From: Leifsonia shinshuensis
Lineage (GTDB): Bacteria > Actinomycetota > Actinomycetes > Actinomycetales > Microbacteriaceae
Direction of reading: 5' to 3'
Length of the DNA: 64,000 nucleotides
Assembly (NCBI RefSeq): GCF_014217625.1
Contig: NZ_CP043641.1
Coordinates: 4,216,001 to 4,280,000, forward strand
Under the pieces are notes generated by a model, which was not told the origin of the DNA, did not search any database, and saw only the letters and a program-made list of their open reading frames with translations. Positions within the stretch are counted from its first letter, which is position 1. Every line of letters starts with the position of its first letter. This document shows, piece by piece, positions 1-64,000 of the stretch. A program made the position numbers and the translations under genes.

Positions 1-349
1 CGAGCTCGTTGGCCACGGCGCCGAGCTCCGGGACGGCGGCGGACTGGAGGTCGCGCGAGACGGCGCGCGCGAGGGTCGCCATGCGCGGCCCGAGCAGCGC
101 GGCCCCGGCCGGGTTGCGGACGACGAGGCCGTGGTCCTCGAGCGTGCGGAGGATCCGGTAGACGATCGAGCGGTGCACGCCGAGGGCGGCGGCGAGCTCG
201 GCGATGGTGAGCGGGCGGTCGGCGTCGGCCAGCGCCTCCAGGACGCGGATGCCGCGGGAGAGCGTCTGCGAGTGCGGGGCCGGGGCGCCGGGCGCACTCG
301 GTGAGTCCGATGCGTCCGGTGCGCCCGCGTCCTCAGGTGTGCTCTCCAT
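1..349 (-). CDS. IclR-family transcriptional regulator (N-terminal part, truncated by window edge)
   Basis: The reverse-strand frame starts at ATG 349-347 and runs off the left edge, giving about 116 residues. After a Pro/Ala/Ser-rich N-terminus of about 28 residues comes a winged helix-turn-helix typical of IclR proteins (RGIRVLEALADA, then LTIAELAAALGVHRSIVYRI, then LEDHGLVVRN). The C-terminal effector-binding domain is mostly missing. The gene is divergent from the transporter at 498, 148 bp away, so regulation of that transporter is the natural inference. Family assignment is firm; the effector is unknown. Confidence 0.85.
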   Translation of the reverse strand, partial: MESTPEDAGAPDASDSPSAPGAPAPHSQTLSRGIRVLEALADADRPLTIAELAAALGVHRSIVYRILRTLEDHGLVVRNPAGAALLGPRMATLARAVSRDLQSAAVPELGAVANEL

Positions 350-402
350 GCGCCCATTCTTTCGCATCGTGCGGGTCGGTCGTGGGCGCGACCGGTGTCC
401 GC

Positions 403-431
403 TTCAAATCTGACATGAAACCGTATACAAT
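403..431 (+). promoter_or_regulatory. Candidate sigma-A promoter of the MHS transporter gene
   Basis: TTCAAA (403-408), a 17-nt spacer and TACAAT (426-431) lie 67 bp before the transporter start. The -10 overlaps a GTATAC palindrome (423-428) that could be part of a regulator site. No experimental support. Confidence 0.4.
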
Positions 432-497
432 CGCTGGAGCGTTTCGAGCCAGATCGGCGCGCCCGACGACGACGTCGCACGAAAGAGAGTCCGCCGC

Positions 498-1898
498 ATG
501 AGCCTCCCGAATCACACGCCTCCGGGTTCCGCACCGGAGGCCGCGTTCACCCCCACCGGCAGCTTCGCGGCCGCGACCGATCGCCGCAGGGTCGTGTTCG
601 CCACCGTCGTCGGCACCACGGTCGAGTGGTACGACTTCTTCGTCTACGCGGCCGCGGCCGGGCTGGTCTTCGGCGAGCTGTTCTTCGAGCCGGCCGGCCC
701 GCAGTTCGCGACGATCCTCGCGTTCCTGACCGTCGGCATCAGCTTCCTGTTCCGCCCGCTCGGCGCCTTCATCGCCGGTCACCTCGGCGACCGGCACGGG
801 CGCAGGCTCGTGCTGATGCTCACCCTGGTGACGATGGGCGTCGCGACCGCGCTCGTCGGCCTGCTGCCCACCTACGCTGCGATCGGGATCGCGGCGCCCA
901 TCCTGCTGATCCTGCTGCGCATCGTGCAGGGCGTCTCCGCCGGCGGCGAGTGGGGCGGCGCCGTCCTGATGGCCGTGGAGCACGCGCCGACCGCCCGCCG
1001 CGGGTTGTTCGGGGTCTCCCCGCAGATCGGCGTCCCGCTCGGCCTGCTGCTGGCGTCGGGGACGATGGCGCTGATGGCGGTGATCGCGCCGGGCCAGGCC
1101 TTCCTGGAGTGGGGCTGGCGGGTGCCGTTCCTGCTCTCGGTCGCGCTCATCCTGGTCGGCCAGTACATCCGCAGGAAGGTCGAGGAGAGCCCGGTGTTCC
1201 GGGAGATCGCGACGCGCAAGGAGCAGACCAGGACGCCGATCGCGCAGCTGTTCCGCAGGCACCTGCCGCTGGTCGTGATCGCGGCGCTGATCTTCGCGGG
1301 CAACAACGCCGTCGGGTACATGACCACGGGCGGCTACATCCAGAACTATGCGACGAACCCGGACGGGCCGCTCGCGCTCGACCGCGGGCCGGTGCTGTGG
1401 GCGGTCGCGGGCTCCGCCGTGACCTGGCTGCTGTCGACCTGGTTCGCGGGGTGGCTGAGCGACCGGATCGGCCGGCGGAACACGTACGTCCTCGGCTGGA
1501 TCGTGCAGCTCTGCGGGGTCTTCCTGCTGTTCCCGCTGGTGGGGCTCGGCAGCGTCGGGTCGCTCTTCGGCGGCATCGCGGTGCTCACTCTCGGCCTCGG
1601 CCTGACGTACGGACCGCAGGCGGCGTACTACGCGGAGCTGTTCCCGGCGTCGATCCGCTTCTCCGGGGTGTCCATCTCCTACGCGATCGGGGCCATCCTC
1701 GGCGGTGCGTTCGCCCCCACGATCGCGGCGGCGCTGGCGCAGGCGACAGGGACGACGTTCTCCGTGACGCTCTACCTCGCGGGGATGACGCTCGTCGGAC
1801 TGGTCGCGACGCTGCTGCTGCGGGATCGCTCCGGCATCCCGCTCGGACCGGATCACGAGGCCGAGCAGGCGGCCTCGCCGATCGTCGGGACGCGGTGA
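498..1898 (+). CDS. MFS transporter of the metabolite:H+ symporter (MHS) family
   Basis: 466 residues with about 12 hydrophobic segments, so an inner-membrane secondary transporter. The signature VEWYDFFVYAAAAGLVF near the first membrane helix and the loop GHLGDRHGRR are typical of MHS permeases (ShiA, ProP and KgtP relatives), which carry organic acids or betaines with protons. ATG 498 follows a purine-rich GAAAGAGAG. The divergent IclR regulator suggests a carboxylate or aromatic acid substrate, but the sequence does not identify it. Confidence 0.85.
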   Translation: MSLPNHTPPGSAPEAAFTPTGSFAAATDRRRVVFATVVGTTVEWYDFFVYAAAAGLVFGELFFEPAGPQFATILAFLTVGISFLFRPLGAFIAGHLGDRHGRRLVLMLTLVTMGVATALVGLLPTYAAIGIAAPILLILLRIVQGVSAGGEWGGAVLMAVEHAPTARRGLFGVSPQIGVPLGLLLASGTMALMAVIAPGQAFLEWGWRVPFLLSVALILVGQYIRRKVEESPVFREIATRKEQTRTPIAQLFRRHLPLVVIAALIFAGNNAVGYMTTGGYIQNYATNPDGPLALDRGPVLWAVAGSAVTWLLSTWFAGWLSDRIGRRNTYVLGWIVQLCGVFLLFPLVGLGSVGSLFGGIAVLTLGLGLTYGPQAAYYAELFPASIRFSGVSISYAIGAILGGAFAPTIAAALAQATGTTFSVTLYLAGMTLVGLVATLLLRDRSGIPLGPDHEAEQAASPIVGTR

Positions 1899-1918
1899 GG
1901 CGCTGACGCGGGACCGGG

Positions 1919-3910
1919 TCAGCCCGCTGCCGCGACGAACGCCCGCGAGTACGCCCAGCGCGGCTGGCTCGTCCCCGAGCACATGTAAGCGGGAACGCCC
2001 GATGCGCACGGCTGGTCGCGGGTCAGCTCCCACCAGCTCAGGCCGGCGAGCCCGTTGGCCCTGGCGTAGCGTCCCACGGTCGTCGCGTCGGCGAGGGTGA
2101 ACTGCTCGCCGGTGTCGTTGAGGCCGAACATGGGCGTCACGGCGACCAGGCCGAGGCGCTGGGCGTCGGACCACGAGGCGTACGGGGCGACGGACTTCAG
2201 CTGGCCCGCGGTCGCTGTGGCGGCGTCGATGGCGGCCTTCCCCATGTCGGTCACCCCGGTGCCGTAGTCCATCGTCATCAGATTCACGGCCGAGAGCTGC
2301 ACGCCGGCGGCGGTGAATTCGGAGACGGTGCGGAGGCCGCTGGCGAGGAGGCCGTACGGCATGACCGGCAGCGTGAGCGTGACCTGCAGCGGGTGCCCCG
2401 CCGCGGCACGCTGGCGCTGGAGGGCGGCGACGGCGGAGGCGCGGCGGACGTTCGACGCGGAGTCGGAGACGTCGGCGCCCTCGATGTCGAAGTCCACCCG
2501 GTCGAGTGAGAACCGCGACACCACCGAATTGTAGGCGGCGAGCAGTTGGGCGGGATCGGTGCAGACCCGCGCGAGCTCGTCGTTGGCGGCGCCGCCGAAG
2601 GAGGCGACGACGCGGCCGCCCTGCGCCTGGAAGGCCGTGATGTCGGAGCGGAAGTCCTGGCTTCCGCCGATCGTGTACGCGGTGTAACCGGCCCAGGTGG
2701 GCGAGCAGGCGCTGCTGCGGTCGGCGACGATGAAGGCGGCGGTGACGGAGCGCACGCCCGCCGACGACGCGAACGAGGTGAGGTCGGCGGTCGGCCAGAG
2801 GCCCATGTCGACGTAGGGCGCGATGAGGAGGCCGGAGCCGGCGCCGGGGGTGGGCGACGGGGTCGGCGTGGAAGTCGGAGTCGGGGTGGGGGTCGGAGTC
2901 GGCGTGGGCGTCGGCGTCGCGCCCCCGTTGGCCGCGCCTCCGTTGATCGAGCAGGGGAGGTTCGCGCCGACGACCCGGCAGGCTGTCGGGACGAGCGGGG
3001 CTCCCGCGGCCTTGCTGGAGGTCAGGCCGAAGGTCGCGGTCGCGCCGGCGGCGAGGGTGGTCGCGTAGGAGGGGGCGGTCACGCGGAAGCCGTCGCTCGT
3101 GGTCGCGGCCGTACCGTCCCACAGGCTGACCACGCCGTCCGCGGTCGTGAAGGCGAGCTGCCACGGCGACAGGCTCGTCGTCGAGGCGTTGGCGACGACG
3201 ACGGACGACTGGAAGCCGGAGGTCCACTCGGAGGTGACCGTCCAGGTGACGGCCAGGCCGGCGCCGGAAGCCGGTGTGGGGGTGGGAGTCGGAGTCGGAG
3301 TGGGTGTCGGCGTGTGCGTCGGAGTCGGAGTGGGAGTCGGGGTCGGGGTGGGCGAGCTCCCGCTCGTCGCTCCGCCGTTCACCGAGCACGGCAGGCTCGC
3401 GCCGGCCGGCAGGCCGACGATCGTGCACGAGGCCGGCACGATCGCCGCGGACCCGGCGCGCGTGGCGGTCAGCCCGAACTGGGCGGAGCCTCCGGGGGCC
3501 AGACTCGTCGCCCACGACGGCGCGCCGACGGTCAGCGTCCCGGCGGGGGACGCTGTGGAGACGGCCGACCAGATGCTGACCAGGGTGTGCGGGAAGTCGA
3601 ACCGCACCTGCCACGGCTTCAGCGTCGTGCCGGTGCCATTGGCGACCGTGATCGCCGACTGGAAGCCGGTGGTCCACGCGTTCGCGGTCGTCCAGGTCAC
3701 CTCCACGCGCGGCGTCGCCGCGGCCAGCGCCCCGGAGGTCGCGACCGCACCGGCGCCGACGAGACCCGCGACGGCCAGCGCGGCGACGACGGCCTGCCTC
3801 CGGTGCACGGCTCGGCCCTGGCGGAACCGCCCGAGCAGCCTCCGGGCCGCGGCGCGGACGCGGTGACCGGACTCCCGGTGGCGGGCGGGACGGGGCGCTG
3901 ACTCGGGCAT
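1919..3910 (-). CDS. Secreted GH18 chitinase-like protein with two CBM2 modules
   Basis: 663 residues. A basic N-terminus of about 38 residues and a hydrophobic stretch (about 39-64) form a long signal peptide or anchor. Two CBM2-type polysaccharide-binding modules follow (about 67-175 and 217-322), each opening with a VTWT-like strand and joined by Thr-Pro linkers (about 185-213 and 330-355). The GH18 barrel covers about 360-663 and keeps the DxxDxDxE catalytic motif as DRVDFDIE (469-476). It probably hydrolyses chitin or a related polymer outside the cell. Its 3' end faces the MHS gene with a 20-bp gap; they do not appear functionally linked. Confidence 0.9.
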   Translation of the reverse strand: MPESAPRPARHRESGHRVRAAARRLLGRFRQGRAVHRRQAVVAALAVAGLVGAGAVATSGALAAATPRVEVTWTTANAWTTGFQSAITVANGTGTTLKPWQVRFDFPHTLVSIWSAVSTASPAGTLTVGAPSWATSLAPGGSAQFGLTATRAGSAAIVPASCTIVGLPAGASLPCSVNGGATSGSSPTPTPTPTPTPTHTPTPTPTPTPTPTPASGAGLAVTWTVTSEWTSGFQSSVVVANASTTSLSPWQLAFTTADGVVSLWDGTAATTSDGFRVTAPSYATTLAAGATATFGLTSSKAAGAPLVPTACRVVGANLPCSINGGAANGGATPTPTPTPTPTPTPTSTPTPSPTPGAGSGLLIAPYVDMGLWPTADLTSFASSAGVRSVTAAFIVADRSSACSPTWAGYTAYTIGGSQDFRSDITAFQAQGGRVVASFGGAANDELARVCTDPAQLLAAYNSVVSRFSLDRVDFDIEGADVSDSASNVRRASAVAALQRQRAAAGHPLQVTLTLPVMPYGLLASGLRTVSEFTAAGVQLSAVNLMTMDYGTGVTDMGKAAIDAATATAGQLKSVAPYASWSDAQRLGLVAVTPMFGLNDTGEQFTLADATTVGRYARANGLAGLSWWELTRDQPCASGVPAYMCSGTSQPRWAYSRAFVAAAG

Positions 3911-4015
3911 GGCACTCCTGACGACTTACGACGGACCGGCGAAGGGAGGTACGTCAGTCACTATCGGCCATCGGGCGGGATCGGTCAGTGCGCCACGGCG
4001 GACGTCACCCGCCGT

Positions 4016-5668
4016 TCACGAGTTCACGCGGATGATCTCCTCCTGGTACGGCGCGATCACCGCTCCGGAGATCCGCAGGTCGAGCACCAGGAACGGCCGT
4101 TCGGACGCCGGCCGCGCGGCCCAGCGGGCGAGCGCCTCCAGGTCGTCCGGGGTGCGGACCACGACGCCCTCCGCGCCGACCGCGGCCCCGAGGCCGGCGA
4201 AGTCGACCTCGGGGATGCGCATCGGGCCCTGGGCGAGGCCCTTCAGGCCGTAGAGGTTGACCTCCGCGCCGTAGGCGGCGTCGTTCCAGACCACGCACAC
4301 GCCGCGGCCCCCGGCGACGCGCACCGCGGACTCCAGGTCGGCCAGCGCCATCAAGCCGCCGCCGTCACCGGTCGTGAGCACGATCGTGGACGCGGGATGC
4401 GCGAGCGCGGCGCCGGCGACGCTCGGGAAGCCGAGACCGATCGACTGGTAGGCGGTGCCGACCATGATCATCCGGTCCGGCGAGGCGACAGGCCAGTACA
4501 TGTTCGCCCAGCCGATGAAGTGGCCGCCGTCGGAGACGACGACGCGGTCCTCCGGCAGCAGCTCGGCGATGCGGGCCGCGGCCGTGCGCGGGTCGAGGCG
4601 GCCGTCCGCCGCCAGGCCGTCACCGACCGGGCGCTCGCGGAGGGCCGGGAGGTCGGCCGACTCCCGCCAGCCGGAGGGCGTGGCGCCGAGGGTGCGCAGC
4701 TCCTCCACCAGCGCCTCCGCGATCAGGCGGGCGTCGCCGCGCAGGTACGCGCCGACGTTCGGGTGTGTGGCGGCGGGGGCGACATCCACCTGGATGACGC
4801 GGGTGCCGGGGGCGAACAGGTCGCCGAAGCGCATCGTGAACTGGTTGAGCGAGGCGCCGAAGACCACGGCGACGTCGGCCGAGCGGACCGCCTCCATCGC
4901 GCCCTCCGCGCCGAATCCGCCGGTGACGCCGAGGTCGTAGCGGGTGTCGGGGAAGACGCCGCGGCCGAGCGCGGTGCCGGCGGTGAGGGCGCCGGTCGCG
5001 TCGGCGAGGGCGCCGAGCGCGTCGCCCGCGCCGGCGATCCAGGCGCCGCGGCCGGCCAGCAGGACCGGCCGCTCGGCGCTCGCGAGCGCGGCGGCGGCGT
5101 CCGCGATCGCCCCGCGGGCGAAGGGTCCGGCGGGAGCGAGCGGCGCGGGGAGGGCGAGCGCCGGTGTCTCGGGGACCGGGCCGGCCTCCCGCGTCGCCAC
5201 GTCGTACGGGATGGCGAGGACGGTGGGGACGCGGTAGGTGAGCGCGTGCTCGACCGCGATGGCGGTCGTCGCCGCGGCGTCGGTGCGGCCGACCGTGTAG
5301 GTGCGCGCGCCGACCGCGCTGGCCAGGGCGATCTGGTCGACTCCCCACGGGCGCGGGCCGGAGGTGGGCTCGTCGCCGACGACAAGCACCAGCGGGATGT
5401 GCGCCTGGCGGGCCTCTGCGAGCGCGGTCAGGGTGTTGGTGAACCCGGCGCCGTAGGTGGCGGTGGCTGCGGCGAGCCGGCCGGACGCGCGGTGGTACGC
5501 GTCGGCCGCGACGACGGCCCCGGCCTCGTGCCGCATGGCCGTGTACGGCACGGTGCCTTCGCGCTCCAGGGCGTCGAGGAAGTGCGCGTTGCCGTTGCCC
5601 ATCACCCCGAACACCTGGTCGACGTGGCGGGCGAGGGTGGTGGCGACGTGGGCGGAGACGGACGGCAT
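4016..5668 (-). CDS. Thiamine-diphosphate-dependent enzyme, acetolactate synthase-like
   Basis: 550 residues with the three-domain layout of the acetohydroxyacid synthase/benzoylformate decarboxylase superfamily. The N-terminal Pyr domain has the activating glutamate in RHEAGAVVAADAYHRASG; the C-terminal PP domain has the Mg-ThDP motif GDGGGLMALADLESA ending at WNDAAYG. I start at ATG 5668 because homology-like sequence begins at PSVSAHVATTLARHV and an AAAGG lies 8 nt upstream; the frame is open to 5887. No small regulatory subunit or ilv gene is nearby, so a catabolic or decarboxylase role is as likely as acetolactate synthesis. Substrate unknown. Confidence 0.85.
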   Translation of the reverse strand: MPSVSAHVATTLARHVDQVFGVMGNGNAHFLDALEREGTVPYTAMRHEAGAVVAADAYHRASGRLAAATATYGAGFTNTLTALAEARQAHIPLVLVVGDEPTSGPRPWGVDQIALASAVGARTYTVGRTDAAATTAIAVEHALTYRVPTVLAIPYDVATREAGPVPETPALALPAPLAPAGPFARGAIADAAAALASAERPVLLAGRGAWIAGAGDALGALADATGALTAGTALGRGVFPDTRYDLGVTGGFGAEGAMEAVRSADVAVVFGASLNQFTMRFGDLFAPGTRVIQVDVAPAATHPNVGAYLRGDARLIAEALVEELRTLGATPSGWRESADLPALRERPVGDGLAADGRLDPRTAAARIAELLPEDRVVVSDGGHFIGWANMYWPVASPDRMIMVGTAYQSIGLGFPSVAGAALAHPASTIVLTTGDGGGLMALADLESAVRVAGGRGVCVVWNDAAYGAEVNLYGLKGLAQGPMRIPEVDFAGLGAAVGAEGVVVRTPDDLEALARWAARPASERPFLVLDLRISGAVIAPYQEEIIRVNS

Positions 5669-5818
5669 GGCAGTGCCTTTCGAGACGGGAACGGAGGTGC
5701 GATGATCCGTATGTGTCTCGCGCGCTGCTGCTTCGCCGAGCGCGGCTTCGTGCCCTTTTTTCGAGCACCGGGCCGTTGGACGGCCGGACCTGAGCAGTAT
5801 ATCCGCTGTCGACAGTGC

Positions 5819-5852
5819 GCCCGGTGTCGAAAGTGCAGCCCGGTGTCGAAAG
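5819..5852. repeat. Two 15-bp direct repeats GCCCGGTGTCGAAAG, 19-bp period
   Basis: GCCCGGTGTCGAAAG occurs at 5819-5833 and exactly again at 5838-5852; a related TGTCGAC lies at 5807-5813. The block lies between the divergent ThDP-enzyme and DGPF-protein genes, so it is a candidate regulator site. Confidence 0.7.
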
Positions 5853-5870
5853 GCGCCCCGCCCGTTCGAC
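5844..5870 (+). promoter_or_regulatory. Candidate ECF-type promoter of the DGPF/YCII gene
   Basis: TGTCGA (5844-5849), 17 nt, then CGAC (5867-5870), about 35 bp before the DGPF-protein start. This resembles the TGTCGA-type promoters described for ECF42 sigma factors, which accompany DGPF proteins. The match is from memory and no ECF42 gene is in the window. Confidence 0.35.
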
Positions 5871-5904
5871 GTCCAGGTGTTCGGCATCCACGAAAGGGAG
5901 AGAC

Positions 5905-6258
5905 ATGACCGGCTACCTGATCCTCATCTACGGCGACGAGACCCGCTGGGACGCCCTGGACGCCGACGGGCGCGCCGCGGTCGACGCGGCCCATCGGGCG
6001 TTCAACGAGAAGGCGGGCTCGGGGGTGCGCTCGGCGGGGGAGCTGCAGACGTCCTCCACGGCGACGACGGTCCGCACCGGCCCGGACGGTGAGCCACGGC
6101 CCACCGACGGGCCGTTCTCGGAGTCCAAGGAGGTCGTCGGCGGCTTCTACGTGATCGAAGCCGCGAGCCAGGAGGAGGCGGTCGCTCTGGCGAGCTCGCT
6201 GGCGGAGGCGCGGCAGGGGCATGGGGGGATTGAGGTCAGGCCGTTGGTGGGGCGCTGA
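5905..6258 (+). CDS. YCII/DGPF-domain protein
   Basis: 117 residues. It starts at ATG 5905 behind GAAAGGGAG and begins MTGYLILIYGDE. The DGPF signature is present (TDGPFSESKEVVGGFYVIEA, residues about 69-88). These small ferredoxin-fold proteins are of uncertain biochemical role and in Actinobacteria are often under ECF sigma control; a TGTCGA-type promoter candidate lies just upstream. The frame is also open to 5815, but the upstream part is not family-like. Confidence 0.85.
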   Translation: MTGYLILIYGDETRWDALDADGRAAVDAAHRAFNEKAGSGVRSAGELQTSSTATTVRTGPDGEPRPTDGPFSESKEVVGGFYVIEAASQEEAVALASSLAEARQGHGGIEVRPLVGR

Positions 6259-6305
6259 GGCAACGGAGGACTTCCGGGCCGACGCGCCCGGGGATCGCAG
6301 GGAGC

Positions 6306-6342
6306 GGAGGAGATCCGGTGTTGCGAAGGCCGGGTCTCCTCC
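6306..6342 (+). terminator. Hairpin between the DGPF and VOC genes
   Basis: GGAGGAGATCCGG and CCGGGTCTCCTCC form a 13-bp stem (one G-U pair) with an 11-nt loop. No U-tract follows, so it may be a transcript-end or stabilising hairpin rather than a classical terminator. Confidence 0.5.
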
Positions 6343-6388
6343 GGTCACTGCGGATGACAGGCAGCGGTGAGAGGAGGAGGATGCGCTC

Positions 6389-6769
6389 ATGACGGACGCT
6401 GGGATCATCGGGGTGAACACCATCGGCATCCCCGTGGCGGACCAGGACGTCGCCCTGGCCTTCTACCGGGACGTGCTCGGCTTCGAGGTGCGCGTGGACG
6501 CGCCGCTGCCGAACGGGCGCTGGATCATGCTGGCGCCGCCCGGGTCGGCGGTGTCGGTGTCGCTCGTGGTCGCGAGCGCGGACGTTCCGGCCGGGGTGGA
6601 GACGGGCATCCGGTTCGAGAGCCTGGACGCGGGCGGCACCCACGAGGAGCTGACCCGGCGCGGGGTGGCGGTGGGGGAGCTGCTGCGCTGGCCGGGGGTG
6701 CCGGCGATGTTCCAGGCGACGGACCCGGACGGGAACCGGTTCGAGGTGGTCGAGCGAGGGGCGGGCTAG
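6389..6769 (+). CDS. VOC (glyoxalase/bleomycin-resistance) superfamily protein
   Basis: 126 residues with the paired beta-alpha-beta-beta-beta units of the vicinal oxygen chelate fold. The first half has IPVADQDVALAFYRDVLGFE, and the end has ATDPDGNRFEVVER, the usual VOC closing motif with the metal-ligand glutamate. The start follows GGAGGAGG. Its 3' end overlaps the convergent ECF sigma gene by 4 bp. Substrate not predictable; enzymes and drug-binding proteins share this fold. Confidence 0.85.
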   Translation: MTDAGIIGVNTIGIPVADQDVALAFYRDVLGFEVRVDAPLPNGRWIMLAPPGSAVSVSLVVASADVPAGVETGIRFESLDAGGTHEELTRRGVAVGELLRWPGVPAMFQATDPDGNRFEVVERGAG

Positions 6770-7623
6770 ACCCGCACGCCGGCCAGGCGTGCCGGGTCGA
6801 ACAGCACGTCCAGCCCCACGATGCGACCGTCGGAGATGTCGAAGGCCATCACCGAGACCACCCGGCCGTCGACCACCGCGGCGACGCCCGGCCGGCCGTC
6901 GATGAGCACCGGCACCGAGCTCTGCGCGAGGCGCGCGGCGAGGGTCGCCTGCTCGGCGATGGCCGAGGCGCCCACGAGCGTCTGCAGCCGGCCGCGGCCG
7001 TAGTCGGCGTGCAGCACGGCCCCCTCGTCGAGCAGGGCAAGCAGCGCGGAGAGGTCGCCCTCGTGGACGGCGCGCAGCCACGCGTCGAGCACGCCGCGCT
7101 GCTCGCGTCGGGACGGCCGGGCGGGCGGCGCGTCCCGGAGCCGGCGGCGGGCGCGGGAGGCCAGTTGGCGCGCGGCGTCGGGGGACCGGTCGAGCGCGGC
7201 GGCGACCTCCTCGAACGGGAGGCCGAAGACGTCGTGCAGCACGAACGCGAGGCGTTCGGCGGGCGACAGCGTCTCCAGGACCACCAGGAGCGCGACGCTC
7301 ACCCGGTCGCCGAGCGCCGCCAGCTCCGCCGGGTCCCCGAGGTCGGAGACCGGCTCGTCCTGCCAGGGCAGGACCTCCCACGAACGCTCGCGGGTGCGTC
7401 GCGCGCTCTTGAGCTGGTCGAGGCAGACCCGGGAGACGACCGTCGTCAGCCAGGCGTCGAGGTTGTCGATCGTGGCGGCGTCCGCCCGCTGGAGGCGCAG
7501 CCAGGTCTCCTGCACGGCGTCGTCGGCGTCGGCTGCCGAGCCCAGGAGCCGGGTCGCGATCGCGCGCAACCGCGGCCGGGCGGTCTCGAACCGGTCGAGA
7601 AGCCTCGCGTCGTTCTCGGTCAT
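6766..7623 (-). CDS. ECF41-type RNA polymerase sigma factor with C-terminal SnoaL-like domain
   Basis: 285 residues. The sigma2 region (about 8-80: RLRAIATRLLG, DADDAVQETWLRLQRA) and sigma4 region (about 105-160: LETLSPAERLAFVLHDVFG, FEEVAAALDRSPDAARQL) are followed by a SnoaL/NTF2-like domain (about 180-280). This fusion is diagnostic of group ECF41, in which the extension controls sigma activity. The linker (VLPWQDEP) and the C-terminal motif (ADYGRGR) resemble, but do not exactly match, the ECF41 WLPEP and DGGGK motifs as I recall them. No anti-sigma gene is present, as expected. It is divergent from an NAD(P)-binding oxidoreductase, the classical ECF41 partner, with matched promoters in between. 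Confidence 0.9.
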   Translation of the reverse strand: MTENDARLLDRFETARPRLRAIATRLLGSAADADDAVQETWLRLQRADAATIDNLDAWLTTVVSRVCLDQLKSARRTRERSWEVLPWQDEPVSDLGDPAELAALGDRVSVALLVVLETLSPAERLAFVLHDVFGLPFEEVAAALDRSPDAARQLASRARRRLRDAPPARPSRREQRGVLDAWLRAVHEGDLSALLALLDEGAVLHADYGRGRLQTLVGASAIAEQATLAARLAQSSVPVLIDGRPGVAAVVDGRVVSVMAFDISDGRIVGLDVLFDPARLAGVRV

Positions 7624-7649
7624 GTCACATCCTCCGTGGCTCGGTCGTC
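7623..7649 (+). promoter_or_regulatory. ECF41 promoter for the oxidoreductase gene
   Basis: TGTCACA (7623-7629), 16-nt spacer, CGTC (7646-7649): this fits the published ECF41 consensus exactly. It fires toward the gene at 7695 with an expected leader of about 38 nt. Its -35 box overlaps the sigma gene's own start codon. Confidence 0.8.
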
Positions 7650-7657
7650 ACCCTATC

Positions 7658-7684
7658 GACGAGGCGGCGTGCCTCGATGTGACA
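7658..7684 (-). promoter_or_regulatory. ECF41 promoter for the sigma factor gene (autoregulation)
   Basis: On the reverse strand TGTCACA (7684-7678), 16-nt spacer, CGTC (7661-7658). It points at the sigma gene with a leader of about 28 nt. It overlaps the facing forward promoter, and its -35 sits next to the ribosome-binding site of the divergent gene. Confidence 0.8.
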
Positions 7685-7694
7685 GGAGGGGACA

Positions 7695-8486
7695 ATGGAC
7701 GGACGGATCCTGGTGACCGGCGGGACCGGCACCATCGGGCGGCGGCTGGTGCCGCTGTTGGAGGAACGCGGCGCGGTCGTGCGGGTGCTGACCCGGCACG
7801 CGCCCGACGCTGCGACGCAGGGCGCCGATCACCTGACCGGCGACGTGATGACCGGAGCGGGGCTCGGCGCCGCGATGGCCGGCACGGCGGTCGTCGTCCA
7901 CCTCGCCGGCGGCGCGAAGGGAGACGACGTCGCAGCGGCGAACGTCACAGCGGCTGCTGAGCGCGCGGGTGTGCGGCACGTGCTGACGCTCTCCGTGGTC
8001 GGCGCCGGCCGGATGCCGATCGGCTACTTCCGTGCCAAGGAGCAGGTGGAGGCGATCTTCGCGGCGTCGGCGGTCCCGTCGACCGTGCTGCGCGCGGCGC
8101 AGGTCCACCAGCTCGTGCTGCGGATGGCGGCCGGGCTGACGAAGCTGCCGGTCGCGCCGGCCCCACGCATCCGCTTCGAGCCGGTGGACGCGGAGGAGGT
8201 CGCCGAGCGGCTGGCCGAGCTCGCGCTGGGGGAGCCGGCGGGGCTCGCGGGGGAGCTGGCCGGCCCGGAGGTGCTGGAGGCCGAGGAGCTGCTGCGCCGG
8301 TACGCCGAGGCACGCGGCCTGCGCCGCCGCTTCGTGCGCTTCGGGCTGCCGGGAAAGGTCGGCGCGGCCTACCGCACCGACGCCAACCTGGCCGGCCCCG
8401 ACGCCGAGCGTGGCCGCATCACCTGGGCCGAATACCTCCGCTCGACGATCGAAGGGCACGTAAACGCCCCCAAAAGCGCGCTTTAG
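7695..8486 (+). CDS. NAD(P)-binding atypical SDR/NmrA-like oxidoreductase, ECF41 partner
   Basis: 263 residues. The N-terminal Rossmann motif is VTGGTGTIGRRL (TGxxGxxG type); a short-chain reductase-like core follows, lacking a clear YxxxK and resembling NmrA or atypical SDRs (YFRAKEQVEAIF). The start ATG 7695 is 4 nt after GGAGGGG. Divergence from an ECF41 sigma gene and the ECF41 promoter upstream make this the probable main regulon member; such partners are usually carboxymuconolactone decarboxylases, oxidoreductases or epimerases. Its last codons form the left arm of a 17-bp hairpin. Confidence 0.85.
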   Translation: MDGRILVTGGTGTIGRRLVPLLEERGAVVRVLTRHAPDAATQGADHLTGDVMTGAGLGAAMAGTAVVVHLAGGAKGDDVAAANVTAAAERAGVRHVLTLSVVGAGRMPIGYFRAKEQVEAIFAASAVPSTVLRAAQVHQLVLRMAAGLTKLPVAPAPRIRFEPVDAEEVAERLAELALGEPAGLAGELAGPEVLEAEELLRRYAEARGLRRRFVRFGLPGKVGAAYRTDANLAGPDAERGRITWAEYLRSTIEGHVNAPKSAL

Positions 8487-8502
8487 GGGCGTTTACGTGC
8501 CC
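8454..8502. terminator. Perfect 17-bp inverted repeat spanning the stop codon
   Basis: GGGCACGTAAACGCCCC (8454-8470) and its exact complement (8486-8502) flank a 15-nt loop. It lies between convergent genes (stop at 8484-8486; the lacI-type gene ends at 8524), so it probably terminates both transcripts. There is no U-tract. Confidence 0.65.
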
Positions 8503-8523
8503 TTCGGCGGAGGGGGCGGGGGT

Positions 8524-9573
8524 TCAGGCGGGGGCTGGGCCGCTGCTGTTGCGCACGATGAGCCGGGTCGGGAGGACGGAGGAGCGCACCGGCTCCGGCC
8601 TCCCCTCGATCTCGGCGATGAGCAGCTCGACCGCCCGGCGGCCGGTGGCCTCGAACTCCTGGTGGATGGTGGTCAGCGGAGGCCAGAACGAGTCAGACTC
8701 GGCCATGTCGTCGAAGCCGACCACGCTCACGTCGGCCGGAACGCGGCGGCCCGCCTCGTGCAGGGCGCGCAGCACGCCGAGCGCCATCTGGTCGTTCGCG
8801 GCGAACACCGCGGTGATCTCGGGGCGTGCGGCGATCTCCCGGCCGTATCCGTATCCCGCGGCCGTCGACCAGTCGCCGCGGAACACCTCAGGCACCGGAG
8901 CGCCTGCGGCCTCCAGAGTGTCCCGCCAGGCCTGCTCGCGGCGGGCCGCCGAGTACGAGTCGGCCGGGCCGGAGATGTGCCACACGGTCTCGTGGCCCAG
9001 CGACAGCAGGTGCTCGGTGGCCTGGCGTGCGCCCTCGGCCTGGTCGGTGTCCACCTGCGGGTAGTCCGGACGCTCGGTGGAGTCGATGACGACGACGGAG
9101 AGCCCGGACGGCAGCTCGACGTCGGCGCGGTCCACGATGTGCGCTTCGATGACGATGATGATCCCGTCCACCGCCTGCTCCAGCAGCCGGGTGAAAGCGA
9201 TGCTGACGTCCTGCTGGGTGGGTCGCTCCACCGGCACGACGGTGATCGAGTAGCCGGCGGTCGCTGCCGAGACGGCGATCGCGTCGAGCGTGCGCATGTT
9301 GCCGTAGGACGACAGCGTGAACATCACCACGCCGAGGTTGCGGAAGAGCCCGGAGCGCAGCGCCCGCGCCGCGCGGTTGGGGCGGTAGCCGAGCGCCTGC
9401 ATGGAGGCCAGGACCCGGTCGCGGGTGGCGGCCTCCACGTTGGTGAGGCCGTTGGCGACGCGCGAGACGGTCTGGGTGGAGACGCCGGCGTGCGCGGCGA
9501 CGTCGCCCAGCGACGGGCCGCGGGTGCGTCCGCCGCGGCGTGCGGGCGCCGGGTCGGCGATCGACTCGGTCAT
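8524..9573 (-). CDS. LacI-family transcriptional regulator of the beta-galactoside locus
   Basis: 349 residues from ATG 9573, preceded by GGGAGCT. The N-terminal HTH (PSLGDVAAHAGVSTQTVSRV) and hinge (YRPNRAARALRSG) are classic LacI; the rest is a periplasmic-binding-like effector domain (LGVVMFTLSSYGN, FAANDQMALGVLRAL, VSVVGFDDM). It is divergent from an ABC sugar transporter/GH35 operon, and two palindromic operators lie in the 184-bp gap, so it should be the galactoside-responsive repressor of that operon and possibly of itself. Confidence 0.93.
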   Translation of the reverse strand: MTESIADPAPARRGGRTRGPSLGDVAAHAGVSTQTVSRVANGLTNVEAATRDRVLASMQALGYRPNRAARALRSGLFRNLGVVMFTLSSYGNMRTLDAIAVSAATAGYSITVVPVERPTQQDVSIAFTRLLEQAVDGIIIVIEAHIVDRADVELPSGLSVVVIDSTERPDYPQVDTDQAEGARQATEHLLSLGHETVWHISGPADSYSAARREQAWRDTLEAAGAPVPEVFRGDWSTAAGYGYGREIAARPEITAVFAANDQMALGVLRALHEAGRRVPADVSVVGFDDMAESDSFWPPLTTIHQEFEATGRRAVELLIAEIEGRPEPVRSSVLPTRLIVRNSSGPAPA

Positions 9574-9645
9574 AGCTCCCCATTCTGGTGAAGGATCCCG
9601 CCGGAACCGGGTCGACGGACCGGGGGTCGAAAACTGCGCTTGCAT

Positions 9646-9663
9646 CATGTTGACGTCAACATG
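9646..9663. promoter_or_regulatory. LacI-type operator 1, perfect 18-bp palindrome
   Basis: CATGTTGACGTCAACATG is perfectly self-complementary and carries the central CG step typical of LacI-family operators. Confidence 0.8.
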
Positions 9664-9678
9664 CTAGGGTATGCAACC

Positions 9679-9698
9679 AGATGTTGACGTAAACATCT
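9679..9698. promoter_or_regulatory. LacI-type operator 2, near-perfect palindrome
   Basis: AGATGTTGACGTAAACATCT is palindromic except for one pair and shares the ATGTTGACGT core of operator 1. Centre-to-centre distance is 34 bp, about three helical turns, compatible with cooperative binding. Confidence 0.75.
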
Positions 9699-9757
9699 GC
9701 CGCGACCGCCGCGATGCACCGGCAGGGGCGGCGAGCACCGAATCACCGAGGAAGGCC

Positions 9758-10687
9758 ATGACAACGACGTCCCTCACGCCGACGGCCCCGCCGGCGTCCG
9801 CGCCGCGGCGGCGCCTCCGCCGCCCGCGCCGAGACTGGCGCGGCTGGGCCTTCGTGGCCCCGTTCCTGGTCGTGTTCGCCCTGATGATCGTCGCGCCGGT
9901 CGTCTACGCCCTCTACCTCAGCCTCTTCCGCCAGCAGCTCATCGGCGGCAACGCGTTCGTCGGGCTCGACAACTACGTCGCGCTGCTGCAGGACGGGAAG
10001 TTCTGGGAGTCCTTCGGCCGGGTCGCGCTCTTCCTGGTCGTCCAGGTGCCGATCATGCTCGCCCTCTCGCTCGTCGCGGCGCTCGCCCTCGACTCGGCCC
10101 GCCTGCACGGCGCCGGCTTCTTCCGCATCGCGCTGTTCCTGCCCTACGCCGTCCCCGGCGTCGTGGCCGCGTTGATCTGGGGCTTCATCTACGGCGACCA
10201 GTTCGGCCTGACGGCGAGCGTCAACCACCTGCTCGGCACGCAGCTGGCCCCGCTCGCCGGCCAGTGGATCCTCGGCTCGATCGGCAACATCGTGACCTGG
10301 GAGTTCATGGGCTACAACATGCTGATCTTCTACGCAGCGCTGCGGGTCATCCCGGGCGAGCTCTACGAGGCCGCCGAGATCGACGGCGCCGGCGCGTTCC
10401 GCACCGTGTTCAGCATCAAGCTGCCCGCGGTGCGCGGCGCGATCGTCATCGCGACGATCTTCTCGATCATCGGCAGCTTCCAGCTCTTCAACGAGCCGAA
10501 CCTGCTCAAGCAGCTGGCGCCCAACGCGATCAGCAGCTACTTCACCCCCAACATGTACGCCTACAACCTGTCGTTCGCCGGTCAGCAGTTCAACTACGCG
10601 GCCACGGTCGCGATCGTGATGGGCGTCATCACCGCGGTGATCGCCTACGTCGTCCAGCTCCGCGGCTCGCGCAAGGAGGTCCGCTGA
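9758..10687 (+). CDS. ABC sugar transporter permease, MalF-like
   Basis: 309 residues from ATG 9758 behind GAGGAAGG; an earlier in-frame start would lie inside operator 2. Six membrane helices are expected (for example GWAFVAPFLVVFALMIVAPVV). The EAA loop EAAEIDGAGAFRTVFSIKLP, which contacts the ATPase, sits about 90 residues from the C-terminus. The stop overlaps the next start by one base (TGATG), indicating coupled translation. Carbohydrate uptake type 1 family. Confidence 0.92.
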   Translation: MTTTSLTPTAPPASAPRRRLRRPRRDWRGWAFVAPFLVVFALMIVAPVVYALYLSLFRQQLIGGNAFVGLDNYVALLQDGKFWESFGRVALFLVVQVPIMLALSLVAALALDSARLHGAGFFRIALFLPYAVPGVVAALIWGFIYGDQFGLTASVNHLLGTQLAPLAGQWILGSIGNIVTWEFMGYNMLIFYAALRVIPGELYEAAEIDGAGAFRTVFSIKLPAVRGAIVIATIFSIIGSFQLFNEPNLLKQLAPNAISSYFTPNMYAYNLSFAGQQFNYAATVAIVMGVITAVIAYVVQLRGSRKEVR

Positions 10688-11625
10688 TGACCGCGCTCAC
10701 CGAACGCACACGCAAGGCGCCCTCCCGCGCCGCCGCCCGATCCAACCGCGTCGCCCGCGCGGCCGCACCGGCCTCCGGCCGCCGCAGCCGCAAGTCGACC
10801 GCGCTGACGATCGTGATGATCGTGTTCACGATCTACTCGTTCGTGCCGCTGATCTGGCTGATCGTCAACGCGACCAAGAGCCAGCCGGACCTGTACTCGT
10901 CCTTCGGGCTCTGGTTCGGCAAGGACTTCAACCTCTTCCAGAACATCGCGCAGCTGTTCACGTACCGCGACGGCATCTTCCTGCAGTGGCTGGGCAACAC
11001 CCTCCTCTACGTGGTCGTCGGAGCGGGTGGGGCGACCCTGCTGGCGACGGTCGCCGGCTACGGGATGGCGAAGTTCAACTTCCCCGGCAAGCGGGCGGTG
11101 TTCGCCATCGTGCTCGGCGCGATCGCGGTGCCCGGCACGGCGCTGGCCGTCCCGACCTTCCTCATGTTCAGCCAGGTGGGGCTCACGAACACCCCGTGGG
11201 CGGTCATCCTGCCGTCGCTGATCAGCCCGTTCGGGTTCTACCTGATCTGGACCTACGCCAGCGAGGCGATCCCCACCGAGCTGCTGGAGGCCGCCCGGAT
11301 GGACGGCGCGGGCGAGTTCCGCACCTTCTTCACCATCTCCCTCCGCCTCCTCGCCCCCGGTGTCGTGACCGTCGCGCTGTTCGCGATCGTCGCCACCTGG
11401 AACAACTACTTCCTGCCGCTCATCATGCTGAGCGATCCGACCTGGTACCCCCTCACGGTCGGCCTCAGCCAGTGGAGCGCGCAGGCGACCGGGGTCGGTG
11501 CCCAGCCGATCTTCAACCTCGTGATCACCGGCTCGCTCGTCACGATCATCCCGATCGTGGCCGCGTTCCTGGTGCTCCAGCGCTACTGGCAGTCGGGTCT
11601 GGCCGCCGGAAGCGTCAAGCAGTGA
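10687..11625 (+). CDS. ABC sugar transporter permease, MalG-like
   Basis: 312 residues. A basic, Arg/Ala-rich cytoplasmic tail of about 38 residues precedes six predicted helices. The EAA loop (EAARMDGAGEFRTFFTISLR) and the final FNLVITGSLVTIIPIVAAFL helix are typical of MalG-type subunits. It pairs with the preceding permease. No ATPase gene is in the cluster, so a shared MsiK-type ATPase encoded elsewhere is inferred, as is usual in Actinobacteria. Confidence 0.92.
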   Translation: MTALTERTRKAPSRAAARSNRVARAAAPASGRRSRKSTALTIVMIVFTIYSFVPLIWLIVNATKSQPDLYSSFGLWFGKDFNLFQNIAQLFTYRDGIFLQWLGNTLLYVVVGAGGATLLATVAGYGMAKFNFPGKRAVFAIVLGAIAVPGTALAVPTFLMFSQVGLTNTPWAVILPSLISPFGFYLIWTYASEAIPTELLEAARMDGAGEFRTFFTISLRLLAPGVVTVALFAIVATWNNYFLPLIMLSDPTWYPLTVGLSQWSAQATGVGAQPIFNLVITGSLVTIIPIVAAFLVLQRYWQSGLAAGSVKQ

Positions 11626-11672
11626 ACACAGCACCTCCCTCCCACCCACAAGGAAGTGAAAGGAACACCACC

Positions 11673-13019
11673 ATGAAGCGCATCCTGCGTTCACGGAGCC
11701 TCCGTCGCGTCGCAACAGCCGTCGTGGCGACCGCCGTCATCGGCGCGTCGCTCGCGGCGTGCTCGTCGGGCTCCAACTCCGGCGGCGGCAGCGCCTCCGA
11801 CATCGACGCGGCCCTCAAGCAGGGCGGCACCATCACGTACTGGTCGTGGACGCCGTCCGCCGAGGCCCAGGTCGCCGCGTTCGAGAAGGCCTACCCGAAG
11901 GTGAAGGTCAAGCTCGTCAACGCCGGCACCAACACGACCGAGTACACCAAGCTCCAGAACGCCATCAAGGCCGGCTCGGGCGCGCCCGACGTCGCGCAGG
12001 TCGAGTACTACGCCATCCCGCAGTTCGCCCTCGGCGACGCGCTCGTCGACCTGAAGCAGTACGGCTTCGACTCGCTGAAGAGCGACTACACGCCCGGGCC
12101 CTGGGGCTCCGTGAACGTCGGCGGCAAGCTCGTCGGCCTCCCGCAGGACAGCGGCCCCATGGCGATGTTCTACAACAAGACCGTCTTCGACAAGTACGGC
12201 CTGACCGTGCCGAAGACCTGGGACGAGTACGTCGCCGACGCGCAGAAGCTGCACGCCGCCGACCCGAACGCCTACATCACCAGCGACTCGGGCGACTCCG
12301 GCTTCACCACCTCGATGATCTGGCAGGCCGGCGGCCGGCCGTTCCAGGTCGACGGCACCAAGGTGTCGATCAACCTGCAGGACGAGGGCACCAAGAAGTG
12401 GACCGCCACCTGGGACAAGCTGGTGCAGGGCAAGCTGCTCTCCACCGTCCCCGGCTGGAGCGACGACTGGTTCAAGGCGCTCGGCAACGGCTCGATCGCG
12501 ACCCTGGTCACCGGCGCCTGGATGCCCGGCGTGCTGGAGTCCTCGGTCAAGGACGGCTCCGGCCAGTGGCGCGTCGCGCCCATCCCCACCTACGACGGCA
12601 CCCCGACGAACGCGGAGAACGGCGGCGGTGCGCAGGTCGTGCTCAAGCAGTCGAAGAACCAGGCGCTCGCCGCGGGCTTCCTCAAGTGGCTGAACAACGA
12701 CCCGGCGTCGATCAAGGTGTTTCTGCAGTCCGGCGGCTTCCCGTCCACGACCAAGGACCTCAACTCCTCTGACTTCCTCGCCCAGGCTCCGGAGTACTTC
12801 GGCGGCCAGAAGATCAACGAGGTGCTCGTGGACGGCGCGAAGAACGTCTCGACCGGGTGGCAGTACCTGCCCTTCCAGGTCTACGCGAACAGCATCTACG
12901 GCGACACCGTCGGCCAGTCGTACACGTCGAACTCCAGCCTGAACCCCGGCCTGCAGGCCTGGCAGAAGGCGCTGGTCAGCTACGGCAACCAGCAGGGCTT
13001 CACGGTCACCGGCAAGTAA
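11673..13019 (+). CDS. Extracellular sugar-binding lipoprotein of the ABC transporter
   Basis: 448 residues. A lipoprotein signal peptide ends in the lipobox LAAC at about residue 29, followed by a Ser/Gly-rich tether. The mature part has the cluster 1 solute-binding fold (TITYWSWTPSAEAQVAAFEK, GSGAPDVAQVEYYAIPQFA, AGFLKWLNNDPAS). It captures the oligosaccharide or galactoside for the two upstream permeases. A strong hairpin follows it, which may raise its mRNA level relative to the downstream enzyme. Confidence 0.92.
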   Translation: MKRILRSRSLRRVATAVVATAVIGASLAACSSGSNSGGGSASDIDAALKQGGTITYWSWTPSAEAQVAAFEKAYPKVKVKLVNAGTNTTEYTKLQNAIKAGSGAPDVAQVEYYAIPQFALGDALVDLKQYGFDSLKSDYTPGPWGSVNVGGKLVGLPQDSGPMAMFYNKTVFDKYGLTVPKTWDEYVADAQKLHAADPNAYITSDSGDSGFTTSMIWQAGGRPFQVDGTKVSINLQDEGTKKWTATWDKLVQGKLLSTVPGWSDDWFKALGNGSIATLVTGAWMPGVLESSVKDGSGQWRVAPIPTYDGTPTNAENGGGAQVVLKQSKNQALAAGFLKWLNNDPASIKVFLQSGGFPSTTKDLNSSDFLAQAPEYFGGQKINEVLVDGAKNVSTGWQYLPFQVYANSIYGDTVGQSYTSNSSLNPGLQAWQKALVSYGNQQGFTVTGK

Positions 13020-13048
13020 TCCCCCTCCGCCGCAAGAAACAGTCCCGG

Positions 13049-13084
13049 CCCTCGGGCGTCCGCCGTTCGGCGGGCGCCCGAGGG
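13049..13084 (+). terminator. 16-bp hairpin between the binding-protein and GH35 genes
   Basis: CCCTCGGGCGTCCGCC pairs with GGCGGGCGCCCGAGGG around a GTTC loop (one G-U pair). No U-tract follows, and the right arm touches the AGGAGG of the next gene. It probably stabilises the upstream mRNA or acts as a partial terminator. Confidence 0.6.
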
Positions 13085-13096
13085 AGGAGAGAGCAC

Positions 13097-14869
13097 ATGA
13101 GCACCTTCGAGATCGCCGGGGACGACTTCCTCCTCGACGGCCGTCCCCACCGCATCCTGTCCGGGGCGATCCACTACTTCCGCGTCCACCCCGACGACTG
13201 GGCCGACCGCATCCGCAAGGCGCGGCTGATGGGCTTGAACACCGTCGAGACGTACGTGCCGTGGAACGCCCACGAGCCGCAGCCGGGCGAGTGGACGGCG
13301 GAGGGCGCGCTCGACCTCGCGCGCTTCCTGCGCACGGTGCAGGAGGAGGGGATGCACGCGATCGTGCGGCCCGGCCCGTACATCTGCGCCGAGTGGGACA
13401 ACGGCGGGCTGCCCGCTTGGCTGTTCACCGACCCGTCCGTCGGCATCCGGCGCTCCGAGCCGGTGTTCCTCGCGGCGGTCACTGCGTTCCTGGAGCGCGT
13501 GCTCGCAATCGTCCGCCCGCTGCAGGTGACCGAGGGCGGCCCGGTGCTGCTCGTGCAGGTCGAGAACGAGTACGGCGCCTACGGCGACGACAAGGACTAC
13601 CTCCGGCACCTGGTGAAGGTCTTCCAGGGCGCGGGCATCACGGTGCCGCTCACCACCGTCGACCAGCCCGAGCCGGCGATGCTCGAGAACGGCTCGCTGC
13701 CCGGCCTGCTCAAGACGGCCTCCTTCGGCTCCCGCTCGCGCGAGCGGCTCGCCACCCTGCGCGAGCACCAGCCGGCCGGACCGCTGATGTGCTCCGAGTT
13801 CTGGGACGGCTGGTTCGACCACTGGGGCGCGCACCACCACACGACGTCCGTCGAGCAGTCCGCCGCCGACCTGGACGAGCTGCTGGCGCTCGGCGCGTCG
13901 GTGAACATCTACATGTTCCACGGCGGCACCAACTTCGGCTTCACCAACGGCGCCAACGACAAGGGCGTCTACCAGCCCATCGTCACGAGCTACGACTACG
14001 ACGCCCCACTGGATGAGGCGGGGGAGCCGACCGAGAAGTTCTGGGCATTCCGCGAGGTGATCGCCAAGCACGCGCCGGTGCCGGCGGAGGAGCCCGTCGT
14101 CGCCGCCGCGGCACCCGCGTTCAGCGTGCCGTTCCTCGACGCCGTGCCGCTGTTCGCGGTCGCCCCGAAGCTGGGCGACTGGCAGCACACCGATGACCTG
14201 CCGACGTTCGACGCGCTCGGCCACTACGCGGGCCTCGGGCTGTACCGCACCGAGATCGACACGACCGAGCCCGCCGTCCTCGAGTTCGGGGAGGTGCGCG
14301 ACCGAGCCTACGTGTTCGTCGGGTCCACACGCGTCGGCGTGCTCGCCCGCGACCACCACGACAGTGCGATCACCCTCTCACCGAGCCGCGGCACACTGAC
14401 CGTGCTGGTCGAGGACCAGGGCCGCGTCGATTACGGCCCCCGGATCGGTGAGCCCAAGGGCCTGATCGGCCCCGCGCGGCTGAACGGTGAGAGCCTCTGC
14501 CGCTGGAGCGTCCTGCCGCTGCGCCTGCCGTCGCTGGACGCCGTGCGCGCCGAGCTCGACGCCGCAGGCGCCGCCGTGGAGCAGGAGCCGGAGCGGCTCG
14601 CCGGGCCGGTGTTCGCGCGCGCGAGCTTCGAGCTGGAGGAGGCGGGGACGCTGTTCCTCGACACCACCGGCTGGGGAAAGGGTGTCGCCTGGATCAACGG
14701 CTTCAACCTCGGCCGCTACTGGACCCGAGGCCCCCAGGAGACGCTGCACGTCCCCGCGCCGGTCACTCGCGCCGGCCGCAACGAGCTCGTGATCCTGGAG
14801 CTGGAGTCCGCTGCCGACGCGACCGCGGACTTCGTCCCCGAACCGCGCCTCGGCCACACCGACTTCTGA
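13097..14869 (+). CDS. Beta-galactosidase, glycoside hydrolase family 35
   Basis: 590 residues without a signal peptide, so cytoplasmic. The GH35 barrel has the proton-donor motif VENEYGAYG (donor glutamate about 158) and the nucleophile motif SEFWDGW (glutamate about 234); the closing GWGKGVAWINGFNLGRYW is characteristic of the C-terminal jelly-roll of this family. It follows the ABC uptake genes and likely hydrolyses the imported beta-galactoside. The start has GGAGGAGAG upstream. Confidence 0.95.
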   Translation: MSTFEIAGDDFLLDGRPHRILSGAIHYFRVHPDDWADRIRKARLMGLNTVETYVPWNAHEPQPGEWTAEGALDLARFLRTVQEEGMHAIVRPGPYICAEWDNGGLPAWLFTDPSVGIRRSEPVFLAAVTAFLERVLAIVRPLQVTEGGPVLLVQVENEYGAYGDDKDYLRHLVKVFQGAGITVPLTTVDQPEPAMLENGSLPGLLKTASFGSRSRERLATLREHQPAGPLMCSEFWDGWFDHWGAHHHTTSVEQSAADLDELLALGASVNIYMFHGGTNFGFTNGANDKGVYQPIVTSYDYDAPLDEAGEPTEKFWAFREVIAKHAPVPAEEPVVAAAAPAFSVPFLDAVPLFAVAPKLGDWQHTDDLPTFDALGHYAGLGLYRTEIDTTEPAVLEFGEVRDRAYVFVGSTRVGVLARDHHDSAITLSPSRGTLTVLVEDQGRVDYGPRIGEPKGLIGPARLNGESLCRWSVLPLRLPSLDAVRAELDAAGAAVEQEPERLAGPVFARASFELEEAGTLFLDTTGWGKGVAWINGFNLGRYWTRGPQETLHVPAPVTRAGRNELVILELESAADATADFVPEPRLGHTDF

Positions 14870-14885
14870 CGCCCCTCGGCAGAGG

Positions 14886-15233
14886 TCAGGAGGGGTCGAG
14901 GTCGCGGCGGTCGCGCAGCTCGGCCTCCAGCTGCCGGATCTTGTCATCCTCGATCTCGCGCTCGAGCGCGGCGAGCTGCTCCTCGGTCGACAGTGGTCGC
15001 GTCACCGGCGCCTGGTACCCGCGCGCGACCGTCGTCCGCCGCGGGCGCGAAAACGTGCCGCCGTACTCGCGCCCGATGGCGAACCACAGGACCCCGCCGA
15101 TCAGCGGCAGCAGGATCACGATGAAGATCCAGGCCACCTTCGGCAGGTGCTTCACCTGACTGCTGTCGCGCAGGATGATGTCGATCAGCGCGACGACGAA
15201 GAAGACGAGGATCAGCAGAGGGACGACGGCCAT
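14886..15233 (-). CDS. Small membrane protein with PLDc_N-type (phospholipase D nuclease N-terminal) domain
   Basis: 115 residues with two membrane segments (about 3-20 and 34-53) around a short charged loop (DIILRDSSQVKHLPKVAWI). The pattern, including WFAIGREYGG, matches the PLDc_N two-helix domain common in actinobacterial proteins of unknown role. The C-terminal half is charged and probably coiled-coil (STEEQLAALEREIEDDKIR). Function unknown. Confidence 0.75.
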   Translation of the reverse strand: MAVVPLLILVFFVVALIDIILRDSSQVKHLPKVAWIFIVILLPLIGGVLWFAIGREYGGTFSRPRRTTVARGYQAPVTRPLSTEEQLAALEREIEDDKIRQLEAELRDRRDLDPS

Positions 15234-15258
15234 CCGCCGAGTCTAGGGGGAGCCCCGC

Positions 15259-15588
15259 TCACTCCCAGACCATGAACGGCCGCAATTCCAGCTGGCCGTT
15301 GCGGGCCATCGGGTGCCGGGAGGCGATCTCGATGGCCTCGTCCAGGTCCTCGACCTCCAGGATGTCGAAGCCGCAGATCACCTCTTTCGTCTCGGTGAAG
15401 GGCCCGTCGGTCACGTAGCGCTTGCCGTCGCGCACGCGGACGACGCGCGACTCGGACTGCGGCTGGAGCACCTCCCCGATGATCCGCTTGCCGCTGGCGT
15501 CGAGCGGGTCCACCCAGAGGTCGACGTCCGACTCGTCGCTCTCGGTGTCCGGCTGGGAGTCGGTGATCACGAACATCATGTACTTCAT
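15259..15588 (-). CDS. YCII/DGPF-domain protein (second copy)
   Basis: 109 residues beginning MKYMMFVITDSQ, with the DGPF signature in VTDGPFTETKEVICGFDILE. It is a distant paralogue of the protein at 5905. It follows a membrane-protein gene on the same strand by 33 bp, and GAAAGGA lies before the start. Biochemical role unknown. Confidence 0.85.
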   Translation of the reverse strand: MKYMMFVITDSQPDTESDESDVDLWVDPLDASGKRIIGEVLQPQSESRVVRVRDGKRYVTDGPFTETKEVICGFDILEVEDLDEAIEIASRHPMARNGQLELRPFMVWE

Positions 15589-15621
15589 CGCGTGGTGTCC
15601 TTTCGTAAATCGGTTGTCGGT

Positions 15622-16086
15622 TCACTGGGACGTCGAACGGAGCGGCCGCCGGTCGACATTTCCGTTCTCCCGGATGAGCCGGTGGACGACATACTCCACC
15701 GTCCCCGCCACGACCCCGGCGCCGAGCGGCTCGCTGAACCAGCCGAGGTAGGTCGCCGGGGTGGTCAGCCAGAGGAGGGTGTAGCCGACGAAAGCGACGA
15801 CGAACGCGCTCGCCGTGGCGCAGACGTGACGCCACCAGTGCACGCCCCCCGGGCGGGCGCGGGCGAACCAGGCGTAGTGGACGGCCGCGCTGAGGAAGCC
15901 GACCCCGGCGGCGGCCGGGCCGTACAGGAAGAGCTGCGGGCTGAGCAGCTCGCGCTTGGTGTCGCTGCCCAGTTCGTAGTCGAGGATGTGCAGGAAGCCG
16001 ACGGCGGCGCCCGCGAGCACGCCGGTGATCAGGATGACGAGGCGCGCGTCCCTCCCGAGCAGCGGGTGGTGGTGCGCGGTCGTCAC
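15622..16086 (-). CDS. Uncharacterised four-helix membrane protein
   Basis: 154 residues with about four hydrophobic helices (about 14-32, 50-66, 84-106, 118-136) and a His-rich N-terminus (TTAHHHPLLGRD). I recognise no family. It is upstream of the second DGPF gene and may be co-transcribed with it. It is divergent from the iron-boxed flavoprotein gene at 16199. Confidence 0.65.
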   Translation of the reverse strand: MTTAHHHPLLGRDARLVILITGVLAGAAVGFLHILDYELGSDTKRELLSPQLFLYGPAAAGVGFLSAAVHYAWFARARPGGVHWWRHVCATASAFVVAFVGYTLLWLTTPATYLGWFSEPLGAGVVAGTVEYVVHRLIRENGNVDRRPLRSTSQ

Positions 16087-16139
16087 GGGGCCGACGATAC
16101 TGTGCGGCGGCCGGAGCCGTCCAGCGTTTGCCGAGTCGG

Positions 16140-16158
16140 TTAGTGTAGCCTTACCTTA
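16140..16158. promoter_or_regulatory. DtxR/IdeR iron box
   Basis: TTAGTGTAGCCTTACCTTA agrees with the TTAGGTTAGGCTAACCTAA consensus at 14 of 19 positions and lies 41 bp before a siderophore-interacting protein gene, a standard member of the iron regulon. Confidence 0.7.
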
Positions 16159-16198
16159 CTCGTTGTCCCGCCCTCCCACCGGCCCGAAGGGAACCGCT

Positions 16199-17134
16199 GT
16201 GCCCGTGCTCGCCCCGCCGCTGACGGACCGCCCGGCGTACCGGCCGTACCGCGCGGAGGTCGTGGCGATCCGCCGGCTGAGCCCCGGTTTCGCGCGTGTG
16301 AGCCTCGCCTGCGACGATTTCGAGACCTTCGGCACGGAGCGGCTGGACCAGCGGATCAAGCTTGTCTTCCCGCTGCCCGACGGCACGTTCAGCCCGCTCG
16401 ACGCGGGGGACTGGTACGACCAGTGGCGTGCGCTGCCTGAGCACAGGCGCAACCCGTTCCGCACCTACACGGTGCGCGACGTCGACCCGCGCGAGCGCCG
16501 GCTCGACGTGGACTTCGTCGTGCACGGCGACGGCGGCCCGGCCGCTCGGTGGCTCGCCGGCGCGACGATGGGCGACGAGCTGGTGGTGATCGGGCCGGAC
16601 GCCCTCAGTCCGCACTCCGGGGTGGGGATCGACTGGCGGCCGGGGGAGGCCACGGAGCTGCTGCTGGCGGGCGACGAGACCGCGGCGCCGGCGATCGCCT
16701 CGATCCTGGAGGGGCTGCCGCCGACGCGCAGGGCGCACGCGTTCATCGAGGTCCCGACGGCGGCCGACGTGCTTCCGCTGCGCGTTGGACGCCACGTCGA
16801 GGTCACCTGGCTCGCGCGCGAGGGCGGCGAGCACGGAGGCCGTCTCATCTCCGCGGTGACCGGCTGGCTGGCCGGGCATCCCGACGTGGTCGCGGCCGCC
16901 GCGGCCGGTCGCGCGCAGCGGCTGGAGGACGTCGACGTGGACGCGGACATCCTCTGGGACAGCCCGGAGCTCTCCGGCCCCGCGCGGTCCGCCGGCGGCT
17001 TCTACGCCTGGATCGCCGGCGAGTCGGGCGTCGTCAAGACGCTGCGCAGACTCCTGGTGCGCGGGCACGGGATCGACCGCGGGCGCGTGGCCTTCATGGG
17101 GTACTGGCGGCTGGGGCGCGCCGAGCGGGTCTGA
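16199..17134 (+). CDS. Siderophore-interacting protein (FAD/NAD(P)H ferric-siderophore reductase)
   Basis: 311 residues from GTG 16199, with GAAGGGAA upstream. The N-terminal FAD_binding_9 domain (about 10-130) has the FAD motif NPFRTYTVRDVDPRERRLDVD; the C-terminal SIP domain has LLLAGDETAAPAIASILE and FYAWIAGESGVVKTLRRLLV. These cytoplasmic enzymes release iron from imported siderophores by reduction. An iron box upstream supports Fe-dependent repression. No siderophore transporter is adjacent. Confidence 0.92.
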   Translation: MPVLAPPLTDRPAYRPYRAEVVAIRRLSPGFARVSLACDDFETFGTERLDQRIKLVFPLPDGTFSPLDAGDWYDQWRALPEHRRNPFRTYTVRDVDPRERRLDVDFVVHGDGGPAARWLAGATMGDELVVIGPDALSPHSGVGIDWRPGEATELLLAGDETAAPAIASILEGLPPTRRAHAFIEVPTAADVLPLRVGRHVEVTWLAREGGEHGGRLISAVTGWLAGHPDVVAAAAAGRAQRLEDVDVDADILWDSPELSGPARSAGGFYAWIAGESGVVKTLRRLLVRGHGIDRGRVAFMGYWRLGRAERV

Positions 17135-17138
17135 CCCG

Positions 17139-17870
17139 CTACTTGTTCTTGGTCTCCGTGCCGGCGAACGTCGCAGGGTAGTTGCTGAGCCAGGTCCAGT
17201 GGCTCACCGGCCAGCTCACCACGAATGCCCGGCCGACCACGTCGTTCATCGGAACGAAGCCCTTCGTCGGGTCGTCCATGTGGTACCGGGAGTCCGCCGA
17301 GTTGTAGCGGTTGTCGCCCATCACCCAGATCTTCCCGGCCGGGACGGTCACATCGAACGGCTTGGCCGACACGGCCTGCTGCCCCGCGGGCAGCAGCACA
17401 TACGGCTCCTTCAGCGGCACGCCGTTCACGCTCATCTGGCCGAGGGCGTTGCAGCAGGTGATGTGGTCGCCCGGGAGGCCGATCAGCCGCTTCACGAGGT
17501 GCTGGTCGCTGTCCGAGGCGCCGAGGCCGACGAAGTCGAGCACCGCGCCGACGCCCTGCTGGATGGGGTTGCCGGTCTGCGGCGCCGCGGCGGGAAGCCA
17601 GCCGCCCGGATCCTTGAAAACGACGACGTCGCCGCGCGACAGCGGGAAGACCGACGGCTGCAGTTCGTTGACGATGATCCGGTCGTTGATCTGGAGGGTG
17701 TTCTCCATCGACCCGGAGGGGATGTAGAACGACCGCGCGACGAACGTCTTGATCAGGAACGAGACCAGCACCGCGATGACGAAGATCACGACGACGTCGC
17801 GGAGGAGGACCTTCCAGCCGGACTTGCGGGTGGCACGACGGGGTCGCATGGTCTCGGTGCTGTCGGTCAC
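17139..17870 (-). CDS. lepB: Signal peptidase I
   Basis: 243 residues of a single-pass membrane serine peptidase that removes Sec/Tat signal peptides. After a basic N-terminus, one membrane helix (about 25-46) precedes the catalytic serine in IPSGSMENTL (about 55); the general-base lysine is in HLVKRLIGLPGD and the GDNRYNSADSR box is near the C-terminus. The CC pair in GDHITCCNALG is unusual but in a variable region. It is convergent with the siderophore-interacting gene with a 4-bp gap. Confidence 0.95.
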   Translation of the reverse strand: MTDSTETMRPRRATRKSGWKVLLRDVVVIFVIAVLVSFLIKTFVARSFYIPSGSMENTLQINDRIIVNELQPSVFPLSRGDVVVFKDPGGWLPAAAPQTGNPIQQGVGAVLDFVGLGASDSDQHLVKRLIGLPGDHITCCNALGQMSVNGVPLKEPYVLLPAGQQAVSAKPFDVTVPAGKIWVMGDNRYNSADSRYHMDDPTKGFVPMNDVVGRAFVVSWPVSHWTWLSNYPATFAGTETKNK

Positions 17871-18181
17871 AAGGCTTCACGCTAGCGTGCCGAGGCTGAG
17901 AGACGCATCCGACCCTCCTACGAGGGATTGTCCCGCAGGGCCGCCCGGTGAAAGGATCGGAGCACGGGCCGGCCCGACTCCCGTCGGGGGCCCGCGTGAT
18001 CATGCGGGATGCGTTGGCGCGCTTCAGACTGCTGACACGACGCGAACCTCCGCGCCGCGGCGATCGGGGCCGCGTCCGCCGCGATCCGGCACTCGTCTCC
18101 GGTGATCGGCTGCCCTTTCCCGGAGGGCCCGCCGGGTTTCGCGGTGTCGTCGCCGGAGGCTCCCCGCTGCACGAGCGGCCG
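17871..18181. other. 311-bp region between lepB and the M23 peptidase gene; no confident gene
   Basis: The frame of the M23 gene stays open back to GTG 17948, but third-position GC here is only about 70%, below the rest of the gene, and the residues do not look like a protein domain. It is GC-rich and probably a promoter plus leader. I see no recognisable riboswitch. Confidence 0.4.
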
Positions 18182-19519
18182 GTGCTGAGGCCGCTGGCCC
18201 ACGCTGCGGCGGTACTCCTGGCAACCGGCCTCCTGCTCGCTCCGCTTCCGGCATCCGCCGACGACTGCCAGGGGCAGGACTGCAGCACCTCGACGCCGAC
18301 ACCCGACCCGGACGATTCACCCGCGCCCACACCCTCGCCGACCCCGACGCCCACTCCGACGCCGACGCCGACTCCGACGCCGACTCCGACGCCCACGCCG
18401 ACCCCGACGCCGACCCCCACGCCGACACCCACTCCGAAGCCCACGCCGACGCCGACGCCCACGCCATCGCCGTCCGACACCCCGGCCCCGACCGACGACA
18501 TCCCACTGCTCATCCCGCCCGACCTCACGGGAACCGTCCAGTCCGACACCGCGCAGGTGGAGCAGGCGGCCCAGCTGGCCAGCGACCTGGCCTCCGCGCA
18601 GCAGGCGCTCGCCGACGCCACGAACGCCAACCTCGGCGTGCAGCGGGAGCAGACCCAGGCCCAGTCCGCGTCCGACGCGCTCGCCGCCCAGGCGAAGGCC
18701 GCGAAGAAGAAGGCCGCGGCCTCCGCCGCCTTCGCGACCGCGCTGATCCGCGCGGCCGGCTGGAAGGGTCTCGGCTCCGACCCGCTGGCTGCGGTGCTCG
18801 GGACGAACGGCGACCTCCTCACGAAGCTCGGCGCCGTCAACCGGCTCAACACGCTCTCCAGCGATCGGGTCGCCGCGCTGCGCGACGCGTCGACGGACGC
18901 CAAGGCCGCGTCGAATCTGAGCGGCCAGGCGAAGCATGCGGCCGCCGCGCTCGCCGGCATCGACGTCGACGCCAGCCAGCAGGCCGTCGACGACGCCCAG
19001 GCCCAGGTCGACTCGGCCTCCGCCGCGCTCGCCCAGCTGCCCACCGTGCTCACCGCCGGGACGGGCTGGCAGGCGCTCACCGTCGATCCGTCCGCCATCG
19101 CGACCGGCTGGGCGCTGCCGGTGCACGGCCCGATGACCGACCCGTTCGGCCCCCGGCCCTCGCGTCCGCTCGGAACCGCGCTCTTCCACCCGGGCGACGA
19201 CATCGGCGCCGCCTGCGGCACGACCATCGTCGCCGCGGCCGCCGGAACCATCCTGGCAGCCGGCCCGAACGGCGGATACGGCAACTTCATCCTCATCGAC
19301 CACGGCGGCGGCGTCGAGACCGCCTACGGGCACATCCGGGACGGCGGGATCGGCGTGACGGTCGGCGAGCACGTCGACGCCGGGCAGCCCATCGCGCAGG
19401 TCGGCACGACGGGGCTCTCCACCGGCTGCCACCTCCACCTCGAAGTCCGCGTGAACGGCGTCCAGATCGACCCGTACCCGTTCCTCGCGGCACGGGGGGT
19501 CATCGTCGGAACCCGCTGA
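18182..19519 (+). CDS. Secreted M23-family metallopeptidase with Thr-Pro repeat and coiled coil
   Basis: 445 residues if started at GTG 18182, which gives a compact signal peptide ending [15 protein letters not shown] 18002 and GTG 17948 are in-frame alternatives. A (Thr-Pro)n wall-spanning region follows (about 40-100), then an Ala-rich, probably helical part, then a C-terminal M23 domain with zinc ligands in [12 protein letters not shown] and [10 protein letters not shown]. It is likely a cell-wall endopeptidase or an amidase activator. The start is uncertain because no strong ribosome-binding site precedes GTG 18182. Confidence 0.8.
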
Positions 19520-19538
19520 GGGGCGTACGGTTCAGGAC

Positions 19539-20894
19539 ATGACGGAACTGACGGAGCTGGTGGGCTCGTGGATGCGCCGCCAGCGCTGGTACTCGACCAA
19601 GGCGTTCGAACCGAGGCTGCGGCTCCTGGGCTCCTTCGAACTCGAACGCGCACCCGAGACGGCGGATGACGGATCCCGGATCGTCACGCACTTCTTCTGC
19701 GACGACGCGCCCCGCACGCCCCGCGTGTACCAGGTGCCGCTCGTGGCGCGCGTGCAGCGGGACGGCGACCCGGCCGGGTACGTGGGGGAGGCCGGCGGCC
19801 GCCACCTCTACGACGGACCGGTCGAGGAGGCGTACGTCGCCGCGCTCGCGGCGCTGATGACCGGAGCGGGCGCCGCCGACGGCGAGCACGCCCGCGCGGG
19901 CGGCCACACGCTCGGCGAACGCATCCCCGTGCTGTCGTCGCGGCGGCTCTCGGCGGAGCAGTCGAACACCTCCATCGTCGCCGAGCTCGGCGACCGGCTT
20001 GCGCTCGTGAAGGTCTTCCGGGTCGTGCAGGACGGCGAGAACCCGGACATCTCCACCCTGGCGGCGCTGACCGCTGGCGGCTCGGAGCGCACGCCCGCCC
20101 TCCTGGGGTGGCTGACCGGGTCGTGGCCGGCGCCCGACGGCGCGTCGGCGGCGGGGGAGCTGGCGTTGATGCAGGACTTCGTGCCCGGCGCCGAAGACGG
20201 CTGGGAGCTGGCTGTCGGCGCGGCGGAGTCGGGCGAGGACTTCACCGAGCGCGCCTACGCCCTGGGCGCCGGCACCGCGGAGCTGCACCGGCTGCTCGCG
20301 GGCGTGCTGCCGACGAAGCGCGCGGAGACCGAGGACGTGCGCGCGGCCCTCGACGGGATGTTCCAGCGGCTCACCATCACGACCACGGAGGTGCCGGAGG
20401 TCGAGACGCTGCGCGCGGAGATCGCGTCGGTCTACGCGGCGGCCGCCGCGGCGCCGCTGCCGGTGCTGCAGCGCATCCACGGCGACCTCCACCTGGGCCA
20501 GGTGCTGTTCTCGCCGGAGCGCGGCTGGCAGTTCATCGACTTCGAGGGCGAGCCGCTGCGCCCGCTCGCCGAGCGCGCCCTCCCCGACGCGACCATGCGC
20601 GACGTGGCCGGGATGCTGCGCTCGTTCGACTACGTCGCCGGATCGCTCGCCCGGCGTGAGCCTCCCGTCGACGCGTCGACGTGGGCGGCCGACGCCCGCA
20701 CGGCGTATCTGGAGGGCTACGCGAGCGTCGCCGGGGACGTCCTGGACGAGTTCCACGAGCTTCTGGCGGCGTTCGAGCTCGACAAGGCGGTCTACGAGAT
20801 CACCTACGAGGCACGGCACCGGCCGAGCTGGATCCCGATCCCGCGGGCGGCGGTCGACCGGCTGCTGAGCGACGCCGCCGGGGTCGCGCACTGA
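19539..20894 (+). CDS. Maltokinase-like protein
   Basis: 451 residues with an N-cap (RRQRWYSTKAFEP) and a kinase-like fold carrying IHGDLHLGQVLFS and FIDFEGEPLRPLAERALPD, the catalytic and metal-binding motifs of maltose-1-kinases in the TreS-Pep2-GlgE alpha-glucan route. A typical gene has treS or glgE next to it; here the neighbours are an M23 peptidase and an LLM oxidoreductase, so the pathway partner must be elsewhere. An ATP-dependent, cytoplasmic enzyme is expected. Confidence 0.85.
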   Translation: MTELTELVGSWMRRQRWYSTKAFEPRLRLLGSFELERAPETADDGSRIVTHFFCDDAPRTPRVYQVPLVARVQRDGDPAGYVGEAGGRHLYDGPVEEAYVAALAALMTGAGAADGEHARAGGHTLGERIPVLSSRRLSAEQSNTSIVAELGDRLALVKVFRVVQDGENPDISTLAALTAGGSERTPALLGWLTGSWPAPDGASAAGELALMQDFVPGAEDGWELAVGAAESGEDFTERAYALGAGTAELHRLLAGVLPTKRAETEDVRAALDGMFQRLTITTTEVPEVETLRAEIASVYAAAAAAPLPVLQRIHGDLHLGQVLFSPERGWQFIDFEGEPLRPLAERALPDATMRDVAGMLRSFDYVAGSLARREPPVDASTWAADARTAYLEGYASVAGDVLDEFHELLAAFELDKAVYEITYEARHRPSWIPIPRAAVDRLLSDAAGVAH

Positions 20895-20919
20895 GGCACG
20901 CGTCCGGCGTACGCACGAG

Positions 20920-20958
20920 CACGGCGCCCGACGTGTTACCCGCACGGCGGGCGCCGTG
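20920..20958 (+). terminator. Hairpin after the maltokinase gene
   Basis: CACGGCGCCCG (20920-20930) pairs perfectly with CGGGCGCCGTG (20948-20958) across a 17-nt loop, between convergent genes. No U-tract. Confidence 0.5.
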
Positions 20959-21062
20959 GAGGCGGACATCTTCGAAGCCCATGCCCGCCTTGCGCGCATT
21001 GTGCGGCGCGCGCGACGCCGCGGGCAGACAGACGACGCTGTCTACCCGCGGCCGCCGCGTGT

Positions 21063-22448
21063 TCAGGCCTGCGGGACCTGCGTCCCGATCCGGTACTTCG
21101 CGCCGCGATGGTCCTCCGGGAGCCGGTCGCCCGCGCCGTGCAGCTTGTTGCGCAGCGTGCCCTCGGCGTACTCCTCCGGGTAGGCGCCGCGCTTGCGGAG
21201 CTCGGGGATGACGAACTCGACGATGTCCTCGAAGGTGCCGGGCGTGATCGCGTAGGCCAGGTTGAACCCGTCCACGTCGGTCTCCTCGACCCACTCCTGG
21301 AGCTGGTCGGCGATGCTGACCGCGCCGCCGACGATGTACGGGCCGAGGCCGCCGATGACGCCGTTGCGGCCGATGTCCCGCACCGTCCACTCGCCGCCCT
21401 CGGCGTTCGGCCGCTGGAAGTTGGCGACCGCCGACTGGATGGCGTTGCTCTTGACGTTGCCGATCGGCTCGTCCAGGTCGTATTGCGACAGGTCGACGCC
21501 CATCCAGCCCGACATGAAGACCAGCGCGCCCTCGTCGTTCGTGTACTGCAGGTAGTCCTCGAACTTGGCCTGCGCCTTCTCGTCCGTCTCGTCGGTGACG
21601 ATCGTGAGCAGCGTGTAGATGCGGGCGGAGTAACGGTCGCGGCCGGCGGCCTCCAGTGCGTCGCGGAGCTTGCCGACCGTCTCCTTCAGGCCCTCCTTGG
21701 TGGAGGCCGCGACGAAGATCGCCTCGGCGTTCTCAGCCGCGAACGAGATGCCGCGCTTGGACGCGCCGGCCTGGTAGATCACCGGTGTGCGCTGCGGGCT
21801 CGGCTCGGAGAGGTGGATGCCCGGGACCGTGAAGTGCTTGCCCTGGTGGCCGATCTCGTGCACCTTCGCCGGGTCGGTGAAGACGCCGGACTCCCGGTCG
21901 CGGATGACGGCGTCGTCCTCCCACGAGCCCTCCCACAGCTTGTAGAGCACCTCCAGGTACTCGTCGGCGTGGTCGTAGCGGTCGTCGTGCTGCAACTGGT
22001 CGTCGTGACCCATGTTGCGCGCGGCCGACGGCAGATAGCCGGTGACCACGTTCCAGCCGACCCGGCCGTTGGTCAGGTGGTCGAGCGTCGACATCCGGCG
22101 GGCGAACGGGTACGGGTGCTCGTAGGCGGTTCCGGCGGTGACGCCGAAGCCCAGGTTCTCGGTCACCAGCGCCATCGCCGAGACCAGGAGGAGCGGGTCG
22201 TTGACCGGGACCTGCGCGCCGTGGCGGATCGCGGCCTCGTTGCTGCCGCCGTAGACGTCGTAGGTGCCGAGCACGTCGGCGATGAAGATCCCGTCGAAGG
22301 TGCCGCGCTCCAGGAGCTTCGCGAGCTCGGTCCAGTAGGTGAGGTCCTTGTAGCGCCAGGCCTGGTCGTCGGGGTGACGCCACATGCCGGAGGACTGGTG
22401 GGCGACGCAGTTCATGTCGAACGCGTTGAAACGGATCTGCCGGGTCAT
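21063..22448 (-). CDS. LLM-class flavin-dependent monooxygenase, NtaA/SnaA/DszA family
   Basis: 461 residues. The TIM-barrel pattern includes FDGIFIADVLGTYDVYGG, SAMALVTENLGFGVTAGT and GRVGWNVVTGYLPSAARNMG, typical of FMNH2-dependent two-component monooxygenases acting on chelators, sulfur compounds or similar molecules. No dedicated flavin reductase is adjacent. The paa operon lies upstream on the same strand with a 68-bp gap; whether it is co-transcribed is unclear. Substrate unknown. Confidence 0.88.
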   Translation of the reverse strand: MTRQIRFNAFDMNCVAHQSSGMWRHPDDQAWRYKDLTYWTELAKLLERGTFDGIFIADVLGTYDVYGGSNEAAIRHGAQVPVNDPLLLVSAMALVTENLGFGVTAGTAYEHPYPFARRMSTLDHLTNGRVGWNVVTGYLPSAARNMGHDDQLQHDDRYDHADEYLEVLYKLWEGSWEDDAVIRDRESGVFTDPAKVHEIGHQGKHFTVPGIHLSEPSPQRTPVIYQAGASKRGISFAAENAEAIFVAASTKEGLKETVGKLRDALEAAGRDRYSARIYTLLTIVTDETDEKAQAKFEDYLQYTNDEGALVFMSGWMGVDLSQYDLDEPIGNVKSNAIQSAVANFQRPNAEGGEWTVRDIGRNGVIGGLGPYIVGGAVSIADQLQEWVEETDVDGFNLAYAITPGTFEDIVEFVIPELRKRGAYPEEYAEGTLRNKLHGAGDRLPEDHRGAKYRIGTQVPQA

Positions 22449-22516
22449 GCCGTCCAGAATGCATGCGTTGCCGCGGCGCTTGCACCCCTCCCGTCACGTT
22501 CCGTAACGGACGCTGG

Positions 22517-23287
22517 TCAACGACCGCGGAAGTCCGGTCGCCGCTTCTGCTGGAAGGCGGCGAAGCCCTCGCGGTAGTCGGCGGTTTCGCGGAGCTCCGC
22601 CTGCGCGGCGTTCTCGGCGGCGACCGACGACCAGAGGTCGAGGTCGCCGTCGCGCAGGCCGGCGACGATGCGCTTGCTCGCCAGGAAGGCTTGCGTCGCC
22701 CCGCGTGCGGCGGCTGTCGCGGCCTCCTCCGCCGCGGCCTCCACCTCGCCGGACGGTAGCGCGCGGCTGAACAGCCCGCCCGCCACGGCCTCCGCTCCGG
22801 AGATCAGCCGGCCGGAGTAGATGAGGTCGAGCGCGCGGTGCGGGCCGAGCCGGGAGACCAGCAGCCAGTGGCCGCCCGAGTCGAGGGCGGCGCCCAGGGC
22901 GGCGAACGGCGAGCCGACCTTGGCGTCCTCGGCGACGTAGACGACGTCGGTCGCGACCAGCAGGCCGAGGCCGACGCCGAGCGCCGCGCCGCGGACGGCG
23001 GCGAAGGTCGGGGCCGGGAAGGCGCTCATCCGGCGCAGCAGCGGCGTCACGAGACCGTCGAGGTAGCCGGTCACGTCGTCCGTCGCCGGGTCGACGCCCG
23101 CGATGTCGCGGCCGGCGCAGAACGAGCGGCCCTCGCCACGCAGCACGAGCGCGCGCACCCCGGCGGCCTCGGCCTCGGCGTAGGCGGCGTCGAGGGCGCG
23201 GAGGTCGTCCGGGCCGAGCGCGTTGAGCCGCTCCGGCGCGTTCAGCGTGACGCGCGCGATGCCGTCCTGGATGCCGAGCTCGATCAC
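22517..23287 (-). CDS. paaG: Enoyl-CoA hydratase/isomerase, PaaG-like ring-opening isomerase
   Basis: 256 residues of crotonase fold: oxyanion-hole motifs FCAGRDIAGV and AAVRGAALGVGLGLLVATD, with an aspartate in the PaaG-like position. It is the last gene of the paaABCDE operon, 21 bp after paaE, which favours the isomerase that converts ring-epoxyphenylacetyl-CoA to the oxepin. A generic enoyl-CoA hydratase role (PaaF) is the alternative; a second crotonase is encoded at 31144. Confidence 0.8.
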   Translation of the reverse strand: MIELGIQDGIARVTLNAPERLNALGPDDLRALDAAYAEAEAAGVRALVLRGEGRSFCAGRDIAGVDPATDDVTGYLDGLVTPLLRRMSAFPAPTFAAVRGAALGVGLGLLVATDVVYVAEDAKVGSPFAALGAALDSGGHWLLVSRLGPHRALDLIYSGRLISGAEAVAGGLFSRALPSGEVEAAAEEAATAAARGATQAFLASKRIVAGLRDGDLDLWSSVAAENAAQAELRETADYREGFAAFQQKRRPDFRGR

Positions 23288-23308
23288 TGCGCCTCCTCGA
23301 TCACTGCG

Positions 23309-24397
23309 TCAGACGTCATAGTCCACTGCGACCTTCTCGGTGAGCGGGTGCGACTGGCAGGTGAGCACGTACCCGGCCTCCAGCTCCTCCGGCTCGAGCG
23401 CGTAGTTCTCGGTCATCCGCACGTCGCCGGAGAGCAGGCGCGCGCGGCAGGTCCCGCAGACGCCGCCGGTGCAGGCGAACGGCACGTCCGGCCGCACCCG
23501 CAGCGCGGCGTTGAGGACCGACTCGTTGGCGTCCACCGGCGTGGTCACCGTCGTGGTCTGGCCGTCGAGCGTGAACTCGATCTCCGCAGTCTTCTCGCCG
23601 TCGTGCACGACGACGGGGTGGCCGACGTCGCCGCGGACCTCGCCCGGCTCGCCGGTGGTGAACAGCTCGAAGTGGACGCTGGACCGCGGCACGTCGTAGG
23701 TCTCCAGCACGTCGCGGCAGAGCTGCACCAGCTCGAACGGTCCGCACAGGAACCACTGGTCGACCGTGTCCGGCGGCAGCAGTGCGTCGAGGATGGTGCG
23801 CAGCCGATCCTCGTCGATCCGGCCGGAGAGCAGGGGAGCGGAGCGCTGCTCGCGGGAGAGCACGTGGTGCAGCGCGAGGCGCGACGGGTAGCGGTCCTTG
23901 AGGTCGGCCAGCTCCTCCAGGAACATCACGTCGATCGCCGTGCGGTTCGTGTAGACGAGCGTGAACGAGCTGGTGTCGGAGGCCGCCAGCACGCTGGAGG
24001 CCAGCGCCATCAGCGGCGTGATGCCCGACCCGGCCGCGATGCCGGCGACGTGGACGCCGTCGAGCGCCCCGAGGTCGATCGTGAACGTCCCCTGCGGGCT
24101 CATCACGTCGATCCGGTCGCCCGCGCGCAGCTCGCTGGTCGCCCAGGTGGAGAACGCGCCGCCCAGGTCGCGCTTGATCGCGACGCTGATCCGGCCGGGC
24201 AGCGGCGGCCGGCAGATCGAGTAGCTGCGCCGGAGCTCCTTGCCCTCGACGGTCGCGCGGAGGGCCACGTGCTGGCCGGGCAGGTAGTCGTACTCGCCGT
24301 GCAGCTCCTCGGGGACCGCGAAGGTCACCTCGACGCTCGCGGCGGTCAGCGGGCGCACGTCGGCGACCGCGAGCGTGTGGAATCGCGCACGCGCCAT
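23309..24397 (-). CDS. paaE: Phenylacetyl-CoA epoxidase reductase subunit PaaE
   Basis: 362 residues. An FAD/NAD(P)H reductase module (about 1-240: RRSYSICRPP, GIAAGSGITPLMALASSVL, FLCGPFELVQL) is fused to a C-terminal plant-type [2Fe-2S] ferredoxin domain with cysteines in ACTGGVCGTCRARL and LTCQSHP. It passes electrons from NADPH to the PaaA diiron centre. It starts 10 bp after paaD in the same operon. Confidence 0.94.
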   Translation of the reverse strand: MARARFHTLAVADVRPLTAASVEVTFAVPEELHGEYDYLPGQHVALRATVEGKELRRSYSICRPPLPGRISVAIKRDLGGAFSTWATSELRAGDRIDVMSPQGTFTIDLGALDGVHVAGIAAGSGITPLMALASSVLAASDTSSFTLVYTNRTAIDVMFLEELADLKDRYPSRLALHHVLSREQRSAPLLSGRIDEDRLRTILDALLPPDTVDQWFLCGPFELVQLCRDVLETYDVPRSSVHFELFTTGEPGEVRGDVGHPVVVHDGEKTAEIEFTLDGQTTTVTTPVDANESVLNAALRVRPDVPFACTGGVCGTCRARLLSGDVRMTENYALEPEELEAGYVLTCQSHPLTEKVAVDYDV

Positions 24398-24407
24398 CAG
24401 CGGGACC

Positions 24408-24890
24408 TCACAGTGCCTTGAAGTGGTCGAACGGCTCGCCGCACCCGTCGCAGACGAAGAGCGCCTTGCACGCGGTGGAGCCGAAGTGCGAGATCTCCCT
24501 GGTCTTCAGCGAGCCGCAGTGCGGGCACTTGATCGCGAGCGTGAGCCGCACCGGGCCGGTGCCGGGCGGCGGCGCGATGCCGTAGTCGCGCAGCGCGGCG
24601 CGGCCGTGGTCGCTGATCCAGTCCGTCGTCCACGCCGGAGCGAGCGCGAGGCTGACCCGCACGTCGGAGAAGCCCTCGGCCGCGAGCGCGCGCACCACGT
24701 CCTCCCGGATCGCGTCCATCGCCGGGCAGCCCGAGTAGGTCGGGGTGAGCACGACGTCCACGCCGGTGTCGGTCACGGTGACCTCGCGCAGCACGCCCAG
24801 GTCGTCGATGGTCAGTACGGGGACTTCGGGGTCGAGCACCGCCGCGGCGGCCGCCCAGGCCCGGCCGGCCTCGGCCGCGTGCCCGGTCAC
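24408..24890 (-). CDS. paaD: Phenylacetyl-CoA epoxidase maturation protein PaaD
   Basis: 160 residues from GTG 24890, overlapping paaC by 4 bp (GTGA). The MIP18/DUF59 domain has the TPTYSGCPAMDAIREDV motif; the C-terminal zinc-ribbon-like part has CPHCGS and CDGCGEPF. PaaD is needed for assembly of the epoxygenase system, probably Fe-S or metal insertion. Confidence 0.93.
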   Translation of the reverse strand: MTGHAAEAGRAWAAAAAVLDPEVPVLTIDDLGVLREVTVTDTGVDVVLTPTYSGCPAMDAIREDVVRALAAEGFSDVRVSLALAPAWTTDWISDHGRAALRDYGIAPPPGTGPVRLTLAIKCPHCGSLKTREISHFGSTACKALFVCDGCGEPFDHFKAL

Positions 24891-25729
24891 CAGGTCGCTC
24901 CGGGGTGCGAGCGGGTGAGCACCTGCATCTCGGCCAGCAGCGGGGCCAGGTGCTCGGAGTGCCGGCCCTCGCGTCCGCCGCCGGCCGCGGTGAACGTCGA
25001 CGGGAGTTCCAGCTCGGCCTCCGCCAGGATCGGCGCGACCGCGGCGTCGAACGCGTCGCGCAGCGTCGACGGCCGCGGGGCCACGCCCTCCAGCCGGTCC
25101 ATCAGCGGCTCGTCGCGGAACAGCTCGGCGACGTACGGCCAGAGGTCGTCGAACGCGGTGAGCGTGCGGCGGCGCGACTCGTCGGTGCCGAGCGCGAGTC
25201 GCAGCACCCACTGGTCGGCGTGGTCGCAGTGGTAGGCGACCTCCTTGACCGCCTTGCCGGCGATCGCGGCGAGCACCGCGTCCTCGGAAGCGCGCAGCCG
25301 CTCGTACAGCTCGAACAGGTAGTGGGCGACGGCGACCTGCCGCACGATGGTGTGCGCGAAGTCGCCGTTCGGCTGCTCGAAGAGGTGCGCGGAGCGGAAG
25401 TCCTGCTCGTCGCGCCAGTAGGCCAGATCGTCCTCCGACCGTTCGGTGGCGCTGCCGGCGTAACGCAGCAGCGACCGGGCGTGGCCGAGCAGGTCCAGGG
25501 CGATGTTCGCGAGCGCGACGTCCTCCTCCAGCTCGGGAGCGCGGGAGATCCACCAGCCGAGCCGCTGGGCGAGCACGAGGGAGTCGTCTCCCAGCCAGAG
25601 CGCGTACTCCGCGACGTCGGGGGAGGCCGTGGCTTCGTCGGCGACGAACTCGGCCGACAGGGTCACGGTGCTGAGCTCGACGTGGCCGTGCTGGTCGTCG
25701 TCGTGGCCGTGGTCGTGGCTGTCGCTCAC
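24887..25729 (-). CDS. paaC: Phenylacetyl-CoA epoxidase structural subunit PaaC
   Basis: 280 residues, an all-helical ferritin-like protein without a full set of diiron ligands (DVAEYALWLGDDSLVLAQRLG, DVALANIALDLLGHARSLLRYAG). It forms the heterodimer that stabilises PaaA. The N-terminus is unusually His/Asp-rich ([15 protein letters not shown]), possibly metal-binding. It overlaps both neighbours by 4 bp. Confidence 0.94.
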   Translation of the reverse strand: MSDSHDHGHDDDQHGHVELSTVTLSAEFVADEATASPDVAEYALWLGDDSLVLAQRLGWWISRAPELEEDVALANIALDLLGHARSLLRYAGSATERSEDDLAYWRDEQDFRSAHLFEQPNGDFAHTIVRQVAVAHYLFELYERLRASEDAVLAAIAGKAVKEVAYHCDHADQWVLRLALGTDESRRRTLTAFDDLWPYVAELFRDEPLMDRLEGVAPRPSTLRDAFDAAVAPILAEAELELPSTFTAAGGGREGRHSEHLAPLLAEMQVLTRSHPGATW

Positions 25730-26046
25730 AGGTGCTTCACCCCTTCGCTCTCCGTGTAGTAGGTGGCGTGCCGGAAGTTTTTGCCCTCCGGCGAGGTGAA
25801 GAAGGCGTCCTTGGCGTCCGGGTCGCTCGCGGTGATCGCGTCGGAGCGGACCACCCAGATCGAGACGCCCTCGCCGCGACGGGTGTAGAGGTCGCGGGCG
25901 TTGCGCACCGCCAGCTCCTCATCCGGAGCGTGCAGCGAGCCGACGTGGACGTGGCTGAGGCCGCGGGAGGCGCGCACGAAGACCTCCCAGAGCGGCCAGA
26001 CCTCGTGGGCCCCGTGCTTGTCGGTGCTGGGCTTGTCGGCGGTCAT
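25726..26046 (-). CDS. paaB: Phenylacetyl-CoA epoxidase subunit PaaB
   Basis: 106 residues from ATG 26046. The typical PaaB core is present ([34 protein letters not shown]). It bridges PaaAC dimers in the epoxidase. It overlaps paaA and paaC by 4 bp each. Confidence 0.94.
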
Positions 26047-27029
26047 GCCGCGACCTCCTGGGTCCGGGCCTTCTGAGCTTTCTTCTCCGCATAGGCTGCG
26101 GCCGCCTCGCGCACCCACGCGCCGTCCTCGTGCGCGTCGCGTCGGCGCTGCAGCCGCTGCGCGTTGCACGGGCCGTCGCCGGCGATGACGCGCTGCAGCT
26201 CGCTCCAGTCGATCTCGCCGAGGTCGTAGGCCTGGCGCTCCTCGTTCCACTTCAGGTCCGGGTCGGGGAAGGTCACGCCGAGCGCCTCGGCCTGCGGGAC
26301 GAGCATCCCGACGAACCGCTGCCGCAGCTCGTCGTTGGAGAACCGCTTGATCTTCCACGCCATCGAGCGCGCGGAGTTGGGGGAGTCGGCGTCCGGCGGC
26401 CCGAACATCATCAGCGACGGCCAGTACCAGCGGTTCACCGCGTCCTGCGCCATCCGCTGCTGCTCCGGCGTGCCGCGCATGAGCGTGAGCAGGATCTCGA
26501 AGCCCTGCCGCTGGTGGAACGACTCCTCCTTGCAGATCCGCACCATAGCGCGGCCGTACGGGGCGTACGAGCACCGGCACAGCGGCACCTGGTTGCAGAT
26601 CGCCGCGCCGTCGACCAGCCAGCCGATCGCGCCGATGTCGGCCCAGCTCAGGGTCGGGTAGTTGAAGATCGAGGAGTACTTGGCGGCGCCGGTGATGAGC
26701 TGCTCTGTCATCTCGTCGCGCGTGATGCCGAGCGTCTGCGTCGCGGAGTAGAGGTAGAGGCCGTGGCCCGCCTCGTCCTGCACCTTGGCCATCAGGATGG
26801 CCTTGCGCTTGAGGCTCGGGGCGCGGCTGATCCAGTTGGCCTCCGGCTGCATTCCGATGATCTCGGAGTGCGCGTGCTGCGACATCTGCCGGATGAGCGT
26901 GCGCCGGTAGGCGTCAGGCATCCAGTCGCGCGGCTCGATGCGGGAATCGGCGGCGATGAGCTGCTCGAACAGGGCCTCGCCTGCCGCGTCGTCGTCGGTG
27001 GGGATGGTGGTCTCCGTTGCGTTCGTCAT
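26043..27029 (-). CDS. paaA: Phenylacetyl-CoA epoxidase catalytic subunit PaaA
   Basis: 328 residues from ATG 27029; an in-frame TTG 27050 is less likely. The ferritin-like diiron subunit epoxidises the ring of phenylacetyl-CoA; ligand-bearing helices are visible in [19 protein letters not shown] and [16 protein letters not shown]. First gene of paaABCDE-paaG. A PaaR-type TetR box lies 27 bp upstream of the start. Confidence 0.95.
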
Positions 27030-27055
27030 CGAACTCGGCGCTCCAATCAATACTG

Positions 27056-27073
27056 ACTGATCGTTCGTTCAGT
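27056..27073. promoter_or_regulatory. PaaR-type TetR operator at the paaA/paaR divergent promoter
   Basis: ACTGATCGTTCGTTCAGT has ACTGA/TCAGT arms. Its reverse complement matches a site before the thiolase operon (33107-33124) at 15 of 18 positions, which marks both as operators of one regulator. Confidence 0.75.
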
Positions 27074-27110
27074 ATATGCGCGGCAGGCGGGTTCGTGCCA
27101 CACTTGCCAG

Positions 27111-27713
27111 GTGACCGACACCCGGACGGCCGAGCCCCTGCGCCGGGGCCGGCCCGGCTACGACCAGCGCGGCATCCTCGAAGTCGCCGTGGCCGCCTTC
27201 AACGAGCACGGATACGACGCGACCTCCATCGGGATGCTGGCCGAGCGGCTCGGGCTGTCCAAGTCGGCGATCTACCACCACGTCGCCTCCAAGGACGAAC
27301 TGCTCGCCCTTGCGCTCGACGAGGCCCTCGACGGTCTGGAGGGCGCGCTGCGCTCGGCCGAGGAGACCACGGGCACCGCCGCCGACCGGCTCGCGCAGGT
27401 GCTCCGCGAGGCCGTGCTCGTGCTGGCCGACCGCCTCCCGTACGTGACCCTGCTGCTGCGCGTGCGCGGCAACACCGAGGTCGAGCGGGCTGCGCTGCAG
27501 CGCCGGCGCGCGTTCGACCACGCCGTCGCCGCCCTGGTGGCGGAGGCGCGCGACGAGGGCTCGCTGCGGGTGGAGGCCGACCCGGCCGTGGTCGCCCGCC
27601 TCCTGTTCGGCATGATCAACTCGCTGACCGAGTGGTACGACCCCGCGGGACCCGTCACACCCGGCGAGCTGGCCGACACGATCCTCGCCCTCGCCCTGCG
27701 CACCCCCGCCTGA
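27111..27713 (+). CDS. paaR: TetR-family regulator PaaR of phenylacetate catabolism
   Basis: 200 residues from GTG 27111. The N-terminal TetR HTH (GILEVAVAAFNEHGYDATSI, LGLSKSAIYHHVASKDELL) is followed by an all-helical effector domain; the regulator probably releases DNA when phenylacetyl-CoA is present. It is divergent from paaA with a shared operator, and convergent with paaZ with a one-base gap. Confidence 0.9.
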   Translation: MTDTRTAEPLRRGRPGYDQRGILEVAVAAFNEHGYDATSIGMLAERLGLSKSAIYHHVASKDELLALALDEALDGLEGALRSAEETTGTAADRLAQVLREAVLVLADRLPYVTLLLRVRGNTEVERAALQRRRAFDHAVAALVAEARDEGSLRVEADPAVVARLLFGMINSLTEWYDPAGPVTPGELADTILALALRTPA

Positions 27714-27714
27714 C

Positions 27715-29766
27715 CTACTCCTTCGCGACGAGGGTGAGGACGTCGTAGGAGGCGACGAGCTCGTCCTTCTGGTTGAGGATGCGCGCGTCCCAGCGCACCT
27801 CGCCGTACTCGTCCGTCTCGCGCGGCGTGATCTGCTTGGCTGTCAGCGCCACCCGGATGCTGTCGCCGGGCGAGACCGGCGTGATGAACCGCAGGTTCTC
27901 CAGCCCGTAGTTCGCCAGCACGGGCCCGGGAGCCGGGTCCACGAACAGCCCGGCCGCCCACGACACCAGCAGGTAGCCGTGCGCGACGCGGCCGGGGAAG
28001 AACGGATTCGCGGCCGCGGCCTCCTCGTCCATGTGCGCGTAGAACGTGTCGCCGGTGAAGGTCGCGAACGTCTCGATGTCGTCCAGCGTGACGCGGCGCG
28101 ACTCCGACTGCACCTGGTCGCCGATCCGCAGCGTCGCGAGCGACTTGCGGAACGGGTGCGGCCCGTCGGTCGCGGCGGCGGCGCCCTCGTGCCACACGCC
28201 GGTCACGGCCGTGAGGAGGTCGGGGGAGCCCTGGATGGCCGTGCGCTGCATGTGGCCCAGCACCGCCCGGATGCCGCCCAGCTCCTCGCCGCCGCCCGCG
28301 CGGCCCGGGCCGCCGTGGACGAGGTGCGGCATCGGCGAGCCGTGCCCGGTGGAGGTGCGCGCGTCGTCGCGGTCGAGCAGGAGGATGCGGCCGTTGTACG
28401 CCGCGGTCCCCATCACCAGTTCGCGGGCGAACGCCGGATCGTGCGTCGCAGCGCTGGTCACGAGCGAGCCGCCGCCGAGCGCGACGAGCTGCGCCGCCTC
28501 CGCCGCCGTCTCGTACGGCAGCACGGCCGCGACCGGGCCGAAGGCCTCCACGGTGTGCGCCTCCGGCGTGCGGGCGTCGGCGAAGCGCAGCACGATCGGG
28601 GCGACGAAGGCGCCCTCCAGCTCGACTCCGACGCTGCCGTCTCCGCGGCGGACGCTCGGCTGGTCCAGCCCGCCGATCGCGAGCTCGCCGCCGGCCTCCA
28701 CCAGGCGCGCCACCTGGCGCAGCACCTCCGCGCGCTGCTCGCGCGAGGCGAGCGGGCCCATGGTGACGCCCTCCGCACGCGGATCACCGACCACGACGCG
28801 CTCCTCGATCCGCGAGCGGACCGCCCCGAGCACGGCCTCCACGGCGGCCGCCGGGACGATCGCGCGCCGGATCGCCGTGCACTTCTGGCCGGCCTTGGCG
28901 GTCAGCTCGACCACCAGCTGCTTGACGTAGGCGTCGAACTCGGGTGTCCCCTGCTGGGCGTCCGGACCGAGCACCGACGCGTTGATGGAGTCCGTCTCGC
29001 TCGTGAACCGCACCCCGCCGGTCTGCACCGCGTCGTGCGCGCGCAGCCGCTCGGCGGTGGAAGCCGACCCGGTGAACGCCACCAGGTCGCCCAGCCGCAG
29101 GTGGTCGAACAGCCCGGGGACGCCGCCGCTGACGAGCTGCAGCGTCCCGGCGGGCAGCAGGCCGGACTCGACCAGAATGCGCACCATCGCCTCCGCCACG
29201 TACGCGGTCGGCGTCGCCGGCTTCGCGAGCGTCGGCATCCCGGCCAGGAAGGACGGCGCGAACTTCTCCAGCAGCCCCCAGACCGGGAAGTTGAACGCGT
29301 TGATCTGCACGGCGACGCCGGGCAGCCGGGTGAAGATGTGCTGGCCGAGGAAGGAGCCGTCCTTCGCCAGCGACTCCGCAGGGCCGTCCACGACGACCTG
29401 CGCGTTCGGGAGCTCGCGGCGGCCCTTCGAGGAGTAGGTGAACAGGGCTCCGATGCCGCCGTCCACGTCGATCCAGGCGTCCGTCCGGGTGGCGCCGGCC
29501 CGGGCGGAGAGGTCGTACAGCTCCTGCTTGCGCTCGGTCAGCACCTGCGCCATCCGCTTCAGCAGCACCGCGCGCTGGTGGAAGGTCAGCTCGCCGAGCG
29601 AAGCCTGGCCGACCGTGCGCGCGTAGTCGAGCGCTCCCGCCAGGTCGGCGCCCTCTGCGCTGACCCGGGCGACGAGTTCGCCGGTAGAGGCGTCGCGCAC
29701 CTCGGCCGCGCCGTCGTCGGACGCGGGGCTCCACCACTGATCGCGCAGGTAGCTGGGCAGACTCAT
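27715..29766 (-). CDS. paaZ: Bifunctional oxepin-CoA hydrolase/3-oxo-5,6-dehydrosuberyl-CoA semialdehyde dehydrogenase PaaZ
   Basis: 683 residues from ATG 29766 with GGAGG upstream. The N-terminal aldehyde dehydrogenase domain (about 1-515) has GQKCTAIRRAIVP (catalytic cysteine) and VQINAFNFPVWGLLEKFAP; the C-terminal MaoC-like hydratase domain has ATFTGDTFYAHMDEEAA and ARHGY-type FPGRVAHGYLL. It opens the oxepin ring and oxidises the semialdehyde. The gene has its own promoter region, with a 15-bp-period repeat upstream. Confidence 0.94.
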   Translation of the reverse strand: MSLPSYLRDQWWSPASDDGAAEVRDASTGELVARVSAEGADLAGALDYARTVGQASLGELTFHQRAVLLKRMAQVLTERKQELYDLSARAGATRTDAWIDVDGGIGALFTYSSKGRRELPNAQVVVDGPAESLAKDGSFLGQHIFTRLPGVAVQINAFNFPVWGLLEKFAPSFLAGMPTLAKPATPTAYVAEAMVRILVESGLLPAGTLQLVSGGVPGLFDHLRLGDLVAFTGSASTAERLRAHDAVQTGGVRFTSETDSINASVLGPDAQQGTPEFDAYVKQLVVELTAKAGQKCTAIRRAIVPAAAVEAVLGAVRSRIEERVVVGDPRAEGVTMGPLASREQRAEVLRQVARLVEAGGELAIGGLDQPSVRRGDGSVGVELEGAFVAPIVLRFADARTPEAHTVEAFGPVAAVLPYETAAEAAQLVALGGGSLVTSAATHDPAFARELVMGTAAYNGRILLLDRDDARTSTGHGSPMPHLVHGGPGRAGGGEELGGIRAVLGHMQRTAIQGSPDLLTAVTGVWHEGAAAATDGPHPFRKSLATLRIGDQVQSESRRVTLDDIETFATFTGDTFYAHMDEEAAAANPFFPGRVAHGYLLVSWAAGLFVDPAPGPVLANYGLENLRFITPVSPGDSIRVALTAKQITPRETDEYGEVRWDARILNQKDELVASYDVLTLVAKE

Positions 29767-29810
29767 GATTCGGTACCTCCCGGGAGGGTCGGGAGCGACG
29801 GCGCTCCGCT

Positions 29811-29836
29811 GGATCGGACATCGGTGGATCGGACAT
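29811..29836. repeat. Two GGATCGGACAT direct repeats with 15-bp period before paaZ
   Basis: Identical 11-mers at 29811-29821 and 29826-29836 lie in the 81-bp gap between divergent paaZ and paaI. They could be a regulator site; no PaaR-like box is visible in this gap. Confidence 0.55.
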
Positions 29837-29847
29837 AGGCTGGTGCC

Positions 29848-30252
29848 GTGGCCGATGGAGACTGGACGATCGAGCTCGGCGAGCTCGACGAGAAGATGGG
29901 CGTGCGCATCCTGGAGCAATCCGCGGAGCGCGTCGTCGCGACGATGCCGGTGGCGGGCAACCGCCAGTCGTTCGGGCTGCTGCACGGCGGCGCCTCTGTG
30001 GCGTTCGCGGAGGCTCTCGGCTCGTGGGCGGCCGTCATCCACGCCGGGCCCGGCCGCAGCGCCGTCGGGCTCGACATCAACGCCACGCACCACCGGTCGG
30101 CGCGCAGCGGTCTGGTGACCGGCGTCGCGACCGCCATCCGGCTCGGCAGGAAGGTGACCTCGCACGAGGTGGTCCTGACCGACGAGGACGGCAACCGGCT
30201 GTGCACCGTGCGCATCACGAACCTCATCGTGGACGCTCCGGAGCGCGCGTGA
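29848..30252 (+). CDS. paaI: Hotdog-fold acyl-CoA thioesterase PaaI
   Basis: 134 residues from GTG 29848. The hotdog motif with the catalytic region GLLHGGASVAFAEALGSWAA and GLDINATHHRSARSG matches PaaI-type thioesterases that rescue CoA from blocked phenylacetate intermediates. Divergent from paaZ. Its last 29 bp overlap the convergent 3-hydroxyacyl-CoA dehydrogenase gene. Confidence 0.9.
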   Translation: MADGDWTIELGELDEKMGVRILEQSAERVVATMPVAGNRQSFGLLHGGASVAFAEALGSWAAVIHAGPGRSAVGLDINATHHRSARSGLVTGVATAIRLGRKVTSHEVVLTDEDGNRLCTVRITNLIVDAPERA

Positions 30253-31147
30253 GCGGGGAGCCGCCCGCCGCCTCGTCGCCGCTCCAGTCGTAGAACCCGC
30301 GCCCGGACTTGCGGCCGAGGAGGCCGTCCGCGACCATCCGGCGCAGCAGCGCGGGAGGCTCGAAGCGCGGACCGAGCTCGCCCGCGAGGTAGTCGGCGAT
30401 GTCGAGCCGCACGTCCAGCCCGACGATGTCGGTGAGCCGCAGCGGCCCGACCGGATGTTTGTAGCCGAGGGTCATCGCCGCGTCGATGGCCTCCGGGGAG
30501 GCGACGCCCTCCTCGACCATCCGCACCGCCTCCAGTCCGAGCAGCACGCCGAGCCGCGACGACGCGAAGCCGGGGGAGTCGCGCACCACGATCGGCGTCT
30601 TGCCGAGCGCGGCCACCCAGCCGGTGGCGAGGTCGACGGCGCTCGGCGCGGTCGCCTGCCCGGCCACGACCTCCACCAGCGCAGAGGCCGGCACGGGGTT
30701 GAAGAAGTGCATGCCGAGGAAGCCGCCCGGCCGGTTCAGCGACTCGGCGAGGCCGTCGATGGAGAGCGAGGAGGTGTTGCTCGCCAGCACGGCGTCCGGC
30801 TCCAGCAGCTCTTCGGCGCGGCGGAGGGCGTCGTGCTTGAGCTCGGGGAGCTCGGGCACGGCCTCCACCACGAGGGCGGCGCCGCGCAGGGCGTCCCAGG
30901 AGGTCGTGGCGATCAGGCGGTCGGCGGCCGGGGCGGTCGCGCCGCGTCGGACGCTGCCGTCGACGGCGGCCTCCACCCGTTCACGGGCGCCGTCGGCCGA
31001 GGCGGCGTCGCGCTCGACGACGGCGACCCGGGCGCCGGCCATCAGGAACGCGTGCGCGATGCCGGCGCCCATGCGGCCGCCGCCGATCACTCCGACGTGC
31101 TCGGGGACGCCGACCCGCCCGGGGACGCCTGCCGTCCGGTCGCTCAT
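30224..31147 (-). CDS. paaH: 3-hydroxyacyl-CoA dehydrogenase (PaaH-type)
   Basis: 307 residues. The NAD-binding Rossmann motif is GVIGGGRMGAGIAHAF (residues about 19-34), with catalytic HFFNPVP and the C-terminal dimerisation domain (GFASSRLGVLLGLEAVRMVEEG, MTLGYKHPVGPLRLTDIVGLD). It converts 3-hydroxyadipyl-CoA to the 3-oxo form. Third gene of the paaJ-paaF-paaH operon, overlapping the hydratase by 4 bp. Confidence 0.92.
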   Translation of the reverse strand: MSDRTAGVPGRVGVPEHVGVIGGGRMGAGIAHAFLMAGARVAVVERDAASADGARERVEAAVDGSVRRGATAPAADRLIATTSWDALRGAALVVEAVPELPELKHDALRRAEELLEPDAVLASNTSSLSIDGLAESLNRPGGFLGMHFFNPVPASALVEVVAGQATAPSAVDLATGWVAALGKTPIVVRDSPGFASSRLGVLLGLEAVRMVEEGVASPEAIDAAMTLGYKHPVGPLRLTDIVGLDVRLDIADYLAGELGPRFEPPALLRRMVADGLLGRKSGRGFYDWSGDEAAGGSPLTRAPERPR

Positions 31148-31887
31148 CGCTTCCTCCGCTCCAGGAACTCCGTCATCCGCCTGTGCTTCTCCGCCGACTC
31201 GAACAGCACGGCCTGCGCCTCCCGCTCGGCCCGCGGATGGTCGCTCAGCGGCGCGCGGAGGACGCGCTTCGTGTACTGCGTCGCGAGCGGGTCGTTCTTC
31301 GCGATCCGGTCGGCCAGGGCGTGCGCGCCCGCGAGCAGTTCACCCGGCTCGAACAGGTCGCTCACGAGCCCGGCCGCCAGCGCCTCCTCGCCGTTCAGCA
31401 CGCGGCCCGCCAGGGTGATCTCGGCCGCGAGCGGTTCGCCGACCAGCTGCGGCAGCCGCCACAGCGCGCCGGCGGCCGCGATGATCCCGAGCGAGGTCTC
31501 CGGGTTCCCGATCCGCAGCCGCGGGGTGCCGAGCCGGAAGTCCGCCGCGTAGGCGAGTTCGGCGCCGCCGCCCAGCGCATAGCCGTCGAGGGCTGCGATC
31601 ACCGGCATCGGCAGCTCCGCGATCCGGATGAAGATCGTCGCGTTGATCCCGCGGCGGGCGTCGGCCGCCGTGCGCTCACGCAGCTCGGCGATGTCGGCGC
31701 CGGACGCGAAGACGCCCTCCGAACCGGTGAGGATCAGGATGCGCGGATCGCGCTCCAGGTCCTCGCACAGCTCGTGCAGCTCGTCCACCATCCGCTGGTC
31801 GATCGCGTTGCGCCGCTCGGGACGGTTCAGCGTCGCGACCACGCGGTCGGCGCCCTCGGCGACGAGGAGGGTCGTCGGCTCGGTCAT
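31144..31887 (-). CDS. paaF: Enoyl-CoA hydratase (PaaF-type)
   Basis: 247 residues from ATG 31887, which overlaps the thiolase stop by one base. Crotonase motifs are FASGADIAELRE and IAALDGYALGGGAELAYAADFRL with a glutamate in the usual catalytic area (NPETSLGIIAAAG). It hydrates 2,3-didehydroadipyl-CoA. The co-operonic thiolase and dehydrogenase support the pathway role. Confidence 0.88.
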   Translation of the reverse strand: MTEPTTLLVAEGADRVVATLNRPERRNAIDQRMVDELHELCEDLERDPRILILTGSEGVFASGADIAELRERTAADARRGINATIFIRIAELPMPVIAALDGYALGGGAELAYAADFRLGTPRLRIGNPETSLGIIAAAGALWRLPQLVGEPLAAEITLAGRVLNGEEALAAGLVSDLFEPGELLAGAHALADRIAKNDPLATQYTKRVLRAPLSDHPRAEREAQAVLFESAEKHRRMTEFLERRKR

Positions 31888-33083
31888 CACAGCGCCTCCA
31901 CGATCAGGGCCGCGCCCTGGCCGACGCCGACGCACATCGTCGCCAGGCCGTACCGGGACTGCTCGCGCTCCATCCGGCCGAGCAGCGTCACGAGGATGCG
32001 CGCGCCGCTGGACCCGAGTGCGTGCCCGAGCGCGATCGCCCCGCCGTCGGCGTTCACGCGCGCCCGGCCGCTGTCGTCGTCGAGGCCGAGCCGGCGCAGG
32101 CACGCGATCGCCTGGGCGGCGAACGCCTCGTTGAGCTCGATGCTGCCGATCTCGCCGAGCTCCAGGCCGGCGCGCTCCAGCGCCCGGTTGGTCGCGGGGA
32201 CCGGGCCGAGCCCCATCACCTCCGGCGCGACGCCGGCGCTCGCCGAGGCGACGATCCTGGCGCGCGGGCGGAGGCCGTAGCGCTGCACGGCGTCGCCGCT
32301 CGCGACCACGATGGCGGAGGCGCCGTCGTTCAGCGGCGAGGAGTTGCCCGCTGTGACCACGCTGCCGCCCGCGACCACCGGCCGCAGCGCAGCGAGGGCC
32401 GCCGCGTCGGTGTCGCGGCGGATGCTCTCGTCGGCCGTGACCTCCCCGGCGGCGGTCGTGACCGGGATGATCTCGCCGGCGAAGCGACCCGCGTCGGTCG
32501 CCGCCGCCGCGCGCCGGTGGCTCTGCAGGGCGAACGCGTCGGCGTCCTCCCGGCTGATCCCGTCGAGCCGGGCGACCTCCTCCGCCGTCTCCGGCATCGA
32601 GTAGGTGGCCTTGTCGCGCTCCAGGAACCGCGGGTTGGTGAAGCGCCAGCCGATGGAGGTGTCGAACTGCGGCCCCGGCTTCGCCCACGGGCGCGCGGGC
32701 TTCGCCTGCACCCAGGGCGCCCGGGTCATCGACTCCACTCCGCCCGCCACGATCAGGTCGGCGTCGCCCGCGCGGATCGCCTGACCGGCCAGGGTCACGG
32801 CGCTGAGGCCGGACGCGCAGAGCCGGTTGACCGTGACGCCCGGCACGGTGTCGGGGAGGCCGGCCAGCAGCGCGGCCATGCGCGCCACGTTCCGGTTGTC
32901 CTCGCCCGCCTGGTTCGCGGCGCCGAGCATGACGTCGTCGAGCGCCGACCCGTCCACGTCCGCGCGCCGCACCGCCTCGGCGACGACGAGGGCGGCGAGG
33001 TCGTCGGACCGGACGCCCGCCAATGCTCCGCCATAGCGTCCGACCGCGGTACGGACACCGCCGACGAGGTAGGCCTCGGGCAT
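31887..33083 (-). CDS. paaJ: Acetyl-CoA acyltransferase (3-oxoadipyl-CoA thiolase, PaaJ-type)
   Basis: 398 residues, the normal thiolase length. Catalytic residues lie in NRLCASGLSAVTLAGQAI (nucleophilic cysteine about 90), NEAFAAQAIACLRRLG (histidine position replaced in the local motif by glutamine-alanine context), GHALGSSGARI (histidine) and CVGVGQGAALIVE (cysteine). It cleaves 3-oxoadipyl-CoA to succinyl-CoA and acetyl-CoA. First gene of the second paa operon, preceded by a PaaR-type box. Confidence 0.92.
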   Translation of the reverse strand: MPEAYLVGGVRTAVGRYGGALAGVRSDDLAALVVAEAVRRADVDGSALDDVMLGAANQAGEDNRNVARMAALLAGLPDTVPGVTVNRLCASGLSAVTLAGQAIRAGDADLIVAGGVESMTRAPWVQAKPARPWAKPGPQFDTSIGWRFTNPRFLERDKATYSMPETAEEVARLDGISREDADAFALQSHRRAAAATDAGRFAGEIIPVTTAAGEVTADESIRRDTDAAALAALRPVVAGGSVVTAGNSSPLNDGASAIVVASGDAVQRYGLRPRARIVASASAGVAPEVMGLGPVPATNRALERAGLELGEIGSIELNEAFAAQAIACLRRLGLDDDSGRARVNADGGAIALGHALGSSGARILVTLLGRMEREQSRYGLATMCVGVGQGAALIVEAL

Positions 33084-33106
33084 CGCAGCTCCTTCGAATG
33101 CGAATT

Positions 33107-33124
33107 ACCGAACGAACGTTCAGC
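33107..33124. promoter_or_regulatory. PaaR-type TetR operator before the thiolase operon
   Basis: ACCGAACGAACGTTCAGC, 24 bp upstream of the thiolase start, matches the reverse complement of the paaA/paaR site at 15 of 18 positions. Confidence 0.75.
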
Positions 33125-34320
33125 TAGTAAATAGTCGCAGAACCCCGACCGGCGAGCAACCGCCGCGCCCGCGAGGCGCGCTCCGCCGACGCGACGACCA
33201 CCCCCAGGATCACCACCGCGCACGCGATGGCGGCCGCGGCCGGCAGCCAGAGCGCCGCGACCGCGAGCGCCGCCGACAGCCCGACCGCCGGCGTCGCCCA
33301 GCGCAGCACCACCCGCCACGGGTCGCCGTAGCGCCGCGCGATGACCGCGTTCGTCAGGTAGAAGAGCGCGATCCCGCCGCCGAGCGACACCGCCAGCGCG
33401 GGCGGAAGCGCCTCGCCCGGATGCGCGATCCCCTCCGCGAGCGCGCCGGACAGCGCGGTCACCCCGGCCAGCAGCAGGAAGGGCAGGAAGGCCACCGTGT
33501 CCCGGATCGTCCGCGCGTCGCCGGCCTCCAGCAGCCGCTCCAGCCCGCTGGTCATCGCGTCGACGCCGTAGAGGAAGAACGACCACGCCAGCCCGGAGGT
33601 CAGCAGCAGGCCGAGCACGCCGACGATCCCGGCCGCGACGGTCCACGCGCCGCTGACCGCGTCCACGATGCTCAGCACCGACTCGCCCAGCACGATGATC
33701 ACCAGCAGCCCGAACCGTTCGGACAGGTGCTCGACGTTCAGCCGGTCGAGCGCGATCGCCGCCCAGCTCCCGGACGTCGCGGTCAGCAGCACGATCTCCA
33801 GGACGATCGCGACCGCCCAGAGCACGTAGTCCGCGGGCGAGGGGAGGGCGATCGACACCAGCCAGATCACGGCCGTCAGCCCGTTGTAGGCGAGGATGCG
33901 GACCCGCGAGGCCCTGCCGTTGGACCAGGAGAAGCCGATCCACACCACCAGCAGCAGCACCCGCAGCGCCGCGTTGCCCGCCGCGAACAGCCACGCCCGG
34001 TCGCCGACCGCCTCCGGGGCCGCGACCGCGAGCGCGCCGACGGCGAACATCGCGATCAGCATGACGATGGACAGCCGCCGCGCGCTGAGCTGCGGCGACA
34101 CGTCCACGACGAAGGTCAGGTTCACCCACGACCACCACACCGACGCGAACAGCGCCACGAAGACCGCGAGCGTCCCGAACGAGGGCTCGGTGTGGAGTCC
34201 GTGCGCGAGCTGCCCGACCAGCGCGACGAACACGAGGTCGAAGAACAGCTCCATCCAGTGCGCCCGCGACGGATCCCGGTCGCCGGCGACGGGCAGCCGG
34301 GGGAGGGAGACGCCGCTCAT
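33124..34320 (-). CDS. Low-temperature-requirement protein A (LtrA) family membrane protein
   Basis: 398 residues with about 10-12 membrane helices. The family motif is HWMELFFDLVFVALVGQLAHGL near the N-terminus, and FGLLVIIVLGESVLSIVDAV near the middle. LtrA was named for a Listeria cold-growth phenotype; molecular function is not known. I start at ATG 34320, overlapping the preceding small gene by 4 bp (ATGA), so three genes form one translationally coupled unit. Confidence 0.88.
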   Translation of the reverse strand: MSGVSLPRLPVAGDRDPSRAHWMELFFDLVFVALVGQLAHGLHTEPSFGTLAVFVALFASVWWSWVNLTFVVDVSPQLSARRLSIVMLIAMFAVGALAVAAPEAVGDRAWLFAAGNAALRVLLLVVWIGFSWSNGRASRVRILAYNGLTAVIWLVSIALPSPADYVLWAVAIVLEIVLLTATSGSWAAIALDRLNVEHLSERFGLLVIIVLGESVLSIVDAVSGAWTVAAGIVGVLGLLLTSGLAWSFFLYGVDAMTSGLERLLEAGDARTIRDTVAFLPFLLLAGVTALSGALAEGIAHPGEALPPALAVSLGGGIALFYLTNAVIARRYGDPWRVVLRWATPAVGLSAALAVAALWLPAAAAIACAVVILGVVVASAERASRARRLLAGRGSATIY

Positions 34321-34556
34321 CCGCGCCGGCCGGCGGTGAGGAAGTGGTCGACGGCGGCGCGGACCCCGGCGTCGTCGGCGTAGCCGGACAGCGAGATGCC
34401 GTCGAGGGCGCTCCACGCGGCGGGGCCGCCGAGCGCGGCGGCGCGGTCGCGGTCGGAGCGCAGCCGGGAGGCGCGCACGATCAGCGCGGCGACGGTGAGG
34501 GCGAGCGCGAGCACGACGACGAAGGAGGCCAGGACGACGACGATGGTGGTGCTCAC
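34317..34556 (-). CDS. Small single-pass membrane protein coupled to LtrA
   Basis: 79 residues from GTG 34556. An N-terminal hydrophobic helix (about 4-28) is followed by a basic patch and a soluble tail (WSALDGISLSGYADDAGVRA). No family recognised. It overlaps both neighbours by 4 bp. Confidence 0.65.
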   Translation of the reverse strand: MSTTIVVVLASFVVVLALALTVAALIVRASRLRSDRDRAAALGGPAAWSALDGISLSGYADDAGVRAAVDHFLTAGRRG

Positions 34557-34966
34557 GGCTGCGCTCCCGGTGCTGTGCTGGGCGGCGCGGGCGGCTGTCG
34601 CAGCGCCAGCAGCTCGGCGAGCAGCCCCTGCGCCAGCACGAACGTCCGCTGTGCCCGACGCGCGAGCACGTAGAAGACGCCGCCGCTCAGCATGGTGGCG
34701 GTCCCGGCGATCAGCACCCACAGCCACGCGGCGACCGGGACAGGGTTCACCCCCGGATTCGACTGCAGCACCGGGACCACGAGCGAGAGGATGACTCCCG
34801 ATCCGGCGGCGGCGAGCGCCTTCGCGAGCGTCATCGTGTGCTCGTACCGCCAGGTCAGCGCCATGGTCAGGCCGTCGACGGCCGCGCGGTCGTCCAGCCG
34901 GGCGAGGGCCATCAGGTCCCCGACCGTCAGCTCCGACGTGACCGCGCCCGCCGCAGGGTTCGCCAT
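34553..34966 (-). CDS. Two-helix membrane protein, first gene of the LtrA operon
   Basis: 137 residues from ATG 34966. An N-terminal soluble helical part (about 15-50) precedes two membrane helices (about 52-68 and 79-101) and a helical tail (RTFVLAQGLLAELLALRQ). No family recognised. The following gene starts within its stop codon (GTGA). Confidence 0.65.
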   Translation of the reverse strand: MANPAAGAVTSELTVGDLMALARLDDRAAVDGLTMALTWRYEHTMTLAKALAAAGSGVILSLVVPVLQSNPGVNPVPVAAWLWVLIAGTATMLSGGVFYVLARRAQRTFVLAQGLLAELLALRQPPAPPSTAPGAQP

Positions 34967-34990
34967 AGCGTGAGCGTAGCGCCGCGGGCA

Positions 34991-35082
34991 CGATTCGGCA
35001 CGAATGTCGCGCACGCCGCACACCCACATTCGGCACGAATGTCGCGAATCGCGCTGCCATTCACGACATTCGGCACGAATGT
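34991..35082. repeat. Hairpin repeat cluster, locus 1 (three copies)
   Basis: ACATTCGGCACGAATGT, a 7-bp-arm palindrome with a 3-nt centre, occurs at 35026-35042 and 35066-35082, with a shortened copy (ATTCGGCACGAATGT) at 34993-35007. Flanks share TCGCGAAT and TTCACGACATTCG with the cluster at 52921-53021. The position between genes suggests a REP-like family or a transcription terminator. Confidence 0.85.
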
Positions 35083-35088
35083 GCGCCG

Positions 35089-35517
35089 CTACCGCAGGTC
35101 GTGGTCCTCGAAGACGAGGGAGGTCTTCGTGTCACGGACCGACGGCATGGTCGTCAGCTCCTCCAGCACCACGCGCCGCAGGTCCTCGTTGTCGCGGGCG
35201 CGCACCAGCAGGATCACGTCGAAGTCGCCGCCGACCAGCGCGAAGTGCTCGACCTCCGGGATGGCGCGCAGCCGCTCGCGGAGGTCGTGCCACGCCGCCT
35301 GCTCGACGCGCATCGTCACGTACGCCGACGACGCGCGTCCGGAGCGGCGCGGGTCGACCTTGGCCGTGAAGCCGGTGATCACGCCCTCCTCGACCAGGCG
35401 GGAGACGCGGGCGTAGGCGTTGGCGCGGGAGACGTGCGCCGCCTCGGCGACGGCCGTGATGGAGGCGCGGCCGTCGGCGCGCAGTGCGTCCACGATGCGG
35501 GTGTCGATGTCGTCCAT
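35089..35517 (-). CDS. Lrp/AsnC-family transcriptional regulator
   Basis: 142 residues from ATG 35517; an in-frame ATG at 35556 exists. The N-terminal HTH (IDTRIVDALRADGRASITAV, HVSRANAYARVSRL) and the C-terminal RAM effector domain (VEHFALVGGDFDVILLVRARD) are standard. It is divergent from a 2-oxoacid dehydrogenase operon, so it is likely its branched-chain amino-acid-responsive regulator (BkdR-like). Confidence 0.9.
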   Translation of the reverse strand: MDDIDTRIVDALRADGRASITAVAEAAHVSRANAYARVSRLVEEGVITGFTAKVDPRRSGRASSAYVTMRVEQAAWHDLRERLRAIPEVEHFALVGGDFDVILLVRARDNEDLRRVVLEELTTMPSVRDTKTSLVFEDHDLR

Positions 35518-35599
35518 GGTGGGAGACAGTTTGGCATCGATGGCGCTGCTTCGCATCCATTCGTCTCGAAACTCTCACACACCTGGCAAAGGAGGTCCA

Positions 35600-35614
35600 G
35601 TGAAGTCATTCTGA
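35600..35614 (+). CDS. Putative four-codon leader ORF with full Shine-Dalgarno
   Basis: AAAGGAGGT (35588-35596) precedes GTG AAG TCA TTC TGA (M-K-S-F). It lies 31 bp before the E1alpha start. The Shine-Dalgarno is one of the strongest in the window, yet the only in-frame product is four residues. It may be a leader peptide or a relic of an earlier start. Confidence 0.3.
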   Translation: MKSF

Positions 35615-35644
35615 TGATCAGCGACGTCTTTCGAAGGAGAACAG

Positions 35645-36766
35645 ATGCACGCCGACGATCTGATGCCGGGCGACACCCCGCTGCGGCTCATCGACGAGCA
35701 GGGCTCGGGCCACCCGCACGAGCACTACACGTTCCCGCCCACCGACCTCCTGCGCGACGGCTACGGCCGCCTCGTGCTCGGCCGGCGGCTCAACGACCAG
35801 GCCGACGCGCTGGTGCGGCAGGGCAAGCTGGCCGTCTACCCGTCGTCGCACGGCCAGGAGGCCTGCGAGGTCGCCGCCGCGATGGTCCTCGGCGAGCAGG
35901 ACTGGCTGTTCCCCACCTACCGCGACTCGGTCGCCGTGGTCTCCCGCGGTGTGGACCCGTTCGAGGCGTTCCTGCTGCTGCGCGGCGACTGGCACTCCGG
36001 TTACGACCCGAACGAATACCGGGTGGCCCCGCAGGCGACCCCGCTCGCCACCCAGCTGTTGCACGCGGTCGGCTTCGCCCACGCCGCCCGGATGCGCGGC
36101 GAGGACACCGTGGTCGTGGCCATGTGCGGCGACGGCGCGACGAGCGAGGGCGACTTCCACGAGGCGCTCAACTTCGCGGCCGTGTTCCACCTCCCCGTCG
36201 TGTTCCTCGTCCAGAACAACGGTTACGCGATCTCCGTGCCGCTTAGCAGGCAGACCGCGGCCCCGAGCCTGGCGCGCAAGGGCGTCGGCTACGGGATGCG
36301 CGGCCGCCTGGTCGACGGCAACGACCTCGCAGCGCTGCTCGCGGTGCTGGGGGAGGCCGTCACCGAGGCCCGCGAAGGCGGCGGCCCCACGCTCGTCGAA
36401 GCCCTCACCTACCGGATGAAGTCGCACACCAACGCCGACGACGCCACCCGCTACCGCACCTCCGCCGAGGTGGAGCCGTGGATCGCACGCGACCCGCTGC
36501 TGCGCCTGCGCACCTGGCTGACCGCCGAGGGCGCGCTCACCGACGACGACGACGCCGAGTTCCGCGCCGAGGCCGAGCGTGTGGCCGTCGACCTCCGCAC
36601 CCGGATCATGGCCGACGCCGAGCCGCAGCCGCTCGACCTGTTCGAGTACGTCTACGCGGCGCCGACCTCGCAGCTGCGCGAGCAGTCCGAGCTGCTGGCG
36701 GCCGAGATCGCCGCCGAGTCCCGTGCCGCACAGTCCCGCACCAGCACAGAGGGGGTCGCCCGATGA
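35645..36766 (+). CDS. 2-oxoacid dehydrogenase E1 component, alpha subunit
   Basis: 373 residues. The ThDP/Mg motif is GDGATSEGDFHEALNFAAVFHLPVVFLVQNN split as GDGAT...NN, with SSHGQEACEVAA and HTNADDATRYR typical of PdhA/BkdA. It decarboxylates a 2-oxoacid (branched-chain more likely than pyruvate, given the Lrp-type regulator, but the sequence alone does not decide). The start ATG 35645 follows CGAAGGAGA. It overlaps the beta subunit by 4 bp. Confidence 0.9.
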   Translation: MHADDLMPGDTPLRLIDEQGSGHPHEHYTFPPTDLLRDGYGRLVLGRRLNDQADALVRQGKLAVYPSSHGQEACEVAAAMVLGEQDWLFPTYRDSVAVVSRGVDPFEAFLLLRGDWHSGYDPNEYRVAPQATPLATQLLHAVGFAHAARMRGEDTVVVAMCGDGATSEGDFHEALNFAAVFHLPVVFLVQNNGYAISVPLSRQTAAPSLARKGVGYGMRGRLVDGNDLAALLAVLGEAVTEAREGGGPTLVEALTYRMKSHTNADDATRYRTSAEVEPWIARDPLLRLRTWLTAEGALTDDDDAEFRAEAERVAVDLRTRIMADAEPQPLDLFEYVYAAPTSQLREQSELLAAEIAAESRAAQSRTSTEGVAR

Positions 36767-37809
36767 CGCTCATGCACGACGCCCCCGCCGACCGGCAGCC
36801 CGAACCCGAGCACCCCGCGGAGCCCGCCGTCGCGACCATGACGATGGCGCAGGCCCTGAACCGCGCCCTCGCCGACTCCCTCGCGGAGGACCCGGCGGTC
36901 CTCGTCTTCGGCGAGGACGTCGGCACGCTCGGCGGCGTCTTCCGCATCACCGACGGCCTGACCAAGCGCTTCGGCGAGCAGCGCTGCTTCGACACTCCGC
37001 TCGCCGAGTCCGGCATCGTCGGCACCGCGGTCGGGATGGCCATGAACGGGATGCGCCCGGTGGTCGAGATGCAGTTCGACGCCTTCGCGTACCCGGCCTT
37101 CGAGCAGATCGTCGACCACGTCGCCAAGATGGGCAATCGCACCCGTGGCAAGGTCCGCCTCCCGATGGTCATCCGCATCCCGTTCGCGGGCGGGATCGGC
37201 GGCGTCGAGCACCACTCCGACTCCTCCGAGGCCTACTATGTCCACACGCCCGGCCTGACCGTGGTGTCGCCGGCGACGCCGCAGGACGCCTACGGCCTGC
37301 TCCGCGCCGCGATCGCCTCCCCGGACCCGGTCGTCTTCATGGAGCCGAAGAAGCTGTACTGGTCGACCGGCGAGGTCGACACGTCCGCGCCGCTGCCGGA
37401 GCTCGGCCGCGCGCGGGTCGCCCGGGAGGGCACCGACGCGACCCTCATCGCCTACGGGCCGACGGTCCCGGTCGCGCTCGCCGCAGCGGAGGCCGCGGCC
37501 GAGGAGGGCCGCAGCCTGGCCGTGGTCGACGTGCGGACCCTGACCCCCTTCGACGACGAGACGGTGTGCGCCGCGGTCCGCGCGACCGGCCGCGCGGTCG
37601 TGGTCGCGGAGGCGCCCGGCTTCGCCAGCGTCGCCTCCGAGATCGCCGCCCGGGTCTCCGAGCGCTGCTTCCACTACCTGGAGGCGCCGGTGCGCCGGGT
37701 GACCGGCTTCGACACCCCGTTCGCGCCGCCGAAGCTGGAGCGCTTCTACCTGCCGGGCGTCGACCGGGTGCTCGACGCGGTCGACAGCCTGCAGTGGGAG
37801 GACGCATGA
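36763..37809 (+). CDS. 2-oxoacid dehydrogenase E1 component, beta subunit
   Basis: 348 residues from ATG 36763. The transketolase-like Pyr domain (VLVFGEDVGTLGGVFRIT, PLAESGIVGTAVGMAMNG, FDAFAYPAFEQIVDH) and C-terminal domain (VVVAEAPGFASVASEIAA) are typical; GED supplies the ThDP-activating glutamate. It forms the alpha2-beta2 E1 heterotetramer. It overlaps E1alpha and E2 by 4 bp. Confidence 0.92.
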   Translation: MTLMHDAPADRQPEPEHPAEPAVATMTMAQALNRALADSLAEDPAVLVFGEDVGTLGGVFRITDGLTKRFGEQRCFDTPLAESGIVGTAVGMAMNGMRPVVEMQFDAFAYPAFEQIVDHVAKMGNRTRGKVRLPMVIRIPFAGGIGGVEHHSDSSEAYYVHTPGLTVVSPATPQDAYGLLRAAIASPDPVVFMEPKKLYWSTGEVDTSAPLPELGRARVAREGTDATLIAYGPTVPVALAAAEAAAEEGRSLAVVDVRTLTPFDDETVCAAVRATGRAVVVAEAPGFASVASEIAARVSERCFHYLEAPVRRVTGFDTPFAPPKLERFYLPGVDRVLDAVDSLQWEDA

Positions 37810-39107
37810 AGGTCTTCGAGCTGCCCGACCTGGGCGAGGGACTCGCCGACGCCGAACTGGTCCGCTGGCTGGTGGCGGTCGGCGACACGGTGACGGTGGA
37901 CCAGCCGATCGCCGAGGTGGAGACCGCCAAGTCGGTCGTGGAGGTGCCGTCCCCGTACGCCGGAGTCGTCGCCGTCTGCCACGGCGCGGAGGGCGAGACC
38001 ATCATGGTCGGCTCGCCGCTGCTGGAAGTGCGGGAGGAAGCGGAGGCCCCCGAGCCCGTCGCCGCCGGCTCCGGCGCGGTCCTCGTCGGCTACGGCACCA
38101 CCGATCACGCCACCGCCCGCCGCCGCGGCCGGGCCGCCCAGCGCGGCACGGGCGTGACCGCAGGCGCGCCCAGCCGCATCGTCCCCGTCGTGTCGCCCGT
38201 CGTCCGTGCGCTGGCGCACACCCACGGCATCGACCTCGCCTCGCTCACCCCGAGCGGCGCGGGCGGCGTCGTCACCCGTCGCGACGTGGAGGCCGCGCTC
38301 GCCGCGGCCAAAGCGACCGCGCCGGCCGCCCCCGCCAGCCGTCCGACGCCCGCTGCGGCTGAGACCGACCACGGCGCCGACCCCCGCACCGGCCTCGACA
38401 TCGCCTCCGTCACCCCGTTCTCCCGGCTCCGCCGCACCGTCGCCGAGACGATGACGCGCAGCCGCTCGGAGATTCCGGAGGCCACCGTCTGGGTCGACGT
38501 GGACGCCACCGAGCTGTGGGAGGCCAGGCAGACGCTCGCCAGGTCGGGCAAGCCGCCGTCGATGCTCGCGTTCGTCTCGCGCTTCGCACTCAGCGCGCTC
38601 GCGCGGCATCCCGAGCTCGGCGGCCGGGTCACCGCCGCCGGCGACGGCCTGGAGCTGTTCTTCGGGGTGAACCTCGGCTTCGCCGCCGACACCCCGCGCG
38701 GACTCCTCGTCCCGGTGATCCGCCGCGCAGACCGGGCCAGCATCCGCGAACTCGACGCCGAGCTCGGCCGCCTGGCCGCCGCCGCGCGCGACGGCGCGCT
38801 CCCGCCCGCGGACCTCACCGGCTCCACGTTCACGGTGAACAACTACGGCAGCCTCGGCGTGGACGGCAGTGCCGCGATCATCAACCATCCGGAGGTCGCC
38901 ATCCTCGGCATCGGCCGCGTCATCGAGCGCCCCTGGGTGGTCGACGGCGCCGTCGTCGCGCGCCGGATCGTGCAGCTGAGCCTGGTGTTCGACCACCGCG
39001 TGACCGACGGCGGAGTGGCGGCGCGGTTCCTACGTGAGATCGCCGACGCGATCGAGTCGCCGCTGTCCTTCCTCGCCGACGAGGCGCCGGGTACGGTGAG
39101 GGGATGA
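37806..39107 (+). CDS. 2-oxoacid dehydrogenase E2 component, dihydrolipoamide acyltransferase
   Basis: 433 residues: one lipoyl domain (about 1-80, lipoylated lysine 42 in VETAKSVVEVP), a peripheral-subunit-binding domain (about 125-160: VSPVVRALAHTHGIDLASL, GAGGVVTRRDVEAALA), and a catalytic domain from about 200 with FDHRVTDGGVAARFL containing the HxxxD active site. It transfers the acyl group to CoA. No E3 gene is adjacent; a shared lipoamide dehydrogenase is inferred. The stop overlaps the 55-residue ORF by 4 bp. Confidence 0.93.
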   Translation: MKVFELPDLGEGLADAELVRWLVAVGDTVTVDQPIAEVETAKSVVEVPSPYAGVVAVCHGAEGETIMVGSPLLEVREEAEAPEPVAAGSGAVLVGYGTTDHATARRRGRAAQRGTGVTAGAPSRIVPVVSPVVRALAHTHGIDLASLTPSGAGGVVTRRDVEAALAAAKATAPAAPASRPTPAAAETDHGADPRTGLDIASVTPFSRLRRTVAETMTRSRSEIPEATVWVDVDATELWEARQTLARSGKPPSMLAFVSRFALSALARHPELGGRVTAAGDGLELFFGVNLGFAADTPRGLLVPVIRRADRASIRELDAELGRLAAAARDGALPPADLTGSTFTVNNYGSLGVDGSAAIINHPEVAILGIGRVIERPWVVDGAVVARRIVQLSLVFDHRVTDGGVAARFLREIADAIESPLSFLADEAPGTVRG

Positions 39108-39271
39108 CCGACAAGCACAGCGCAGAGCAGCCCGACGACGCCGACAAGCCCGATGCGGTGGAGCAGGGCGACGACTACGACCTCGACTTCGAGAAGGACG
39201 TCGCGCCCGAGGAGAACATCCCCTGGCTCCCGCACCCGTCGCCCACCGACGGCGAGGCGCCCGCACCCTGA
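39104..39271 (+). CDS. Small acidic protein translationally coupled to E2
   Basis: 55 residues beginning MTDKHSAEQPDDADKPD and ending PSPTDGEAPAP. About a third are Asp/Glu; no membrane helix and no known family. The ATG overlaps the E2 stop (ATGA), and AGGGG lies before it. Third positions are almost all G or C, consistent with coding. It could be a complex-associated protein or a generic acidic ORF. Confidence 0.6.
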   Translation: MTDKHSAEQPDDADKPDAVEQGDDYDLDFEKDVAPEENIPWLPHPSPTDGEAPAP

Positions 39272-39331
39272 TCGTCCGCCCCCTGATCGCCCGCTCCTTG
39301 GGCGTCCGCTCAGCCCCCTAGGCTTGGGGGA

Positions 39332-40285
39332 GTGACCTCCCGCTCCTTCCCCCTCTGGCTCGCGCTCGTCTGCGCCATCGTCTGCGGAGCGGGGGTCGCC
39401 CTCCAGTCCCGCATCAACGGCGAGCTGGGCCAGCGGCTGGACGACGGGGTCACCGCCGCCGTCATCTCGTTCGGCTCCGGACTCGTGATCCTGGTGGTCG
39501 CGATGGCCGTCGCCCCCGCCGGCCGGCGCGGGTTCGGCCGGGTCGTCGCTGCGCTGCGCGCGCGTGAGCTGCCCTGGTGGTACGTCGCCGGCGGCGCCGC
39601 GGGCGCCTTCCTGGTGCTCTCACAGGGCGTCGCCGCCGCGGTGCTCGGCGTCGCGCTGTTCACGGTCGCGGTGGTCGCCGGGCAGACCGTCAGCGGCCTG
39701 GTGCTCGACCGGATCGGCCTCGGTCCAGGGGGCCGCCGCCCGATCACGCCCGCCCGCCTCGCCGGCGCCCTGATCGCCCTCGGCGCCGTGACCTGGGCCG
39801 TGTCCGCCCAGCTCGGCGGCCCGGTGCCGATCTGGCTGATGCTGCTGCCGCTGATCGCGGGACTGGGGCTCGGCTGGCAGCAGGCCGTGAACGGCCAGGT
39901 GCGGGTGGTCGCCGAGAGCGCTCTGACCGCGACCTTCGTCAACTTCGTCGTCGGGACGACCGTGCTCCTGGTGATCATGGCCGTCGACTGGAGCCTGCGC
40001 GGCCTCCCGAAGCCGCTGCCGAGCGAGCCGTGGCTGTACCTCGGCGGCGCGATCGGCTGCGTGTTCATCGCGGCCGCCGCGCTGCTCGTCCGGATCACCG
40101 GCGTGCTGCTGCTGGGCCTCGCGACCGTGGCGGGCCAGCTGGTGACCGCGCTCCTCCTGGATGTGTTCGCACCGAGCTCGCCCGCGCCTGTCGCGTTCTC
40201 GACCGTCGCCGGGACGCTGCTCGCGCTCGTCGCGGTCGCCGTGGCGAGCGTGCGCTGGGGCCGCAGGCGAGAGGCCGTCGAGTAG
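39332..40285 (+). CDS. DMT-superfamily transporter, DUF606/YdcZ type
   Basis: 317 residues with about ten membrane helices arranged as two DUF606 repeats, each starting with a GVALQSRINGELGQRL or GWQQAVNGQVRVVAES type sequence. This is a fused pair, as in the longer members of the family. GTG 39332 follows GGGGGA. Substrate unknown; small exporter function is a family inference. Confidence 0.85.
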   Translation: MTSRSFPLWLALVCAIVCGAGVALQSRINGELGQRLDDGVTAAVISFGSGLVILVVAMAVAPAGRRGFGRVVAALRARELPWWYVAGGAAGAFLVLSQGVAAAVLGVALFTVAVVAGQTVSGLVLDRIGLGPGGRRPITPARLAGALIALGAVTWAVSAQLGGPVPIWLMLLPLIAGLGLGWQQAVNGQVRVVAESALTATFVNFVVGTTVLLVIMAVDWSLRGLPKPLPSEPWLYLGGAIGCVFIAAAALLVRITGVLLLGLATVAGQLVTALLLDVFAPSSPAPVAFSTVAGTLLALVAVAVASVRWGRRREAVE

Positions 40286-40317
40286 CGCCGGCGTGCTCAG
40301 TCGGGGGCGCGCCGTGC

Positions 40318-40869
40318 TCAGTCGAGGGTGCTGAGGAAGCGCTCCGGGTCGATGGAGGTGCGGTGGCCCTCCTTGCCGTCCTCCGGCACGCCGCCCACGT
40401 AGAGCCAGCCGAGCAGCCGCTCGTTCTTGGCAAGGCCGTGCATCGTGTGCACCGCCTTGGACCGGGTGTGGTGGCCGGTCCTCCACATCACGCCCCAGCC
40501 GGCGTCGTGCAGCAGCAGGCTGAGGAGGTGAGCGACGCCGGAGGCTACCGCGTCCTGCTCCCAGCCGGGCACCTTCTCGCTCTTCGTGCGCACCGCGACG
40601 ATCGCGAGCAGCAGCGAGGAGCGCAGCGGCTTGGCCGCCAGCTTCTCGGCCTCCTCGCCGGTCGCCTTCGCGTCCTTCACGAACGCCTGCCCGAGCCGCA
40701 CCCGGGCGTCGCCGCGGAGCTCGATGACGCGCCACGGATGCAGCGCCGAGTGGTCGGCGACCCGTCCGGCGGCGGCCACGAGCGGCAGCAACTGCTCGTG
40801 GGTCGGCGCCGCAGGCGTCACGCGCGAGTACGACCGCCGGGCGGCCACCCGCGCGACGAGGTCGGCCAT
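40318..40869 (-). CDS. Nitroreductase-family protein
   Basis: 183 residues from ATG 40869. FMN-binding nitroreductase features include RRSYSRVTPAAP at the N-terminus, ADHSALHPWRVIEL, and LLLHDAGWGVMWRTG. Its substrate is unknown. The start overlaps the msrB stop by one base, so they are co-transcribed; a role in oxidative or electrophile stress is plausible. Confidence 0.85.
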   Translation of the reverse strand: MADLVARVAARRSYSRVTPAAPTHEQLLPLVAAAGRVADHSALHPWRVIELRGDARVRLGQAFVKDAKATGEEAEKLAAKPLRSSLLLAIVAVRTKSEKVPGWEQDAVASGVAHLLSLLLHDAGWGVMWRTGHHTRSKAVHTMHGLAKNERLLGWLYVGGVPEDGKEGHRTSIDPERFLSTLD

Positions 40870-41300
40870 CAGGCCTCCGGCGCGAAGTTCAGCGAGATCG
40901 AGTTCATGCAGTAGCGGTCGCCGGTCGGGGTGCCGAAGCCGTCGGGGAACACGTGGCCGAGGTGCGATCCGCAATTGGCGCAGCGCACCTCGGTGCGCAC
41001 CATGCCCAGGCTGTCGTCCTCGAGGAGCTGCACGGCCTCCGGCCGGATCGACTCGTAGAAGCTCGGCCAGCCGCAGCCGCTGTCGAACTTCGTGCCCGAC
41101 TTGAACAGCTCCGCCCCGCAGGCGGCACAGGTGTAGAGGCCGGCGCGGCCCTCGTCGAGGAGCTCCCCGGTCCACGGCCGCTCGGTGCCCGCCTCGCGCA
41201 GCACCGAGTACTGCTCCGGGCTGAGCTCGCGGCGCCACTCCTCGTCGGTCTTCTCGACCCCGTACGTGCCCTGCGCGGCCTCGTCGTGCGATGCGCTCAT
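40869..41300 (-). CDS. msrB: Peptide-methionine (R)-S-oxide reductase
   Basis: 143 residues. Two zinc CxxC motifs (CAACG and CANCG) are present, with FDSGCGWPSFYESI and the catalytic cysteine in RYCMNSISLNF. It repairs methionine-R-sulfoxide with thioredoxin. It heads a two-gene operon with the nitroreductase. Confidence 0.95.
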   Translation of the reverse strand: MSASHDEAAQGTYGVEKTDEEWRRELSPEQYSVLREAGTERPWTGELLDEGRAGLYTCAACGAELFKSGTKFDSGCGWPSFYESIRPEAVQLLEDDSLGMVRTEVRCANCGSHLGHVFPDGFGTPTGDRYCMNSISLNFAPEA

Positions 41301-41476
41301 CGTGCGTTCCTTTCGTCGTCCGTCCCCAGCCTAAACGGCGGCGCCCGCGCTGCTGTTCCCTGTTTCGGGAGGCGACGTGCCGCGCGCAAACTGGTAACGC
41401 ACAGGACAGCGCCCCTAGGATGAGGCGCGAGCGCGGGGAAGGGCTGACTCGAAGACGGTGAGGGGAGGCGGTGCAC

Positions 41477-41770
41477 GTGGCGGAGGCTGCGGACCACCGG
41501 ATCCCTGCGCCGGACGCGAGCGGTCTGACCGACCGTGAGGCCGCAATCCTCGCGTTCGAGCGTCAATGGTGGCGGCATGCCGGCGCCAAGGAGCAGGCCA
41601 TCCGCGAGGAGTTCGGCCTCTCCGCCGCCCGGTACTATCAACTCCTCGGAGCGCTGATCGACCGGCCGGAGGCGCTCAAGCACGACCCCATGCTCGTCAA
41701 GCGCCTGCTCCGGCTGCGCGAGACCCGGCTGGCAGCACGGCGATCCCGGACACTCCCGTCCGGCGACTGA
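41477..41770 (+). CDS. DUF3263 family protein
   Basis: 97 residues from GTG 41477, 8 nt after GGAGG; GTG 41471 is also in frame but only 2 nt from it. The DUF3263 core is LTDREAAILAFERQWWRH, then FGLSAARYYQLLGALIDRPEA, a putative HTH-like helix pair found throughout Actinobacteria. Function unknown. It precedes a LytR_C gene by 22 bp, a recurrent actinobacterial pair. Confidence 0.85.
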   Translation: MAEAADHRIPAPDASGLTDREAAILAFERQWWRHAGAKEQAIREEFGLSAARYYQLLGALIDRPEALKHDPMLVKRLLRLRETRLAARRSRTLPSGD

Positions 41771-41792
41771 CACCGCGAGGAAACACCTGTAG

Positions 41793-42347
41793 ATGGCAGA
41801 GAAGTACCCGAGAGACCGGTTCGACGACATCCCCGACGGTCTGCAGCGCGTCGGTGCGCACCGGGCTCCCCGGCCGAAGGGCCGCGGCTGGATCGCCGTC
41901 GGCTGGGCCGCGTTCGCCGTCGTCGTCCTCGTCGCCGCGGGGATCTTCGGGCTCTCGCTGGTGAGCGGCTCCATCTCCTTCCACGGGTCGCCGAACTCGC
42001 CCAGCGCCAGCGGCACCCACACCCCGACTCCCACGCCGACCCCGACCATCGTCCCGACGGTCGACCCGTCGCTGACGGTGAACGTGCTGAACGGCACCAC
42101 GACCTCGGGCCTCGGCGGCAAGGTCGGCGACACCCTGACGAAGGCCGGCTGGAAGATCGGCGCGGTGGCGAACGCCGACAAGCAGGACCTGACGCAGACG
42201 ATCGTCTACTACTCCGACGCCAAGAACCAGGCCGCCGCCCTCGGGGTGGCGCAGTCGCTCCCGGGGGCCACCATCGCGCTCACGCAGGACTTCGCCGCGA
42301 GCGGGGCCGACCTGACCGTCGTCGTCGGCAGCGACTACACGGGCTGA
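41793..42347 (+). CDS. LytR_C-domain membrane protein
   Basis: 184 residues: cytoplasmic N-terminus, one membrane helix (about 35-56), a Thr-Pro linker (about 70-85) and a LytR_C domain (VNVLNGTTTSGLGGKVGDTL, GADLTVVVGSDY). Such proteins are thought to act with LCP-type wall-glycopolymer ligases; the catalytic LCP domain is absent here. Probably co-transcribed with DUF3263. Confidence 0.85.
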   Translation: MAEKYPRDRFDDIPDGLQRVGAHRAPRPKGRGWIAVGWAAFAVVVLVAAGIFGLSLVSGSISFHGSPNSPSASGTHTPTPTPTPTIVPTVDPSLTVNVLNGTTTSGLGGKVGDTLTKAGWKIGAVANADKQDLTQTIVYYSDAKNQAAALGVAQSLPGATIALTQDFAASGADLTVVVGSDYTG

Positions 42348-42542
42348 CAGTACAACGGCCGACACCGCGTCGTTCCGCGCGTGGACGCGCGTTCATCCCT
42401 TTGTTTCACGCGTGTTTAACTTTGAGCCGATTTCGTAACGGATTGGCGAAAAGACTGGCGTGAACAGCTATTGCAAGCATTAGGATCGGGAGTCAACGCG
42501 CGGCGCTGGACCGGGCGAGCGACACAGCAATGGGAGTAATGC

Positions 42543-42746
42543 ATGGCGAACGGGACCGTGAAGTGGTTCAACGCTGAAAAGGGCTACGGATTCATCACCG
42601 TCGAAGGTGGGGGACAGGACGTTTTCGTTCACTACTCCGCAATTGACATGAACGGCTACAAGGTTCTCGAAGAGGGCCAGCAGGTGCAGTTCGAGGTCGG
42701 CTCGGGCAACAAGGGCCCGCAGGCCGAGTCGGTGCGTCCGCTGTAG
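42543..42746 (+). CDS. CspA-type cold-shock protein
   Basis: 67 residues with RNP1 (KGYGFITV) and RNP2 (VFVHYSAI) in the single OB-fold. It binds single-stranded nucleic acids. The 195-bp upstream gap is AT-richer than the surroundings and includes a long leader, as is common for cold-shock mRNAs. A strong terminator follows. Confidence 0.95.
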
Positions 42747-42770
42747 TACGCAGCGATCGGCAAGACCAAT

Positions 42771-42806
42771 AAGAGGAGCGTCGCCCTTCGGGGCGGCGCT
42801 CCTCTT
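42771..42806 (+). terminator. Terminator after the cold-shock gene
   Basis: AAGAGGAGCGTCGCCC pairs with GGGCGGCGCTCCTCTT across a TTCG loop (16 bp, one G-U pair), followed by CTAT. Confidence 0.85.
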
Positions 42807-42826
42807 CTATGCGCGGACAGCTCGCC

Positions 42827-42855
42827 TTGCACTCCCCGGGCCTGAGTGCCAGAAT
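42827..42855 (+). promoter_or_regulatory. Promoter of groEL
   Basis: TTGCAC (42827-42832), 17-nt spacer, CAGAAT (42850-42855). The predicted start point is at the edge of the CIRCE element. Confidence 0.6.
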
Positions 42856-42859
42856 CGCT

Positions 42860-44549
<1,690 letters not shown>

Positions 44550-44570
44550 GTCCAGCCGACACGCAGTATC

Positions 44571-44604
44571 AGAGGGCGTCTCCCGTTCGCGGGAGGCGCC
44601 CTCT
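44571..44604 (+). terminator. Terminator after groEL
   Basis: AGAGGGCGTCTCCC and GGGAGGCGCCCTCT form a long hairpin with a GTTCGC-centred loop, 22 bp after the stop. Confidence 0.85.
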
Positions 44605-44637
44605 TCGCTGTTATCGTCGACTCGATCGAGGGGGAGC

Positions 44638-45768
44638 ATGACGGCGAGACGGTGGTCGGGAGCGGTGGCGATGACGGCCGCGCTCTCAGCCGCGCTGCTC
44701 TGCCTCTCCGGCTGCCAGGTGCTGGGACTGCCCGGCGCGGGGCCGACGACGCCGCGCGTCACCTCCGAACCCGCGGTGGACGTCGCGCCGCCCCTCGACT
44801 GCGCGGCCTTCACCGCGACTCCGGCTGTCGAGGCGCTGCTCGGCGGCAGTGCGCCACTGGCGACGACCCCGGCGGACGCGCTCGCGACGCCGGCGGCGCG
44901 CGGGCCGTTCGGTGCGCAGGCGGCCGGTGGCGGCTGGTGCCGCTGGGGCGACGATCCGGCAGGCTCGGCGGGCGCCCCGGCGACTGCCACCCCGGCGGCC
45001 GTGCACCTGCTGTCCGTGCAGGTCCTGCCGCACGCGAGCGCGAGCTGGCAGCGGCTGGCCCAGCAGTACCCGGACTCCGCCGCGAACGGCGCACATTATG
45101 ACGGCGGCGAGTCGCGCGGCGGCGACTGCGCGCACCCGGCATCCGGTGCCGGGAGCTCCTGCCACACGAATGTCCTGATCGGCGGCTCGTGGCTGGCGGT
45201 CGACGCCGTCAGCGGCTCCTCCGTCATCGACGAGAAGGCGTTCCACGCGCTGGTCCAGTCGTTCGTCCCGACTGTCGCCGCGATCGACGCCCGCGCGGCG
45301 ACGCCCGCCCCGGCGAAGGCGCTGTCCTGCGCCGACCCCGCCTGGCTGAAGGCCGTCGCCGGCGTCTACGGCCCGCCGTCGGTCGCAACCCTCGACACGG
45401 CGCAGTCGTTCGGAGTGCAGAGCGCGCTCCTGGACGTCCCTGGCGCCGCCGTCTGCGCGTACCGCGCGGGCGGGAACACGGACTCCTCGCTGATCGGCAC
45501 GGTCTCGGTCCTCCGCGGCGCCGCGGCCGCCTACGCGACCTACCACGCCCTGGTCGTCGGCCGCGACCCGGACGCCAGCGGCAGCACGCTCCAGGTCGGC
45601 AGCAGCGAACTCCCCGCGCTGATCCGCCATACGGACGCCTCCGGTTCCACCCCGGCCGAGACGGTGGTCGACGCCCTGGCCGGCGACGCCTGGATCCAGT
45701 TCTCCGCGGTGTCGGGCTCCGACGACCAGGCGTCGTCCGTCGTGGAGTGGGTGGCCGGCCGACTCTAG
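44638..45768 (+). CDS. Uncharacterised lipoprotein
   Basis: 376 residues. A signal peptide with lipobox LSGC (cysteine about 26) is followed by Ala/Pro-rich sequence and two similar halves around paired cysteines (CAAFTATPAVEALLGG, and CADPAWLKAVAGVYGPP), suggesting an internal duplication. Probably cell-surface. No family recognised. Short gap to the downstream SDR gene (10 bp) suggests co-transcription. Confidence 0.7.
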   Translation: MTARRWSGAVAMTAALSAALLCLSGCQVLGLPGAGPTTPRVTSEPAVDVAPPLDCAAFTATPAVEALLGGSAPLATTPADALATPAARGPFGAQAAGGGWCRWGDDPAGSAGAPATATPAAVHLLSVQVLPHASASWQRLAQQYPDSAANGAHYDGGESRGGDCAHPASGAGSSCHTNVLIGGSWLAVDAVSGSSVIDEKAFHALVQSFVPTVAAIDARAATPAPAKALSCADPAWLKAVAGVYGPPSVATLDTAQSFGVQSALLDVPGAAVCAYRAGGNTDSSLIGTVSVLRGAAAAYATYHALVVGRDPDASGSTLQVGSSELPALIRHTDASGSTPAETVVDALAGDAWIQFSAVSGSDDQASSVVEWVAGRL

Positions 45769-45778
45769 GCTGGAGGGC

Positions 45779-46530
45779 ATGGACAGCCAGCGCCCCGTCG
45801 CCATCGTCACCGGAGGTTCGCGGGGGATCGGCGCCGCCATCGTGCGCCGGCTGGCCGGCGCGGGATACGACCTGGTGGTCACCTTCCGGTCGGACGAGGC
45901 GGCGGCACAGCGCGTCGCGGCCTCCGTCGCCGGCACGGGTGCGCGCGTCGAGCTGGTCCGAGCCGACCTCGGGACGGACTCTGGCATCCAGGCCCCGTTC
46001 GACGTGGCTGCCGAACGGTTCGGGCGACTGGACGCGCTGGTCAACAACGCGGGCGTCAGCACGCGCTACGCGCCCCTCGCCGACACCCCCGCCGAGGAGG
46101 TGCGCCAGACCATCGAGGTGGACTTCGTCGCAGCGGTCCTCAGTGCGCGCCTGGCCGTCCGCGAGTTCCTGCGCACCGGCGCCGCTGGCGTGATCGTCAA
46201 CATCACCTCGGGTGCGGCGACGCTCGGCAGCCCGGGGGAGTACACGCACTACGCGGCGGCGAAAGCCGGCCTGGACGCCTTCACGATGGGCCTCGGCAAG
46301 GAGGTCGGACCGCACGGCATCCGCGTCGTGGGCGTCGCGCCCGGCCTGGTCGACACCGAGCTCCACGCCACGACCGGCGACCCGGACCGCGTCGAGCGCA
46401 TGACGCCGGGGGCATCCCGTTGCAGCGGGCCGCCGACCCGGACGAGATCGCGGCCGCCGTCGCCTGGCTGCTCGGCCCGGATGCGGGTTACGTCACCGCC
46501 ACCACGCTGCGGGTCGCCGGCGGCCGCTGA
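45779..46530 (+). pseudogene. SDR-family oxidoreductase with frameshift near the C-terminus
   Basis: From ATG 45779 (GGAGG upstream) the frame encodes a classical SDR: VTGGSRGIGAAIV (cofactor), NNAG region, and YTHYAAAKAGLDAF (YxxxK). At the G5 run 46408-46412 the expected family C-terminus moves to another frame: reading PGGIPLQRAADPDEIAAAV and TTLRVAGGR up to the TGA at 46528-46530 requires one extra G. As sequenced, the frame instead continues as an unrelated tail to 46873, antisense to the histidine kinase. Either a genuine frameshift mutation or a sequencing error. Confidence 0.75.
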
Positions 46531-46545
46531 GACAGCGCTCGCGCG

Positions 46546-48255
46546 TCAGGCTCCGGCGCGCGGCGCCTCCGCGACCCGCTTCGCGTCCACCAGCGGCAGC
46601 GAGACCCGGAAGGTCGCGCCGCCGCCGTCGGTCTCCACGACTTCCACAGTGCCGTGGTGGGCCGAGACGATCGAGGAGACGATCGCGAGGCCCAGGCCGC
46701 TTCCGCCCGTCTCGCGGGCGCGGGAGGTGTCGGCGCGCCAGAAGCGCTGGAAGATCTTGTCGCGGATCTGCGGCGGGATGCCCTCGCCGTGGTCGCGCAC
46801 CTCGAGCAGCGCGCGATCCGTGCGGTGGTCGACCTGCACCGCGATCTCGATCGGGCTGTCCTCCGGGGTGTAGCGGAGGGCGTTGCCCATCAGGTTGGTG
46901 ACGACCTGGCGGAGCTTGTTCTCCTCGGCCATCACGATCGCGGGCTCGGCGGGCGGGGCGGCGAGGACCACCTTCTCGGCGGTCGTGACCGCAATCGGTC
47001 CCGTTGTGCCACGACGTGCCCGGTTGCTGCGCCGCAGCCGCGCCAGCGCCGAGCCGGCGAAGGCGATCGGGCCTGTGGCGCCTGCCGGGCGGGACAGGTC
47101 CTCCGGCAGCGACATGGGCACGGTGTCCAGTCCGGGCTCGGCGTAGTCGGACGGTGCGTGGGCCAGCACGGGAGCGGGCGTCAGCACGGTCACCCGGCGG
47201 CCGGGGGCCCCGGCCATGGCGTCCATGGCGGCATCCTGCGCGATGCGCACGAGGTCGACCGGGTGGAGGTCGAGCGGCTTCGTCTCGTCGAGGCGCGCGA
47301 GTTCCAGCAGGTCCTCCACCAGGAGGCCCATCCGGATCGCCTCCTTCTCGATGCGCTCCATCGCCTGCGCGACGTCCTCCGGCGTCTGCAGCGCGCCCAT
47401 CCGGTACAGCTCGGCGTAGCCGCGCACCGACACCAGCGGCGTTCGCAACTCGTGGGAGGCGTCGCCCACGAACCGCCGCATCTGGTCGATCGTGCGGGCG
47501 CGGTCGTTGAAGGCGCGGTCGATGCGGTTCAGCATCGTGTTGAGCGAGCGGTTGAGGCGGCCGACCTCGGTGTTCGGGGTCGCCCCGCCGAGGCGCTGGC
47601 TGAAGTCGCCGTCGGCGATGGCCGCGGCCGTCTGCTCGACCTCCCGCAGCGGCGAGAACGTCGTCGTGACCAGCATCCGGGTCAGTCCGGCTCCGACGAT
47701 GATGACGATGACGCCGAAGCCGAGGAAGATCGCCAGGAAGCTCGCCATCACCGTGTCGATCTGGCTCGTCGTCGTGGCGACGATCGCTGTGGCGAGCTCA
47801 CCGGTGGAGGCGAACGTCTGCGTCGTGACGAGCGCGCGGTACGCCGTGCGGCCGTCGTTGCTGAAGATGGTGATCCCGCCGGGACCCATCGCCTTCGCCT
47901 CGGTCAGGTCCAGCTTCTCGGGGATGGCCGGCCGGTGGGCGAACGGGATGTTGCTCCAGTTCGTCTTGACCAGGTTGCCGTTGGCGTCGTACAGCGCGGC
48001 GAAGTAGTCGGACGGGCTGGAGTCCGCGGCGATCTTGTCCTTGTCCGACGACCCGAACAGGTAGGTGTTGACGTACGTCGCCCCGGACGCCGCCGACAGC
48101 TGCGCGTCGAGCTGGTCGATCAGCACCGGCTTCAGCATCGACATCGTCCCGATGCCGGTCACGAGCAGCCCGAGCGTCAGCATGAGCACGGTCACCCCGG
48201 TGATCTTGGTCCGGAGGGAGATCGCGTTCCAGCGGTCGAGCAGGCGTGAGTGCAT
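46546..48255 (-). CDS. Sensor histidine kinase
   Basis: 569 residues. Two membrane helices (about 17-39 and 170-193) bracket a sensor domain of about 130 residues; HAMP follows (about 195-255), then HisKA with DASHELRTPL (H268), and the ATPase domain with N-box NLMGNALRY, DHGEGIPP and GGSGLGLAI. About 75 extra residues (about 360-435, Pro/Ala/Arg-rich) separate HisKA from the ATPase. Transcribed with the response regulator, 50 bp downstream of it. Confidence 0.93.
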   Translation of the reverse strand: MHSRLLDRWNAISLRTKITGVTVLMLTLGLLVTGIGTMSMLKPVLIDQLDAQLSAASGATYVNTYLFGSSDKDKIAADSSPSDYFAALYDANGNLVKTNWSNIPFAHRPAIPEKLDLTEAKAMGPGGITIFSNDGRTAYRALVTTQTFASTGELATAIVATTTSQIDTVMASFLAIFLGFGVIVIIVGAGLTRMLVTTTFSPLREVEQTAAAIADGDFSQRLGGATPNTEVGRLNRSLNTMLNRIDRAFNDRARTIDQMRRFVGDASHELRTPLVSVRGYAELYRMGALQTPEDVAQAMERIEKEAIRMGLLVEDLLELARLDETKPLDLHPVDLVRIAQDAAMDAMAGAPGRRVTVLTPAPVLAHAPSDYAEPGLDTVPMSLPEDLSRPAGATGPIAFAGSALARLRRSNRARRGTTGPIAVTTAEKVVLAAPPAEPAIVMAEENKLRQVVTNLMGNALRYTPEDSPIEIAVQVDHRTDRALLEVRDHGEGIPPQIRDKIFQRFWRADTSRARETGGSGLGLAIVSSIVSAHHGTVEVVETDGGGATFRVSLPLVDAKRVAEAPRAGA

Positions 48256-48305
48256 CAGGCCGCCAGTCTATGCAGACGGTGCTGAGCCGAGGATGTGAGC
48301 GCCGG

Positions 48306-48998
48306 TCACGCCTTCGCGGCCTTGAGCATGTAGCCGAACCCGCGCTTGGTCTGGATCAGCGGCTCGCTGGAGTGCGCGTCCACCTTGCGGCGCAGGTAGG
48401 AGATGTAGGACTCCACTATGCCGGCGTCGCCGTTGAAGTCGTACTCCCAGACGTGGTCGAGGATCTGCGCCTTCGACAGCACGCGGTTGGGGTTGAGCAT
48501 CAGGTAGCGCAGCAGCTTGAACTCGGTCGGGCTGAGCTCGATCGGGGTGTCGCCGACGTAGACCTCGTGGGTGTCCTGATCCATCGTCAGCTCGCCGGCG
48601 CGGATCACGGCGTCTTCGTCGGCCTGCATGGTGCGGCGCAGGATGGCCTTGATGCGCGCGACGATCTCGTCAAGGCTGAACGGCTTGGTGACGTAGTCGT
48701 CGCCGCCGACGGTGAGGCCGGTGATCTTGTCCTCGGTGTCGTCCTTGGCGGTGAGGAACAGGATGGGCGCGGTGTAGCCCGCGCCGCGCAGCCGCTTGGT
48801 GACGCCGAACCCGTTCATGTCCGGGAGCATGACGTCGAGGATGATGAGGTCTGGCTCCTCTTCGAGGACCGCGGAGATCGCCTGGGCCCCGTTGCCGACC
48901 GCGCGCACGGCGAAACCGGCGAAGCGGAGACTGGTGGTGAGGAGATCGCGGATGTTCGGCTCGTCGTCGACGATGAGAATGCGGGGTCCGGCGTTCAT
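48306..48998 (-). CDS. OmpR/PhoB-family response regulator
   Basis: 230 residues. Receiver domain with phospho-acceptor D55 in LIILDVMLPD, acidic pair DDE near residue 11 and lysine in FLTAKDD; C-terminal winged-helix DNA-binding domain (ELSPTEFKLLRYLMLNPNRV, VESYISYLRRKVD). First gene of the two-component operon. Resembles TcrA/MtrA-type regulators; the stimulus is unknown. Confidence 0.95.
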   Translation of the reverse strand: MNAGPRILIVDDEPNIRDLLTTSLRFAGFAVRAVGNGAQAISAVLEEEPDLIILDVMLPDMNGFGVTKRLRGAGYTAPILFLTAKDDTEDKITGLTVGGDDYVTKPFSLDEIVARIKAILRRTMQADEDAVIRAGELTMDQDTHEVYVGDTPIELSPTEFKLLRYLMLNPNRVLSKAQILDHVWEYDFNGDAGIVESYISYLRRKVDAHSSEPLIQTKRGFGYMLKAAKA

Positions 48999-49165
48999 GC
49001 GAAACAGTATCTGCGCGTCTGCTGAATTCTGCCTGTGAGCAGACGGTGCGCGATGAGTGCGAGAGGCCGGTGCGGGCAGTGCGGGCGGCCGACGCGGGCA
49101 GTGTGAGGGGCTGGCGCGGGCCGTGTGAACAGTGGATGCTGAAATGACCAGTGATCGGAGCAGCC

Positions 49166-50386
49166 ATGTCGAATCCCACCGTGGTCATCGTCGGAGCAGG
49201 GCTCGCCGGGGCGACGACCGCCGTCGAACTGCGCGAGCGCGGCTTCGGCGGGCGCATCCTGCTGCTCGGCGCGGAGAAGCACCACCCGTACATCCGCCCG
49301 CCGCTCTCCAAGGAGTATCTGAAAGGCGAATCCGACCTCGACGACGCCTACGTGAAGCCAGCGGACTGGTACGCCGACAACGACGTGGAGTTCCTGCCGG
49401 GGACGCAGGCCGGCTCCTTCGACCCCGTCGCGCACGAGCTGTTCGTCGCCGGCGGCGCCCGGATCACCTACGACAGCCTCGTGCTTGCGACCGGGGCGCA
49501 CGCCCGACCGCTCGGCGTCCCCGGCAGCGGCCACGGCGCCGTCTTCTCCCTGAGAACCATCGAGGACTCGCAGTGGCTCCGGGCCGCTCTGGAGGTCGGC
49601 TCGCGGCGCGTCGTCGTGGTGGGCTCGGGCTGGATCGGCATGGAGGTCGCCGCAGCGGCGAGCGGCTACGGCAACGAGGTGACCGTGGTCGGGCGGTCGC
49701 ACGTCCCGCTCGCGCCCGCGATCGGCCCGGAGCTGGGCGCCGTGTTCGAGACGCTGCACCGCGACCACGGCGTCGCCTTCCGCAACGCCGCACAGGTGTC
49801 GGCGGTGGAGGGCGGCGACGAGCAGGTCGTGGTCCTCGCGACAGGGGAGCGCATCCCGGCCGACGTGGTCGTCGCGGGCGTCGGCGCGATCCCGAACACC
49901 CACCTGGCGGAGCAGTCCGGCCTCGCGCTCGACAACGGCATCCCGACCGACGAGGCGATGCGTACCGCGGCCGAGGACGTCTACGCGGTCGGCGACCTCG
50001 CCAACCCGCTGCTGCCGGCGATCGGACAGCGTCTCCGCAACGAGCACTGGGCCAACGCCATCGCCGGCGGCACGGTCGCGGCGAAGGCGATCGCGGGGCA
50101 GGACGCGAGCTACGACGACATCCCGTACTTCTACTCCGACCAATACGATCTGGGCATGGAGTACTCCGGCTACGCACCTCTGGCCTCCGGCGCGCGCGTC
50201 GTCTTCCGCGGCGACGTCTCCGCACGCGAGTTCATCGCCTTCTGGCTGCGCGAGAACCGCGTGGTGGCGGGGATGAACGTGAACGAGTGGGACGTGCAGG
50301 AGCAGATCCAGCGCCTGATCCGCGGCCGGGAGGCCGTCGATCCCGACCGGCTGACCGACGAGAGCGTGGACCTTGCAGAGCTCTGA
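49166..50386 (+). CDS. FAD-dependent ferredoxin reductase-like oxidoreductase
   Basis: 406 residues from ATG 49166 behind CGGAG. Two Rossmann motifs: FAD (VVIVGAGLAGATTAVELRE) and NAD(P)H (RVVVVGSGWIGMEVAAAA), plus IRPPLSKEYLKG and DVYAVGDLANPL, the usual pattern of rubredoxin/putidaredoxin reductases that feed electrons to P450s or dioxygenases. No such partner is nearby. Cytoplasmic. Confidence 0.9.
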   Translation: MSNPTVVIVGAGLAGATTAVELRERGFGGRILLLGAEKHHPYIRPPLSKEYLKGESDLDDAYVKPADWYADNDVEFLPGTQAGSFDPVAHELFVAGGARITYDSLVLATGAHARPLGVPGSGHGAVFSLRTIEDSQWLRAALEVGSRRVVVVGSGWIGMEVAAAASGYGNEVTVVGRSHVPLAPAIGPELGAVFETLHRDHGVAFRNAAQVSAVEGGDEQVVVLATGERIPADVVVAGVGAIPNTHLAEQSGLALDNGIPTDEAMRTAAEDVYAVGDLANPLLPAIGQRLRNEHWANAIAGGTVAAKAIAGQDASYDDIPYFYSDQYDLGMEYSGYAPLASGARVVFRGDVSAREFIAFWLRENRVVAGMNVNEWDVQEQIQRLIRGREAVDPDRLTDESVDLAEL

Positions 50387-50399
50387 GACCGGCGTCGCG

Positions 50400-51296
50400 A
50401 TGTACCTGCCCCCTCTCCGCGTCCCCGTGCGCTCCATCGGCGCGCGCACCTTCGACTTCTCCCGCCGCGTCGCCGTCATGGCCGTGGTGAACCGCACCCC
50501 GGACTCCTTCTTCGACCAGGGCCGCACCTTCGCCCTCGACGCCGCGGTCGCCGCCTCCTTCGACGCCGTCGCCGCCGGGGCGGACTGGGTGGACATCGGC
50601 GGAGCCCCGTTCGCGCCGGGCGCGCCGATCCCGGACGACGAGGAGGCCGGCCGGGTCGTGCCCGTCGTGGCCGAGCTGCGCGCCGGATCGGATGTCGTCA
50701 TCTCGGTCGACACGTTCCACGCGTCGGTGGCCTCCCGTGCGATCGCAGCGGGCGCCACCGTGATCAACGACACCACCGGACTCAGCGACCCCGACCTCGC
50801 CCGCGTGGTCGCGGACAGCGAAGCGACGCTCGTGCTCACCCACAGCCTCGCCGCCCCGCGCACCGTCTTCCCGCGCCCGACGTACGGCGACATCGCCCGG
50901 GAGGTCGGGGACTTCCTCCTGGAGCGCGTCGACCGCGCCGCCGCCGCCGGGGTCCCCGAGGAGCGCATCATCCTCGACCCGGGTCACGACCTCAACAAGA
51001 ACACGCTGCAGTCGCTGGAGCTCACCCGCCGGCTCTCCGAGATCGCGGACCTCGGCTACCCCGTCCTCGCCGCGGTCTCGAACAAGGACTTCATCGGCGA
51101 GACCCTGGACGCCCCGCGCTCGGAGCGCCGTGACGGCTCGATCGCCGCGGCCGTGGTGGCGATCGTCAACGGCGCCCGCATCATCCGGATGCACGACGTG
51201 GCGGGCTCGGTGGCCGCCGCACGGATGACGGAGGCCATCCTCGGGCTGCGCGAGCCGGCGTACCTCACGCACAACATGGGCGACGTCAATGAGTGA
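50400..51296 (+). CDS. Dihydropteroate synthase-like protein (FolP2 type)
   Basis: 298 residues from ATG 50400; an in-frame TTG at 50373 is less likely. The pterin-binding TIM barrel is clear (VAVMAVVNRTPDSFFDQG, WVDIGGAPFAPGAP, VISVDTFHASVASRAI, VINDTTGLSDPDLARV). The NRTPDSF motif, instead of NVTPDSF, resembles mycobacterial FolP2, which is reported not to provide DHPS activity. No other folate gene is adjacent. It overlaps the next gene by 8 bp. Confidence 0.85.
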   Translation: MYLPPLRVPVRSIGARTFDFSRRVAVMAVVNRTPDSFFDQGRTFALDAAVAASFDAVAAGADWVDIGGAPFAPGAPIPDDEEAGRVVPVVAELRAGSDVVISVDTFHASVASRAIAAGATVINDTTGLSDPDLARVVADSEATLVLTHSLAAPRTVFPRPTYGDIAREVGDFLLERVDRAAAAGVPEERIILDPGHDLNKNTLQSLELTRRLSEIADLGYPVLAAVSNKDFIGETLDAPRSERRDGSIAAAVVAIVNGARIIRMHDVAGSVAAARMTEAILGLREPAYLTHNMGDVNE

Positions 51297-52044
51297 GGTC
51301 GCGATCGACCGGATCTTCCCGCTCCCGGCGGAGGAAGGGATCGGGGACGCGCGCATCGCCGAGTCGTACTCCGCGGGCGCGGGGAGTCCGTGGCTGCGGG
51401 TGAACTTCGTCTCCAGCATCGACGGCGCCGCGACCCGGCAGGGCCTCTCCGGCGGCCTGTCCGACGACGCCGACCACCGGGTGTTCGACCTCCTGCGCCG
51501 GCTCTGCGACGTGGTGCTGGTCGGCGCGGGCACCGTGCGCGCGGAAGGCTACGGCGCGATGCGCGTGGACCAGGTCTCGCAGCGGGCACGGCGCGAGGCC
51601 GGGATGACCGCCCACCCCGTCTTCGCCATCGTCTCCGCCAGCCTCGACCTGGACCCGGCGAGCCCGATCTTCCGGGACGCGCCGGAGCGGCCCATCATCG
51701 TCACCACCGAGCTCTCCCGGCACGACACCCGCGAGGCGCTCGCCGAGGTCGCGGACGTCGTGGTCTGCGGCGAGGAGCGCGTGGAGCCGGCCCGGCTGGT
51801 GGCGGGACTGGTCGAGCGCGGGCTGAGGCGCATCCACTGCGAGGGCGGCCCGCACCTGTTCGGCGACCTCATCGCCGCGGGCGTCGTGGACGAGCTCTGC
51901 CTGACGGTGAGCCCGACGCTGGAGGCCGGGGTCGCCTCCCGCATCTCGGCCGGTGCGGCGCCGATCCTGCCGATCGGGATGCGGCTCGCCCACGTGCTGC
52001 AGGCCGACGACACGCTGCTGCTGCGGTACGTGAAGCGCGCGTGA
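51289..52044 (+). CDS. RibD C-terminal-domain reductase (pyrimidine reductase family)
   Basis: 251 residues of dihydrofolate-reductase-like fold, related to the RibD/RibG reductase domain (LRVNFVSSIDGAATRQGLSG, VVLVGAGTVRAEGYG, RRIHCEGGPHLFGDLIAAG). It probably reduces a pterin- or pyrimidine-like substrate with NADPH. The lack of a deaminase domain and pairing with a FolP2-like gene suggest a non-riboflavin role. It overlaps both neighbours. Confidence 0.85.
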   Translation: MSEVAIDRIFPLPAEEGIGDARIAESYSAGAGSPWLRVNFVSSIDGAATRQGLSGGLSDDADHRVFDLLRRLCDVVLVGAGTVRAEGYGAMRVDQVSQRARREAGMTAHPVFAIVSASLDLDPASPIFRDAPERPIIVTTELSRHDTREALAEVADVVVCGEERVEPARLVAGLVERGLRRIHCEGGPHLFGDLIAAGVVDELCLTVSPTLEAGVASRISAGAAPILPIGMRLAHVLQADDTLLLRYVKRA

Positions 52045-52913
52045 ACGACCGCGTGGAAGTCGACGCCGCGCTCGTCCGACGGCTGGTCGACGAGCAGTTC
52101 CCGGCATACCGGTCGCTGCTGGTATGGGACGTCGCGCTGAGCGGCTGGGACAACCGGACCTTCCGGCTCGGCGACGCGCTCAGCGTCAGACTCCCGAGCG
52201 CCCGCGGCTACGTCGAGCAGGTGGCGAAGGAGCACGAGTGGCTGCCGCGGCTGGCGCCGCAGCTCCCGCTGCCGATCCCGCAGCCCGTCGCGCTCGGGGA
52301 GCCGGGTGAGGGGTATCCGTTCCCGTGGTCGGTCTACCGCTGGCTGCCGGGCACGCCGCTCGGGCTGGCGGAGGATGTGGACGCGGTGGCGCTGGCGGCG
52401 GACCTCGGCGCGTTCCTGACGGCGCTGCGGCGCCTCGACGCCGCGGGCGGGCCGGAGGCCGGGAGCCACAACTTCTACCGCGGTGCGCCGCCCGCGGTCT
52501 ACCGGGAGGAGGCGCTCGCAGCGATGTCCGCGGGATTCCGCGACATCGACCCGGTGCTGGCCCGCCGGATCTGGGACGCCGCCGAGGAGACGGCGTGGGA
52601 GCGGCCGGCGGTGTGGTTCCACGGCGACGCGGCCCCCGGCAACCTGCTGGTCCGGAACGGGCGGCTCAGCGCCGTCATCGATTTCGGCACGTCCGGGGTG
52701 GGCGACCCGGCCTGCGACCTCGTCCCGGCCTGGACGATGTTCGACGGCGACGCGCGGCGCGTGTTCCTGGAGGCGGTCGGCCTGGACGCCGCGACCGAGC
52801 AGCGGGCGCGGGCCTGGGCGCTCTGGAAGGCGCTGATCACCGTGCGCGACAGCCCCGACGACGCGCCCTCCCGCCGCACCCTCGCGCGCCTCGCCGCCGA
52901 CCCCGGCGTCTGA
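52041..52913 (+). CDS. Aminoglycoside phosphotransferase (APH) family kinase
   Basis: 290 residues from GTG 52041 (GTGA overlap). The kinase-like fold has WDNRTFRLGDALSVRLPS (nucleotide area), WFHGDAAPGNLLVRNGRL (catalytic HGD) and VIDFGTSGVGDPACDLVPA (metal-binding). The substrate is unknown; as third gene of an overlapping FolP2-RibD_C-APH operon it more likely modifies a small metabolite than an antibiotic. Confidence 0.88.
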   Translation: MNDRVEVDAALVRRLVDEQFPAYRSLLVWDVALSGWDNRTFRLGDALSVRLPSARGYVEQVAKEHEWLPRLAPQLPLPIPQPVALGEPGEGYPFPWSVYRWLPGTPLGLAEDVDAVALAADLGAFLTALRRLDAAGGPEAGSHNFYRGAPPAVYREEALAAMSAGFRDIDPVLARRIWDAAEETAWERPAVWFHGDAAPGNLLVRNGRLSAVIDFGTSGVGDPACDLVPAWTMFDGDARRVFLEAVGLDAATEQRARAWALWKALITVRDSPDDAPSRRTLARLAADPGV

Positions 52914-52920
52914 CGCCGCG

Positions 52921-53021
52921 CGATTCGTGCCGAATGTCGCGAATAGCGCCGCCTTTCACGACATTCGTGCCGAATGTCGCTCGGCGCCGTGCGCGCGATT
53001 CGCGACATTCGGCACGAATGT
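52921..53021. repeat. Hairpin repeat cluster, locus 2 (three copies)
   Basis: ACATTCGTGCCGAATGT (52961-52977) and ACATTCGGCACGAATGT (53005-53021) plus a shorter copy ATTCGTGCCGAATGT (52923-52937). Two copies are the reverse complement of the locus 1 core. Flank TTCACGACATTCG is shared with locus 1. It sits between two convergent gene ends. Confidence 0.85.
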
Positions 53022-53035
53022 GCGCGGGGCGCGGG

Positions 53036-54679
53036 CTACGCCGCGGCGACGGCGTGCGCGTCGAGGATCGTGTAGGAGTAGCCCTGTTCGGCTAGGAAGC
53101 GCTGGCGGTTCTGCGCGAAGTCCTGGTCGACGGTGTCGCGCGAGACCAGCGTGTAGAAGTTCGCCGACAGGCCCGACTGCTTCGGGCGCAGCAGGCGGCC
53201 GAGACGCTGGGCCTCCTCCTGCCGGGAGCCGTACGAGCCCGACACCTGGATGGCGACCGTCGCCTCCGGCAGGTCGACCGAGAAGTTCGCGACCTTGCTG
53301 ACGACCAGCACCGGCGTCGTGCCGTCGCGGAACTCCTGGTACAGCCGTTCCCGCTCGTCCACGGGGGTCGCGCCGGTGAGCTGCGGCGCGCCCAGCGCCT
53401 CCGCGAGCTCGTCGATCTGGTCGAGGTACTGGCCGATCACCAGGATGCGCTCGCCCGCGTGCCGGTCGACCAGCTGACGGACCACGTCCAGCTTCGCCGG
53501 AGCGGTCGCGGCCAGGCGGTAGCGCTCGTCGTCCGCGGCCGCGGCGTAGCTCAGCCGGTCGGAGGCCGGCAGGTCGATACGCACCTCGAAGCACGCGGCG
53601 GGGGAGATGAAGCCCTGCGACTCGATCTCCTTCCACGGGGCGTCGAAACGCTTCGGGCCGATCAGGCTGAACACGTCGCCCTCCCGGCCGTCCTCGCGCA
53701 CCAGCGTCGCGGTCAGGCCGAGGCGGCGGCGCGCCTGCAGCTCGGCGGTCAGCTTGAAGACCGGCGCGGGCAGCAGGTGCACCTCGTCGTAGACGACCAG
53801 GCCCCAGTCCAGAGCGTCGAGCAGCGCCAGGTGCGCGTACTCGCCCTTCCGCTTGGCGGTGAGGATCTGGTAGGTCGCGATCGTGACCGGCTTGACCTCC
53901 TTGACCTGGCCCGAGTACTCGCCGATCTCCTCCGCCGTGAGGGAGGTGCGCTTGAGCAGTTCGTCTCGCCACTGCCGCGCCGACACGGTGTTCGTCACCA
54001 GGATGAGCGTGGTCGTCTTGGCCGTCGCCATCGCTCCGGCGCCGACCAGCGTCTTGCCAGCGCCGCAGGGGAGCACGACGACGCCCGAGCCGCCGTCGAA
54101 GAAGTTGCTGACCGCCTTGCGCTGGTAGTCGCGGAGCGCCCAGCCGCTCTCGTCCAGGTCGATCGGGTGCGGGGTGCCCGGGGTGTAGCCGGCGAGGTCC
54201 TCGGCGGGCCAGCCGAGCTTGACCAGCTCCTGCTTGAGCTGACCGCGGGCCCAGGCCTCCACGGTGAAGGTCGTCTCGTCGCGGCGCTCCAGCAGCAGCG
54301 GCGCGATGCGCTTGGCGGTCGCGACCTCCAGCAGCACGGCACGGTCGGGAGAGCGCAGCAGCAGCGTGCCCTCCTCGTCGCGCTCGATGACCAGCCGGCC
54401 GTAGCGGGCGACGGTCTCCGAGACGTCCACGGTCACCGTCTGCGGGATCGGGAACTTGGAGTACTTCTCCAGCGTCCCGAGCATGTCCTCCGCGGTGTGG
54501 CCGGCCGCGCGGGCGTTCCAGAGGCCCAGTCGCGTGATGCGGTAGGTGTGGATGTGCTCGGGCGCGCGCTCCAGCTCGGCGAAGACGGCGAGGTCGTGCC
54601 GGGCGTCCTCGGCCGCGGGATGCGCGACTTCGAGGAGGACGGTGCGGTCGCTCTGGACGATCAGGGGGCCATCGGACAT
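53036..54679 (-). CDS. XPB/Rad25-type DNA repair helicase
   Basis: 547 residues, a superfamily 2 3'-5' DNA helicase. An N-terminal XPB-like domain (about 1-150, including EHIHTYRITRLGLWNARAAG) precedes the helicase core with LPCGAGKTLVGAG (about 203-215), DEVH box VVYDEVHLLPA (about 296-306), GLTATLVREDG (motif III region) and QEEAQRLGRLLRPKQSGL (motif VI). Bacterial XPBs occur mainly in Actinobacteria; the role is DNA repair or transcription-coupled remodelling. It is 6 bp downstream of its partner gene. Confidence 0.93.
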   Translation of the reverse strand: MSDGPLIVQSDRTVLLEVAHPAAEDARHDLAVFAELERAPEHIHTYRITRLGLWNARAAGHTAEDMLGTLEKYSKFPIPQTVTVDVSETVARYGRLVIERDEEGTLLLRSPDRAVLLEVATAKRIAPLLLERRDETTFTVEAWARGQLKQELVKLGWPAEDLAGYTPGTPHPIDLDESGWALRDYQRKAVSNFFDGGSGVVVLPCGAGKTLVGAGAMATAKTTTLILVTNTVSARQWRDELLKRTSLTAEEIGEYSGQVKEVKPVTIATYQILTAKRKGEYAHLALLDALDWGLVVYDEVHLLPAPVFKLTAELQARRRLGLTATLVREDGREGDVFSLIGPKRFDAPWKEIESQGFISPAACFEVRIDLPASDRLSYAAAADDERYRLAATAPAKLDVVRQLVDRHAGERILVIGQYLDQIDELAEALGAPQLTGATPVDERERLYQEFRDGTTPVLVVSKVANFSVDLPEATVAIQVSGSYGSRQEEAQRLGRLLRPKQSGLSANFYTLVSRDTVDQDFAQNRQRFLAEQGYSYTILDAHAVAAA

Positions 54680-54685
54680 GACCGC

Positions 54686-56548
54686 TCAGTCTACGCTGCG
54701 CAGACCCTTGACGCTGGAGAGCGGCAGGGTCCGCTCGATGTCCGCCGCCCGGTCGCGGCCCCGCAGGCGCCCTCCGCCGATGCCGGTCGGCTCCAGGAGG
54801 TAGTCGACGAGCCGGCCGTCCGGCATCGCGACCTGCACGACGACCGTCTGCCGCGCGCGGACGGCCTGGTCGAGCTGGCGGGCGAGCCACTGCTCGCCGG
54901 TGTCGGTCTCCGCGGCGTCCGCCTCGCGCAGCCGGGCGACGAGCTCGGCGGCGGGATCCCGGGTCGCGGCGGGAGCCGTCCGCTCGGCGATCCTCCTGCG
55001 CTGCGGGGTCACCAGCGCGCCGGAGGCGTCCTCGGCGACCACCGGGTAGCGGGCGTCGGTCAGTGCCCAGAAGACGACGTCGCGCGGGAACCGGCTGACC
55101 AGCGTCCGCTCGTCGGCGCGCAGCAGCCGCAGCGACGAGAGCGACTGGTCGACCGCGATCGTGCCGAGCAGGGTGGCGTCGTCGGAGCGCACCACCGCGC
55201 GGCCCTCCGCACCCTCGGCGGCCTCGCTGACGCGGACCCGACCGTGGCGCTCGACGGCGTCGGCGATCAGGTAGTCGAGCGGCTGCGGCACGCCGGTGAG
55301 CGAGACGGCGGCGAGGAACGCGTGGATGCTCTCCGCGGTCTCGCCCGCGGTCACGGCGCGGTCGATGGAGGCCGCCGAGAACCGGAACGTGGAGGCCAGC
55401 GCCCGGCTCTCCAGGTCGGCCATCGTGCGCAGCCGCGCCTCCACGTCGGGGGCGAGCGGACCGGGGGAGATGACCGTCAGGTCGTGCTGCAGGTAGACCT
55501 GGGAGACTTCGGCCGGGAAGTGCGCGACCATCGCGGCGGTCGCCTCGGCGGGGCCGGCCTCCAGCAGCAGCGCGCCCGCGCCGCTCGGGGACCGGCCGGC
55601 GGTGACGCCGAGCCACTCGGCCTCCCGGAGGTGCTCCTCCACGCGCTGCTCGGTCTCGGCGACCGCCGCCGGGTACAGCCAGGCGAGGTGAGCGGTCAGC
55701 GACGCGCCCCACGGCGACCGGCCGCGCGCCGTCAGCACCGCACGGATGTCGGCGGGGAGCCCGTCGAGCCATGCGCCCGCGAGGTCGCGCCAGCGGTCGG
55801 CGGTCGTGGCGTGCTGCCAGGCTGCGACCTCGGCGGTCGGCAGCCAGAGCCCGTCGGCGACCGCGGCCAGCCCGGCTCGGGAGGCGACGGAGAGCGCGAC
55901 GGGCACGACGGCGGCGTCCACCGCGAGCGCGTCCGCGAGACGCTTGGCGGCCGGGAGGGCGAGGCCGCCCTTCTGCAGCTCGCGCGCGCCCTCCCTGCCG
56001 AGTTCGGTCAGGAGCTCGGAGACGCCGGCGACCGCCTCGAAGGCCCGCTCGGCGGCGAGCCGGTCGGAGGCGGCCAGCTCGTCGGGCGCGAGCGGCGCGG
56101 GCACGGCGGGAGGCGCGGTGTCGAGCAGGGCCGCCGGCCGGGGGAGGCCGATCGCGGGCCAGGAGGCGAGCCGGGCGGTGACGGCGTCGTAGGCTGCTGC
56201 GCCGTCGTCCGCGGGATGCAGGAGGGCGAGGCCGGCGAGCGCGGCGATCGCGTCGCGGACGGCCTCCGTCGTCACCGCCGCAGTCGCAGGGTGCTCCCGG
56301 AGCGTGTCCGCGATCCACTCGCTGGTCCGGGCGTCGCCCGCTTCGCCGAGCAGCGCGAGAGTCGCGAGCCGCACCCGGTCGAGCGGCGCGAGCGCGCGCT
56401 GCACGGACTCCGGGTCGAGCAGCGCCTCGGCCAGATCGAAGAAGTCGGACACACCGGCGCGGCGTACCGCGCGGGCCCGCAGCACGGCGGCGAGCTCGGC
56501 GTCCGGCAGGGCGCGGAGCCGCGCCGCCAGGGCGAGCGTCGTCGTCAT
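54686..56548 (-). CDS. Helicase-associated protein, XPB partner
   Basis: 620 residues, mostly helical, with two halves of winged-helix-like repeats (ALPDAELAAVLRARAVRRAG, and LDYLIADAVERHGRVRV). It matches the actinobacterial family annotated as helicase-associated or XPB/Ssl2-like domain that is found next to the XPB gene. Function unknown; a nuclease or scaffold role like archaeal Bax1 is a possibility without direct evidence here. Confidence 0.75.
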   Translation of the reverse strand: MTTTLALAARLRALPDAELAAVLRARAVRRAGVSDFFDLAEALLDPESVQRALAPLDRVRLATLALLGEAGDARTSEWIADTLREHPATAAVTTEAVRDAIAALAGLALLHPADDGAAAYDAVTARLASWPAIGLPRPAALLDTAPPAVPAPLAPDELAASDRLAAERAFEAVAGVSELLTELGREGARELQKGGLALPAAKRLADALAVDAAVVPVALSVASRAGLAAVADGLWLPTAEVAAWQHATTADRWRDLAGAWLDGLPADIRAVLTARGRSPWGASLTAHLAWLYPAAVAETEQRVEEHLREAEWLGVTAGRSPSGAGALLLEAGPAEATAAMVAHFPAEVSQVYLQHDLTVISPGPLAPDVEARLRTMADLESRALASTFRFSAASIDRAVTAGETAESIHAFLAAVSLTGVPQPLDYLIADAVERHGRVRVSEAAEGAEGRAVVRSDDATLLGTIAVDQSLSSLRLLRADERTLVSRFPRDVVFWALTDARYPVVAEDASGALVTPQRRRIAERTAPAATRDPAAELVARLREADAAETDTGEQWLARQLDQAVRARQTVVVQVAMPDGRLVDYLLEPTGIGGGRLRGRDRAADIERTLPLSSVKGLRSVD

Positions 56549-56579
56549 CGCGCCGGTCCGCCGGTCCGCCGGGGCGAGG

Positions 56580-56867
56580 TCAGCGCCGGTTCTTCCCGGA
56601 TGCGGCCTTCGCCGCCCGGCTGCGCTGGCGGCCGGTGACGATGATGAGTGTGATCAGCAGGACGAACGCGATCGGGAGTGCGATGAGGGGGAAGAGGAAC
56701 ACCGCGGGCCACAGCCCCTGGCCGGAGCCCTGCTGTGGCATCCCGCCGAGCGCGGACCCCACCAGGATGGCCGCGATGCACACCAGCGACACGACGACCA
56801 GCGCCGCCACGATGTACGAGAGGACGCGCTGGAGGCGGGATGCGGGTGGCGGGGTCTGCGAAGTCAC
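56580..56867 (-). CDS. Small two-helix membrane protein
   Basis: 95 residues with helices at about 15-38 and 55-78 (SYIVAALVVVSLVCIAAILV, FPLIALPIAFVLLITLIIVT) and a basic tail. Unrecognised family, common near the XPB pair in relatives as far as I recall. Divergent from the CSD gene at 56924. Confidence 0.65.
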   Translation of the reverse strand: MTSQTPPPASRLQRVLSYIVAALVVVSLVCIAAILVGSALGGMPQQGSGQGLWPAVFLFPLIALPIAFVLLITLIIVTGRQRSRAAKAASGKNRR

Positions 56868-56923
56868 GAAATCAAGGATAATTGAGGTTGGTCATTCGAT
56901 CCCCCATGTGAAGTGAGGTTCCC

Positions 56924-57304
56924 ATGCCGACCGGCAAGGTCAAGTTCTACGACGAGGAGAAAGGCTTCGGCTTCATCGCCACCGATGACGGCCAGGAGGT
57001 CTTCCTGCACGCCTCTGCGCTGCCCGCCGGCGCCGTGGTGAAGGCCGGTTCGCGGCTCGAGTTCGGCATCGCCGACGGCAAGCGCGGCGCGCAGGCGCTG
57101 TCCGTGCGCGTGCTGGAGGCCCCGCCGAGCCTGGTGAAGATGAAGCGCAAGTCGGCCGACGACATGGCGATCATCGTCGAAGACCTCGTGAAGCTGCTCG
57201 ACGGCATCGGCGCCAACTTGCGCCGCGGCAAGTACCCGGACAAGGCGCACGGCGCCAAGATCGCGGCGGTGCTGCGCCGGGTTGCGGACGACCTGGATGC
57301 CTGA
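56924..57304 (+). CDS. Cold-shock-domain protein with C-terminal extension
   Basis: 126 residues. A cold-shock domain (about 1-67) with RNP1 KGFGFIATD and RNP2 VFLHASAL is followed by about 60 residues rich in helix (SADDMAIIVEDLVKLLDGIG, AAVLRRVADDLDA), a pattern typical of an actinobacterial CspA variant. It binds nucleic acids; the extension's role is unknown. It overlaps the next gene by 8 bp. Confidence 0.9.
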   Translation: MPTGKVKFYDEEKGFGFIATDDGQEVFLHASALPAGAVVKAGSRLEFGIADGKRGAQALSVRVLEAPPSLVKMKRKSADDMAIIVEDLVKLLDGIGANLRRGKYPDKAHGAKIAAVLRRVADDLDA

Positions 57305-58304
57305 GGAGGCGGGCACGGACGAGGCGGGCACGGAGGAGCCGGGCACGGAGAATTCGGGCACGGCCGACGTCGAATCGACCGAGGCTGAGTCGACCGACCC
57401 GGAGACAGCCGAAGCCGAAGTCGAAGCCGAGACCGAAGCCGACGTCGAGACTGAAGCCGAAGTCGAGACCGACGCAGAGGTCGACGCCGAGACCGAAGCC
57501 GACGTCGAGACCGACGCAGAGGTCGACGCAGAGACCGAAGCCGTCGCGGCCGAGCCTGCCGTCGTCGAGCTGAGCGAGGCCGACGTCGCCGACCTCCTGG
57601 CCGCGCTCCCGCTCGCGCGGGCCGGGCTCGCGGAGATCACGCCGGAGAGCACCATCGGCGAGCCCATCGGGCACGTCGTGGAGCCCACGGGCGCGGTCTC
57701 GCTGCTGTTCGCCGCCGCGCTTCCCGGCTACCCGGGCTGGCACTGGACCGTCACGGTCGGCCGCGCCGACGGCGACGCAGAGCCCACCGTGCTCGAGGCC
57801 GAGCTGATGCCCGGGGAGGACGCCCTCCTGGCGCCCGACTGGGTGCCGTGGTCCGAGCGACTCGCCGAGTACCAGGCCGCCCAGGAGGCGCTCGCCGCCG
57901 AAGCCGAGGCCGCGGGGGCCGAGGGCGACGACGCCCACGTGGAGGACGACGCCGACGACTACGAGGACGAGTACGACGAGGAGTCCGACGAGTCCGAGTC
58001 CGACGAGGACTCGGATGAGGACTCCGACGACGACGACGCCGACGTCCACGACCTCCACGGTGACGACGACCTCGACGGCGTCGACATCGACTCGGTCGAT
58101 GTGGCGTTCGACGAGGACACCGACACCGACACGGAGCTCGACCTCGCGACCGAGGAGGCCGCAGCGCTCGCGGACGACGACGCCGAGTCCGACGACGACG
58201 CCGAGTCCGAGGACGCCGACGACGCCGAGTCCGAGCCGGTCAGCGACTCAGCGGCGCCTGCGGGCGCGGGTGACGCTGAGGTAGGCGAAGCCGAGCAGGC
58301 CTAG
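57297..58304 (+). CDS. Acidic DUF3027-family protein
   Basis: 335 residues from ATG 57297. Glu/Asp/Thr-rich tandem segments (about 30-85, periodic EVETDAEVDAETEADVET) precede the DUF3027 core (about 90-200: DLLAALPLARAGLAEI, GWHWTVTVGRADGDAEPTVLE, PDWVPWSERLAEYQA); the C-terminal third is again Asp/Glu-rich. The core is widespread and uncharacterised in Actinobacteria. Coupled to a cold-shock-domain gene, so an RNA- or DNA-related role is possible. Its 3' end overlaps a convergent gene by 57 bp. Confidence 0.85.
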   Translation: MPEEAGTDEAGTEEPGTENSGTADVESTEAESTDPETAEAEVEAETEADVETEAEVETDAEVDAETEADVETDAEVDAETEAVAAEPAVVELSEADVADLLAALPLARAGLAEITPESTIGEPIGHVVEPTGAVSLLFAAALPGYPGWHWTVTVGRADGDAEPTVLEAELMPGEDALLAPDWVPWSERLAEYQAAQEALAAEAEAAGAEGDDAHVEDDADDYEDEYDEESDESESDEDSDEDSDDDDADVHDLHGDDDLDGVDIDSVDVAFDEDTDTDTELDLATEEAAALADDDAESDDDAESEDADDAESEPVSDSAAPAGAGDAEVGEAEQA

Positions 58305-58493
58305 CGCGATCCCGACGACCACCGTCCAGATCCACCAGCCGCCGCCTGCGGCCGTGATGGGTCCGGCGAAGACGAGCGTCGGGATCAGCGCGAGCACCCA
58401 GAGCCCGATGCCGACGAGCACGGCCCGGCGGTCGTCCGTCGGCACCGGCACAGGGTCGGGACGGCGCTCGTCGTCGCGCAGCCACAGTCGCAC
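58248..58493 (-). CDS. DUF2530-family small membrane protein
   Basis: 81 residues with two membrane helices (about 27-47 and 53-73) after an acidic/basic N-terminus (MRLWLRDDERRPDP). The layout fits DUF2530. Its 3' end lies antisense in the last 57 bp of the DUF3027 gene. Function unknown. Confidence 0.75.
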   Translation of the reverse strand: MRLWLRDDERRPDPVPVPTDDRRAVLVGIGLWVLALIPTLVFAGPITAAGGGWWIWTVVVGIALGLLGFAYLSVTRARRRR

Positions 58494-58532
58494 GATCGCC
58501 TCCGTCCCTGCTTCTTCCGTCCGGCGCCCGGC

Positions 58533-59726
<1,194 letters not shown>

Positions 59727-59784
59727 TCACCGGTAGCAAGTAGGCTCGTACCCGCACATTCGCGCGCCCGCACGGGAGGGGTTC

Positions 59785-60474
59785 ATGACCGACCTGATCG
59801 ACACGACAGAGATGTACCTTCGCACCATCCTGGAGCTGGAGGAGGACAACATCGTCCCGCTGCGTGCGCGCATCTCCGAGCGTCTCGGCCACTCGGGCCC
59901 GACCGTCTCGCAGACCGTCGGCCGCATGGAGCGCGACGGGCTCGTGGTCGTCTCCGGAGACCGCCACCTGGAGCTCACCGACGACGGCCGCCGTAAGGCC
60001 GTGCACGTCATGCGCAAACACCGCCTGGCCGAGCGCCTGCTCAGCGACGTCATCGAGCTGGAGTGGGAGTACGTCCACGAGGAGGCGTGCCGCTGGGAGC
60101 ACGTGATGAGCGAGCAGGTCGAGCGCAAGCTCATCACCATGCTCGGCCACCCGACCGAGTCGCCGTACGGCAACCCCATCCCCGGGCTCGGCGAGCTGGG
60201 AGCGCCGGACGCGGCCTCCACCGAGAACCTGGTCAACCTGGTCGACGTCGTGCGCGGCGGCGATTCTGAGGTGACTGCCAGGATCCGGCGCCTGGGCGAG
60301 CCTGCGCAGGTCGACCCGGAGCTGCTGCTGCAGCTCAAGCAGGCCGGGGTTTTTCCCGGCTCGACCGGCACTTTCGCTGCGGCGGGGTCGTACGTCACCG
60401 TACAGATCGATGGCTTCGAGGCCGGCCTCGAACTCCCGAACGAGCTCGCGGCGCACATCTTCGTCGACGCCTGA
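59785..60474 (+). CDS. DtxR/IdeR-family metal-dependent regulator
   Basis: 229 residues: winged HTH (about 5-70: DTTEMYLRTILELEE, SERLGHSGPTVSQTVGRME), dimerisation/metal-binding domain (about 75-140, with HVMRKHRLAERLL, MSEQVERKLITMLGHP) and C-terminal SH3-like domain (about 150-225). Full length suggests an Fe- or Mn-sensing regulator. The iron box at 16140 is a candidate target if this is the iron sensor. Confidence 0.93.
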   Translation: MTDLIDTTEMYLRTILELEEDNIVPLRARISERLGHSGPTVSQTVGRMERDGLVVVSGDRHLELTDDGRRKAVHVMRKHRLAERLLSDVIELEWEYVHEEACRWEHVMSEQVERKLITMLGHPTESPYGNPIPGLGELGAPDAASTENLVNLVDVVRGGDSEVTARIRRLGEPAQVDPELLLQLKQAGVFPGSTGTFAAAGSYVTVQIDGFEAGLELPNELAAHIFVDA

Positions 60475-60638
60475 TCTCCGTTACCGATTCGTTAAAAAGT
60501 GCGTTAAACAAATGACAAACGGCGGGTCGTCCCGTAGTCTCTAACGAGTCCGAACGGGCCAGAAGCCGGCCCATCAGGACCCCGACCGGGACGCTCCAAC
60601 CCCCCTGAAGCCCGTCTCCCAGCCGGTGAAGCCGAATG

Positions 60639-60651
60639 CCGATCGCATCGG
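60639..60651 (+). promoter_or_regulatory. Leader hairpin A of the NlpC/P60 gene
   Basis: CCGAT-CGC-ATCGG, a perfect 5-bp stem, in the 222-nt region before the NlpC/P60 gene. Confidence 0.5.
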
Positions 60652-60656
60652 ACGGG

Positions 60657-60676
60657 GGCAGCTCCCTAGTGCTGCC
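60657..60676 (+). promoter_or_regulatory. Leader hairpin B of the NlpC/P60 gene, next to the ribosome-binding site
   Basis: GGCAGC-TCCCTAGT-GCTGCC forms a perfect 6-bp stem ending 8 nt before GGAGG (60685-60689). The whole 60475-60696 stretch holds several short inverted repeats and no gene, consistent with a structured leader. Confidence 0.55.
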
Positions 60677-60696
60677 GGAGCGCAGGAGGTTGCACT

Positions 60697-61626
60697 TTGG
60701 CACACTCTGGTACGCCCGATCCTGCCCAGGACCGGACCCCTCAGGACCCGGATACCCTCGCTTCGACGTCGTCGACGACGTCATCTTCCGGATCCCACCT
60801 CGTCTCCCGGCGGTCGCTCCGCACGGCGAAGGCGCCGGTCGCGGCGGCCCCCAAGCCCGCCGCGCAGGCGTCCACGCCCGCCGCGAAGGACTCCGCCAAG
60901 CCCGCCGCGAAGCGCAAGGGCGGCTGGATCCTCAACGTCGGCGTCATCACCGTGGCGACCGGCATCATCGCGACGATGTCGCTCCCGGCGTTCGCGTTCA
61001 ACCCGAGCGGCGCGGAGTCCGCGGGCTTCGGCCCGAGCGCGTCCGACAGCATGAAGAAGGCGCAGGCGCAGTCCGTCGCCGTCGGTCAGGGCGTCACCGC
61101 CGCCACCGTCAGCCGCGACGCGGCCGCTGCGACCAGCCAGTCGCAGCTCGACTCGCAGAAGGCGGCAGCAGCGGCCACCGCCGCCGCCGAGGCCGCCCGC
61201 CAGCGCGCAGCGGTGTCGCTCGCGAACTACGCCAGCTACTCCGGCCCGTCGGTCTCCGACTTCCTGGCCAACCCGCCGTACCCGAGCTTCAGCCTCGCGC
61301 AGGTGTTCTCGGTCGCGAAGCAGTACATCGGCACCCCGTACGTCTACGGTGGTGACACCCCCGCCGGCTTCGACTGCTCGGGCTACGTGATGTACGTCTA
61401 CGCCCAGTTCGGCATCTCCCTCCCGCACTCGGTGTCGGGGGAGGCCGCGCGCGGCACGAAGATCTCGATCAACGACGCCCAGCCGGGCGACCTGATCGTG
61501 ATGTCGGGCCACATCGGCTTCTACGCAGGCAACGGCAACATCATGGACGCACCCGACTCGGGCCGCTCCATCTCCATCCGCCCGATCTGGACCAGCGACT
61601 ACTACGTCGTCCGGCTCGGTATCTGA
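60697..61626 (+). CDS. Secreted NlpC/P60-family peptidoglycan endopeptidase
   Basis: 309 residues from TTG 60697, 7 nt after GGAGG. A Thr/Ser/Ala-rich cytoplasmic tail of about 75 residues precedes one hydrophobic segment (about 77-100, ILNVGVITVATGIIATMSLP). An Ala-rich helical region follows, then the NlpC/P60 domain with catalytic cysteine in GFDCSGYVMYVYAQFG and histidine in MSGHIGFYAGNG. It cleaves cell-wall peptides during growth or division. A hairpin terminator follows. Confidence 0.92.
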   Translation: MAHSGTPDPAQDRTPQDPDTLASTSSTTSSSGSHLVSRRSLRTAKAPVAAAPKPAAQASTPAAKDSAKPAAKRKGGWILNVGVITVATGIIATMSLPAFAFNPSGAESAGFGPSASDSMKKAQAQSVAVGQGVTAATVSRDAAAATSQSQLDSQKAAAAATAAAEAARQRAAVSLANYASYSGPSVSDFLANPPYPSFSLAQVFSVAKQYIGTPYVYGGDTPAGFDCSGYVMYVYAQFGISLPHSVSGEAARGTKISINDAQPGDLIVMSGHIGFYAGNGNIMDAPDSGRSISIRPIWTSDYYVVRLGI

Positions 61627-61667
61627 CACCCGAACCCGCGGTGAACACTGCGGTTCACGCACCAGCG

Positions 61668-61697
61668 ATGGCGCGCCACGAATAGGTGGCGCGCCAT
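61668..61697 (+). terminator. Terminator after the NlpC/P60 gene
   Basis: ATGGCGCGCCAC, a GAATAG loop, and GTGGCGCGCCAT form a perfect 12-bp stem 41 bp after the stop, followed by TTCT. Confidence 0.85.
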
Positions 61698-61757
61698 TTC
61701 TGCGTTACTCTGATGCCCTGGCGCACTGCCAGGCAGCCGTGCAGATCGGAGTCTCCG

Positions 61758-62009
61758 ATGGCCGAGTCGACCACCGTGCGGTCACCCAGGGTGACCACCG
61801 GGGTGGGTCGCGGCCTCCGAGCCGAGCGCGAGCTGCTCCCGCGCCACCGCGACTTCCTCGCATGCCGCCACCACGTCGAGGCCTGCCACCGCCACCATGT
61901 GGTGTGCCGCCACCATGCCGCCGTCTTCCAGGGCGCTGTCCGTTCGGACAGTGCCCTTTTTGTTTCCCCGGTTCTTGTCCACCCAGCGGACCCGAAAGGA
62001 CGCAGATGA
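61758..62009 (+). CDS. His/Cys-rich small ORF coupled to the HNH gene
   Basis: 83 residues. It has GGAG six bases before ATG 61758 and about 90% third-position GC through codon 60, falling only where a terminator hairpin begins. A basic N-terminus (VRSPRVTTGVGRGLRAERE) leads to three 7-residue repeats CRHHVEA, CHRHHVV, CRHHAAV (eight His and three Cys in about 26 residues), resembling a metal-binding or leader peptide. It ends in ATGA overlap with the HNH gene start (62006). No known family. It may be a real small protein or a His-rich leader peptide. Confidence 0.5.
   Translation: MAESTTVRSPRVTTGVGRGLRAERELLPRHRDFLACRHHVEACHRHHVVCRHHAAVFQGAVRSDSALFVSPVLVHPADPKGRR
61931..61964 (+). terminator. 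Intrinsic terminator inside the His/Cys-rich ORF
   Basis: GGGCGCTGTCC and GGACAGTGCCC form an 11-bp stem (one G-U pair) with a GTTC loop, then TTTTTGTTT. It is the best U-tract terminator in the window and lies 42 bp before the HNH start, inside the preceding ORF. Confidence 0.85.
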
Positions 62010-62503
62010 AGACACTGGTCCTCAACGCCGGCTACGAGCCCCTCGCGGTCGTCTCCTTCAAGCGCGCCATCGTCCTGGTGATGAATCAGAAGGCGACGGT
62101 CCTCGCGAGCGACACGGCCCACCCGGTGTGGAGCATCTCGGGCCGCTACGACCGCCCGTCGGTGATCCTGCTCACCCGCTACGTGCGCATCCCGCACGGC
62201 CGCGCGGTGCCGGTCTCCCGACGCGGGGTGCTCCGCCGCGACAGCCACCACTGCGGCTACTGCGGCAAGACGGCGACGACGATCGACCACGTCCTCCCGC
62301 GCTCCCGCGGCGGCGCGGACAGCTGGGAGAACCTGGTGGCCTGCTGCCTCCGCTGCAACAACGTGAAGGGCGACCGCACCCCCGCCGAGATGGGCTGGAC
62401 GCTGAAGCTCACCCCCCGCGCCCCGCACGACAGCTCCTGGGTGGTCCGCGGAGTGGAAGGCGGCCAGGCGGACTGGCAGGACTACCTCGGCGTCGCGGCC
62501 TGA
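62006..62503 (+). CDS. HNH endonuclease
   Basis: 165 residues from ATG 62006 behind GAAAGGA. The HNH motif with zinc cysteines is CGYCGKTATTIDHVLPRSRGG then CCLRCNNVKGDRTP; the N-terminus LVLNAGYEPLAVVSFKRAI is the typical prefix of a widespread actinobacterial HNH family. Biological role unknown; likely a DNA repair or housekeeping nuclease rather than restriction. A terminator lies just upstream, so expression may depend on read-through. Confidence 0.88.
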   Translation: MKTLVLNAGYEPLAVVSFKRAIVLVMNQKATVLASDTAHPVWSISGRYDRPSVILLTRYVRIPHGRAVPVSRRGVLRRDSHHCGYCGKTATTIDHVLPRSRGGADSWENLVACCLRCNNVKGDRTPAEMGWTLKLTPRAPHDSSWVVRGVEGGQADWQDYLGVAA

Positions 62504-62537
62504 GGGCCGGGCGCCCTCGGGTAGTCTGGAAGGGCTG

Positions 62538-62609
62538 GCCTCTGTAGCTCAATGGAAGAGCTGCTCCGTCCTAAGGAGAAGGTTGGGGGTTCGAGTCCCT
62601 CCAGGGGCA
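62538..62609 (+). tRNA. tRNA-Arg (anticodon CCU)
   Basis: 72 nt with a 7-bp acceptor stem (GCCTCTG/CAGGGGC, one G-U pair), D-stem GCTC/GAGC, anticodon loop GTCCTAA with CCT at 62570-62572, and T-arm GGGGG-TTCGAGT-CCCTC. The 3' CCA is not encoded. It decodes AGG. It is a frequent integration site for mobile elements, and the sequence after it changes in base composition. Confidence 0.92.
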
Positions 62610-63079
62610 CTGTACGTCTTTAGCAAGATTGCTGCTCAGAGATGGTTTCTTGGGGCGCAAGGAGCGGCGGTTTTCGTTTTGCCCACAACTTGCCCACACG
62701 AACGACGAAAGCTCGAAGAACCTCCCAGCGTCGTAGTGGTCGGGATGCGAGCCTCATGGGAACGCGGGCAGTGTACCCACAGTGCCCCGAACCGGGGTTA
62801 TGCGTGGGCACAGCCGGGTAACTTGCCGATTGGCAAATGAGCCAAGGTACATCCGCCTCAGAGCTGAGCGTCGTCGGGGGCGACGCCGAGATACCATCGG
62901 CTACCTCCTGTCATAGTCAAGTCCCCAATGCTCGTTGCGTAACCCGAATGGGTGCGTTGCTTGTGCTGGCGATCCACCGCTATCGTTCTAGCGCTGCGTG
63001 TTGCAGTGCAGGAATCCACCATCGACCCAAGGAATCGGAAACCATTTGAACGCACATCGAACGAGAGGAGCCCAACGTT
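62610..63079. other. 470-bp low-GC segment after tRNA-Arg; no confident gene
   Basis: GC drops clearly below the surrounding chromosome. Two TTGCCCACA repeats occur at 62679-62687 and 62690-62698, and an inverted TTGCC/GGCAA at 62823-62836. An ATG frame at 62837-63049 has no convincing features. The segment probably contains the tRNA-proximal att site and promoter region of an inserted element. Confidence 0.5.
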
Positions 63080-63271
63080 ATGAGCATCACGACGACCGCC
63101 ACCCAGCAGCCCAAGGACTTCGAGCAGCGAGCTCAGGAGTCCTTTTTTGTTGCCCTCTGCGATTGCGATGAGTCTTCATTTGTCTATGGATACGGATGTA
63201 TCCATCCATTTCATCTGGTGACGACGTCGACATCCGGTGCCTCGGCCAAGGACGGGGGTGACCGATCATGA
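63080..63271 (+). CDS. Small ORF coupled to a membrane protein
   Basis: 63 residues from ATG 63080 behind GAGAGGAG. The product starts MSITTTATQQPKDFEQRAQ and contains a CDCDESSFVYGYGC segment. Its TGA overlaps the ATG of the next gene by 4 bp, which supports coding. A terminator-like hairpin with a U-tract lies in its first 70 bases, which is unusual. No family recognised; foreign composition. Confidence 0.4.
   Translation: MSITTTATQQPKDFEQRAQESFFVALCDCDESSFVYGYGCIHPFHLVTTSTSGASAKDGGDRS
63113..63148 (+). terminator. Intrinsic terminator-like hairpin inside the small ORF
   Basis: AAGGACT and AGTCCTT form a 7-bp stem around an 18-nt loop, followed by TTTTG. It could attenuate expression of the downstream membrane protein. 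Confidence 0.55.
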
Positions 63272-64000
63272 CGTCGGGTCCGATTCGTCCGTGGGTACGC
63301 GTCGCCATTCTTCTTGTAGCAGTCACTTCGCTTGGACTCATCGCTTGGACCAAGACTGGCGAATTCATTCCGAGCGACCCCGCAGACGCATTGCTGCTAC
63401 AGAGCAGCATCCTTCTGGTCGTCCTCGGGTCATTGATTCTGGAGAAGTACTTCACCGCTCCCGGTGATGCGCTCGTGAACTCCTTCACGGCATTGATTAC
63501 GATGCTTCCGCTTTTGCCGTTGCTTGCGTCGGAGTCGCTGGCGATTTGGGGTGTTGTAGCTACGTATCTCGGAGTCGTAATGGCAGCTTCTGCCGCCTGC
63601 CTAACACTCCAGTCTCAGTCCAACCGGACAAGGGGACGGCGCACCATGGCGATTGCTTACCTCATTGCTTCAAGATTTGGTCGAGCACGCGTGGTCTTCT
63701 CCGTTGTGTTCTTGGCCTCTCTCTTCTTTTTCGCCTCAAGTCGTTCGAGTCTTGCCTTGGCGCTGTTGGTCTTCTGGGGGTTGTACCTTGCGATCTGGCC
63801 CCTCGGTATTCCACAGCTGCTCAGTCGGCTTCGTCTAGGTCAAGAGGCGCGTGACAAGTTGGTGGGCCATCTTGATCGCGTTGATAGTCCAAACCTGGCT
63901 AGAGTCGCACTCGCAGCTGCGGGATCGTGGCCGATCGAATCTGAGTCCGTGGTTCTTGCGCATCTTCCCGATGGCTCGAGCCGGTGGTGTGTGCCTCTGT
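63268..64000 (+). CDS. Membrane protein, 5' part (runs off window)
   Basis: At least 244 residues from ATG 63268 (GGGGG upstream), open to the window end. About five hydrophobic helices in the first 180 residues (for example VAILLVAVTSLGLIA, ALITMLPLLPLLASESLAIW, FLASLFFFASS, ALALLVFWGLYLAIWPLG) precede a soluble region (ALAAAGSWPIESESVVLAHL). I cannot assign a family from this part. It is AT-richer than the chromosome and coupled to the preceding small ORF, suggesting an island gene. Confidence 0.6.
   Translation, partial: MTSGPIRPWVRVAILLVAVTSLGLIAWTKTGEFIPSDPADALLLQSSILLVVLGSLILEKYFTAPGDALVNSFTALITMLPLLPLLASESLAIWGVVATYLGVVMAASAACLTLQSQSNRTRGRRTMAIAYLIASRFGRARVVFSVVFLASLFFFASSRSSLALALLVFWGLYLAIWPLGIPQLLSRLRLGQEARDKLVGHLDRVDSPNLARVALAAAGSWPIESESVVLAHLPDGSSRWCVPL

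Follow-up and report, generated by a model that had tools for sequence, protein, structure and literature searches.

The window analysed here is a stretch of 64,000 nucleotides from the genome of Leifsonia shinshuensis, in which a sigma factor gene and an oxidoreductase gene lie on opposite strands and point away from each other. The motif TGTCACA-N16-CGTC is present twice between them, at 7623-7649 on the plus strand and at 7684-7658 on the minus strand, so that the two exact ECF41-type elements reported in a preliminary description of this DNA were both recovered. The features of the locus are as follows.

6766..7623, minus strand: ECF sigma factor gene, SigJ/ECF41-like, 285 aa, with sigma2, sigma4 and a SnoaL-like C-terminal extension
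7621-7623, minus strand: start codon of the sigma gene
7623..7684: face-to-face promoter dyad of 62 bp, TGTCACA-N16-CGTC-N8-GACG-N16-TGTGACA, with its axis between 7653 and 7654
7623..7629, plus strand: -35 TGTCACA of the oxidoreductase promoter
7630..7635, minus strand: Shine-Dalgarno GGAGGA of the sigma gene; the -35 of the oxidoreductase promoter sits between GGAGGA and the ATG
7646..7649, plus strand: -10 CGTC of the oxidoreductase promoter
7649, minus strand: predicted +1 (G) of the sigma transcript, leader of 26 nt, placed in the same way as 7658
7650..7657: central 8 bp between the -10s, ACCCTATC, purine first and pyrimidine last
7658, plus strand: predicted +1 (G) of the oxidoreductase transcript, ninth base past CGTC, leader of 37 nt, placed from the starts mapped in S. 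meliloti and by Wecke et al. (2012)
7658..7661, minus strand: -10 CGTC of the sigma-gene promoter; on the plus strand its GACG is the predicted first four bases of the oxidoreductase mRNA
7660..7676, plus strand: inverted repeat CGAGGC-N5-GCCTCG, a possible, weakly indicated stem-loop at the 5' end of the oxidoreductase mRNA
7678..7684, minus strand: -35 TGTCACA of the sigma-gene promoter, within the oxidoreductase leader
7684..7691, plus strand: Shine-Dalgarno of the oxidoreductase gene, AGGAGGGG
7695..8486, plus strand: NAD(P)-binding oxidoreductase (NmrA / NAD_binding_10 / Epimerase), 263 aa, the 'COE' partner

These coordinates bear out the earlier statement that each -35 lies inside the leader of the other gene. 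The forward -35 had also been said to cover the sigma start codon, but the two have a single base, 7623, in common. With the spacer relaxed, TGTCACA-N{14,18}-CGTC had only these two matches in the 64-kb window, against 0.17 expected by chance, and two matches were reached in 1 of 100 shuffles. Exact N16 sites number only four across the 4.6 Mb of the genome, so that chance does not account for an opposed pair next to a matching sigma gene; both promoters of the dyad are, moreover, perfect copies of the consensus beside one sigma gene.

We also considered, and rejected, a mechanistic role for a conserved hairpin at the 5' end of the enzyme leader. Its z-score in the window was -1.0. Among 59 non-redundant leaders, 8 had the full stem at a fixed position, while shuffling gave a mean of 0.8 and a maximum of 4; within the SDR class, however, the count was only 1 of 10, no more than the shuffled maximum of 1.

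Conservation of the gap between the -10 boxes

We scanned approximately 85,000 species genomes (257 Gb) for two facing promoters with exact boxes, N16 spacers and N{0,30} between the -10s, a pattern of 22 fixed bases for which we estimate less than one chance match in 257 Gb under uniform base composition. The scan returned at least 119 loci, and among the 119 listed the gap was 8 in 114, 9 in three, 11 in one and 12 in one. The gap of 8 spanned seven phylum-level groups among these listed loci, being present in 75 of 78 loci of Actinomycetota, 28/28 of Pseudomonadota, 7/7 of Acidobacteriota, one of two of Chloroflexota and the single loci of Myxococcota, FCPU426 and Verrucomicrobiota, while the one locus of Nitrospirota had another gap. 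The overlap, for which a check in related genomes had been proposed, is therefore kept well beyond them. Thinning by identity, applied to 114 sigma proteins from the listed loci together with that of the window, left gap 8 in 25 of 27 clusters at <55% identity and in 12 of 12 at <50%. Exact pairs are rare per genome: a phylum sample of 396 genomes and an order sample of 198 each contained just two genomes with an exact promoter and an opposed exact -35 (TGTCACA-N16-CGTC-N{15,45}-TGTGACA). The genome of the window was among them in both samples; the others were G443 (gap 11) and G666 (gap 8). The main evidence thus rests on the contig scan and on searches with the sigma protein.

A sigma gene adjoined 114 of the 119 listed dyads, and beside the remaining five only a carboxymuconolactone decarboxylase (CMD) gene was recognised. 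Partners of the 114 sigmas were diverse, with CMD in 58 of these listed loci, SDR in 21, PNPOx-type in 11 (8 within 150 bp of the dyad and 3 farther away), glyoxalase-like in one (labelled by eye), a doubtful ORF in two, and a partner unrecognised or beyond the contig end in 21. The partner labelled X1 is probably a shadow ORF.

Outside the boxes, the dyad positions were mostly weakly conserved in 37 representatives of the 113 listed gap-8 loci with enough flanking sequence; the sigma gene's Shine-Dalgarno and a purine that directly follows each CGTC stood out clearly, and a few further positions were moderately biased. This pattern bears on whether the dyad is instead the binding site of a dimeric regulator, or its leader TGTGACA an RNA or translation element. 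In its favour, the dyad forms an extended inverted repeat, and in 74 of 114 listed loci the start codon of sigma begins at -1 to +1 relative to the edge of TGTGACA. However, the conserved letters are those of the known sigma promoter boxes, most spacer positions vary, and the operon promoter of S. meliloti has a leader without TGTGACA, so that we give this explanation scarcely any credence.

A second set of 118 loci was chosen by similarity of the sigma protein and comprised 70 rows from 60 relatives and 30 of the 37 rows that a class sample of 98 genomes gave; Rhizobiaceae added 11 of their 13 rows and Acidobacteriaceae 7 of 8, rows already known from the motif scan being excluded in these two families. 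One locus occurs twice (L160 and L256), and the sigma of L015 is the same as that of L069 in the scan. The query sigmas (those of the window, L059 and L039) all came from gap-8 loci, so that distant subgroups are under-sampled in this set. Allowing one mismatch per promoter, an opposed pair was present in 28 of the 118, with gap 8 in 23, gap 9 in two and negative gaps in three (-114, -65 and -71). For the 39 divergent loci with a recognised enzyme gene within 200 bp, we scored every face-to-face pair at gaps 0-30: 31 reached a score of 17 or more out of 22, the gap being 8 in 25, 9 in four, 20 in one and 26 in one, and eight had no clear opposed pair, their scores lying at most two letters from the best of 15 shuffles. 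L254, one of these eight, has gap 9 with a different, symmetrical -35. Within the window's own genus, 12 matches at ≥60% identity had gap 8 in nine (L008-L015, and L020 through L281) and gap 9 in three (L016-L018, of which L016 has a mismatch in one -10).

Rhizobiaceae bear on the possibility that only one direction works and that the other boxes are vestigial or a decoy. The enzyme-directed -35, which in this family is placed between the Shine-Dalgarno and the start codon of the sigma gene, carried one mismatch in 7 of 9 gap-8 loci and two mismatches in two further loci, while the sigma-directed -35 was exact in 8 of 9; the split may therefore favour sigma there. Nevertheless, in the Rhizobiaceae loci with a mismatched -35 the gap is kept, as are both -10s. 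In 112 of 114 listed gap-8 loci the predicted starts on both strands follow a pyrimidine, compared to 26% when the eight central letters were shuffled, and Table 4 of Wecke et al. (2012; PMC3426412) gives 36 sigma-gene and 41 COE promoters for 55 divergent loci. A dyad working in a single direction is thus unlikely.

The sigma factor and its place in the family

The sigma protein matched Pfam Sigma70_r2 and r4_2 above cut-off with no sigma3 domain listed, as in ECF41, and approximately 120 residues follow sigma4, where the extension of about 100 aa typical of the group is weakly indicated by a SnoaL_2 match of 22.0 bits against a cut-off of 27. The closest family model was SigJ, which covered residues 7-284 at 254.6 bits, below its cut-off of 271; sigma2, sigma4 and the start of the extension also align with M. 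tuberculosis SigJ (PDB 5xe7, residues 10-220). In addition, a COE gene is adjacent and TGTCACA-N16-CGTC lies upstream of it, as expected of ECF41. However, the linker motif WLPEP (YVGPWLPEP), described as highly conserved in ECF41 (Wecke et al., 2012; PMC3426412) and present in M. tuberculosis SigJ, is replaced by WQDEP in the window sigma. The C-terminal NPDKL, reported to link to WLPEP in the inactive conformation (PMC7730460), is replaced by DPARL, while the S. meliloti sigma, unlike that of the window, keeps both WLPDP and NPDKL. Of the preliminary assignment of an ECF41 sigma to an oxidoreductase partner, the promoter identity and the pairing stand, whereas the ECF41 label needs a caveat, given that WLPEP is absent. 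The expectation that the whole family carries WLPEP is contradicted by the same protein.

The absence of WLPEP extends to the dyad sigmas generally. W[LFMIV]P[EDQ]P was found in 1 of 102 dyad sigmas of ≥200 aa from the listed loci (L054, with gap 9), and an NPDKL-like C-terminus in 3 of these 102. In the protein-based sets on the sigma tree, the linker motif was present in 0 of 16 face-to-face loci versus 9 of 9 operon-type loci; among the negative-gap loci, L180 and L197 carry it and L257 is without it. The motif is also missing beyond dyads: 31 of the 64 loci where no promoter was recognised lack it, as do 8 of the 12 whose promoter points to sigma alone. Some of these 64 loci (L021, L239, L020) do have a dyad by other scoring. 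Judged from the protein sequences, the face-to-face layout belongs to a part of the family in which WLPEP is absent but the ECF41 boxes remain in use. Other SnoaL-bearing groups have been named, ECF56, 205, 294 and 295 (PMC8999054), and this WLPEP-less part may fall under ECF41 or under another such group.

On a sigma tree of 141 rows built by a quick method, the dyad label required 17 changes compared to a shuffled mean of 43, at least 9 of the 17 being forced by starred branches. Dyads occupied a clade of SDR type, formed by named Microbacteriaceae and the genus of the window, as well as a CMD-type part that extends across phyla. This clustering indicates that there may have been few origins, with horizontal transfer, and would suit a gap inherited from one ancestral locus without selection. 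We consider such passive inheritance very improbable: the 27 representative sigmas share a median identity of 46% and a minimum of 36%, and their partner families differ; spacer and centre positions mostly vary, yet changes of gap length are few; and in the operon-type promoters of close relatives the likely initiator shifts by one or two bases.

Start sites and the fixed gap

Start sites have been mapped for promoters of this type outside dyads. For the SMb20029-rpoE9 operon of S. meliloti, mapping placed the start 9 nt past TGTCACA-N16-CGTC (PMC3616915); the start G is the last base of the printed promoter (PMC6180224, Table 1), and the plasmid sequence agrees, reading CGTC-ATGGTGTC-G. The ECF41 starts mapped in B. 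licheniformis and R. sphaeroides are both G, with leaders of 22/23 nt in the text and 31/32 in Table 5 (Wecke et al., 2012; PMC3426412); the difference is 9 in both organisms, which would fit a count in Table 5 from the end of the -10. The R. sphaeroides promoter of that study heads an operon, and the B. licheniformis genes appear to be tandem, judging from the plasmid ecf41Bli-ydfG (PMC3426412).

With +1 at the ninth base and a gap of 8, each start falls opposite the last C of the other -10. By this rule, taken from non-dyad promoters, the starts in the window are predicted at 7658 (plus) and 7649 (minus), 9 bp apart and diverging. The two promoters had been described as converging and overlapping: they do face each other and overlap, but convergence does not extend to the transcripts, which from these inferred starts diverge without overlap. 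Each transcript would begin with GACG, templated by the -10 of the other direction. The usual transcription bubble reaches from -11 to +2. The two bubbles would accordingly cover 7647-7659 and 7648-7660, almost one segment of ~13 bp.

In eight loci with other gaps (16 directions), the YR step fell at bases 8-9 in 8 directions, at 9-10 in 6 and at neither position in 2. Among eleven operon-type promoters from relatives (sigma >900 bp downstream), T follows CGTC in 10 and C in one, and their likely TG initiator floats from base 8 to 11 (rows read by eye); the S. meliloti operon promoter has A after CGTC. Given that the likely operon-type initiators float, start-site choice alone is rejected as the cause of the fixed gap, which looks like a property of the pair and not of the single promoters. 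A general need for GACG at +1 of these promoters is likewise ruled out by the GGAA of S. meliloti.

A probable bidirectional promoter of one sigma factor

The dyad is real, unusually rigid and widely conserved. We consider it probable that it is a bidirectional promoter of one sigma factor, acting as a single sigma-dependent element that co-induces sigma and enzyme, one direction at a time. The sequence, the geometry, its conservation and the fit to starts mapped elsewhere are the basis of this reading, from which we infer that both directions fire here, share a bubble and cap each other. The holoenzyme of the adjoining SigJ/ECF41-like sigma would read the 62-bp element, with polymerase binding in either orientation, one at a time, and each binding committing it to one direction. 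The ~13 bp melted around the dyad axis would be almost identical in the two orientations, and initiation would be at the G opposite the last C of the other -10, at 7658 into the oxidoreductase gene or at 7649 into the sigma gene. Through a single opening of the DNA, active sigma would in this way induce both its own gene and that of its partner enzyme, and the two -35/-10/initiator sequences would determine the split between directions. Where active sigma is scarce, the directions would leave each other undisturbed; at high sigma activity, each would cap the other.

That only one polymerase can occupy the 62 bp at a time, as proposed from the outset, follows from the geometry, since both spans from -35 to +1 lie within the element. 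An explanation by selection starts from this point: polymerase competition would couple autoregulation and output, with output traffic throttling sigma synthesis and damping positive feedback. Two open complexes cannot coexist on 62 bp, both promoters are perfect consensus copies beside one sigma gene, and in sigma-70 bidirectional promoters competition was seen at high activity, with reduced noise (PMC12825309). In contrast, competition was absent at the basal level in the five E. coli promoters tested, appearing once activity was raised (PMC12825309), and it requires overlap but no exact 8-bp gap, so that the rigidity goes unexplained. Selection for competition is therefore quite possible while falling short of probable; competition at the dyad is in itself physically likely, given the geometry, and its use as a regulatory device is plausible.

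The bidirectional, co-inducing dyad resembles known systems in part. ECF41 targets have the same TGTCACA-N16-CGTC boxes and COE partner, with the arrangement <ECF< >COE> in 55 loci and the motif often before both genes (Wecke et al., 2012; PMC3426412), and the text sections of that paper covered here, together with a word search, gave no mention of a fixed 8-bp interlock. The S. meliloti SMb20029-rpoE9 promoter shares the boxes and a +1 at the ninth base, a G after a pyrimidine (PMC6180224, PMC3616915), but differs in its operon order and in having no opposed -10 or -35. Sigma-70 bidirectional promoters have opposite-strand starts 7-25 bp apart, divergent mRNAs and one polymerase at a time (PMC12825309, PMC10268837), and the same exclusion, stated there for two polymerases (PMC12825309), is expected at the dyad, where the binding sites overlap by geometry. 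However, sigma-70 promoters share one symmetrical -10, with preferred TSS distances of 18, 10 and 23 bp (PMC12825309), whereas the dyad has two separate CGTC boxes 8 bp apart, consensus -35s on both sides, predicted starts 9 bp apart and one alternative sigma expected for both directions. In the open-access literature searched and the sections of Wecke et al. (2012) covered, we found no description of this fixed interlock geometry.

More tentatively, the dyad could represent a distinct promoter class, in which each -10 is the initiator of the other direction and both share one melted segment. Such a class might be a standard element of a SnoaL-bearing subgroup that has lost the intramolecular WLPEP-NPDKL lock, the one-at-a-time promoter replacing that lock and limiting self-amplification of sigma, a proposal we regard as possible but doubtful.

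Given that the exact spacing is kept across phyla while the enzymes differ, a bidirectional promoter can be the selected unit and not a chance meeting of neighbours. As a small element with perfect boxes and one expected sigma, the dyad offers a clean test of how polymerase chooses its direction, and it also suits testing whether one-at-a-time initiation limits positive feedback. Finally, a sigma subgroup that would escape detection by the classical linker motif of ECF41 has a precise genomic marker in the 62 bp of the dyad.

Leader of the oxidoreductase transcript and flanking genes

The leader of the oxidoreductase gene contains an inverted repeat directly 3' of the predicted +1:

7660-7676, inverted repeat, oxidoreductase leader

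Stems were again present in the leaders of relatives, with different letters, and a full stem at the fixed position occurred in 8 of 59 non-redundant leaders, versus a mean of 0.8 and a maximum of 4 after shuffling. When the SDR class was taken alone, 1 of 10 leaders had this stem. The repeat is a possible, weak candidate for an mRNA-protecting hairpin.

Beyond the sigma gene, two genes (5815-6769) are directed towards it: one encodes a protein with a YCII domain, and the other, which overlaps the sigma gene tail-to-tail by 4 bp, a member of the glyoxalase family. On the far side of the oxidoreductase gene, at 8524-10687, a LacI-family regulator gene is divergent from an ABC-type permease gene (BPD_transp_1), and their intergenic region has TGTTGACGT-like repeats.

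Variation among divergent and plasmid-borne relatives

Opposed promoter pairs with longer gaps between their -10 elements were found at loci L019 (20 bp) and L234 (26 bp); read by eye, L234 looks as if its centre had been duplicated in tandem. Some divergent loci have a GTTAC-type -35 in place of TGTCACA. Both sides are affected in L254 (gap 9) and, on reading by eye, in L249 (gap ~18), whereas in L258 (gap 8) the change is on one side. The -35 box and the sigma factor may have changed in concert at these loci.

In three Rhizobium plasmid matches (H6, H20, H22), the sigma similarity was split into two pieces and no gene was annotated, so some strains may carry a disrupted copy of the sigma gene.

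Further promoters and a second sigma factor in the same genome

Another exact TGTCACA-N16-CGTC is present in the window's genome at L005 (G000:C1:3676514), with no recognised sigma gene 3' of it inside the locus extent. Similar sites occur in genomes G023 (L276), with a similar flank, and G027, where the site alone was compared.

Besides the window's sigma gene, this genome encodes a second ECF41-like sigma factor (L002 / L181, G000:C1:1461727) with the linker WFPEP. Its gene belongs to the operon type and starts ~980 bp 3' of an exact TGTCACA-N16-CGTC; therefore, both sigma factors may recognise the same promoters.
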